Assembly (NCBI GenBank): GCA_031292195.1
Contig: JARLHP010000259.1
Coordinates: 1-33,956, forward strand
DNA: 33,956 nt
Direction of reading: 5' to 3'
From: Syntrophobacteraceae bacterium
GTDB lineage: Bacteria; Desulfobacterota; Syntrophobacteria; Syntrophobacterales; Syntrophobacteraceae
The notes under the pieces are model-generated. The model saw only the letters and a list, made by a program, of their open reading frames with translations, was not told the DNA's origin and made no database searches. Of this stretch, positions 1-33,956 are shown one piece after another; the first letter of the stretch is position 1; every line of letters begins with the position of its first letter. Position numbers and translations under genes: made by a program.

Positions 1-162
1 GCAGAGGTCTGCCTTCGGTGCGGGGAGCGACTCTACTCACAAGAGACGGTCCGATGCTTTGAGCGCATCAGAGAGAAACTCAAACGTCATGAGGTCGCGG
101 ATTTTCAGCCCATGGGACAGTCCTTCCTGGTGACCAACTGCGATCTTGAGAGCCTCGCATAG
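1..162 (+). CDS. YgiT-type zinc finger protein (antitoxin-like), 3' end only
   Basis: The reading frame is open from the first base and stops at TAG 160-162, giving the last 53 residues of a protein that begins outside the window. The visible start, AEVCLRCGE, is the second CxxC knuckle typical of YgiT/MqsA-type zinc finger proteins, which are usually the DNA-binding antitoxin partner of a small toxin. In the family this knuckle sits near the C-terminus and is followed by a short helix, as here (RIREKLKRHE). The partner toxin is not visible. Family assignment rests on the single motif and on the neighbourhood of other toxin-antitoxin genes. Confidence 0.6.
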   Translation, partial: AEVCLRCGERLYSQETVRCFERIREKLKRHEVADFQPMGQSFLVTNCDLESLA

Positions 163-591
163 ATCTAAAAGAATCGGAAGAGCCTTTCCATTCCCGGATC
201 CTTTTCTAAACGCCCGGGTTGCTGCCGGTATTTTCGACTCTGGCAGGCAAGGTTGAAGTCGGGTCAGTCATTCATGCCCCGGCGGTTGCACCGTTTACAT
301 TGAAGATTTTGACCGCGTTGAAAACATCCCCCTAAGCCTCAAAACCAGGTTTTCTTGGCGGCTTCATCCCGGCCCCTCTGGCAAGCCGCCGCCATCCAGA
401 ATGCCCGTCCATACCTGGAGGCTCACCGGCAGTTGACTTTCTCCATTAATTCTTTCCTTGCCGGTTATCTGAAAAGGATCCATAATTTTATAAGAGATCT
501 TTTGAATTTAGGATTTCCATATCTTAGCTGTTCCAAGCCGCCGGGTCTAAAGATCTGTTTTGGGCGGCGAATTTGGAAATAGGGGGTGACC
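163..591. other. Intergenic stretch, no supported gene
   Basis: About 430 bases between the YgiT-type gene end and the UPF0175 gene. Open frames here are short, lack ribosome binding sites and resemble no family I know. It is moderately AT-rich near 430-540, so the promoter of the next gene probably lies there, but I see no convincing -35/-10 pair. Confidence 0.5.
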
Positions 592-846
592 ATGGGCCTG
601 TCTCTCACTGTCGAATATCCTGAAAAGTTGCCTGATGCCTTGCAGCTATCCAGGCAGGACTTCGAACGTGAAGCGAAAATGGCAATGGCAGTCAAGCTCT
701 ATGAACTAAAAAGATTGTCGTCCGGTGTCGCCGCTGCCCTTGCCGGTATGGATCGGGTGACTTTTCTCCTGAGTCTGCACCGATTTGGGACTTGCATGAT
801 AGATCTGGACGATGAAGAACTGGCTTCGGATGTAGAAAATGCGTGA
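592..846 (+). CDS. UPF0175 family protein, putative antitoxin
   Basis: An 84-residue protein matching the UPF0175 pattern: an N-terminal strand ending in LTVEYPEKLPDAL, then a helical part (FEREAKMAMAVKLYELKRLSSGVAAALAGMDRVTFLLSL) whose end looks like a helix-turn-helix. UPF0175 proteins commonly act as antitoxins paired with DUF3368 PIN-like toxins. ATG 592 is preferred over GTG 586 because of the purine run AGGGGGTG just upstream. Its 3' end overlaps the next gene by 8 bases (ATG 839), the usual translationally coupled arrangement of such pairs. The partner is broken, so this may be an orphan antitoxin. Confidence 0.7.
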   Translation: MGLSLTVEYPEKLPDALQLSRQDFEREAKMAMAVKLYELKRLSSGVAAALAGMDRVTFLLSLHRFGTCMIDLDDEELASDVENA

Positions 847-1347
847 AACCGGCAGGATGGTGATCAATACCGGACCGATCATTGCCTTGGTGGCCGCGCT
901 TGGGGATCTCAGGGTATTAGAGCTTTTATATGGCGAGGTTATTGTGCCTTTGGAGGTCAGTGAAGAAGTGTTAGCTGGAGGGAGTGCTGGTTTTGCCGTT
1001 CGTCAGTTTCAGGAAGCCCGGTGGCTGCGGCGTCGGTCTCGGAGGACCCCGATCTCTGCACATCTTTTAAACCTTTTGGACCAGGGAGAAGCCTCTTCAT
1101 AATGACAACCGAAAATTCCCCCGCCTCGATGAAAGTATCAATATTGTTTTATCGACGAGAGTGCCGGCAGAAGAGTTGCTCGACTTTATAACCTGCTTTT
1201 AACCGGTTCGATTGGAATCCTGTTGCGCGCAAAGCAAAAAGGCATACACGACTCCATGGGGCAAGCTCCATGGAGAGCAAGGGAATTTGGCTGAGTGAAG
1301 GAGTCAAGAAGTTTGCCTTCCATCACGCCGGTGAAGAGGACGTATAG
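839..1347 (+). pseudogene. DUF3368 (PIN-like) toxin, disrupted
   Basis: The N-terminal part (VINTGPIIALVAALGDL, then an IVPLEVSEEV segment) is typical of DUF3368 proteins, the usual partners of UPF0175. The frame stops at TAA 1100 after LLDQGEASS. The family's C-terminal signature reappears from 1151 in the same frame (IDESAGRRVARLYNLLL, GSIGILLRAKQKG), and the final WLSEGVKKFAFHHAGE segment lies in a different frame ending at TAG 1345. About 50 bases (1100-1150) hold several stops, followed by a frameshift near 1250. The gene is therefore broken at two places and should give no active toxin. The identification is by family pattern and by pairing with UPF0175. Confidence 0.65.
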
Positions 1348-1491
1348 AGCTGCTTTCCCCAAGACAAGGGTAAAATCGCGGAGCCATGTTTATAATTTCG
1401 GGTACTTATAAATGTATAGTTCTTTGTTATGTCTATAATATTGGGGTGGTGATTTAGCCTCACGGAGGTTTTGCAAAGAGGAGATAAGGCG

Positions 1492-1629
1492 ATGGGAAAA
1501 CGGGTTGAAGTTATAGAAAGCACTGCCGGGCAAGTTGCGGCCGAGCTTGCCCGTCGGGGCTATCTCGATTTTACCGCTGTTTTCATACCTGCCGCCTCCA
1601 CACCGGCTGGAGCGACCGATGGCGTATAG
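1492..1629 (+). CDS. Small ORF, 45 residues, unknown (doubtful)
   Basis: ATG 1492 is preceded by an AGGAGAT-type ribosome binding site at 1479-1485 with fair spacing, and a TATAAT box lies about 55 bases upstream, so expression is plausible. The peptide begins MGKRVEVIESTAGQVAAELA and its last residues come from the 50-bp repeat that recurs at 2365. I recognise no family. It could be the remnant of a small antitoxin-like gene truncated by that repeat, or chance. Confidence 0.25.
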   Translation: MGKRVEVIESTAGQVAAELARRGYLDFTAVFIPAASTPAGATDGV

Positions 1630-1654
1630 CTTATCCTTTTTGTTTTTACGAGAG
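1605..1654. repeat. 50-bp dispersed repeat, copy A
   Basis: 44 of 50 bases match positions 2365-2414 in direct orientation, including the unbroken run TTTTACGAGAG at the end. Copy A lies just beyond the 3' end of the leftward HigA-like gene. Function unknown; possibly a remnant of a mobile or regulatory element. Confidence 0.7.
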
Positions 1655-1690
1655 TGAGCACTCTGACTGTTCACCCTCCATTGTTCTTTT

Positions 1691-1921
1691 CTATTGCTCC
1701 GCCAGTTCCGGGACGTATTCATCTTCATATTGCTCTATCAACACGGCAACAACTTCCATCAGAGACGCCAATGGATGTCTCTCGTCCTGGCCGACTTCAT
1801 CGACCAGGTTGTCCAGAAAACTGACCAAAGCATTATAATCCTGCTCTGAATGGGGAACAAAAAGGATATCTGAAATAGAAGGCCATACCTTGGCGGCCTT
1901 TTGCATTTCCGAGGCAAGCAT
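1691..1921 (-). CDS. HigA-like antitoxin lacking the helix-turn-helix domain
   Basis: A 76-residue acidic protein. The segment NALVSFLDNLVDEVGQDE, then HPLASLMEVVAVLIEQYEDE, matches the N-terminal dimerisation half of HigA-type antitoxins (COG5499 group). In those proteins an XRE-type DNA-binding domain normally follows, giving about 120-140 residues; here the protein ends a few residues later. The start is ATG at 1921 because GGAAGGAG sits just upstream; an earlier in-frame ATG at 1936 lies inside that ribosome binding site region. It starts two bases after the HigB-like toxin stop, so the two form a toxin-first operon. Either a naturally short antitoxin or a truncated one. Confidence 0.65.
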   Translation of the reverse strand: MLASEMQKAAKVWPSISDILFVPHSEQDYNALVSFLDNLVDEVGQDERHPLASLMEVVAVLIEQYEDEYVPELAEQ

Positions 1922-1923
1922 AG

Positions 1924-2211
1924 CTACTCCTTCCATTTACTTTTGCCGTATTCTTCATGCGTCAACACGGCCCGAATATACACTTTTCTCCGGTTGTAAT
2001 GAATGGCTGCGATCAGCCTCACTGTATTGCCGCCCACGTTGAAAACCGTGAGCCTGCCCACTTGATCAGCATCTGGAAAGATTTCCCGCAACTCGGCAAA
2101 AGAATCGAAGCTTCGTGACTTGAGGAGATGATACCAACGCTGGAGAGCAGATCTGGATTCAGGATGCGCTTCGGCAAAATCGTTGAGTCTCTTTCGTGTA
2201 ATGACGTGCAT
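1924..2211 (-). CDS. HigB-type toxin (mRNA interferase family)
   Basis: A 95-residue protein beginning MHVITRKRLNDFAEAHPE, with the family's WYHLLKSRSFDSFAELREIF helices and the strand core VFNVGGNTVRLIAAIHYNRR, ending YIRAVLTHEEYGKSKW. This is the HigB_toxin (RelE-fold) pattern; such proteins cut mRNA on the ribosome. An open frame extends upstream to 2334, but family alignment supports the start at 2211 (ATG), with an in-frame ATG two codons earlier as alternative. It sits directly upstream of the HigA-like gene on the same strand. The family call is good; activity is inferred. Confidence 0.8.
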   Translation of the reverse strand: MHVITRKRLNDFAEAHPESRSALQRWYHLLKSRSFDSFAELREIFPDADQVGRLTVFNVGGNTVRLIAAIHYNRRKVYIRAVLTHEEYGKSKWKE

Positions 2212-2804
2212 CGCCATTATCCAGGAAATGTTCTTCTTCTCAAAGGCAATCCAAACGGAGCTCTCAGGATAGGCGCCCCGGGTTTGGCCCCAGCCTGCGC
2301 TCTCATCCGTTTGCAGAGAAAAGGATACACACATCGACCGCCAACGTCAATTGACAGTTCTCATGGCTGGAGTGCCCGATGGCCTAAAGCTCATCCTTTT
2401 TGCTTTTACGAGAGCAAGGGTAGGCGGCGAACCCGTATTCGCTTCGACCGTGCCGTCACTACTGCCCCCCCGCCTCAAGTCTTCAGTACAGCGTGAAAGA
2501 ACCGCCTGTATGGGAGCCGCCGCTTTTTTCCCGTACAATCCCTCCAGTGAAATGGGGTTAGGTCTTTTATTATGATATTATGGAACCCTACGCAGTCTCA
2601 TAAGAAAAGGATCGCATACGTTTGAATGTTCACGCGCCGACCCCTCTTCCATGATCGCAAGTCGTGGAATACGCCATGGACAAATCCCGCGTGCTTCCTG
2701 ATCCACGCCCAGCCGGAAACCTCCCCAATGGTTTCAACCACGTGGTATCCCGCAGGCGTCAAAACCCTCAGACTGCTCCTTGTGGCTACGGCCGGCAAAT
2801 TTGC
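2212..2804. other. Intergenic stretch of about 590 bases, no supported gene
   Basis: Short open frames occur on both strands (for example 2598-2798 on the minus strand), but none has a recognisable domain or a good ribosome binding site. It includes repeat copy B at 2365-2414. The rest may be decayed coding DNA. Confidence 0.45.
2365..2414. repeat. 50-bp dispersed repeat, copy B
   Basis: Direct repeat of 1605-1654, 44 of 50 positions identical. It lies about 150 bases upstream of the HigB-like start, so the two copies bracket the leftward HigBA-like pair. Confidence 0.7.
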
Positions 2805-3185
2805 TTATCCGTTTCTCTTTGCGACATATTGGACGCCGTCGATCTGTGCGAAGTCGGAATCCTGAGTCCACAGGACTGCTCCATGCACCCGTGAGGTCGC
2901 AAGGATAATGCTATCGGCCATCGGCAAACGGTATTCGATGCTCACTTTCGCGGCGAGAATCGCGATTTCCGCCGAGAGGTCCACAACCGCACCCTGCTGC
3001 ATGAGTGCTGCAGCTTGCAGTGCGTCGGATTCACCGCGTTGATGGAGAACTACCTTGAAAACCTCATAGATCGTAATGGATGGAACGACGAGATCGGACG
3101 TCTTCGCCAGAGGGCGTGAAAAGAACGATGCGTTGGGACCGTCAGCGAAATACTCAAGCCAGCCGGATGAATCGATTATGTTCAT
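2805..3185 (-). CDS. vapC: VapC-type PIN-domain ribonuclease toxin
   Basis: A 126-residue PIN-domain protein. The expected acidic metal-binding residues are all present: D5 (MNIIDSSGW), E41 (IYEVFK), D91 (PMADSIILA) and D109/D111 (TQDSDF). Length and spacing are normal for VapC toxins, which cleave tRNA or rRNA. Its start codon overlaps the stop of the upstream AbrB-type gene by four bases (3182-3185), the classical antitoxin-first coupling. This pair looks intact, unlike several neighbouring systems. Confidence 0.85.
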   Translation of the reverse strand: MNIIDSSGWLEYFADGPNASFFSRPLAKTSDLVVPSITIYEVFKVVLHQRGESDALQAAALMQQGAVVDLSAEIAILAAKVSIEYRLPMADSIILATSRVHGAVLWTQDSDFAQIDGVQYVAKRNG

Positions 3186-3388
3186 ATTCTGTCGGGTTCT
3201 CTTTCGACAGTGGTATCAATTCCTTTGAGAAATCCCTTCATTTCCGAAATCTTTCTGAGGGGAATCATCTCGATCCTGTTGTCATATACAATCATTTGGA
3301 CCTTCTGACCCGGCAAAAGATTCAAAGCATTGCGAAGCTTTTTGGGGATCACAACCTGGAACTTAGGTGAAATTTTAACCGCTTCCAT
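3182..3388 (-). CDS. vapB: VapB-type antitoxin, AbrB/MazE swapped-hairpin domain
   Basis: A 68-residue protein starting MEAVKISPKFQVVIPKKLR, the swapped-hairpin AbrB DNA-binding fold, followed by LLPGQKVQMIVYDNRIEMIP. The C-terminal tail (KGFLKGIDTTVEREPDRI) is the usual toxin-binding segment. It is directly upstream of, and overlaps, the vapC gene. Antitoxins of this kind bind their own promoter together with the toxin; the promoter is presumably in 3389-3430, where an AT-rich run is visible. Confidence 0.85.
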   Translation of the reverse strand: MEAVKISPKFQVVIPKKLRNALNLLPGQKVQMIVYDNRIEMIPLRKISEMKGFLKGIDTTVEREPDRI

Positions 3389-3427
3389 ACGTCCGCTCCA
3401 TCGATGATATTCTCGTAATACTATATC

Positions 3428-3763
3428 TCAAAGCGTGACGATTAACAAGCAGTGCGTCCAAATCCCCTCCCGGGCGATCACGTCCAAAGAATATCCCCGA
3501 GAGCACCACTCGATCTTCCTGATCCCCCACCGCCCGCCCCCTCCTCCATGGTCGCCGATCACCGAGTATCCCCCATCGGTTGCAGTGTGGAAACGGGGGC
3601 TGCGGCGTAAAAGAAGGAGGACAATTGAATGTGGCGAAAAGTCGGACATGAATAGCTCGTGGATGTCGGACCTCTGAAGCATTTTCCTGGCTTGCGAACC
3701 ATTTTCCTGTTCCTGGTTCAGAAGGACTTCAAGAAATATATTGGTGTCAATGATGCATCTCAT
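3428..3763 (-). pseudogene. PIN-domain protein, broken after the first third
   Basis: From ATG 3763 the protein starts MRCIIDTNIFLEVLLNQEQE and continues to FMSDFSPHSIVLLLLRR, a clear PIN-domain beginning with the first catalytic aspartate and the second conserved block. After that, the sequence becomes Gly/Arg-rich and no longer resembles a PIN domain; the acidic residues of the C-terminal half are missing in all frames I examined. It is therefore a truncated or rearranged toxin gene. Just upstream on the same strand is a short run of GCGAACGG-type units (3801-3830) in place of an antitoxin gene. Confidence 0.6.
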
Positions 3764-3979
3764 CTTCAGTCCGCCACCGGTTCGCTTGATGCTGAAGCTC
3801 CACCGTTCGCCACCCCGTTCGCCCGTTCGCACAATATTTTTCTGTGGAACCAATTGTACGAAATCCTGTATTCGGTTATTTATGCGGTTCCTGGTTATTG
3901 TAAAATAAACATATGGCGGCGATGAAGGCCCGCCGCGCCCGGTTAAACCGTGCGTTACGATCGTCCCCGGGAGGAAACA

Positions 3980-4687
3980 ATGAAAGCGATAACGATCCCT
4001 CAGCCCTACGCCTTCGAGATACTCAACGGTTGGAAGACGATCGAGGTTAACGATCGGGACAGTCTCTACAGGGGTGACATCCTCGTCTGCTCGGCGCGCA
4101 AACCCGCTTTTCCCATCCTGGAAATGGAGGAGATAGAAGATGAGTACGGCGCATTATTCCTCTATGGACAGGCGCTTTGCATCGCCAGTGTCGTGGATGT
4201 GCGGCCCATGAGAATCGGAGATGAGGAGAAGGCCATGATGGATGCGGTCGACCCCGACGCCTACTCGTGGGTGCTCGATGACATCCGCCCGGTCATTCCC
4301 TTCCCCATAAAAGAAAAGCAGGCATTCTTCGAAGTTGACAACAGCCTCGTCAAGGCCTCGCCCTTCAAATACAATGAACCGGTCGCCGTAAAAGAGGGGA
4401 CGGCGGCCCGGGAGTTTGGGATCGACTTTTCCGGTTGGCGCGGCAGGGCTGCCGACATTTATAACGAGCAGGCGGGGCCAATGATACGCGTGGCATGGGA
4501 TAGCCTGACCCTCCAGGGAATTCCGCTTTTCATCATTGAAAGATGCGAAAAAGAGGGGGTTGACTGGACGGGAGCGCTTTTGCTCTTTGATCAGATAGAG
4601 CCCTCAGAGGCCCGCGACACCTTGAATGATGTCCAGGAAACAATCGATGAAATTATACAGGATAATCCGTCAATTTTCGGCGAATAG
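3980..4687 (+). CDS. ASCH-domain (PUA-like) protein
   Basis: A 235-residue protein. Residues 1-70 (MKAITIPQPYAFEILNGWKT, GDILVCSARKP) match the ASCH domain, a PUA-like fold proposed to bind RNA or modified nucleobases; some members are small-molecule or nucleotide hydrolases. The second half is acidic and not recognisable. ATG 3980 is chosen over 3950 because GGGAGGAAAC stands just before it. It is an isolated rightward gene between toxin-antitoxin remnants. Role unknown; defence or RNA-related functions would fit the family but nothing here proves it. Confidence 0.65.
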   Translation: MKAITIPQPYAFEILNGWKTIEVNDRDSLYRGDILVCSARKPAFPILEMEEIEDEYGALFLYGQALCIASVVDVRPMRIGDEEKAMMDAVDPDAYSWVLDDIRPVIPFPIKEKQAFFEVDNSLVKASPFKYNEPVAVKEGTAAREFGIDFSGWRGRAADIYNEQAGPMIRVAWDSLTLQGIPLFIIERCEKEGVDWTGALLLFDQIEPSEARDTLNDVQETIDEIIQDNPSIFGE

Positions 4688-4853
4688 TTTGTCCCTGCGG
4701 TGATAGCATCACATCCTGACGTCGGGCGGATCGGCGCCGGATAGGTCTCCAGCGTGATGCGGGCGGTCAACCTGCTGGAGCTTGAAGACGTCAGAACGCT
4801 AATTCTCCCTTGAGAATCTTCAGCTGCTCTCTGCCTCCAAAGTCCCCCTGCTA

Positions 4854-4967
4854 CAAACGGTCAAACGGGGTCTGGTCAAACGGTTCAAACGGGGTCGGAC
4901 CACGCATCAAACGGTCCAAACGGGCCAAACGGGGTCCGCCCAACGGCAAACGGGGTCGGACCACGCA
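4854..4967. repeat. Degenerate CAAACGG tandem array
   Basis: Eight copies of CAAACGG occur in 114 bases with one or two spacer bases or a longer GGTC-containing linker. A 21-bp unit (4886-4906) recurs exactly at 4947-4967. The array lies in the roughly 315-base gap between the ASCH gene and a PIN-gene remnant; the rest of that gap holds no supported gene. Confidence 0.85.
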
Positions 4968-5002
4968 GGAATGGCGCCAGGCGCGGCCTTGCTATCAGCT
5001 GC

Positions 5003-5224
5003 GTGATTGCGCCGCCGTTCATCGAATGGCTATCGGCCATGCTGAAGGCGGCGGAATGGATACCTGTTGTCGAACCGGTTGCTTCATGCCGAGACCCCAA
5101 AGACGATAAGTTCCTGGAATTGGACTTGAATGGCCGCGCCGACCTCATCGTAAGAGGCGATCACGATTTGCCGGCGCTTGACCCCTTTAGGGAAATGCCC
5201 GTCGTCTCGCCTTTATTCAAATAG
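5003..5224 (+). pseudogene. C-terminal remnant of a PIN-family toxin (COG1569-like)
   Basis: The peptide SCRDPKDDKFLELDLNGRAD followed by LIVRGDHDLPALDPF is the conserved C-terminal half of 'putative toxin-antitoxin system toxin component, PIN family' proteins, including the late acidic residues. The N-terminal half with the first catalytic aspartate is missing; the CAAACGG array lies where it should be. It looks like a toxin gene whose 5' half was replaced or lost next to the array. Confidence 0.65.
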
Positions 5225-5741
5225 TAACGCGCTAGGGAAATGCAGACGCAAGGACCGCTGAACGGGTCCTCGAGTTTTTTACGGCACACATTCGAAACCG
5301 TCCCGCGAGAAACAGCCGCGCAAAAAAGCGGAATAAGTTCTTCTGTGTCACAAATCTTGATTTATGGCACAACCGCCCCAGACAAAATCCAGCTGAGCGA
5401 GGAGATGCCTACCACCGCGTGGCGGCAAGCTGCGGGCCGGACGCGGCAGGCCGGCCCGCTTCAACTTCGTATTCTTCGTGTCCTTCCTGGTGAAATCCGG
5501 TCCCTGGTGGTGAACGCCTTCTGCCAACCCGTATCGAGTACACTCCGGATCGAAATCCGTTGGCTTTTGCCGTTCCCTCTTTTTGCTGCGCGTGGCGGTT
5601 TCCTCTTCTGGTTGCCGTTTCTATTGCCTCCTCTATGTGCCGCTTCCGGTTGCCGTTTTGCAGACCGTGATTTACCGGTGCTACAATCGCCTCGGCCGCC
5701 AACGGATTGGGCTTTCCCTGCGGCCCGATTCTTCGGCGCCC

Positions 5742-5905
5742 GGTGGCATTTCTGTTCTGGAGGGATTCCATTGCACTCACGCCAGGTTCAGACTGATTCC
5801 GGTCCGATGGCCCTTGTCTCCGTGGTTCCGCGTGGTGCGGTCCATCCGCCGAAGGCCTGCCCTTTTGACCGGCCGTCGTCTCCCGGCCGGTCAAAAAAGA
5901 GGTCA
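5742..5905. repeat. Approximately 145-bp duplication, copy 1 (uninterrupted)
   Basis: This copy aligns with 6289-6429 plus 6628-6650 in direct orientation, with many identical blocks (for example ACTGATTCCGGTCCG and CTTTTGACCGGCC). In copy 1 the block GACCGGCCG is followed directly by TCGTCTCC and then CGGCCGGTCAAAAAA, giving the ancestral uninterrupted state. No coding function apparent. Confidence 0.75.
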
Positions 5906-6033
5906 CCTCTTGTGCCTGTGGTGGACTTTTTCAGGTTTTGGCCTGCGAACAAATTTTCCGTGCCCCGGCGCGGCCCACAATTGACTCCGGGAGGCTTGCA
6001 AATGTTTTCGCTCTTATTCCCCTCGCATCGGCT

Positions 6034-6089
6034 GGCTGTTAACCTCGCTGTTACCTGGCTGATACCTGGCTGTTTTCAGGCTGTTATTT
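6034..6089. repeat. 11-mer tandem array (GGCTGTTACCT-like, five units)
   Basis: Five consecutive units of 12, 11, 11, 11 and 11 bases, each starting GGCTG or CGCTG and mostly ending ACCT: GGCTGTTAACCT, CGCTGTTACCT, GGCTGATACCT, GGCTGTTTTCA, GGCTGTTATTT. Degenerate but strictly phased. No gene overlaps it. Confidence 0.85.
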
Positions 6090-6288
6090 TTTACCCAAAA
6101 ATCCTCAAATGCCAATTAAATCGTTATCATACGAAAATGCCAAAAAAAGATCCGCTGTTTTATCAGCGGAAACAGCGTACGCTTTCATCTCGGGGATTAT
6201 TGCAATCACCAAAAGTTCCGCCGAAGAATTGCGGCGAGGAGGGGCCACAGCAAACGGTCATGTCGCTCACGCATCGCTTCTCACACCC

Positions 6289-6650
6289 GGGGCCATTCTG
6301 TTCTGGAACCATTCCATTGCACGCATGCCGGGTTGGGACTGATTCCGGTCCGTTGGCCCCTGTTTCCGTGGTCGGATGTGGTGCGGCCCTTGCGCCCAAG
6401 GCCTGCTCTTTTGACCGGCCGCTTTCTCCCCAATACTGTAGCTTTAGGGATTTGCCGGCTTTCCTTGCCGGTCGGTGCGCCATTGTTCTTACCTCGCGCC
6501 AAAGGCGCGATGCCGTAGGCCGGCGCACGGAACGTGCGCCGGCTCAAATGGCGGGTGCAGGGCGGACACCGCCCTGCGCTTTTGTTCTTCGCATTTTATT
6601 AGTAAAGCAACAGTATTGGCCCTCTCCCGGCCGGTCAAAAAAAGATCGCC
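6289..6650. repeat. Approximately 145-bp duplication, copy 2 (interrupted)
   Basis: Direct repeat of 5742-5905. Similarity runs from GGGGCCATTCTG (6289) to CTTTCTCC (6429), is interrupted by a 190-bp insertion (6430-6619), and resumes with CGGCCGGTCAAAAAAA (6628 on). Copy 1 thus serves as an empty-site control for the insertion. Confidence 0.7.
6430..6619. mobile_element. 190-bp MITE-like element with terminal inverted repeats and three hairpins
   Basis: The ends CCAATACTGTAGCTTTA (6430-6446) and the reverse complement of 6603-6619 agree at 16 of 17 positions. The immediate flanks CTTTCTCC (6422-6429) and CCCTCTCC (6620-6627) agree at 6 of 8 positions and look like an aged 8-bp target duplication; the empty copy has TCGTCTCC there. 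Inside are three perfect hairpins with three-base loops: 6494-6510 (7 bp, loop AAA), 6519-6543 (11 bp, loop GAA) and 6557-6577 (9 bp, loop ACA). No transposase is encoded, so it would be mobilised in trans if at all. I know no named family for it. Confidence 0.7.
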
Positions 6651-6768
6651 TCCGTGTCCCTGGCGAATGAACGCAAATGGACGCGAATTTTAAAAGAGGA
6701 GAAGAGGTGATTTGGGATTTATCGGCGTCCATCAGCGTCCCTCCGCGCGCGATTGTGCGAAAAAGTGG

Positions 6769-6797
6769 TTGACAAAGGGCCGTCGACCCGTGTAGAG
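6769..6797 (+). promoter_or_regulatory. Possible sigma-70 promoter of the hdr-mvh operon
   Basis: A perfect -35 box TTGACA (6769-6774) is followed after about 16-17 bases by a poor -10 (TGTAGA/GTAGAG). Transcription from here would begin at about 6804, almost at ATG 6805, so the long HTH-containing form would be made from a nearly leaderless message while the internal start at 7084 has a strong ribosome binding site. The weak -10 keeps confidence low. Confidence 0.3.
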
Positions 6798-6804
6798 GGC
6801 AACT

Positions 6805-8334
6805 ATGGCACAAGTGGCACTGCAGGCACAACCCCCAAACGGGAGCGCACAAGTGATCGAATTTAGAGTCGGAGAGCTGGCCGAATTGCTGGGCGTGCAC
6901 CGAAACACGGTCGGAAACTGGATCCGCAGCGGCGCGCTGCGGGCCTCGGCGGCGGTGGCCAAGAAATATTTGGTGGAAGAAGAGGAACTCCGGAGATTCT
7001 GCGTTCTTCAGACGATACCGGAAAGCGTTGTTTCCCGGATAGTGTCCAAAGAGGTCGATTCGGCGGGCAAGGAGGAAAAGATCATGCCGCAGTCAGCATC
7101 TGTTGGCGATGTGAGAACGGTAGGCGACCGGCAGAGCGTGTTGCGGGCCGACCCGGGGTGGGCCGACTTGTGCCTGACCTGCGGGAGCTGCGCCAGCGCC
7201 TGCCCCATTTCGGGGGTGGACGGCCTGGACCCCCGGAAAATCGTTCGCATGGTGGTGTTGGGCCGAACCAACGAGGTGGTGGCCTCCAACTGGCCGTGGA
7301 AGTGCACCCTGTGCGGCAAGTGCGAGGAAGCCTGCCCCATGAACCTGGAGCTGGTGAAGCTGTTTCGGCGCATCCGCTCCCTTCGGGAGCGCGACAAGGT
7401 GCCGGGGCCTCTGCACAAGGGCGTTCTCATGGCGCTGCGAAGAGGCAACAACCTGGGGATCCCCCGGGCGGATTTCGTAGAGCTTCTGGAAGAGGTGGGA
7501 GAAGAGCTGGCCGAGGAGTGCTGCCCGGGTTTTGTCACGCCCATAGACGTCGAAGGGGCCAACCTGCTGCTCACCCTCAACTCCAAGGAGCCCTTCGGCG
7601 AGCCCGACGACATGAAGTTCTGGTGGAAGATCTTCCATGCCGCGGGCGAGTCCTGGACCATTCCCGCCGAGAACTGGGAGGGGGTCAACTGGGGGCTTTT
7701 CACCGGAGATGACGACGCCATGCGCGTCATGGTGGGCCGCATCGTGGACAACATGCTGCGGCTGGACTGTAAAAAACTGGTCTTGCCCGAATGAGGCCAT
7801 GCCTACTACGCAACCCGGTTCGGGTTGGAAAAATGGTATGCCGACGAGCTTCGAAAATTTGAAGTGGTGACCGTGTTCGATCTTCTGCTGGACTATCTGC
7901 GCAGCGGTCGCATCAAAATAGATAAATCCCTGCACTCTCAGCTCACCACCTATCACGATCCGTGCAACTACGGAAGAAAGTCGCTCAAGACCTTCGGGCG
8001 CGGCTATTTCGAAGAACCCCGCGAGATCGTGCGACACTGTTGCGATAATTTCGTGGACATGTATCCCAACCGGGAAGGCAATTATTGCTGCGGCGCCGGA
8101 GGGGGGGCCTGGGCGCTTCCTTTCCAGGAAGAGCGGGTGTTCTACGGACGGATCAAGGCCAGGCAGATCCGCTCCACCGGGGCCGAACTGGTCGTCACCC
8201 CGTGCCACAACTGCCGCGACCAGATCCTGAAGAGCCTGCGCAAGGAATATAAACTCGATATCGAAGTCAAATACCTCTGGGAACTGGTTTCCGATGCACT
8301 GATCCTCGACGAGTCCGGCAAGGAAACTCAATAG
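6805..8334 (+). CDS. HTH-HdrC/HdrD-like heterodisulfide reductase subunit, selenoprotein (Sec330)
   Basis: One 509-residue protein read through UGA 7792-7794; the frames before and after are the same. Domains: MerR/excisionase-type helix-turn-helix (about residues 20-66, RVGELAELLGVHRNTVGNWI); HdrC-like pair of [4Fe-4S] motifs at 123-134 (CLTCGSCASACP) and 167-178 (CTLCGKCEEACP); then an HdrB/HdrD-like part. The first CCG-type module lacks its double Cys (NWGLF) but keeps the site LPE-U-GHAYY, where homologues have Cys; the second is complete (YCCGAGGG near 427, PCHNC near 467). Its likely role is the disulfide-reducing, iron-sulfur subunit of an Hdr/Mvh complex in the cytoplasm. An internal ATG at 7084 behind AAGGAGG could give a 416-residue form without the HTH. 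It starts the operon and is followed by hdrA after 15 bases. Confidence 0.85.
7069..7075 (+). promoter_or_regulatory. Strong internal Shine-Dalgarno (alternative start at ATG 7084)
   Basis: AAGGAGG stands eight bases before the in-frame ATG 7084, exactly at the junction between the HTH domain and the HdrC-like part. It is much stronger than the site before ATG 6805. It may define the true start of the enzyme or a second, shorter product. Confidence 0.6.
7792..7827 (+). promoter_or_regulatory. UGA Sec codon and SECIS-like hairpin 1 (HdrC/D fusion)
   Basis: UGA at 7792-7794. Hairpin stem CAACCC (7811-7816) pairs fully with GGGTTG (7822-7827), loop GGTTC (7817-7821). The loop begins after exactly 22 bases of spacer and contains the GGU that the SelB-binding loop of bacterial SECIS elements usually carries. 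Confidence 0.75.
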
Positions 8335-8349
8335 CCGATGGAGTGGAAA

Positions 8350-11300
8350 ATGAGCGAACAGGTCAAAGGCTCGGTTTTGATTGCCGGCGGGGGAATAGCC
8401 GGTATGCAGGCGGCCCTCGATGCCGCCAACTCCGGGTTCTATGTTTATTTGCTGGAGCGCCGCGCGGCCATTGGCGGCAAAATGGCTCAGCTGGACAAGA
8501 CCTTCCCGACCAACGACTGCGCGATGTGAATTATCTCGCCCAAACTGGTCGAGGTCGGCCGGCACCTTAATATAGAGTTGATCACCCTGGCGGAAATAAC
8601 CGACGTGACCGGCGAGCCGGGAAACTTCCAGGTGGAAGTGACCAGGCGTCCCCGGTTCGTCGACACCGAAAAGTGCATCGCCTGCGGCCTGTGCGCCGAG
8701 AAGTGCCCGAAAAAGGTCGATGACGAATACAACGAAAAAATCTCCAAGCGAAAAGCCGTCTATATCCCGTACGCCCAGGCGGTTCCTCAGAAATATGCCA
8801 TAGACGCCGACAACTGCATTTATCTGAAGAGCGGTAAATGCGGGGCCTGCGAAAAGTTCTGCCCGGCGGGGGCCATCAATTTCGAGGACAAGCCCCAAAC
8901 CGTGAACCTCAATGTGGGCGCCATTATCTTGAGCCCCGGCTTTGCCGCCTTCGATCCCACCGGCATTCGCACCTGGGGCTACGGGGAATTCAAAAATGTG
9001 ATCACTGCGATGGAGATGGAGCGGATTCTCTCCGCTTCGGGTCCGACCGAAGGCCACCTGGTCCGCCCCTCGGACAAAAAAGAGGTAAAAAGGATCGCTT
9101 TCATCCAGTGCGTGGGTTCCCGCGATCTCAACAAATCCCGGAACGGGTATTGCTCGTCTGTTTGCTGCACCTACGCCATAAAGCAGGCCATGATGGCCAA
9201 AGACCATGTAAAGGATCTGGAAGCCTCCATCTTTTTCATGGACATGAGGACTCATGGCAAGGAGTTCGAGCGCTACTACGAGCGGGCCAAGGGTCTGGGG
9301 ATCGAATTCAAGCGGTGCCGGGTGCACTCTCTGGAGCCGGTATCCGAGACGAGCGATATCTACTTCCGCTATATAGACGATTGCGGCAGGCAGCTCGAGA
9401 CGCAGTACGACCTGGTGGTCCTGTCGGTGGGGCTTTGCACGCCGCCTTCCGCCATGGAGCTGGCATACCACGCCGGTGTGGAACTAAACGAGAACCGGTT
9501 CGTGGAGTCTTCCTCGTTTGACCCCGTTGCCACCTCGCGGCCGGGGGTTTTTTCCTGCGGCGCCTTTTCCGGCCCCAAGGACATTCCGCAGACGGTAATG
9601 GAGGCCTCGGCGGCTGCCGCGGATGCCACCCGTTTGCTTGCCGGGGCGCGAAACAGCCTCACCCGGACAAAGGAATTCCCCCCGGAAATCGAGGTCGCAA
9701 GCGATGAGGTCCGAATCGGCGTCTTCATCTGCCACTGCGGGACCAACATAGCCGGGGTGATCGATGTGGAAAGGCTCGCCCGATATGCGGAGACGCTTCC
9801 AAACGTCGCCCACGTGGGGCGAAATCTTTTCACTTGCTCGCAGGATACCCAGGACATCATCAAAAACGCCATAAGGGACAAGGGTCTAAATCGCGTGGTG
9901 GTGGCCGCCTGCACGCCCAGGACCCACGAGCCGCTTTTCCGGGAGACCTTGAAGTCCGCCGGGCTAAACGAGTATCTTTTCGACATGGCCAATATCCGCA
10001 ACCAGGACTCCTGGGTCCATGCGGCGGAGCCCGAGCGGGCCACCGAGAAGGCCATGGATCTCGTGCGCATGTCGGTTGCCAAGGTGGGGCTCCTGACCCC
10101 CCTGCCGTCCATCTCTGTTCCGGTGAACCAGGCTGCCCTGGTGATCGGGGGCGGGATTTCGGGAATGGTGTCCGCCCTGGAGTTGGCCGATCACGGTTTC
10201 CACGTTTCCCTGGTGGAAAAGGCCAACGTGCTGGGCGGCCAGGCGCGTCACCTGTTCCGCACCTGGAAAGGCGAACTGATCGAGCCCGCCCTTCAGGAAC
10301 TGGATGCCCGCGTTCGCAGTAACCCCCTCATCACCCTGCATCTGGAGTCGACGGTAGGTTCGGCCGAAGGCTTCGTCGGCAACTTCAAGTCGACTATCGT
10401 AAGAGGCAAGGATTCCAGGGTGGTGGAGCACGGCGCGACCATTATCGCCACGGGCGGACAGGGCTATGTGCCCGAGGGGGAATATCTTTTCGGCACGTCC
10501 AGCCGGGTATTTACGGCCATCGAATTCGATAAGCTCCGAATGGTGGGCGACCGGCGCATGAAGCAGGCCAAAAACTACGTTTTCATCCAGTGCGTGGGAT
10601 CGCGGTGCGAAGAGCGGATGTACTGCTCCCGGGTGTGCTGCACCCATTCGGTGCAGGCCGCCATCGAGCTCAAGGAAAGTAGTCCCGCCGGCGAAGTGTT
10701 CGTTCTCTATCGGGACATGAGAACGTACGGCCAGCGTGAGGAACTCTACCGAAAGGCCAGGGAAAAGGGTGTGGTCTTCATACACTACGAGGCCCATCAA
10801 ATGCCGAAGGTAAGACCCTTGGAACCGCGCCGGCTGGAAGTGGAAGTCTTCGACCACATATTGCACGAACCTCTGAGAATCGTAACCGATATCGTGGTGC
10901 TGGCCACGGCTATTACCCCCAATGCGGCAACGGCGGAACTGGCCGACATCTACAAGCTTCCGGTCGATGCCGACGGCTTTTTCCAGGAGGCCCATGCCAA
11001 GCTTCGGCCGGTGGATTTCGCCGCGGACGGGATTTTTATGGCAGGTCTTGCCCACTGTCCCAAGCCGGTGGACGAATCGATCGCCCAGGCCAAGGCGGCC
11101 GCGGGGCGGGCGGTGAGCGTGCTTGCCGGCAGCAGCATAGACCTGGAAGCGACCAAGGCCACGGTTGTAAATGCAAACTGCGACGGGTGCGCGATGTGTT
11201 TGGACGTTTGTCCCTACAAGGCCATCTCGCTGGTATCCGAAGAGGAGGCCGGCGGGAAAAGGAATGCGCGCGTGGAAGTAAACCTCGCCCAGTGCAAGGG

Positions 11301-11403
11301 ATGCGGCTTGTGCCAGGCGACCTGCCCCAAGGACGGTATTTACGTTGCCGGTTTTTCGCTGGAGCAGATTGCGGCGCAGGTCGAAGCCGCGCTGGCCGGT
11401 TGA
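8350..11403 (+). CDS. hdrA: HdrA, duplicated flavin/iron-sulfur subunit, selenoprotein (Sec60)
   Basis: A 1,017-residue protein, read through UGA 8527-8529 (frames identical on both sides). The N-terminal module has the FAD fingerprint LIAGGGIAGMQAALDAANSG (from residue 10), TNDCAM-U-IISPKLVEVGRH with Sec60 where homologues have Cys, and [4Fe-4S] motifs CIACGLCAEKCP and CGACEKFCP. From about 458 (FICHCGTNIAG) a complete standard HdrA follows, with a second FAD site (VIGGGISGMVSALELADHG, about 595) and a C-terminal 2[4Fe-4S] ferredoxin (CDGCAMCLDVCP, CKGCGLCQATCP). HdrA carries the bifurcating flavin that splits electrons between ferredoxin and disulfide. ATG 8350 has GGAGTGG at good distance; ATG 8338 is the alternative. 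Next comes mvhD after a REP-like hairpin. Confidence 0.93.
8527..8562 (+). promoter_or_regulatory. UGA Sec codon and SECIS-like hairpin 2 (hdrA)
   Basis: UGA at 8527-8529. Stem CTGGTCG (8545-8551) pairs with CGGCCGG (8556-8562) over 7 bp, two of them G-U, loop AGGT (8552-8555). The loop begins after 22 bases of spacer, identical to the other three hairpins, and contains GGU. Confidence 0.75.
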
Positions 11404-11416
11404 TCCGCCATTGCTA

Positions 11417-11439
11417 AGTAGGAGCGGCTTCCAGCCGCG
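11417..11439. repeat. REP-like hairpin between hdrA and mvhD
   Basis: GTAGGAGCGGCTTCCAGCCG and three more bases form a 6-bp perfect stem GCGGCT/AGCCGC with a TCC loop, preceded by GTAGGA. This resembles the REP palindromes common in intergenic spaces of Proteobacteria (Pseudomonas REPs also start GTAGGAGCGG). There is no T-run after it, so it is not a typical terminator; it may stabilise the upstream message or cause partial attenuation. Confidence 0.55.
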
Positions 11440-11459
11440 AAAAAATCCAGGAGAGCAAT

Positions 11460-11885
11460 ATGTCCTTCGAACCTAAAATAATCGGTTTTACCTGTAACTG
11501 GTGCAGTTACGCAGCGGCCGATCTTGCCGGGGTCTCGCGCATGCAGTACCCGCACAACGTGCGGCTGGTGCGGGTGATGTGCTCGGGGATGGTTCACCCC
11601 AGGGTGGTGTCCCAAGCCTTTGAGATGGGCGCGGACGGCGTGCTGGTAATGGGTTGACACCTCGGCGAATGTCATTACCAGGATGGTAATTATAAAGCTT
11701 TGGCCCGTGCGGATGTTATAAACCAGATGATAGAGGCCCTGGGACTGGAAACTGAGAGATTCGAGCTGATTTGGTGCTCGGGGGCGGAGGCCGACAGGTT
11801 TGTGGCGGCAGTGACGTCCATGACCGAAAAGGTACGCGGCCTCGGGCCTTCACCCTTTAACCGGGCCGTTGCGGCTGCTTCGTGA
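11460..11885 (+). CDS. mvhD: MvhD/VhuD-like [2Fe-2S] electron-transfer subunit, selenoprotein (Sec66)
   Basis: A 141-residue protein read through UGA 11655-11657, the normal length of MvhD. It starts [20 protein letters not shown] and carries the conserved RVMCSGMV segment. Sec66 replaces the first Cys in the family motif G-C-H-x-G-x-C-H-Y (here [17 protein letters not shown]). MvhD passes electrons from the hydrogenase (MvhAG) to HdrA. The methanogen VhuD also carries selenocysteine, as established for Methanococcus. Ribosome binding site CAGGAGAG stands just before ATG 11460. Stopping at the UGA would leave 65 residues with the motif cut in half. Confidence 0.92.
11655..11690 (+). promoter_or_regulatory. 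UGA Sec codon and SECIS-like hairpin 3 (mvhD)
   Basis: UGA at 11655-11657. Stem ATTACC (11674-11679) pairs fully with GGTAAT (11685-11690), loop AGGAT (11680-11684), again after 22 bases of spacer. The stem is AT-rich, unlike its neighbours, yet perfectly paired. Confidence 0.75.
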
Positions 11886-11895
11886 GGAGGGTGAG

Positions 11896-12834
11896 ATGGC
11901 GGTAAAAGTTGCTCAGGAATGGCTCAACTCTTGTTCGGGCTGTGAAATATCCATTGTGGACATGGGCGAGCGGCTGCTCGATGTGCTCGCGCAAGTCGAA
12001 TTCGTTCACTCTCCGGTCCTGATGGACCACAAGTACTTCGGGCAGCTCGGCTCCGGACGTCACCTGGAGATACCCGAGGCGGTGGTGGGGCTGGTGAGCG
12101 GCGGGGTAAGAAACGAGGAGCACCTGGAAGTGCTTACCGAGATGCGAAAAAAATGTCAGGTGCTGATCGCTCTTGGCACCTGCGCGACTCACGGTGGTAT
12201 TCCGGCCCTCGCCAATTCCTACCGAAACGATGAGATACTGGAAAGATACTACTCCACGGAGACGACCGACAAGTGTGAAGAGGTTCCTTCCGAGGGGTTG
12301 CCTCCTCTTCAAGACTCCTGCACGGCGCTGGATGAAAAGGTCAAGGTGGATATTTATCTGCCGGGGTGTCCGCCCAATCCCGACCATGTGTTTTCGGCCC
12401 TCGTGTCGCTTCTGGAAGGTCGTCCCGTCCAGCTGCCGGAAAAGAGCGTCTGCGATTTCTGCCCGACCGTGCGCGAAGGCAAAGGCGGGGTGAAAAAGCT
12501 TCGGAGGTTTTTGCAGGCCCCTCAATATGGGGCGCCCGGCGAACCGCTCGATAAAATGCGCTGCCTCCTGGAGCAGGGTATCCTGTGCATGGGGGCGGTC
12601 ACCAGGGCGGGGTGCGGCGGAGACGCCAAGACGCCCCGCTGCATAGCGGCCAGGGTGCCCTGCCGGGGTTGCACAGGCCCGGTCAGGAAAAATGGTAACC
12701 AGAGGTTTGACATGCTGAATGCATTGGCTTCGAACGGGGTGGACATTTCGTCTCTTCCCGAGTCCGTATCACTTTTGCGATTTTCCGGGGCGCACGGTCT
12801 GCTCCGGCCTTCTCGCAAAGGCAAGGAGGCCTGA
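11896..12834 (+). CDS. mvhG: MvhG-like [NiFe] hydrogenase small subunit
   Basis: A 312-residue protein. The start MAVKVAQEWLNSCSGCEISI has the proximal-cluster CxxC; further cluster ligands appear in LGTCATHGG, LPGCPPNP and CDFCP, and the C-terminal part has ferredoxin-like cysteines (CMGAVTRAGCGG, CIAARVPCRGCTGP). It relays electrons from the active site in MvhA to MvhD. ATG 11896 is chosen because GAGGAGG (11884-11890) stands just before it; the open frame extends back into mvhD. No in-frame UGA is present: this is the only one of the five complex genes without a predicted selenocysteine. The stop is two bases before mvhA. Confidence 0.9.
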   Translation: MAVKVAQEWLNSCSGCEISIVDMGERLLDVLAQVEFVHSPVLMDHKYFGQLGSGRHLEIPEAVVGLVSGGVRNEEHLEVLTEMRKKCQVLIALGTCATHGGIPALANSYRNDEILERYYSTETTDKCEEVPSEGLPPLQDSCTALDEKVKVDIYLPGCPPNPDHVFSALVSLLEGRPVQLPEKSVCDFCPTVREGKGGVKKLRRFLQAPQYGAPGEPLDKMRCLLEQGILCMGAVTRAGCGGDAKTPRCIAARVPCRGCTGPVRKNGNQRFDMLNALASNGVDISSLPESVSLLRFSGAHGLLRPSRKGKEA

Positions 12835-12836
12835 AC

Positions 12837-14294
12837 ATGGGACAGGTAATAAATATTCAGCCGATAACGCGCATCGAGGGGCACGCCTCGATATCCATTC
12901 AGTTGGATGACCAGGGGAATGTGGCGGACAGCAAAGTCCATGTCATGGCCCTGCGCGGATTTGAAAAGTTTGTGGAGGGAAAACCGGCCGAAGAGCTGCC
13001 GCGCATAGTCACCCGCATCTGCGGAATATGCCCGTGGCAGCACCACCTGGCTTCGAACAAGGCGGTTGACCGCTGCTTTGGTGTGACCCCCACGCCTGCC
13101 GGAAGATTACTGCGGGAGCTGATGCAGACCGTTGCGCACGCAGAGGACAAGGTGCTTCATTTCTTTTTCCTGGCTGCTCCGGACTTCGTCATGGGCCCCG
13201 ACGCCGATTACTCGGTAAGAAATGTGATGGGGATCGTGAAGGCTGCCCCTGAGCTGGCTCAGCGCGTTGTAAAGATGCGCTACGCCGCCAAGATGATACT
13301 GGAAAAATTTGCCGGCAAGGCCATCCACCCCGTGGCGGGCGTACCGGGCGGTTTTTCCAAGGCCATGACCGAAACTGAGAGGCTCGAAATACTCTCGAAG
13401 ATGCAAGAGGTGCTCGATTTTGCCCTTTTCACCATGGATTTTGCCAAAAAGGAAGTTTTCCCCAAGTATTTAAACGAGGTAAAGGAACTGGGGGTAATCA
13501 AGACGGGCTTCATAGGCACGGTGGACGAGCAGGGCGCGGTCAATTTCTACGACGGAAAGCTCCGGTTGATGAAGCCGGACGGAACCTACACCGATTTTGA
13601 TTCGCAGGACTATTGCGATCACCTGGCCGAGCACGTCGAACCTTATTCCATGGGGAAAATGCCTTACGCCCGTTCCTGGAACGAGGGGTTTTCGCTCGAC
13701 CTGGAAAATCCCAAGGGGATTTACAGGGCCAACACTCTGGCCAGGATCAACGTGGCCGATAAGATGGCCACCCCCGGGGCGCAGGCCGAGTTGGAGGAAT
13801 TTCGGGAAAAATTCGGAAGGCCCGCTCAGTACACCTTGCTCCATCACTGGGCGCGGCTGATCGAAGAGGTCTATGCCTGCGAGCACGCCATCGAGCTTCT
13901 GGAAGACCCCGAAATCACCAACCCCGATGTGCGGGCCAAGGTCGAGCCCGGGGCCGGGCGTGGCGTAGGCTGTGTCGAGGCCCCCCGGGGAACTCTCATT
14001 CACGACTACACCACCGACGAAAACGGTTTGATAAAGAGCGCCAACCTGATCGTGGGCACCACCCACAACCTTGGGCCCATAAACATGAGCGTCAATCAGG
14101 CCGCCCGGATGCTTATAAAAGGAGGTAAGGTCGACGAATCCTGTCTCAACAAGATTGAGATGGCGGTTCGCGCCTACGACCCCTGAATGTCCTGCGCTAC
14201 TCACCGCCTGGATGGCGGTATGTCGATCTCGATGGTAATCAGGGACTCCAAGGGCGGGGTGGTAGGCAATTGGCCCGGCGGTTCAGTCGATTAG
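12837..14294 (+). CDS. mvhA: MvhA-like [NiFeSe] hydrogenase large subunit, selenoprotein (Sec450)
   Basis: A 485-residue protein when UGA 14184-14186 is read as selenocysteine. The N-terminal nickel motif is RICGIC (L1, about residues 58-63). The C-terminal motif is AYDP-U-MSCATH, the DPCxxCxxH L2 motif with Sec in place of the first Cys, as in [NiFeSe] hydrogenases and methanogen VhuU. Stopping at UGA would leave the enzyme without both L2 ligands. Past the conserved His there are 29 more residues to TAG 14292, the usual length of the tail removed by a maturation protease; no protease gene is visible. It oxidises or produces H2 at the Ni-Fe-Se centre and is the last subunit of the operon. 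Confidence 0.93.
14184..14219 (+). promoter_or_regulatory. UGA Sec codon and SECIS-like hairpin 4 (mvhA)
   Basis: UGA at 14184-14186. Stem ACCGCC (14203-14208) pairs fully with GGCGGT (14214-14219), loop TGGAT (14209-14213), after 22 bases of spacer. Loop sequence nearly equals that of hairpin 3 (AGGAT). Confidence 0.78.
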
Positions 14295-14324
14295 CTCGAA
14301 ACTCCTATCTGGAAAGGCCAATTT

Positions 14325-14585
14325 ATGAGCGCTGCCAGAGACACAAAGAAGAAGGTGGTAAAAGTCGAGGCCGTGGACACGGCCTGCGGAAAAGTTCCCC
14401 ATATGACGGTCGATCAGCTGGTGGAAAGATTCCATATAGAGAGCCGCGAGCTGCACTGTCCTGCCTGCGGCAGGATCCATCTGAGCGAGGAAGACGCCAG
14501 GAATGCCGAGGCCATGCTTTTCAGCCAGACCGAAAGGTTTCGGCAGATAAAGACGGAAGCTGAAGGCGACAAGACCAAGAAGTAG
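14325..14585 (+). CDS. Small CPxCG-motif protein of unknown function
   Basis: An 86-residue charged, Lys-rich protein with a possible metal site made of VDTACGKVPH and ELHCPACGRIHLSEEDA. I do not recognise a family. GGAAAGG (14311-14317) stands before ATG 14325. It begins 30 bases after the hydrogenase large-subunit stop and on the same strand, so it is probably co-transcribed; a role in maturation, assembly or regulation of the hydrogenase would fit the position but is only inferred. A domain search against zinc-ribbon and CGGC-type small proteins would decide. Confidence 0.6.
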   Translation: MSAARDTKKKVVKVEAVDTACGKVPHMTVDQLVERFHIESRELHCPACGRIHLSEEDARNAEAMLFSQTERFRQIKTEAEGDKTKK

Positions 14586-14623
14586 GGCGCCGGGGATCCG
14601 GATTCTGGACAAGGAGCGGTTCA

Positions 14624-15331
14624 ATGTTAATCGCAGACTGGATGAGCACAACCGTAATCAAAGTGGAACCTGGTGTTTCGGTTACCGAAGCCATGGATAT
14701 TCAAACTCAAAATGACATCAGCATCCTTCCGGTCGTACAGGACGAAAAGCTTGTCGGAATAGTCACAGACGTTGACCTCAAGCCGTTTCGCAGTTCGGCG
14801 GGCGCGTCACTGGACCCGCTCGTCATCCAGGGGATGAAGGTCGAAGATGTAATGTCTCGCGCCCCGGTGACCATCCCGGTGGATTTCACGGTGGGGGAGG
14901 CCGCCGAGGCCATGTTGACCGGCGGCGTGTCGGGACTGGTCGTAGTCGATGCAAATAAGCACATCGTCGGTGTGATCACCCAGACCGATTTGAATCGCGT
15001 GCTGGTATCGGTGACCGGTTTGTGGCACGGGGGAATTGCCTTCGGCTTTCTTATCGAAGACGTTCCCGGTTCGATCAAGGTCCTTACCGACATCATGCGA
15101 GCCTTCGGCGGGAGACTGGTAAGCATCATGACCGCCTATATACGGGCGCCGAAGGGGTACAGAAGGGTCCATATCCGTGTGCGAGGCCTTGATAGAAACA
15201 GGTTCGATGAAATGCTGGGGCAGCTTAAACAATCGTCCGACATCCTCTACATCATCGACCATCGGATGAACACCCGGAAACTCTATGTTACTCCCGGAAC
15301 GACTGAAACTCGATCCGGAAGGATGAATTAG
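14624..15331 (+). CDS. CBS-pair and ACT-domain protein (AcuB-like)
   Basis: A 235-residue protein. Two CBS repeats cover about residues 1-55 (MLIADWMSTTVIKVEPGVSV, QNDISILPVVQDEKLVGIVT) and 70-130 (VEDVMSRAPVTIPVDFTVGE, GGVSGLVVVDANKHIVGVIT). From about 145 an ACT-like domain follows (EDVPGSIKVLTDIMRAFGGR). Such proteins sense adenine nucleotides or small metabolites; acuB is one named member. It lies 38 bases after the small CPxCG gene and may report energy state to the Hdr-Mvh system, an inference from position. The start has an AGGAGCGG-type ribosome binding site. Confidence 0.8.
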   Translation: MLIADWMSTTVIKVEPGVSVTEAMDIQTQNDISILPVVQDEKLVGIVTDVDLKPFRSSAGASLDPLVIQGMKVEDVMSRAPVTIPVDFTVGEAAEAMLTGGVSGLVVVDANKHIVGVITQTDLNRVLVSVTGLWHGGIAFGFLIEDVPGSIKVLTDIMRAFGGRLVSIMTAYIRAPKGYRRVHIRVRGLDRNRFDEMLGQLKQSSDILYIIDHRMNTRKLYVTPGTTETRSGRMN

Positions 15332-15360
15332 CACTCTGAAGTGCCGCGTCATCAAATGAA

Positions 15361-15404
15361 ATCGGTTCAATGTGTCCTCTTTAAAGGGGACACATTGAAC
15401 CGAT
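15361..15404. repeat. Long perfect palindrome, 17-bp arms
   Basis: ATCGGTTCAATGTGTCC (15361-15377) is perfectly complementary to 15388-15404, with a 10-base centre TCTTTAAAGG that can pair further. The transcript would form a very stable hairpin without a U-tract. It sits between the CBS-ACT and DUF504 genes. Possible roles: REP-like element, RNA processing site or weak terminator. Confidence 0.8.
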
Positions 15405-15418
15405 GCCGGTAAAGGCCC

Positions 15419-15673
15419 ATGATCCCCATTCATCAGCTGCTCAGCCGGATTCGCTGGGACAAAGAATTCGGAACCGGTTATTTTGAAGTCGGCTGCGAAG
15501 ACCACTACACAAAGAAGCTCGTCCGCATCCCCTTTACCAGGATACATTTTGAGTCGGGAAATCAATTCTCGTTTCGGTTGGAAGAGGAAACCGGTGAGAT
15601 GCTGGTGATCCCCTTTCATCGCGTCCGGCAGGTCTGTCGGGACGGGATTCTGATTTGGAGCCGGGCGGGTTGA
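15419..15673 (+). CDS. DUF504 / MJ1316-type domain protein
   Basis: An 84-residue protein beginning MIPIHQLLSRIRWDKEFG and ending IPFHRVRQVCRDGILIW, the signature ends of the DUF504 family (UPF0248), also called the MJ1316 RNA cyclic-group end recognition domain. Length is normal for a stand-alone copy. Family members are thought to bind RNA ends. It follows the palindrome by 14 bases. The ATG has only a weak upstream purine run (GGTAAAGG). Confidence 0.8.
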   Translation: MIPIHQLLSRIRWDKEFGTGYFEVGCEDHYTKKLVRIPFTRIHFESGNQFSFRLEEETGEMLVIPFHRVRQVCRDGILIWSRAG

Positions 15674-15860
15674 GCTGCACCCGCGGCCTTTGATGAAGCA
15701 GTGTTTTCAAGTTGATTAATCTTCCTTTGAATCGTTGTTGAATGGTGATAGATTGAGAGCCTCAATCGAGCCTCATCAGCCCCAAGTTCCTATCTATTAG
15801 CTTTCTGAACCGAACAGCGGCAGGTCGCCCTGCCTCAAATAAGTAAGGCCAGGGGGCGGA

Positions 15861-16472
15861 ATGGAAAATAAAGGCGGCAGTGAAGGCGCGGGGCCCAAAA
15901 TCATCGCTCCACACGGCGGATACCGCGATTTGAAATCCTACCAGATGGCCGAGATCATTTACGATGCAACGGTCGTGTTCTGCGGACGGTTTGTAGACCC
16001 GCGTTCGCGTACTACCGACCAGATGACACAGGCGGCCAGGAGCGGAAAGCAGAATATCGCCGAGGGGAGCATGGCTTCAGGCACATCCAGGAAAACGGAA
16101 CTGAAGCTCGTTGGGGTGGCCCGAGCCAGTTTGGAGGAGTTGCTCCTGGATTACCAGGATTATCTGCGGCAGCACGGTTTACCCCTTTGGGGCAGGGACC
16201 ACCCGCAGGCCAGGAATGTGCGGGGACTGTGTTATCAAAAAAATAGGTCCTATTTGACTTATAGGACCTATATTGACCCCCCAGCCTGCGCGGAGATCGC
16301 GGCCAACACACTGGTCTGCCTGATTCACCAGGCGAACTACCTTCTCGACCAGCAATTGCGATCCCTCGAACAGCAGTTTCTAAAGGAGGGGGGCTTCACC
16401 GAAAATCTTTATAAAGCGAGGCAGCAAGTGCGAAACAGCGGCAAAAAACCCTCACCCCAGGGCACGCAATAA
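15861..16472 (+). CDS. Four-helix-bundle protein with suffix domain, 9-mer repeat insertion
   Basis: A 203-residue protein. Residues 35-95 (DPRSRTTDQMTQAARSGKQN, then AEGSM and SLEELLLDYQDYL) match the four-helix-bundle family related to the 23S rRNA intervening-sequence protein and to the Avd accessory protein of diversity-generating retroelements; the C-terminal part (CLIHQANYLLDQQLRSLEQQ, FLKEGGFTENLY) is the 'four helix bundle suffix' region. Between them, residues 129-137 (RSYLTYRTY) are encoded by three 9-base repeat units (16244-16270) of the same kind as the array after its stop codon. Function of the family is not established. GGGGGCGG stands before ATG 15861. Confidence 0.75.
   Translation: MENKGGSEGAGPKIIAPHGGYRDLKSYQMAEIIYDATVVFCGRFVDPRSRTTDQMTQAARSGKQNIAEGSMASGTSRKTELKLVGVARASLEELLLDYQDYLRQHGLPLWGRDHPQARNVRGLCYQKNRSYLTYRTYIDPPACAEIAANTLVCLIHQANYLLDQQLRSLEQQFLKEGGFTENLYKARQQVRNSGKKPSPQGTQ
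16244..16270. repeat. In-gene 9-mer repeats (three units)
   Basis: TAGGTCCTA, TTTGACTTA, TAGGACCTA lie end to end inside the four-helix-bundle-suffix gene. Because nine bases are three codons, the units insert without breaking the frame and give the Tyr-rich stretch RSYLTYRTY. Confidence 0.85.
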
Positions 16473-16563
16473 TAGGTCCTATAGGGCCTATAAGTCCTAT
16501 TGGACCTATTTGGACCTATAGGTCCTATTTGTCCTATAGGTCCTATCCGACCTATAGGTCCTA
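16473..16563. repeat. 9-mer tandem array between convergent genes (ten units)
   Basis: Ten consecutive units related to the near-palindrome TAGGTCCTA, nine of 9 bases and one of 10; four are exact. The array starts at the base after the four-helix gene stop and ends 10 bases before the transketolase stop on the other strand. Being self-complementary, the transcript of either strand can fold, so it may act as a two-way terminator or as a recombination-prone tract. Confidence 0.9.
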
Positions 16564-16573
16564 TTATCAGCTC

Positions 16574-18535
16574 TTAAATCGAGGCAACCGCGCCCCGTCG
16601 AGCCTCCAGAACAGCCCGGACGATCCCGGCCCGGTCCATGCCTTCGGCGCTGTAGAGTTCCTCCGGCTTTCCGGAAAAGCCGTATTTTGTCACTCCGAGC
16701 CGGATCAGCCGGCACCCCAGGCCATTTTCGGCGATGGCTTCGGCCACCATGGACCCCAGGCCCGTGCCTGCGTGGTGGTCTTCGACGGTCACGATGAAGC
16801 CCGTATCGGCGGCCCTGATGACTGCGTCGAGGTCCAGCGGCCGAACCGATGCGAAATTAAGCACCATCGCACTCACGCCGTGACTCCCGGCCAGGTCGTC
16901 GGCCGCCTTCACCGCTTCGGCAACTACCGCGCCGCAGCCGATTATGGCCGCATCCTTGCCGTGCCGCAGCAAGTCGGCTTTGCCCGGAGTAAACCGGTAG
17001 TCGCCTCCGAAGGCCGGGGCGCCCGATTGGTCGAGAATCGGGGCAAGCTTGGATCTGCCCATGCCCACAAAGAAGTTGCCGGGCTGCTCGGCGACATATC
17101 TCACGATCCTGTCGGTCTGGTTGGGATCGGCGGGCATGAATATGGAAAAGCCGAACAGGTTTCTAAGCAGGCCTATGTAGTCGATGCACTGATGGGTCGG
17201 CCCGTCTTCGCCCACGTCCAGCCCCAGGTGAGTGCAGACCAGCTTGAGGTTGGTGGAGTTTATGTCGTTTAACCTGATCTGGTTGAACACCTCCGTTACG
17301 CCGAAGACTCCGAAGGTGCTGAGGAAGACCGTGAAGCCCTCTTTGCTGAGAGCCCCCGAGGCGGTAGCCGTGTGGTGTTCCTGGATTCCGCATTCGAAAA
17401 AGGCGTTGTCCGAGACCTTGTGGAAGCCGTCCATCTTTACCGAGCCTTCCAGGTCGCAGGTAAAGGCGACGATCTTGGGGATCTGGCCGGAGTTGTTTAT
17501 CCGGGCCAGGTCTTCGAGGGCCGCGCCGTAGGCGGACCGGTTGTCGGTCTTGACCTCGGGGCCGTAGGTCCTGGGTTCGCCGGTCGAAACAGTCGGATAG
17601 ACGTGGGGCCTGGCGAAAGACTTTTCCATTGTGAGGCTTACGGTTCGTTTGGGTTTTAACCCGGCGATGGGGTTGTCCACTCCCAGCTCAATCAGGGCCT
17701 TGGCCGCATCCGCCTCACTCAGCACCGACCCGTGGTATTTGGCCTTGTTTTCCATGAAGGAAACGCCCTTGCCCATTACGGTGTGGGCAAGAATGGCCGA
17801 GGGAAATCGCGGGTCTCCGGCTTCGCCCAGGTACACCTGGCGCATCGCCTGGAACACCTGCTCGAAATCGTTTCCGTCTTCGACATAGACCACATTCCAG
17901 TGCGCGGCGAGGTAATCGGCCCGGATATCCTGGGCCATGACCGCGTTGGTGCTTCCGCCTATCTGCAGGTGGTTGCGGTCGATCAGGCAGGCCATGTTGT
18001 TCAGGCCGTATTTAGCGGCGAACCGGCGGGCTTCCGAGTTCTGGCCTTTTTGCTGTTCGCCGTCCCCCATGAGAACGAAGACCCTGTTCTTTTTCTCCTG
18101 GAGCTTCATGGCCAGCGCCATTCCCGCACCGGCCGAAAGGCCCTGTCCCAGCACCCCGGTGTTCCATTCGACCCCCGGAACGCATGATTCGACGTGGCCG
18201 GCGAAGGCGGAACCCCCGCGCCGAAACCCCTCCAGGAAATCTTCTTCTTCGACGTAGCCGAACTCGCTCAGCACGGAGTAGACGCCGGGGCTGACATGCC
18301 CGATGCTCACCACCAGCCGGTCCCGACCCTCCCAGCAGGGATCGTCGGGCGTGTGCGAGATGGTGGCGTAGAGCATCAAAAGAAGATGAAGCGAAGACAT
18401 CGACCCGCCCGGATGTCCGCTGCCGGCAAGTGTGGTGCTGACGATTATGCGGCGCATGCAGCGCAGCCACATCTCATGAAGCGTCTTTTTTTGTTCCTCG
18501 CTTAAAGTTGCCTGGTCCAGTGAAATTCTAAACAT
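16574..18535 (-). CDS. tkt: Transketolase
   Basis: A 653-residue single-chain transketolase. The thiamine-diphosphate binding segment starts GDGEQQKGQNSEARRFAAKY with the metal-ligand pattern GDG...N; the N-terminal SGHPGGSMSS and the central catalytic-glutamate segment FFECGIQEHH are both present. It interconverts ketose and aldose phosphates in the non-oxidative pentose phosphate pathway. It lies 18 bases downstream of the mrp gene on the same strand, so the two are probably one transcript. The 9-mer array abuts its 3' end. Confidence 0.93.
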   Translation of the reverse strand: MFRISLDQATLSEEQKKTLHEMWLRCMRRIIVSTTLAGSGHPGGSMSSLHLLLMLYATISHTPDDPCWEGRDRLVVSIGHVSPGVYSVLSEFGYVEEEDFLEGFRRGGSAFAGHVESCVPGVEWNTGVLGQGLSAGAGMALAMKLQEKKNRVFVLMGDGEQQKGQNSEARRFAAKYGLNNMACLIDRNHLQIGGSTNAVMAQDIRADYLAAHWNVVYVEDGNDFEQVFQAMRQVYLGEAGDPRFPSAILAHTVMGKGVSFMENKAKYHGSVLSEADAAKALIELGVDNPIAGLKPKRTVSLTMEKSFARPHVYPTVSTGEPRTYGPEVKTDNRSAYGAALEDLARINNSGQIPKIVAFTCDLEGSVKMDGFHKVSDNAFFECGIQEHHTATASGALSKEGFTVFLSTFGVFGVTEVFNQIRLNDINSTNLKLVCTHLGLDVGEDGPTHQCIDYIGLLRNLFGFSIFMPADPNQTDRIVRYVAEQPGNFFVGMGRSKLAPILDQSGAPAFGGDYRFTPGKADLLRHGKDAAIIGCGAVVAEAVKAADDLAGSHGVSAMVLNFASVRPLDLDAVIRAADTGFIVTVEDHHAGTGLGSMVAEAIAENGLGCRLIRLGVTKYGFSGKPEELYSAEGMDRAGIVRAVLEARRGAVASI

Positions 18536-18553
18536 TCCATTCTCCGCAATCGA

Positions 18554-19423
18554 TCATTCTGTTTTGTGCTGTTCGCCCAGACCATCCAGGACCTTATCGA
18601 CCAGGCCCCCTACGGCCTTTACGAAAGGGACATCGCCGTCGCCGTTCAGCAGCGGATTTCCCAGGTCTCCGCCTTCCACCACGGCCGGGTCGAAGGGCAG
18701 TTCGCCCAGGTAGGGCACGTTCATCGCCTCGGAAGTCCTGCGGCCGCCGCCGGTTTTGAAAATGGGGATAAACTGGTTGCAGTGGGGGCAAAAAAGCCCC
18801 GACATGTTTTCTACCAGCCCCAGTATTTGCATCTCCACCTTGCGGCAGAAATTTATGGATTTTCTGACGTCGGCCAGCGCCACTTCCTGGGGCGTGGTAA
18901 CTATCACCGCTTTGGCGTCGGGAATGAGCCGGGATATGCTGAGGGCCTCGTCTCCCGTGCCGGGCGGCGAATCGATCACCAGAAAGTCGAGATCCCCCCA
19001 GCTGCAATCGGCCAGAAACTGCTGAATGACGCCGTGCTTGACGGGGCCTCGCCAGATAATGGCCGCATTGTTATCGTCGATCATGCATTCGATGGAGACG
19101 ATTTTGAGGTTCGGACCGTACTCGTAGGGAAGGATCTCCTGTTCGGCGGAGATGTTGAGCTTGCCGCGGATGCCGAACATGGTTGGAATGGAAGGTCCGT
19201 GCAGGTCGATATCCAGCAGCCCGACCCGGTAGTTATTCCTGCGGGCAAGGCCCAGCGCCAGGTAGCTGGCCACGCTGCTCTTGCCCACTCCCCCCTTGCC
19301 GCTCATTACCAATACCTTGTTTTTGATGCGCGAAAGCTTGCAGCTTATCAGTTCCTCCCTGCTCTGTTTCTCTCCCGAACTCTTGCAGCTTGCGCACGAT
19401 TTCTGATCGCATTTCTTATCCAT
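18554..19423 (-). CDS. mrp: Mrp/NBP35-type P-loop ATPase, iron-sulfur cluster carrier
   Basis: A 289-residue protein. The N-terminus has clustered Cys (MDKKCDQKSCASCKSSGEKQ), as in NBP35. The deviant Walker A is MSGKGGVGKSS, the Walker B region LVIDSPPGTGDE, and the C-terminal cluster-binding pair CPHC lies in SGLFCPHCNQF. It carries or inserts [4Fe-4S] clusters, fitting an organism with many iron-sulfur enzymes. The start at 19423 is preferred because it follows GGGGGGAGCGG; the frame is open further upstream to 19516 but without family similarity. First gene of the leftward pair with tkt. Confidence 0.9.
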   Translation of the reverse strand: MDKKCDQKSCASCKSSGEKQSREELISCKLSRIKNKVLVMSGKGGVGKSSVASYLALGLARRNNYRVGLLDIDLHGPSIPTMFGIRGKLNISAEQEILPYEYGPNLKIVSIECMIDDNNAAIIWRGPVKHGVIQQFLADCSWGDLDFLVIDSPPGTGDEALSISRLIPDAKAVIVTTPQEVALADVRKSINFCRKVEMQILGLVENMSGLFCPHCNQFIPIFKTGGGRRTSEAMNVPYLGELPFDPAVVEGGDLGNPLLNGDGDVPFVKAVGGLVDKVLDGLGEQHKTE

Positions 19424-19853
19424 ACCGCTCCCCCCCACCGGCACCGCGGCCCGGGGCCGCCGCCAGGCCAAAGCCCCAGCGCCAACCCCGGAACCGGGCA
19501 AATGATTTCCACTCAAAAGTTCTCAGATTAGAAGTTATCTTCAATCAAGTCAACCACACTGTCCAAGTCCCGCAGATTAATTTTAAACTTTATGCGCGGC
19601 GATCGACAGACGTTTCGAGGCCTAAAATCTTCCAGAAGGAAAAAATGCGCGCCGGGCGGCGGACTTCGACTGCGGGCCAGGGATGATCCCGATCGGCGGC
19701 CCGCCGGGCATGGTCTCCAAGGGGCGGGTTTCCCCCTACTTTTTACCGGTAGCGTTTACTTTCCCCCAGGATGAGGGTAACATAGGCCAAAATCTCAGAT
19801 CGGGAATCATTTTTCAGTATCCGTTTCGGATCACCGTTTTGCAAGGGCACTTC
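19424..19853. other. Divergent intergenic region between mrp and gspE
   Basis: About 430 bases separating the leftward mrp-tkt pair from the rightward gsp operon. It contains the mrp promoter candidate (19525-19553). The gspE frame is open back to 19683, but family similarity begins only after 19854. No gsp promoter is convincing. Confidence 0.5.
19525..19553 (-). promoter_or_regulatory. Sigma-70 promoter for mrp-tkt
   Basis: On the minus strand, -35 TTGACT (19553-19548) and -10 TAATCT (19530-19525) are 17 bases apart, five of six and four of six matches to consensus with ideal spacing. It points at mrp, whose start lies about 100 bases downstream. Confidence 0.65.
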
Positions 19854-21545
19854 ATGGAAAAACAGATTTGTCTGCTGGATGCGTTTCAACTGGAATTCAA
19901 CCTGGACGAAGAGCAGAAACGGCGCCTGCAGCATTCCTTTTTTATCGAACGGCTTCCGCTGGCCGATGCGTTCGAAGAGATCGCCATTACGGACGAAAGC
20001 CGCATCCTCCGGGTGATGGCCAATCACCTGGGGCTCCCCATGCTGGTCCGCGAGGACTATCCCGAGAAGCCGGTGCTTTTGGAGGGTGTTTCGATGTTTT
20101 TCCTTCGAAAGCACGCCATTTTGCCCATCCAGGTGGAAAGCGGCAGGGTGCGGGTGGTGGTAAACGACCCCATGGATCTGCCGGTACTCAACACCGTGTC
20201 GAACTATTTCGGCGGAATGGAGCTGGGCCTTTACCTGGGACAGCGCGAGGAGATCCGTACGGCCATCGACCGGCTCTACGGGACTGCGGCCCGGGAAGCC
20301 GAAGAGCAGTCCGTTATGACGGTGGACGCCGGGGGCTTTGAAGACGACCTGGAGCACCTCCGGGGGCTGGCCCAGGAGGCGCCCATCGTTCGCCTGGTAA
20401 ACGTGCTGATCTCGCGGGCCCTCGATATGCGGGCCTCCGATATTCACTTCGAGCCCTTCGAGCGGGCCTTCCACGTCCGGTGCCGGGTAGACGGCGTGCT
20501 CTTCGATCTGGACCAGCCCCAGAAGACCATGCAGTCGGCCATCGTAAGCCGGTTGAAGCTTATGGCCAACCTCAACATAGCCGAACGGCGCCTGCCCCAG
20601 GACGGCAAGATCAAGATCCGGTTCGGAAACCGGGAAGTCGACATTCGCGTTTCCACCGTGCCCACCATTTACGGAGAGAGCGTTGTCCTGAGACTGCTGG
20701 CCCAGGAGAGCGTGGAATATGACCTGGGCAACCTGGGCATCGAGGAAAAACCCCTCAAGTATATAGAGGGGTTGATCGAGCGTCCCTACGGAATGGTGCT
20801 GGTTACCGGGCCGACCGGTTCCGGGAAGACCACCACCCTCTACGGGGTGCTAAAAAGGCTCAACACGGTCACCCGCAAGATCATCACCGTCGAAGACCCC
20901 GTGGAGTACCAGGTAAACGGCATAAACCAGGTCCAGATAAAGCCGCAGATCGGGCTCAACTTCGGCACCACGCTGCGCTCCCTGGTCCGCCAGGACCCCG
21001 ACGTTTTGCTCATAGGCGAAATCCGCGACAAGGAAACCGCCGATATAGCCATCGAATCGGCTCTAACCGGGCACCTGGTGCTTTCAACGCTTCACACCAA
21101 CGACGCGCCCGGTGCAATCACGCGCCTTCGGGACATCGGAATCGAGTCTTTCCTCATGGCCGATTCCCTGCTTACCGTCATGGCCCAGCGCCTTATTCGG
21201 GTGCTTTGCCCTCACTGCAAGGAGGAGTACCAGGCGCGGGAAGAGGATATGCTTAAAATCGGCAGCATATTGTCCGATCTGCCGCAAAGCCTCAGTCTCT
21301 ACCGGAACAAGGGATGCGAAAGGTGCGGTTATACGGGATATAAAGGCCGACAGGGGATTTTCGAGATTCTTCCGGTAAACGAGGCTGTGAAATCGGCCAT
21401 CGTGGCGGGCAAAGACGCCGGCACCATAGCGCGGATAGCCTCCGGGTTCGACTACCGGCCGCTAGCCCACAACGGGTTTCGGAAGGTGATCGATGGAATA
21501 ACCAGCCTCTCCGAGGTGTTAAGGGTTACAAGCCTTTCGACCTAG
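19854..21545 (+). CDS. gspE: Type II secretion ATPase GspE
   Basis: A 563-residue secretion ATPase. After an N-terminal GspE/MshEN-type domain come the arm segment MRASDIHFEPFE, Walker A GPTGSGKTTT (about residue 319), the Asp box ITVEDPVEYQ, Walker B VLLIGEIRD, and the His box TLHTNDAPGA. The C-terminal zinc knuckle CPHC...CERCGYTGYKGR is complete. It powers pseudopilus assembly at the inner membrane. ATG 19854 has AAGGGC upstream at a longer than ideal distance. First gene of an operon with gspF through gspD. Confidence 0.93.
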   Translation: MEKQICLLDAFQLEFNLDEEQKRRLQHSFFIERLPLADAFEEIAITDESRILRVMANHLGLPMLVREDYPEKPVLLEGVSMFFLRKHAILPIQVESGRVRVVVNDPMDLPVLNTVSNYFGGMELGLYLGQREEIRTAIDRLYGTAAREAEEQSVMTVDAGGFEDDLEHLRGLAQEAPIVRLVNVLISRALDMRASDIHFEPFERAFHVRCRVDGVLFDLDQPQKTMQSAIVSRLKLMANLNIAERRLPQDGKIKIRFGNREVDIRVSTVPTIYGESVVLRLLAQESVEYDLGNLGIEEKPLKYIEGLIERPYGMVLVTGPTGSGKTTTLYGVLKRLNTVTRKIITVEDPVEYQVNGINQVQIKPQIGLNFGTTLRSLVRQDPDVLLIGEIRDKETADIAIESALTGHLVLSTLHTNDAPGAITRLRDIGIESFLMADSLLTVMAQRLIRVLCPHCKEEYQAREEDMLKIGSILSDLPQSLSLYRNKGCERCGYTGYKGRQGIFEILPVNEAVKSAIVAGKDAGTIARIASGFDYRPLAHNGFRKVIDGITSLSEVLRVTSLST

Positions 21546-21576
21546 TGGACCAGACGCAGGTCTTTGGGGTTTTATT

Positions 21577-22764
21577 ATGGCTTCTTTTCAATATCAGGCG
21601 CGCGATTCGAGCGGGGCGACTCACCGTGGAGTGATGGAGGCGCTTTCCGAATCCGACGCGGCCAGAAAGCTGAAATCGGGAAAACTGTTTCCGGTAAGCA
21701 TTAAAGCGGCGACCAGCCACAGGAAACGGCGAATTCCCGAAGAGCACATCATTCGATTTTTTTTCGATCTCTCCGATCTCATCGCCGCCGGACTGCCGCT
21801 GGACCGAACGCTGAGCCTCATAAGCTCCAATCAGACCCACAAGAGGTTTCAGCGGGTGGTGCAGGAGCTGTTCGAAAGCGTGCAGGCCGGAAACGATCTG
21901 TCGGGGGCCATGAGTCACTACCGGGACGTATTCGGCGCCCTTTCGGACCACATGATAAGGGCCGGTGAGGCCAGCGGAACGCTCGGGCCCATTTTGAAGC
22001 GTTTGGCCCAGTACCTGGAGCAGCGGCGCATATTTCGCCAGGCCATGCTCTCGGCCATGATCTACCCGGCCATTCTGCTTAGCACCTCGACGGTTTCGGT
22101 GGTCATACTGCTGGTCTACGTCATTCCCAGGTTCGCCCAGATTTTTCACGAGCTGAACCAGGCCGTGCCCCTGCTCACCCAGATTATGATCGATACGGGC
22201 CTCTGGTTGAGAGAATACGGCTGGGGGATTCCGCTGGTCGCAGTCGCGGCGGTGATTGCCGGAAAGTACCTGCTGCGAAGGCCCGGGGCGCGCGGGGCTT
22301 TGGACAAGCTGCTCTTCCGCTTTCCTCTTTCTCGTTATTTGATCCTCTACAGCGAAATGACCCGCTTTTGCCGGACGCTTGGAACGATGATCGAATCGGG
22401 GGTGCCGCTTCTCAGGGCGCTCACTCTCGGCCAGGGATTGATACTGAACGGCAGTCTGCGCGAATCGATGAACCCGCTGCACCAGGAAATAAAGGCCGGG
22501 CGGTCGATGAGCAACTTTTTTCGCTCTCAAGGCGCCTTCCCCGCCCGGATGGGAACAATTCTGCGCATCTCCGAAGAGCAGGGGAACCTCGGCGCGGGGC
22601 TGCTCTCCCTTTCGGACTACTTTGAAAAGGAACTGCAGAGGACGCTGCAAAGAATCATGACCATGGCCGAGCCGATGGTGATCCTGTTTACCGGCGGCTT
22701 CATAGGCCTGATAGTCATGAGCATGTTTTCGGCCATATTCGGAATAAACAATATCAAGTTTTAG
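21577..22764 (+). CDS. gspF: Type II secretion inner-membrane platform protein GspF
   Basis: A 395-residue protein with the N-terminal MASFQYQARDSSGATHRGVM typical of GspF, two T2SF domains, and three membrane segments (near MIYPAILLSTSTVSVVILLV, the WGIPLVAVAAVIAGKYLL stretch, and the C-terminal VILFTGGFIGLIVMSMF). GspF anchors the pseudopilus machinery and contacts GspE. It begins 31 bases after gspE. Confidence 0.92.
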   Translation: MASFQYQARDSSGATHRGVMEALSESDAARKLKSGKLFPVSIKAATSHRKRRIPEEHIIRFFFDLSDLIAAGLPLDRTLSLISSNQTHKRFQRVVQELFESVQAGNDLSGAMSHYRDVFGALSDHMIRAGEASGTLGPILKRLAQYLEQRRIFRQAMLSAMIYPAILLSTSTVSVVILLVYVIPRFAQIFHELNQAVPLLTQIMIDTGLWLREYGWGIPLVAVAAVIAGKYLLRRPGARGALDKLLFRFPLSRYLILYSEMTRFCRTLGTMIESGVPLLRALTLGQGLILNGSLRESMNPLHQEIKAGRSMSNFFRSQGAFPARMGTILRISEEQGNLGAGLLSLSDYFEKELQRTLQRIMTMAEPMVILFTGGFIGLIVMSMFSAIFGINNIKF

Positions 22765-22819
22765 GATTGGGCAGGGCGGCCGGGTTCACGCGGGTATTGC
22801 CGCCAGGCGAGCTTTTGTG

Positions 22820-23392
22820 ATGCGGGAGAACAGGACCGGGTTCATCATGATGCGAACAAGGGAGTCGAACGGGAGGAAAAAACAGGAGGGGAAGGGCGGG
22901 CCCCGCGTTTTGGGGCGGTCCCGCGCGTTACCCCCCGGATTTCATCCCGGCGGCTTCACCCTTATCGAATTGCTGGTAGTCATGATGATCATGACGGTGG
23001 TTATCGCCATGACGATCCCTCGGGTGGGCTCGAACTGGAAGCAGATCCAGGACAGTGATTTTTTGCAGCAGTTCACCGAAACGCTGGAAAGGAGCAGGCT
23101 GTACGCCATGAACAGCGGCCTGCCGGTCTCCTTTCGATTGAACGGGACAAACCGGGTGTACGGGGTGGAAAGTCCGCCCGCGCACCCCATACCCCTTAAC
23201 GTGGAAATACGCGCCAATCGCCTGGAGCAGGACCCTGGAACCGGCGACTTCATCATAACTTTTTACCCCGACGGGAGCCTGGTGGGAGACGATGTGGACG
23301 TGATCTTCGACAACACGCGCACCTACGGCGTTCACATCGATCCGCTGTTTGGAACGGTGAGGGTCGAACGGGGGGGGGAGGCGGGAGGTTGA
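22820..23392 (+). CDS. gspH: GspH-like minor pseudopilin
   Basis: A roughly 190-residue prepilin with an unusually long, basic leader before the prepilin peptidase site G-FTLIELLVVMMIMTVVIA. The cleaved part has the GspH-type C-terminal beta pattern (FIITFYPDGSLVGDDVDV, GTVRVE). The start is uncertain: GTG 22817, ATG 22820, ATG 22847 and ATG 22850 are all in frame, none with a strong ribosome binding site. The major pseudopilin GspG, normally between F and H, is absent here; this protein lacks the GspG calcium-loop pattern, so I favour GspH. Confidence 0.7.
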   Translation: MRENRTGFIMMRTRESNGRKKQEGKGGPRVLGRSRALPPGFHPGGFTLIELLVVMMIMTVVIAMTIPRVGSNWKQIQDSDFLQQFTETLERSRLYAMNSGLPVSFRLNGTNRVYGVESPPAHPIPLNVEIRANRLEQDPGTGDFIITFYPDGSLVGDDVDVIFDNTRTYGVHIDPLFGTVRVERGGEAGG

Positions 23393-23790
23393 AACCTGAA
23401 TTGAGAGATCATCGGACATCCCGCCCGGGATTCACCCTGCTCGAAGTGATGGTCAGCCTGGCCATCGGCGCCCTGCTCATCGGCGCGGTTACGGGGCTCA
23501 TCTCCCAAGCGCTGCGCTACAGGACCAGCTTGAAGGAAAAGGCGAATGTTCAGCCAATATTGGAATCGGCCGCCGAAATCATCCTGGCCGACCCGCGGAA
23601 GGCGACGCAGGGGGTAGTGCGTCTCACCGAACTGGAGGGGGCGCCCGCCGTGGCCGTAAGACTCGCCCCCGTGCCTCTTCCAAGCTCTGTCGGGAAAAGC
23701 AGTAATGGCACTTTGTACCGGGTGATGCTCAGCTACAAGTCTTCGGACCTGGAATTCAGCGTAATATTGCCGGCGGCCAAGGGTTCGTAA
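23389..23790 (+). CDS. gspI: GspI-like minor pseudopilin
   Basis: A 133-residue prepilin with cleavage site RPG-FTLLEVMVSLAIGALLIG, the TLLEVMV form typical of GspI. The start is TTG 23389, overlapping the upstream stop by four bases and preceded by GGCGGGAGG; no ATG lies before the signal sequence. The mature part is short and poorly conserved, as usual. Confidence 0.7.
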   Translation: MKPELRDHRTSRPGFTLLEVMVSLAIGALLIGAVTGLISQALRYRTSLKEKANVQPILESAAEIILADPRKATQGVVRLTELEGAPAVAVRLAPVPLPSSVGKSSNGTLYRVMLSYKSSDLEFSVILPAAKGS

Positions 23791-23812
23791 CGGAAAGCGA
23801 AGGGGCGGGAAA

Positions 23813-23868
23813 GTCGAAGGTCGAAGGTTGAAGGTCGAATGTTGAAAGTCGAAGGGCAAAAGTCGGGA
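23813..23868. repeat. Heptamer tandem array (GTCGAAG-like, eight units)
   Basis: Eight perfectly phased 7-base units: GTCGAAG, GTCGAAG, GTTGAAG, GTCGAAT, GTTGAAA, GTCGAAG, GGCAAAA, GTCGGGA. They fill the gap between gspI and gspJ and lie upstream of the chosen gspJ start. Confidence 0.9.
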
Positions 23869-23883
23869 CCTGTGGGAACGAGA

Positions 23884-24561
23884 ATGCCGAATAGTGAACA
23901 TAGAGCGCGCGCGGGTTTTACGCTTATCGAACTGATCGTGGCCACAGCGATTTCAGCCTTGGTCATCGGTATCGTTTCGGTCTGTTTTTCCTTTGCGCTT
24001 CGCGTATGGCAGATGACTACCAATAGCAAGCCCGACCAGACGTTCCGGCTGGCCCAACTGCTCCAGCGCCAGCTGGCCGAATGCGATCCGACGCCCATCA
24101 ATTTCGAACAGGGGGCTCGTCCCCTTTTTGCCGGGGATGCCAACTCGATATGTTTCATTACGTCTCATTCGGTGAAGGCCATCTCCCGGGGGGTGCCCGT
24201 GGCGGTTCGCTACACCTGGGACGCGGGTTCGCAGGTGCTCTCCTACTCGGAGCTGGTGCTCAATCCGTATCGTCCGGACGCGCTGGAAAAATTCGCGGCC
24301 GGCAGGACTGCCTCCGACCAAAAGAGCGATGTGCGTTCGTACAAAGTCGATATTCCCAAGTTCGCGCTTTCTTTTGCCGGAAAGAGTGCCAAGGAATTTT
24401 CACCATCGTGGGATTCCACGGAGGAGTTGCCCCTGGAAATCCTGCTGAACTGGGAAGGACCGGACCGGACTGTTCACTCGGTGGCCTGCATGGTGAATTC
24501 GCCCTTTCCGATCGAGGTGAACCTGCTGAATCCTTCCACACCGGGCGGCCTCAATCCATGA
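23884..24561 (+). CDS. gspJ: GspJ-like minor pseudopilin
   Basis: A 225-residue prepilin, cleavage site RAG-FTLIELIVATAISALVIG, with a mature domain of GspJ length (PDQTFRLAQLLQRQLAECDP). ATG 23884 is preferred; ATG 23839 would place the start inside the heptamer array and lengthen the leader. It overlaps gspK (ATG 24558) by four bases. Confidence 0.75.
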   Translation: MPNSEHRARAGFTLIELIVATAISALVIGIVSVCFSFALRVWQMTTNSKPDQTFRLAQLLQRQLAECDPTPINFEQGARPLFAGDANSICFITSHSVKAISRGVPVAVRYTWDAGSQVLSYSELVLNPYRPDALEKFAAGRTASDQKSDVRSYKVDIPKFALSFAGKSAKEFSPSWDSTEELPLEILLNWEGPDRTVHSVACMVNSPFPIEVNLLNPSTPGGLNP

Positions 24562-25490
24562 AAATATTCTCCAAAACAACGGCCGCGGAGGGGAGCAGGA
24601 AGGATGCCGAAGGCAAGGCCGTTCCGGGTTGCCTTGGAGCACCATCCGGTCGAAGGGGAGTGGTGCTGATAGCGGTCCTGTGGTGTTGTGCCATGATCAT
24701 GTGGGCCGGGCTGCAGATAAGTGCTCAAACCCGCCTGCTCGGGGAGGACCAGTTGCACTCGATCATTGAGACCCATGCGCTCTATCTGGCCATTGGCGGA
24801 TGCTACGAGGCCCTGGCCCGGATGGTGCAAGCCGGGCCCCTGCAATCCGAGCAGCCCTCGGACCAAAACTGGCAGCCGGACGGGAACCCTCGCGTGGTGG
24901 TTTATAACACCGGCGTGGCCGTGGTGATCATGGAGTCCGAGGACCAGAAGATAAACGTCAACACCGCGGACGCCACCCAACTTGCCAAGGTGCTGGAAAC
25001 TGCCGGCGCCGACGAGCAGACTTCGCGGATTGTAGCGGGCAGGATAGGCGAATTTGTCAATTCCCAAAATTCTTCACATCTTCAAGGGCAGGCAAATACG
25101 GACCTGGGCAGAGGTCTAAAGCACGATTCCGGTTTTGGAGGACCGCTCACCAGCCTTGACCAGTTGCTGCTGGTCCCCGGGGTTGGCCAGCAGCTTTTTT
25201 ACCGCTACCAGCAGGGAACGGACCATATTGCGATACCGGCCGGCAATTCCCTTTTCGGCCAATTGACCACGCAGAGCGGCAATGCCAACCAGCAGCAGGG
25301 GCTCCAGAATCTCCAGGGCGGCCAGGGAGCGTCTTTAGCTCAGAATTCATGGACGGCCGGGGGCACCTACCGCATTCTTTCTTTCGGAAAGAGCGCCATG
25401 GGGCTTCCAAGTGTGGGCGTCTGGCTCACGGTGCGGTTGCAGGGCGGGGGTGACGCCCCGTACCAGATACTCAGCAGAAAAGTTTTGTAG
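24558..25490 (+). CDS. gspK: GspK-like minor pseudopilin
   Basis: A 310-residue protein. The signal region RRGVVLIAVLWCCAMIMW lacks the Glu5 present in the other pseudopilins, the hallmark of GspK. The mature part has the helix-hairpin-helix-like segment KINVNTADATQLAKVLETAG and LDQLLLVPGVGQQLFYRYQ, also family features. A Gln-rich segment (QSGNANQQQGLQNLQGG) lies near the end. GspK caps the pseudopilus tip with H, I and J. Confidence 0.85.
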   Translation: MKIFSKTTAAEGSRKDAEGKAVPGCLGAPSGRRGVVLIAVLWCCAMIMWAGLQISAQTRLLGEDQLHSIIETHALYLAIGGCYEALARMVQAGPLQSEQPSDQNWQPDGNPRVVVYNTGVAVVIMESEDQKINVNTADATQLAKVLETAGADEQTSRIVAGRIGEFVNSQNSSHLQGQANTDLGRGLKHDSGFGGPLTSLDQLLLVPGVGQQLFYRYQQGTDHIAIPAGNSLFGQLTTQSGNANQQQGLQNLQGGQGASLAQNSWTAGGTYRILSFGKSAMGLPSVGVWLTVRLQGGGDAPYQILSRKVL

Positions 25491-25513
25491 CACTCATTTT
25501 ACGAGGTGAATTT

Positions 25514-27022
25514 ATGCTGGAAAGCATAATCAAGTACCGTCCGACCGATCTTTGTGCGGTCTACATCGAACCTCGACGGATAGAGGTTTCCAGGGCTCGC
25601 AGGGTCTGGAGAACATGGGAAAGGGGCAGTGTGGATCAATACCACGTGCCCGGGGACGAATCGGTTTTCGACCATTTGCAGCATCTGAACCTGAAGCCGG
25701 GCGTAAGGAAGGGCAGCGCCCTGCTGGTTATCGTGTCGAGTGTTTTCTACACGGTCCACAGCGAACACTATCCTTTGTCGCTAAAGGACCAGCTGGACAG
25801 CACCCTCGAGTTCGACTGGCAGGAAAACATATTTCAGGAAGATGGCCGGACTCTGCATTTTTTCGGACCGCCGGTTGCCCTGAATCGTCACTTATCGGTC
25901 CCTATTTTTACCATCCAGAGCGAGGTCTACGACCAGCTGAACCAGGCGCTTAACGGCGCGCTTTTTCATACTTTCGCGGTGGCCCCGAGCGCCCTTTTGT
26001 TCTCGACCCTGTTGCCTCCGGTCGACGAGGCCCAGGCGGAGGGCGAAATCCTGGCCCGCAGCCTGGGCGACGATATTTTTGAAGCACACCGTTTTTGCCG
26101 CGGAGATTTTCTGGATTCCACCTCGGTTGGCAAATTCTCCAGGAGCCTCAACCTGTTTGGCGAGAACCTGTCCGGTCTTTGCGGCGAGGATAGCGACCCG
26201 CTCATTCAGCTTGTCTGCCTGCCGGGCGAGAGCAAGGCCGCAAAGCAATCGATCGAGGCTCTGGGGCGGACCGGGGCCAGGGTCGAGGTGCGGGAAGTCC
26301 AGGGGGCTCTTATCTCCAACTGGCTGGATAGCCTGCTAAAGCAGGATACCATCCATACGTTTGATTCCGACATACTTTTAAAGCCGTGGCAACTCCCGCG
26401 CATAGTGTGGCCGCTGGCCGCGCTCGTCCTGGTTTTTGCTCTCTACGGCTTCTACCAGTCCTTTTCGGTCCGGAGTCTGGCTCGGACCAGCGCGGGCCTC
26501 AAAGTCCACATAGACCAACTTCAAACCCAATGGAAACCGATCGAAGAACTCGAGACGCGCATCACCAGTTTCCAGCAGGATAAAAAAACACTATCCGAAT
26601 TCAGCCGGGAAGACTACAGGCTTCGCGAGCTTTTGGATCTGCTGAGCGAGCGCACTCCGGAGGACACTTGGCTCGACTATCTTTCGCTCAGCCAGGGACA
26701 GCTCATTTTGAGGGGGGAGAGCAAATCGGCCCTGAAGTATCTGGCCGACCTGTCCAAGGTCGACGGGCTTGCGGAAGTTAAGTTCGCTTCTCCGGTGACC
26801 CGCGACCCGGGCAACGACCTGGAGCGGTTCAACATCGAGTTGCAGTTGGAAATGAAAAAGCTGCAGCAAAGTTTCAAAACGCTGGCGGTGGAAGCGTCGG
26901 AGGAGGGGCCGGGAGTCGGTGCGTCTGCCAATGGGCCGCCTCCGCCCAAGGGCAAAGTCTACCAGATGGTTGGGGGGGCCGGTAAAGTTCAGGCTCCGGC
27001 GCCCGGGGGGAGGCGACGATGA
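25514..27022 (+). CDS. gspL: GspL-like assembly protein (PilM/PilN-type)
   Basis: A 502-residue protein. The cytoplasmic part (1-290) has the actin-like PilM/GspL fold pattern only weakly; a single membrane segment IVWPLAALVLVFALYGFYQS near 297-316 is followed by a coiled coil and a PilN-like periplasmic domain. The C-terminus is a Pro/Gly-rich tail (NGPPPPKGK). It links GspE to the inner-membrane platform. Its stop overlaps the next start by four bases. Confidence 0.75.
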   Translation: MLESIIKYRPTDLCAVYIEPRRIEVSRARRVWRTWERGSVDQYHVPGDESVFDHLQHLNLKPGVRKGSALLVIVSSVFYTVHSEHYPLSLKDQLDSTLEFDWQENIFQEDGRTLHFFGPPVALNRHLSVPIFTIQSEVYDQLNQALNGALFHTFAVAPSALLFSTLLPPVDEAQAEGEILARSLGDDIFEAHRFCRGDFLDSTSVGKFSRSLNLFGENLSGLCGEDSDPLIQLVCLPGESKAAKQSIEALGRTGARVEVREVQGALISNWLDSLLKQDTIHTFDSDILLKPWQLPRIVWPLAALVLVFALYGFYQSFSVRSLARTSAGLKVHIDQLQTQWKPIEELETRITSFQQDKKTLSEFSREDYRLRELLDLLSERTPEDTWLDYLSLSQGQLILRGESKSALKYLADLSKVDGLAEVKFASPVTRDPGNDLERFNIELQLEMKKLQQSFKTLAVEASEEGPGVGASANGPPPPKGKVYQMVGGAGKVQAPAPGGRRR

Positions 27023-27615
27023 AATCTGTAAAATTTGACATAACCATTGGAGATATAAAAAAGCATCAATGGTCTATCGCGGCTTCCGTCATTGTCGTCA
27101 TGGCGATGACGATGGTTTATTTAACACTTATATCTCCAATAACCGATCGAAAAAATATGTTAATTGCAAAAATTGGCCATCAACAAAAGCTCATTTCAGA
27201 GTACGGGCAAAAGCTTGGCCGGAGCAAGGTCATAAAGGAGAATCTGGCAAAACATGAAGGCGCTCTAAGGAAAATGCAAAAGAAGCTGTTTCGGGGAACC
27301 GATCCATACCAACTTGCGGCTTCCCTCGGGGACCTTCTCTCCTCAAAAAGTAATCCGGACGCACCTAAACTCGATATAAAAACTTATCAGGTCCTTACAA
27401 GCAAGGAACATGGCCTTTACGAGGAAGTGCACATGAGATTCAATCTCATGACAGATATTTACGGGTTGCATTATTTTTTGACCAGAGTCAAAAATTCCGA
27501 GTTTGCAATACAGGTCAAGGAAATAAACATACAAAAGATACAAAGGGTGAAAGGCCCGGATCTTATTGTCAATGTGATCCTTGCCGCCTTGATGGAAAAA
27601 GCGAAAAAATCCTGA
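27019..27615 (+). CDS. gspM: GspM/PilO-like assembly protein
   Basis: A 198-residue protein with one N-terminal membrane segment (WSIAASVIVVMAMTMVYLTL), a coiled coil (KNMLIAKIGHQQKLISEYGQ), and a small PilO-like domain. Position after gspL and topology support GspM. Its base composition is clearly AT-richer than the genes on both sides, with many AAA, ATA and TTA codons, so it may be recently acquired or under different constraint. Confidence 0.7.
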   Translation: MKSVKFDITIGDIKKHQWSIAASVIVVMAMTMVYLTLISPITDRKNMLIAKIGHQQKLISEYGQKLGRSKVIKENLAKHEGALRKMQKKLFRGTDPYQLAASLGDLLSSKSNPDAPKLDIKTYQVLTSKEHGLYEEVHMRFNLMTDIYGLHYFLTRVKNSEFAIQVKEINIQKIQRVKGPDLIVNVILAALMEKAKKS

Positions 27616-27662
27616 TCTGAAAACATGTCTTGTTTTTCTTTTTTGTTGCTGGCGTGACACCC

Positions 27663-27692
27663 TGGATTTCTTGGACGCGATTGTGGTATATT
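27663..27692 (+). promoter_or_regulatory. Possible internal promoter before gspD
   Basis: A good -10 TATATT (27687-27692) with a weak -35 TGGATT 18 bases upstream, in the 129-base AT-rich gap between gspM and gspD. It could allow separate expression of the secretin. Confidence 0.3.
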
Positions 27693-27744
27693 CGCGGCCA
27701 AATTTCAGTGTTCGTCCGCAGTTCTCGTCCAAGGAGGGGGTCTC

Positions 27745-30060
27745 ATGAGAACGCGCCAGTCTATCCTGGCAATAATACTGGCAATCGCGTGCATTTCCTG
27801 TCAGCCGGTAGGGGGCAGTGCGCCGCCCCCTCCTTATGGGGCCGTGCCCGTTCCCTGTCCGGTGGAAGCGCCCAAAGCCCTTCCCGCGCAGGCAAAAGCA
27901 AGCAGCCGGACGCCGGCGCCGCCGACACCCGGCATGAAGCCCATTATTGCGCCCGTGCGCACGGGTATTCTGAGTCCGCCGGGGGGGAAGGGTTTGTCTG
28001 GAGTCCCCGCGCCTTCTCCCAGCGGCAGGCAGCATATTGTCCTCAATTTCGACAAGGCCGATGTCGCGGAAGTGACCAGCCAAATATTCAGCGACCAGTT
28101 GAAACTGAGCTACGTGCTCGACCAGACTCTTCAAGGCCGGATCAGCATGTACATCGAGGGTGACTTCAACAATGAAGAACTCCTCAATATGATCATGAAA
28201 GCTTATGCGGATAACGGTATCAGCATCATACCCAAAAGAGGGTTTTATTTCATAACGCTTTCCAGGGGGGCCGGAGGCGCCGGGATTCCGGTGGCCAATG
28301 CGAACCTGTTGCAGCAGCCGGGCGGGGGACCGGTGATAATTATTTACCGGCTGCGCTACATTGACGCCAAGCAGGCGAGCGAACTTATCGGCCCTTTTGT
28401 TACGCCCGGCCAAAGGGTGACGATCGACCCGGCCACCAACAGCGTTGTATTCGTCGAGCAGGGCGGTAACGCCCACACGCTCATCGGCCTTCTCAAGACA
28501 ATCGATATAAACGTCCTCAAGGAAGTGAGCATGGCGGTGCTGCCGCTTCATTCCATATCACCCAAGGAAGCGGTCGAGGGGATGAAAAACCTGATGGGCC
28601 AGCTCGGCAAATTCAAGCAGAGCGCCATCGCGAGCAGCCTTGCCCTTCTGCCTCTGGAGAATTTCGGGGGCGTGCTGATCATGGCCCGCAGTCCGGAATT
28701 GCTGAGAACGGCGCAGGAATGGATAAAGGCCATGGATGCGCAGGGCGTTGGAAACCAGGAACAAATTTACGTTTATTTCGTTCAAAACGGCATGGCGAGC
28801 GATATTTCCCAGATCGTGGCCCAGGTGCTGGGTATCAGCACCGGGCAGGTAGGCAAGGCCCAGAAGGTGGTGCCCTCGGGTACCGCGGCCAAAAGCGCCT
28901 TCGGCGGCGGTGGTTTTGGAGGCGGCGGCGGTGGTTTTGGCGGCTCCAGCCCACTGGGCGGAGGGGGTTCCTCCGGAGGGGGAAGTTTCGGGAGCATGGG
29001 TTCGTCCTCAAGCGGCGGGGGGAGCACCGGGACCTCCGGCGGCGGCCAGGAGATCGGGACGGCAATGAAAGGAAAGCCGCCCGGCTTTACCGGCCAGATT
29101 TCCATAATCGCCGACGATGTCAACAATGCCATAGTCATGCGGGCGAACCCGGTGGATTACGCCAAGCTGATGCAGACCATCAAGCGGCTGGACATTGTCC
29201 CGCGCGCGGTGCTCATCGAGGTGATGATAGCCGAGGTGGAATTGAACAAGCAGTTCCAATTCGGGCTGCAGTACTATTTTCAGACCCATCCCGCGACCAA
29301 CACCGGGTTTGGCACCTCTTTCGGCGGTCTGTCCAATCAGGGAACCAACAGCAGCACCAGCACCACTTCCACAACTACCACAACAGGCGCATTTCCCATC
29401 AACCTGGGGGCGATTTCGGGCGCCGGGATAGCCCTGGACTGGGTGGCCAACTCCCAGAACCTGGCGGTGCTCTTGAGCGCTATTTCCGCCAGGACCAATG
29501 TCTCGGTTCTTTCCACTCCCACGCTGTTGGCTACCGACAACCAGGAAGCGACTCTCACCGTGGGTGGTGAGCAGCCTGTGCCCACCGGTTCGGTTACCGG
29601 CTATACGACAGGCTCTTCGGTTATCAGCACGATCGACTACGCCGAAACCGGGGTGATCCTGGATATAACGCCCCACATCAACGCCGGAGGTCTCATAAGG
29701 CTCGACCTCGATTCGACGGTTCGACGCGTAAACCAGCAAAATGTGGCGGTGGGAAGCAACAACACCACTGCGCCGACTTTTACCGAAAGACACATAAAGA
29801 CTTCCATCCTGGCTCAAAACGGCCGCACCGTGGTGATCGGCGGCATCATCGATTCCCAGGGAACCCAGGGGAAAAGCGGGATCCCGTGGCTCGAAAACAT
29901 TCCCTTGCTCTCGCCCCTTTTTGCCGGCCGTACTTCCACTCTGGACCGGGTTGAACTCCTGATCGCCATCACTCCGCACGTGGTCGAAAAATCAGGCACC
30001 CAGGCGCCTGCGGAACTGCTTGAAAAGCTCAGGAACCTCAAGCAGGAGGTTGGTTATTAA
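27745..30060 (+). CDS. gspD: Type II secretion outer-membrane secretin GspD
   Basis: A 771-residue secretin. A signal peptide (MRTRQSILAIILAIACISCQ) ends in Cys-containing lipobox-like sequence, so it may be a lipoprotein. N0/N1 domains follow (VLNFDKADVAEVTSQIFSDQ), then N-domain repeats split by a long Gly/Ser-rich linker (about residues 390-440), and the secretin core (VLSTPTLLATDNQEATLTVG, VVIGGIIDSQGTQGKSGIPW). It forms the outer-membrane channel. AAGGAGG stands before ATG 27745. Placing gspD last in the operon, instead of second, is unlike the gammaproteobacterial order. Confidence 0.92.
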   Translation: MRTRQSILAIILAIACISCQPVGGSAPPPPYGAVPVPCPVEAPKALPAQAKASSRTPAPPTPGMKPIIAPVRTGILSPPGGKGLSGVPAPSPSGRQHIVLNFDKADVAEVTSQIFSDQLKLSYVLDQTLQGRISMYIEGDFNNEELLNMIMKAYADNGISIIPKRGFYFITLSRGAGGAGIPVANANLLQQPGGGPVIIIYRLRYIDAKQASELIGPFVTPGQRVTIDPATNSVVFVEQGGNAHTLIGLLKTIDINVLKEVSMAVLPLHSISPKEAVEGMKNLMGQLGKFKQSAIASSLALLPLENFGGVLIMARSPELLRTAQEWIKAMDAQGVGNQEQIYVYFVQNGMASDISQIVAQVLGISTGQVGKAQKVVPSGTAAKSAFGGGGFGGGGGGFGGSSPLGGGGSSGGGSFGSMGSSSSGGGSTGTSGGGQEIGTAMKGKPPGFTGQISIIADDVNNAIVMRANPVDYAKLMQTIKRLDIVPRAVLIEVMIAEVELNKQFQFGLQYYFQTHPATNTGFGTSFGGLSNQGTNSSTSTTSTTTTTGAFPINLGAISGAGIALDWVANSQNLAVLLSAISARTNVSVLSTPTLLATDNQEATLTVGGEQPVPTGSVTGYTTGSSVISTIDYAETGVILDITPHINAGGLIRLDLDSTVRRVNQQNVAVGSNNTTAPTFTERHIKTSILAQNGRTVVIGGIIDSQGTQGKSGIPWLENIPLLSPLFAGRTSTLDRVELLIAITPHVVEKSGTQAPAELLEKLRNLKQEVGY

Positions 30061-30062
30061 AA

Positions 30063-30079
30063 AAGAGCCGGTGAATGGG
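30063..30079. repeat. 17-bp inverted repeat, left arm (contains start codon of next gene)
   Basis: AAGAGCCGGTGAATGGG is perfectly complementary to 30514-30530. The ATG of the four-helix-bundle gene is bases 30075-30077, within the arm, so the repeat supplies the translation start. Confidence 0.85.
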
Positions 30080-30440
30080 TTACCAGAGTTTCAAAGAGTT
30101 GAGAGTTTGGCAGGAAGCAAAGGCGCTGGCCGTCGATGTTTACAAGGCGACCGCATCTGGTAAGGTCCGCCGAGATTTTAGCCTGAAGGATCAGATGCAA
30201 CGCTCTGCAATTTCCATTGCGAGCAATATCAGTGAAGGCTACGAAAGAAAGTCGGACGCGGAATTCCTCCGTTTCCTCCATATCGCCAAGGGTTCCCTGA
30301 GCGAACTTATCACTCAGGTGGAAATAGCGAGAGAGGTCGGTCTGCTTGAAGAAACGGTCGCTCCTGCTCTGGAGGAGCGATGCGAAAAATTGGGCGCTAT
30401 GCTTACCAGGTTCATCCAGGCGAAACGAAATAAACAGTAA
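30075..30440 (+). CDS. Four-helix-bundle protein (23S rRNA IVP/Avd-like)
   Basis: A 121-residue protein with the family signature FKELRVWQEAKALAVDVYKA, DQMQRSAISIASNISEGYER, FLRFLHIAKGSLSELITQVE. Normal length for the family first seen as intervening-sequence proteins in 23S rRNA genes; the Avd protein of diversity-generating retroelements shares the fold. No reverse transcriptase is nearby. Bracketed by a 17-bp inverted repeat and followed by an octamer array, it looks like an inserted unit between gspD and pepA rather than part of the secretion operon. Confidence 0.85.
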   Translation: MGYQSFKELRVWQEAKALAVDVYKATASGKVRRDFSLKDQMQRSAISIASNISEGYERKSDAEFLRFLHIAKGSLSELITQVEIAREVGLLEETVAPALEERCEKLGAMLTRFIQAKRNKQ

Positions 30441-30457
30441 GGGCGAATAACGCCCCC

Positions 30458-30523
30458 CATTCACCGGTTTTTGTTTCACCGATTCACCCATTCACCGATT
30501 CACCGGCTCTCATCCCATTCACC
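30458..30523. repeat. Octamer array (SATTCACC)
   Basis: Units GATTCACC (30481-30488), CATTCACC (30489-30496) and GATTCACC (30497-30504) are contiguous; further copies stand at 30458-30465, 30473-30480 (TTTCACC) and 30516-30523. Read on the minus strand the unit is GGTGAATS, the same bases as the ribosome-binding and start region of the four-helix gene. Confidence 0.85.
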
Positions 30524-32065
30524 GGCTCTTATCCCATAGTTTCTCACCAACGAGAAAAGGGTCCTAACGCCAAAACCGGTTGAGCCTTTGCGGCAAAAAC
30601 CCGTGTCTTTGTCCGTCCATGCGGTGCCGGCAATGTCCAGGTGCGCCCAGGGGGTCTGGTCGGGCACGAACTGTTTGAGGAACATCGCCGCGTAGATGGC
30701 GCCGGCGCCACGGTCCCCGGTGTTTTTCATATCGGCCACCTCGCTTTTCAGGCCGTCGAAGAAGAAGTCCCAAAGGGGCAGCGGCCAGAATCTTTCTCCC
30801 ACCGAGGCGCCGATTTTCCGTATGAATTCCACCAGAGGTTCCCGGTTGCCCATGATGGCGGCCACGTCCCTGCCCAGTGCGACGATGCTTGCTCCGGTGA
30901 GTGTGGCGATATCGACCATGAGCGCGGGTTTGAACCGTTGGGCCGCATAGGCCAGCGCATCGCAGAGCACGAGCCTGCCTTCCGCGTCGGTGCTGATGAC
31001 TTCGATCGTGCGGCCCGAATAGGAGCGCAGAACGTCTCCGGGTTTATAAGCCTTGCCGCCCGGCATATTTTCGGTACAGGGCAAAATCCCGACCACCCTT
31101 TTGCCAAGCCCTGCCGAGCCCAGGGCTTCAAAAACGCCCAATACGGCCGCGGCCCCCGCCATGTCCTGCTTCATGTCTTCCATCTTCTCCCGTGGTTTTA
31201 GCGAAATGCCTCCGCTATCGAATGTGATGCCTTTTCCGATCAGGACGAGCGGAGAGTCGTTTTCAGTCCCGGGCGGGGTGTGTTCCAGGACGATGAAAAA
31301 GGGTGGTTCGGCGCTGCCCGCGGCCACCGCGGCGAAGGCGCCCATGCCCATGGACCGCGCGGTATCCAGGTCGATTAGCTGGATTTTGAACCCGAACCGG
31401 TCGGCGAGTCGGGAGGCGGTTTGGGCCAGGAATGCCGGCGTCACCCGGTTGGCGGGAGATATCGTGAGGTCCCTTGCCAGCTTGATTCCGGCGACTTCGC
31501 ACCGGGCGAGAGTAGCGATGTCGCGTAGAGAGGATTCGGGGGGGCTGGTGCAAAGAAGCTCAAGAGACTCGATGTTCGTCGGGGAGGTGGAGTTTTTGGT
31601 CTTTAATTCATTGAACTGGTGGAGTCCGGCCAAGGCGCCGGCCAGGGTCTCGCGCAAAAGGGCATCGAGGGCGCATGGGCTCTGTCCCGAAGCTTCATTC
31701 TCACAGGGAAAACCTTCCAGCGCCGACAGGGGAATTGCCGGCCGGACAATCCCCAGTTCGCTGCACTTTCTAAGAGCGAATGCCGAAGCGTTTCTTATCC
31801 TTTCGGTTTCAAACCGCTCAGCCGGGCCCAGGCCGACGAGCATGACGCGGGGGGGCTGAGCGGCGTCGGGAGCATACATTACGGCCACCTCGGAGGGTTT
31901 GCCCCGAAAATCGGTGAGGGCCCGGGAATTGGCGAGCCATTTCCCGGAGCTGCCCAGAAAAGACCTGAGTGCGGGAAGATACTCGCTTGGCTGTTCGAAA
32001 GCGAAAAAAATGAGAGCATCGCCCTGCCATTCGGAAATGGAAGCGATTTGCCATTCAATCTGCAT
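30500..32065 (-). CDS. pepA: Leucyl aminopeptidase, M17 family
   Basis: A 521-residue protein. The C-terminal catalytic domain carries the metal ligands and signature in GKGITFDSGGISLKPREKM, MKQDMAGAAAVLG, and the M17 signature STDAEGRLVL. It removes N-terminal residues from peptides in the cytoplasm. The last nine residues (RAGEWDESR) and the stop are encoded by the repeat that flanks the four-helix gene, so the original C-terminus, near LVRNYG, has been replaced or extended. AAGGG stands before ATG 32065. Confidence 0.92.
   Translation of the reverse strand: MQIEWQIASISEWQGDALIFFAFEQPSEYLPALRSFLGSSGKWLANSRALTDFRGKPSEVAVMYAPDAAQPPRVMLVGLGPAERFETERIRNASAFALRKCSELGIVRPAIPLSALEGFPCENEASGQSPCALDALLRETLAGALAGLHQFNELKTKNSTSPTNIESLELLCTSPPESSLRDIATLARCEVAGIKLARDLTISPANRVTPAFLAQTASRLADRFGFKIQLIDLDTARSMGMGAFAAVAAGSAEPPFFIVLEHTPPGTENDSPLVLIGKGITFDSGGISLKPREKMEDMKQDMAGAAAVLGVFEALGSAGLGKRVVGILPCTENMPGGKAYKPGDVLRSYSGRTIEVISTDAEGRLVLCDALAYAAQRFKPALMVDIATLTGASIVALGRDVAAIMGNREPLVEFIRKIGASVGERFWPLPLWDFFFDGLKSEVADMKNTGDRGAGAIYAAMFLKQFVPDQTPWAHLDIAGTAWTDKDTGFCRKGSTGFGVRTLFSLVRNYGIRAGEWDESR
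30514..30530. repeat. 17-bp inverted repeat, right arm (inside pepA)
   Basis: Perfect complement of 30063-30079. It lies within the 3' end of the leftward pepA gene; a second, shorter copy (GATTCACCGGCTCT) is adjacent at 30497-30510. Confidence 0.85.
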
Positions 32066-32109
32066 GTGAATCCCTTGATTGTTCGGTTGTCCACTTTATT
32101 TAAAGTAAT

Positions 32110-32153
32110 ATTGGAGAAACCAATTGACAAAAGAAAAGGTGAATAGGTAGTGT
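32110..32153 (+). promoter_or_regulatory. Possible serC promoter with small operator-like palindrome
   Basis: A perfect -35 TTGACA (32124-32129) overlaps the end of an inverted repeat ATTGG-agaaa-CCAAT (32110-32124). The -10 is weak (TAGTGT, 18-base spacing). The region also lies upstream of pepA on the other strand, so the two genes may share control. Confidence 0.3.
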
Positions 32154-32222
32154 CAAGCTGGAAACCCCGGATAGTGGGTAAACCTTAAACATAGAAGATT
32201 TTGCTTTACAGGAGAAGAATAA

Positions 32223-33299
32223 ATGGCACAAAGAGTAATTAATTTCAATCCGGGACCATCCGCCCTGCCTCTTGCGGTGCTGGAGCAGGCAAAAAGCGAG
32301 ATGCTCGATTTTCAAGGTACCGGAATGTCCTTATTGGAAACAAGCCACCGCTCCAAACCTTTCGAGGCCGTCCTGGACAGCGCCATCCAGAGGACCCGGC
32401 GTTTGTTGGGCCTCGATGAGAGCTACCAGGTGTTGTTCATCCAGGGAGGGGCAAGCATGCAGTTCGCCATGGTCCCGATGAACCTTGCCGAGGGTAAGCC
32501 CGTCGATTACGTGAACACGGGCACATGGGCGACCAAGGCCATAAAGGAAGCGCGTATATGCGGTAATGAGACGCGGGTGGTGGCGACCTCGGAAGATGCG
32601 CAGTTTACCTATATCCCCGAGAAGATCGATTTCAACGCCGACGCGGCCTATCTGCACATCACGTCGAACAACACCATCCGGGGCACCCAGTGGAGAAACT
32701 TTCCCGATGCGGGCGCCGTTCCTCTTGTCTGCGACATGTCCTCGGACATCTTCAGCCGCAGGTTCGATCCGCGCCCCTTCGGCCTGATTTACGCCGGAGC
32801 GCAGAAAAACGCCGGCCCGGCGGGTGTGACCATGGTCATCATCCGGGAAGATCTGTTGAAAAGAGTGCCCAAAGAGCTTCCGACCATGTTCAAATACACC
32901 ACATACTCGGATAACCGGTCGCTCTACAACACGCCGCCCTGTTTTTCCATCTACATCTGCGAACTGGTGCTCAAATGGATCGAGGAAACCGTCGGGGGCC
33001 TCGACCGGATGGAGAAGATAAACGAGGAAAAGGCCGCGCTTCTCTATAACTATATCGACAGCCAGGACTTTTACAGGGGAACCGCCAGGCCCGATTCCCG
33101 GTCCCGCATGAATGTCACCTTCCTGCTGCCCGAAGCCGAGCTGGAGAAGGAATTTCTGGCGACGGCCGTAGAGGCCGGCCTGGTGGGGCTAAAAGGGCAC
33201 CGTTCGGTAGGGGGACTCAGGGCCTCGATCTACAATGCGACCACCATAGAGTCGGTAAAGACCCTTGTCGATTTCATGAAGCAATTCGCAAAGCGGTAA
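32223..33299 (+). CDS. serC: Phosphoserine aminotransferase
   Basis: A 358-residue PLP enzyme of normal length, starting MAQRVINFNPGPSALPLAVL. The substrate/phosphate segment SLLETSHRSKPFE, the GGAS-MQFAMVPMNL phosphate-cup region and the PLP lysine in YAGAQKNAGPAG are all present, as is the C-terminal GLKGHRSVGGLRASIYNA. It converts 3-phosphohydroxypyruvate to phosphoserine for serine synthesis (and may act in pyridoxine synthesis). AGGAGAAG stands before ATG 32223. Confidence 0.95.
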   Translation: MAQRVINFNPGPSALPLAVLEQAKSEMLDFQGTGMSLLETSHRSKPFEAVLDSAIQRTRRLLGLDESYQVLFIQGGASMQFAMVPMNLAEGKPVDYVNTGTWATKAIKEARICGNETRVVATSEDAQFTYIPEKIDFNADAAYLHITSNNTIRGTQWRNFPDAGAVPLVCDMSSDIFSRRFDPRPFGLIYAGAQKNAGPAGVTMVIIREDLLKRVPKELPTMFKYTTYSDNRSLYNTPPCFSIYICELVLKWIEETVGGLDRMEKINEEKAALLYNYIDSQDFYRGTARPDSRSRMNVTFLLPEAELEKEFLATAVEAGLVGLKGHRSVGGLRASIYNATTIESVKTLVDFMKQFAKR

Positions 33300-33546
33300 T
33301 TGCCGAAATTGCGATCTTGGGGTCGAAGGCAACAGGATCGCACTGAAAGCATCGCTTTTTAAGTCCATATTCCAGCAGGTACCGGGCGTTTCGGAGAAAT
33401 CCCGCCCGCGCGAGGCAGCGCCCGGCCTTTTGGTTCCTCTCCCCCGCTCGTAACGTGGGCGGTTGTGGTGATTCTTCATGCCCGGTCGCAAGTTTTGCGC
33501 CCCTGCGATCCTGCCAAAAGGTGACAACTTTTATCCCGGAGGACAT

Positions 33547-33956
33547 ATGAAGACGAACGAACCGGACCGTCCGGGCCCGGGCAGGTTATATCTGTGCGCT
33601 CCGGTCAACGCCTTGGTCGAGGGGATCTACGAAGAGAAAATCCCGCTTTCCCAAATCAAAGAGCACGGCGATTTCGGGCTGGGCACCTTCGATGAGCTCG
33701 ACGGCGAGATGGTGATATTGGACGGGCAGATATATCAGATCACGGCGGAGGGGCGTGTCCACCAGGTGGACGAGCACGCCTTGACCCCATTTGCATGCGT
33801 TACCCATTATTGTCAATCGAGCCATGACGAACTCGACGGCGAACTCTCCCATGACGCTTTTCAGCAGTGGCTGGAAAGATTGTTGCCTTCTCCCAATATA
33901 TTTTATGCAATACGGGTGGAGGGGCGGTTTGCCACGATGCGCCTGCGCTCCGTACC
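33547..33956 (+). CDS. budA: Alpha-acetolactate decarboxylase, 5' part only
   Basis: Open from ATG 33547 to the window end (136 codons), with GGAGG just upstream. The sequence KIPLSQIKEHGDFGLGTFDE, LDGEMVILDGQIYQI and TPFACVTHY, then NIFYAIRVEGRFATMRLRSV, follows the acetolactate decarboxylase family closely. The enzyme turns acetolactate into acetoin. The zinc-binding histidines expected in the C-terminal half lie beyond the window. The 247 bases between serC and this gene hold nothing I recognise. Confidence 0.85.
   Translation, partial: MKTNEPDRPGPGRLYLCAPVNALVEGIYEEKIPLSQIKEHGDFGLGTFDELDGEMVILDGQIYQITAEGRVHQVDEHALTPFACVTHYCQSSHDELDGELSHDAFQQWLERLLPSPNIFYAIRVEGRFATMRLRSV

Follow-up and report, generated by a model that had tools for sequence, protein, structure and literature searches.

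A four-selenoprotein Hdr-Mvh operon of a Syntrophobacteraceae bacterium with a helix-turn-helix domain in its HdrC/D frame

We analysed a stretch of 33,956 nucleotides from a draft genome of a Syntrophobacteraceae bacterium (the window). Its forward strand carries an operon of five genes for HdrC/D, HdrA, MvhD, MvhG and MvhA (Table 1). When TGA is read as selenocysteine (Sec, U), one open frame runs through each of HdrC/D, HdrA, MvhD and MvhA with a single in-frame TGA per gene, and the mvhG frame has no internal TGA, so no Sec. The original prediction of one UGA in each of these four genes, with the frame open on both sides, is thus borne out, and the assignment to the Hdr-Mvh type and the HdrC/D fusion hold as well. 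Under translation table 11 all four frames break off at their TGA; the frames of at least 80 amino acids are both halves of HdrC/D and, for HdrA and MvhA, the larger piece only. The operon is indeed broken up by standard gene calling, as had been foreseen.

Table 1. Features of the operon in the window. Residue numbers of the four Sec genes are counted from the first codon of the given frame.
Feature	Position	Strand	Remarks
hdrC/D (GlpC-type) selenoprotein gene	6853..8334	+	likely GTG start; frame open back to ATG 6805
N-terminal HTH domain (HTH_17 / excise) of the hdrC/D frame	6853..7002	+	Pfam HTH_17 E 1.2e-10; NCBIfam excise 2.4e-8
Possible internal start ATG	7084..7086	+	AAGGAGG upstream; product would be HdrC/D without HTH
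Sec codon UGA of HdrC/D	7792..7794	+	U330 (from 6805), LPE-U-GHAYY
SECIS-like hairpin of HdrC/D	7811..7827	+	7 bp stem
hdrA, long form, two HdrA-like flavin parts	8338..11403	+	Sec at residue 64
Sec codon UGA of HdrA	8527..8529	+	U64, CAM-U-IISPK
SECIS-like hairpin of HdrA	8545..8562	+	7 bp stem
mvhD (FlpD/VhuD family)	11460..11885	+	Sec at residue 66
Sec codon UGA of MvhD	11655..11657	+	U66, MG-U-HLGECHY
SECIS-like hairpin of MvhD	11674..11690	+	7 bp stem by RNAfold
mvhG, small hydrogenase subunit	11896..12834	+	ATG start at 11896
mvhA, large [NiFeSe] hydrogenase subunit	12837..14294	+	Sec at residue 450
Sec codon UGA of MvhA	14184..14186	+	U450, DP-U-MSCATH
SECIS-like hairpin of MvhA	14203..14219	+	6 bp stem

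The HdrC/D frame begins with a conserved helix-turn-helix (HTH) domain of the MerR/BldC-like kind; the match to HTH_17/excisionase spans about residues 20-65. The original prediction does not mention this domain. The likely start is the GTG at 6853, which is preceded by GGGAG. To place the domain among relatives, the N-terminal part of the HdrC/D alignment was searched against genome contigs and the best 80 of 147 relatives were used, a set which favours fused forms as the query held the HTH. In 76 of these 80 loci the HTH continues in frame into HdrC/D without a stop, and in another three, stops occur solely before a Met that precedes the HTH; the remaining locus, L169, lacks the domain. At the place of the GTG, 61 of the 79 loci read have ATG and 4 have GTG; the near relatives L081, L082, L083 and L085 likewise have GTG or ATG there. 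The motif GVHRNT is invariant in 22 rows. A less biased check on the frequency of the domain starts from the hydrogenase: 10 of the 29 loci which are the best of the MvhA matches contain HdrC/D, nine with the HTH and one (L084) without. HdrC/D retains the HTH in Syntrophobacteraceae, Desulfobulbaceae, Desulfocapsaceae and Desulfarculaceae.

It could be argued that the HTH is not part of HdrC/D, that translation starts at the ATG at 7084 and that the frame before it is either a relic or the source of a separate small product. This ATG has a strong Shine-Dalgarno sequence, and an ATG with a Shine-Dalgarno-like site is found at the same place in L081, L082 and L085 and, with a weaker site, in L083. 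HdrC/D homologues without the HTH do exist: one belongs to the same operon type (L169, the same as L118), and the Sec-containing HdrC/D proteins examined outside this operon (L119-L121, L123-L126) lack it. However, the stop-free frame, the start codon retained at the place of 6853 and the invariant motif all speak against a separate HTH, and in L108 and L114 the linker offers no ATG, GTG or TTG at which HdrC/D alone could be started. We consider a separate HTH unlikely and treat the domain as the N-terminus of HdrC/D. With a Shine-Dalgarno-like site and an ATG between HTH and HdrC/D two protein forms are nevertheless possible, and from the sequence the fused and the short form may both be made.

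The TGA codons of the four genes stand where many relatives have cysteine, in agreement with what had been predicted. Using phmmer, a Cys in solved structures aligns with the Sec site of HdrA (8RVU), MvhD (8RVU and 5ODC) and MvhA (9SW2). Since TGA also recurs at the same sites in relatives, the four in-frame TGAs are not due to chance. The original prediction had further called for a search for the selenocysteine machinery, and all four genes are present in the genome, which is a draft of 311 contigs and 5.5 Mb (94.89% complete, 3.38% contaminated). selA (626 bits), selB (368.1 bits) and selD (386.4 bits) score above their cut-offs. selC was found as a tRNA-Sec match of 74 bits with Rfam, whose model also exceeds its cut-off on one tRNA-Trp and one tRNA-Leu of the same genome; ARAGORN names it tRNA-SeC (tca). 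The four genes are spread over four contigs, and selD itself contains an in-frame TGA.

As the window rests on a single draft assembly one might suspect sequencing or assembly errors or decaying genes. Yet TGA recurs at these four sites in many genomes that were assembled separately, among them those of the named isolates Desulfopila aestuarii DSM 18488 (L205) and Desulfofustis glycolicus DSM 9705 (L202), and the frames are intact apart from the TGAs, so that errors or decay appear highly improbable. Even less credible is that TGA is a recoded stop read as sense throughout the genome, because HdrA and MvhD end in ordinary TGA stops (11401 and 11883) where their homologues end, selABCD are present, and apart from these stops the in-frame TGAs of the five genes fall on redox Cys sites. 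The four TGAs very probably encode selenocysteine and are not errors.

The MvhA search gave 48 matches in relatives, the window included, and the 29 best others were followed up. The Sec site is TGA in 27 of these 29 and TGC or TGT in the remaining two; the 18 weaker matches have no internal stop. Among the best 80 of the 147 relatives TGA stands at all four sites in 39, many loci being cut by contig ends. We further pooled these 80 loci with the other relatives, retained those in which an HTH and long forms of both HdrC/D and HdrA are present, and dropped identical HdrC/D proteins, which left 75 operons including that of the window. All four sites can be read in 52 of these non-identical operons, and 40 of the 52 have Sec throughout. 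The four-Sec operon is thus no mere curiosity: it recurs across many sulfate reducers and syntrophs and is fragmented by ordinary gene calling.

We tabulated the Sec/Cys states of 131 loci, duplicates between two sets included. In the 102 loci with the HTH the states are nested without exception, from Sec to Cys in the order MvhD, HdrC/D, HdrA, MvhA, an order which was picked post hoc. The nesting is broken by L120 and L121, which lack the HTH and in which HdrC/D and HdrA are not adjacent. On a FastTree tree of 75 rows, which sets no direction, the minimum number of changes is 6 for MvhD, 8 for HdrC/D, 6 for HdrA and 1 for MvhA. The sole change in MvhA is that of L145, whose MvhA piece is situated upstream of the operon and seems to come from another hydrogenase. 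In four distinct operons (L140, L154, L183, which repeats L103, and L189) the HdrC/D site is Leu, Gly, Thr or Ser, and neither Sec nor Cys is therefore obligatory there. As none of these four is among the 56 rows of alignment A2, the invariance of the HdrC/D Sec column in that alignment is partly a matter of selection. The nested series provides natural variants for probing what Sec adds at each site.

Bacterial SECIS hairpins are located just downstream of the UGA and have a G near the beginning of the loop. For each of the four genes RNAfold predicts a stem of 6-7 pairs which starts at position 19 or 20 (the U of the UGA being 1) with the loop centred at about 28. For MvhD the stem search made a different pick, an overlapping 7 bp stem at 11670-11688. 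In the window genes a G is found within the first two loop bases of HdrC/D, HdrA, MvhA and the RNAfold stem of MvhD; among the relatives of MvhD only 9 of the 58 stems picked by the stem search have an early loop G. Rfam gave no SECIS match in the window or the genome, and its SECIS_1 model was also silent in 14 of 14 control genomes.

The comparison was between UGA-coded and Cys-coded relatives that share 45% identity or more with the window protein; excluded were rows whose codon at the site was neither of the two, rows lying too close to the end of a contig, and duplicates of the same 180-nt stretch. A stem was counted if it had at least 6 bp and was centred 24-32 nt from the first base of the codon; 5-12% of shuffled sequences satisfy this. 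Such a stem is present in 62 of 76 UGA-coded but in 1 of 16 Cys-coded stretches for HdrC/D, and in 58 of 58 versus 6 of 34 for MvhD. HdrA gives no separation (68/80 versus 11/15, p 0.22), and for MvhA, with only three Cys-coded stretches, the counts are 40/73 versus 0/3 (p 0.1). Folding z-scores are lower in the UGA forms of all four genes (p 6.5e-8 for HdrC/D, 4.4e-5 for MvhD, 1.7e-6 for HdrA and 0.024 for MvhA), all p-values of this comparison being overstated because the rows are related. A control stretch upstream of the UGA also beats the shuffles somewhat, with mean z-scores of -0.68 (HdrC/D) and -0.70 (MvhD) against -1.30 and -1.23 downstream. Consensus folding yields a clear common stem in MvhD and MvhA only, and for HdrC/D the UGA rows do no better than the Cys rows. 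By the stem counts the hairpins of HdrC/D and MvhD clearly distinguish TGA-coded from Cys-coded relatives.

HdrC/D consists, after the HTH, of an HdrC-like ferredoxin part with two clusters, a degenerate first CCG domain and an intact second one. HdrB and HdrD have two complete CCG motifs; in HdrC/D only the second is complete, and Pfam recognizes one CCG domain. The residues of this motif (C387, C428, C429, C467 and C470) are invariant in 56 rows. With one complete motif, one terminal catalytic Fe-S site is expected. The best NCBIfam relatives are HmcF (222.9 bits), TmcB (197.1) and DsrK (162.6), none of which reaches its cut-off (750, 735 and 400), and their matches start at residue 118 or later, past the HTH. 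These three proteins belong to other electron-transfer complexes. A search of the literature for a noncubane DsrK found no paper. An AlphaFold2 model of HdrC/D (mean pLDDT 83.2; 56 rows used out of 75 available) matches EtfD, HdrB and HdrC in Foldseek. [NiFeSe] hydrogenases of the Mvh/Vhu type carry the nickel-ligand motifs RxCGxC and DP(U/C)xxC. MvhA has both, as RICGIC and DPUMSC, and its UGA is at what we take, from the hydrogenase family, to be a nickel-ligand position. Its best NCBIfam match is VhuA with 456.8 bits, under the cut-off of 800.

The methanogen complex HdrABC-MvhADG (Vhu; e.g. 5ODC) has homologous HdrA, MvhD and MvhA subunits with Cys at the respective sites of the solved chains. 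In place of its HdrB and HdrC the window has one HdrC/D protein with the single complete CCG motif, and the window differs further by the extra flavin part on HdrA and the added HTH. We suggest, with a probability of roughly 0.93, that the operon encodes a cytoplasmic H2-linked electron-transfer complex in which the UGA of four of the five genes, each followed by a hairpin, is decoded as Sec by SelA, SelB, SelC and SelD. MvhAG would be a [NiFeSe] hydrogenase of the Mvh/Vhu type, MvhD would connect it to the long flavin protein HdrA, and HdrC/D would take electrons to a terminal CCG-type Fe-S site. By analogy with the methanogen complex, H2 would be split at the Ni-Sec site of MvhA and the electrons would pass via MvhG and MvhD to HdrA, whose flavin could bifurcate them to ferredoxin and, through HdrC/D, to a disulfide or another acceptor. 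The reverse direction, H2 production in syntrophy, is conceivable on the same grounds.

Such an operon is not new. Zhang et al. (2006, PMC1794560) describe, in the part of the paper accessible to us, three similar operons of five genes, glpC-hdrA-frhD-frhG-frhA, which hold four selenoprotein families, in Syntrophobacter fumaroxidans, and the same operon in Desulfotalea psychrophila. The window has the same five genes in the same order, glpC corresponding to hdrC/D and frhD to mvhD, and likewise Sec in GlpC, HdrA, FrhD and FrhA and none in FrhG. There are two differences from the accessible text of that paper: no HTH is mentioned for GlpC, and the bacterial hdrA consists of two neighbouring hdrA genes, or of hdrA_N, a gene of unknown function and hdrA_C, whereas the window has one long frame. 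A 2026 review, as far as its text is available, calls this type a "four-selenoprotein-gene operon" (PMC13188914). Similarly limited extracts report Sec-containing HdrD (HdrD4), HdrA and MvhD proteins in Desulfobacterium autotrophicum (PMC2702500), HdrD4 sharing Sec with HdrC/D, and, for a marine deltaproteobacterium, heterodisulfide reductase and methyl-viologen hydrogenase proteins with Sec (PMC8318568). The Mvh1 and Mvh2 hydrogenases of S. fumaroxidans were not detected in one proteome study, according to the portion available (PMC8691401). A close relative of our operon (L085, genome G310) also has all four Sec, and its five proteins are 73-84% identical to those of the window. Of the earlier interpretation, the four Sec sites, the HdrC/D fusion and the assignment to the Hdr-Mvh type thus stand; the implied novelty of four selenoproteins in one operon does not, since the available text of the 2006 paper already contains this concentration and it recurs in many relatives. 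The operon of the window is a further member of the published type.

The part worth following is the HTH fusion; otherwise the operon is new only as such a further member. In the literature searched, with most subscription journals outside its reach, no report of an HTH-HdrC/D fusion was found. The HTH of the model is weakly similar to the DNA-binding domains of BldC and MtaN, at an E-value of 0.28 and Foldseek probabilities of 0.99 and 0.96. Judging from the fusion, this enzyme may regulate its own operon. A parallel for an enzyme doubling as regulator is PutA of proline catabolism. Tentatively, HdrC/D could be both a Sec-containing Fe-S carrier and a DNA-binding regulator, so that the redox or assembly state of the hydrogenase, or the supply of selenium by way of UGA read-through, would control transcription, and the internal start could give a form without the HTH in near relatives; to this proposal we give rather less than even odds. 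Regulation of genes by a hydrogenase-linked selenoprotein becomes a testable question with this fusion.

We searched for an operator in 78 stretches upstream of the HTH gene. Shared 8-mers occur in up to 31 of the 78, compared with a maximum of 6 after shuffling, but in relatives with upstream frames read a protease-like gene and the Shine-Dalgarno sequence sit at these sites; the upstream gene is presumably a hydrogenase maturation protease. The commonest 5-mer dyad is found in 7 of 78 stretches, a figure without a shuffled control. On viral contigs 23 loci match, all of them only inside the HTH (query residues 6-61) and none with a fusion. The 39 genomes of the order were also examined for an HTH joined to HdrA rather than HdrC/D; of the matches listed, only that of G276 covers the whole domain.

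Two loci in related genomes, L087 and L098, represent a sister type of the hydrogenase operon in which HdrA, MvhD and MvhA all carry selenocysteine and HdrC/D is absent. In both, a gene for an iron-sulfur protein is inserted between mvhD and mvhG; this protein resembles members of the F420-hydrogenase/formate dehydrogenase beta family. The selenocysteine site of HdrC/D is occupied by leucine, glycine, threonine or serine in four distinct operons (L140, L154, L183 and L189).

A helix-turn-helix domain of the HTH_17/excise type is joined in the same reading frame to the selenocysteine-containing HdrC/D and is kept in relatives. In one genome (G276, carrying L098) the HdrC/D gene is absent between the helix-turn-helix and HdrA, and the frame of the helix-turn-helix continues into HdrA rather than into HdrC/D (L098:2944-3300).

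The other features of the window are collected in the table. The stretch ahead of the operon contains a repeat, and a Pfam search with the longest frame of this stretch (5240-6670) gave no match. Pfam and NCBIfam searches gave no match for the 86-aa protein encoded after the operon. The protein with two CBS domains, also encoded after the operon, has a similar-looking counterpart in L098, where a CBS-type frame is found upstream of the hydrogenase operon; the likeness is one of appearance.

Features of the window in and around the hydrogenase operon
Position	Feature	Remark
586-3185	Small toxin-antitoxin-type genes	UPF0175, HigB-like toxin, PIN domain
5740-5884 and 6286-6430	145-nt repeat, two copies	81% alike; ahead of operon
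6853-7002	HTH_17/excise helix-turn-helix domain	
14325-15331	86-aa protein and two-CBS-domain protein	After operon
19683-30060	Gene cluster for type II secretion or a pilus-like system	T2SSE ATPase with MshEN, T2SSF, PilN, secretin
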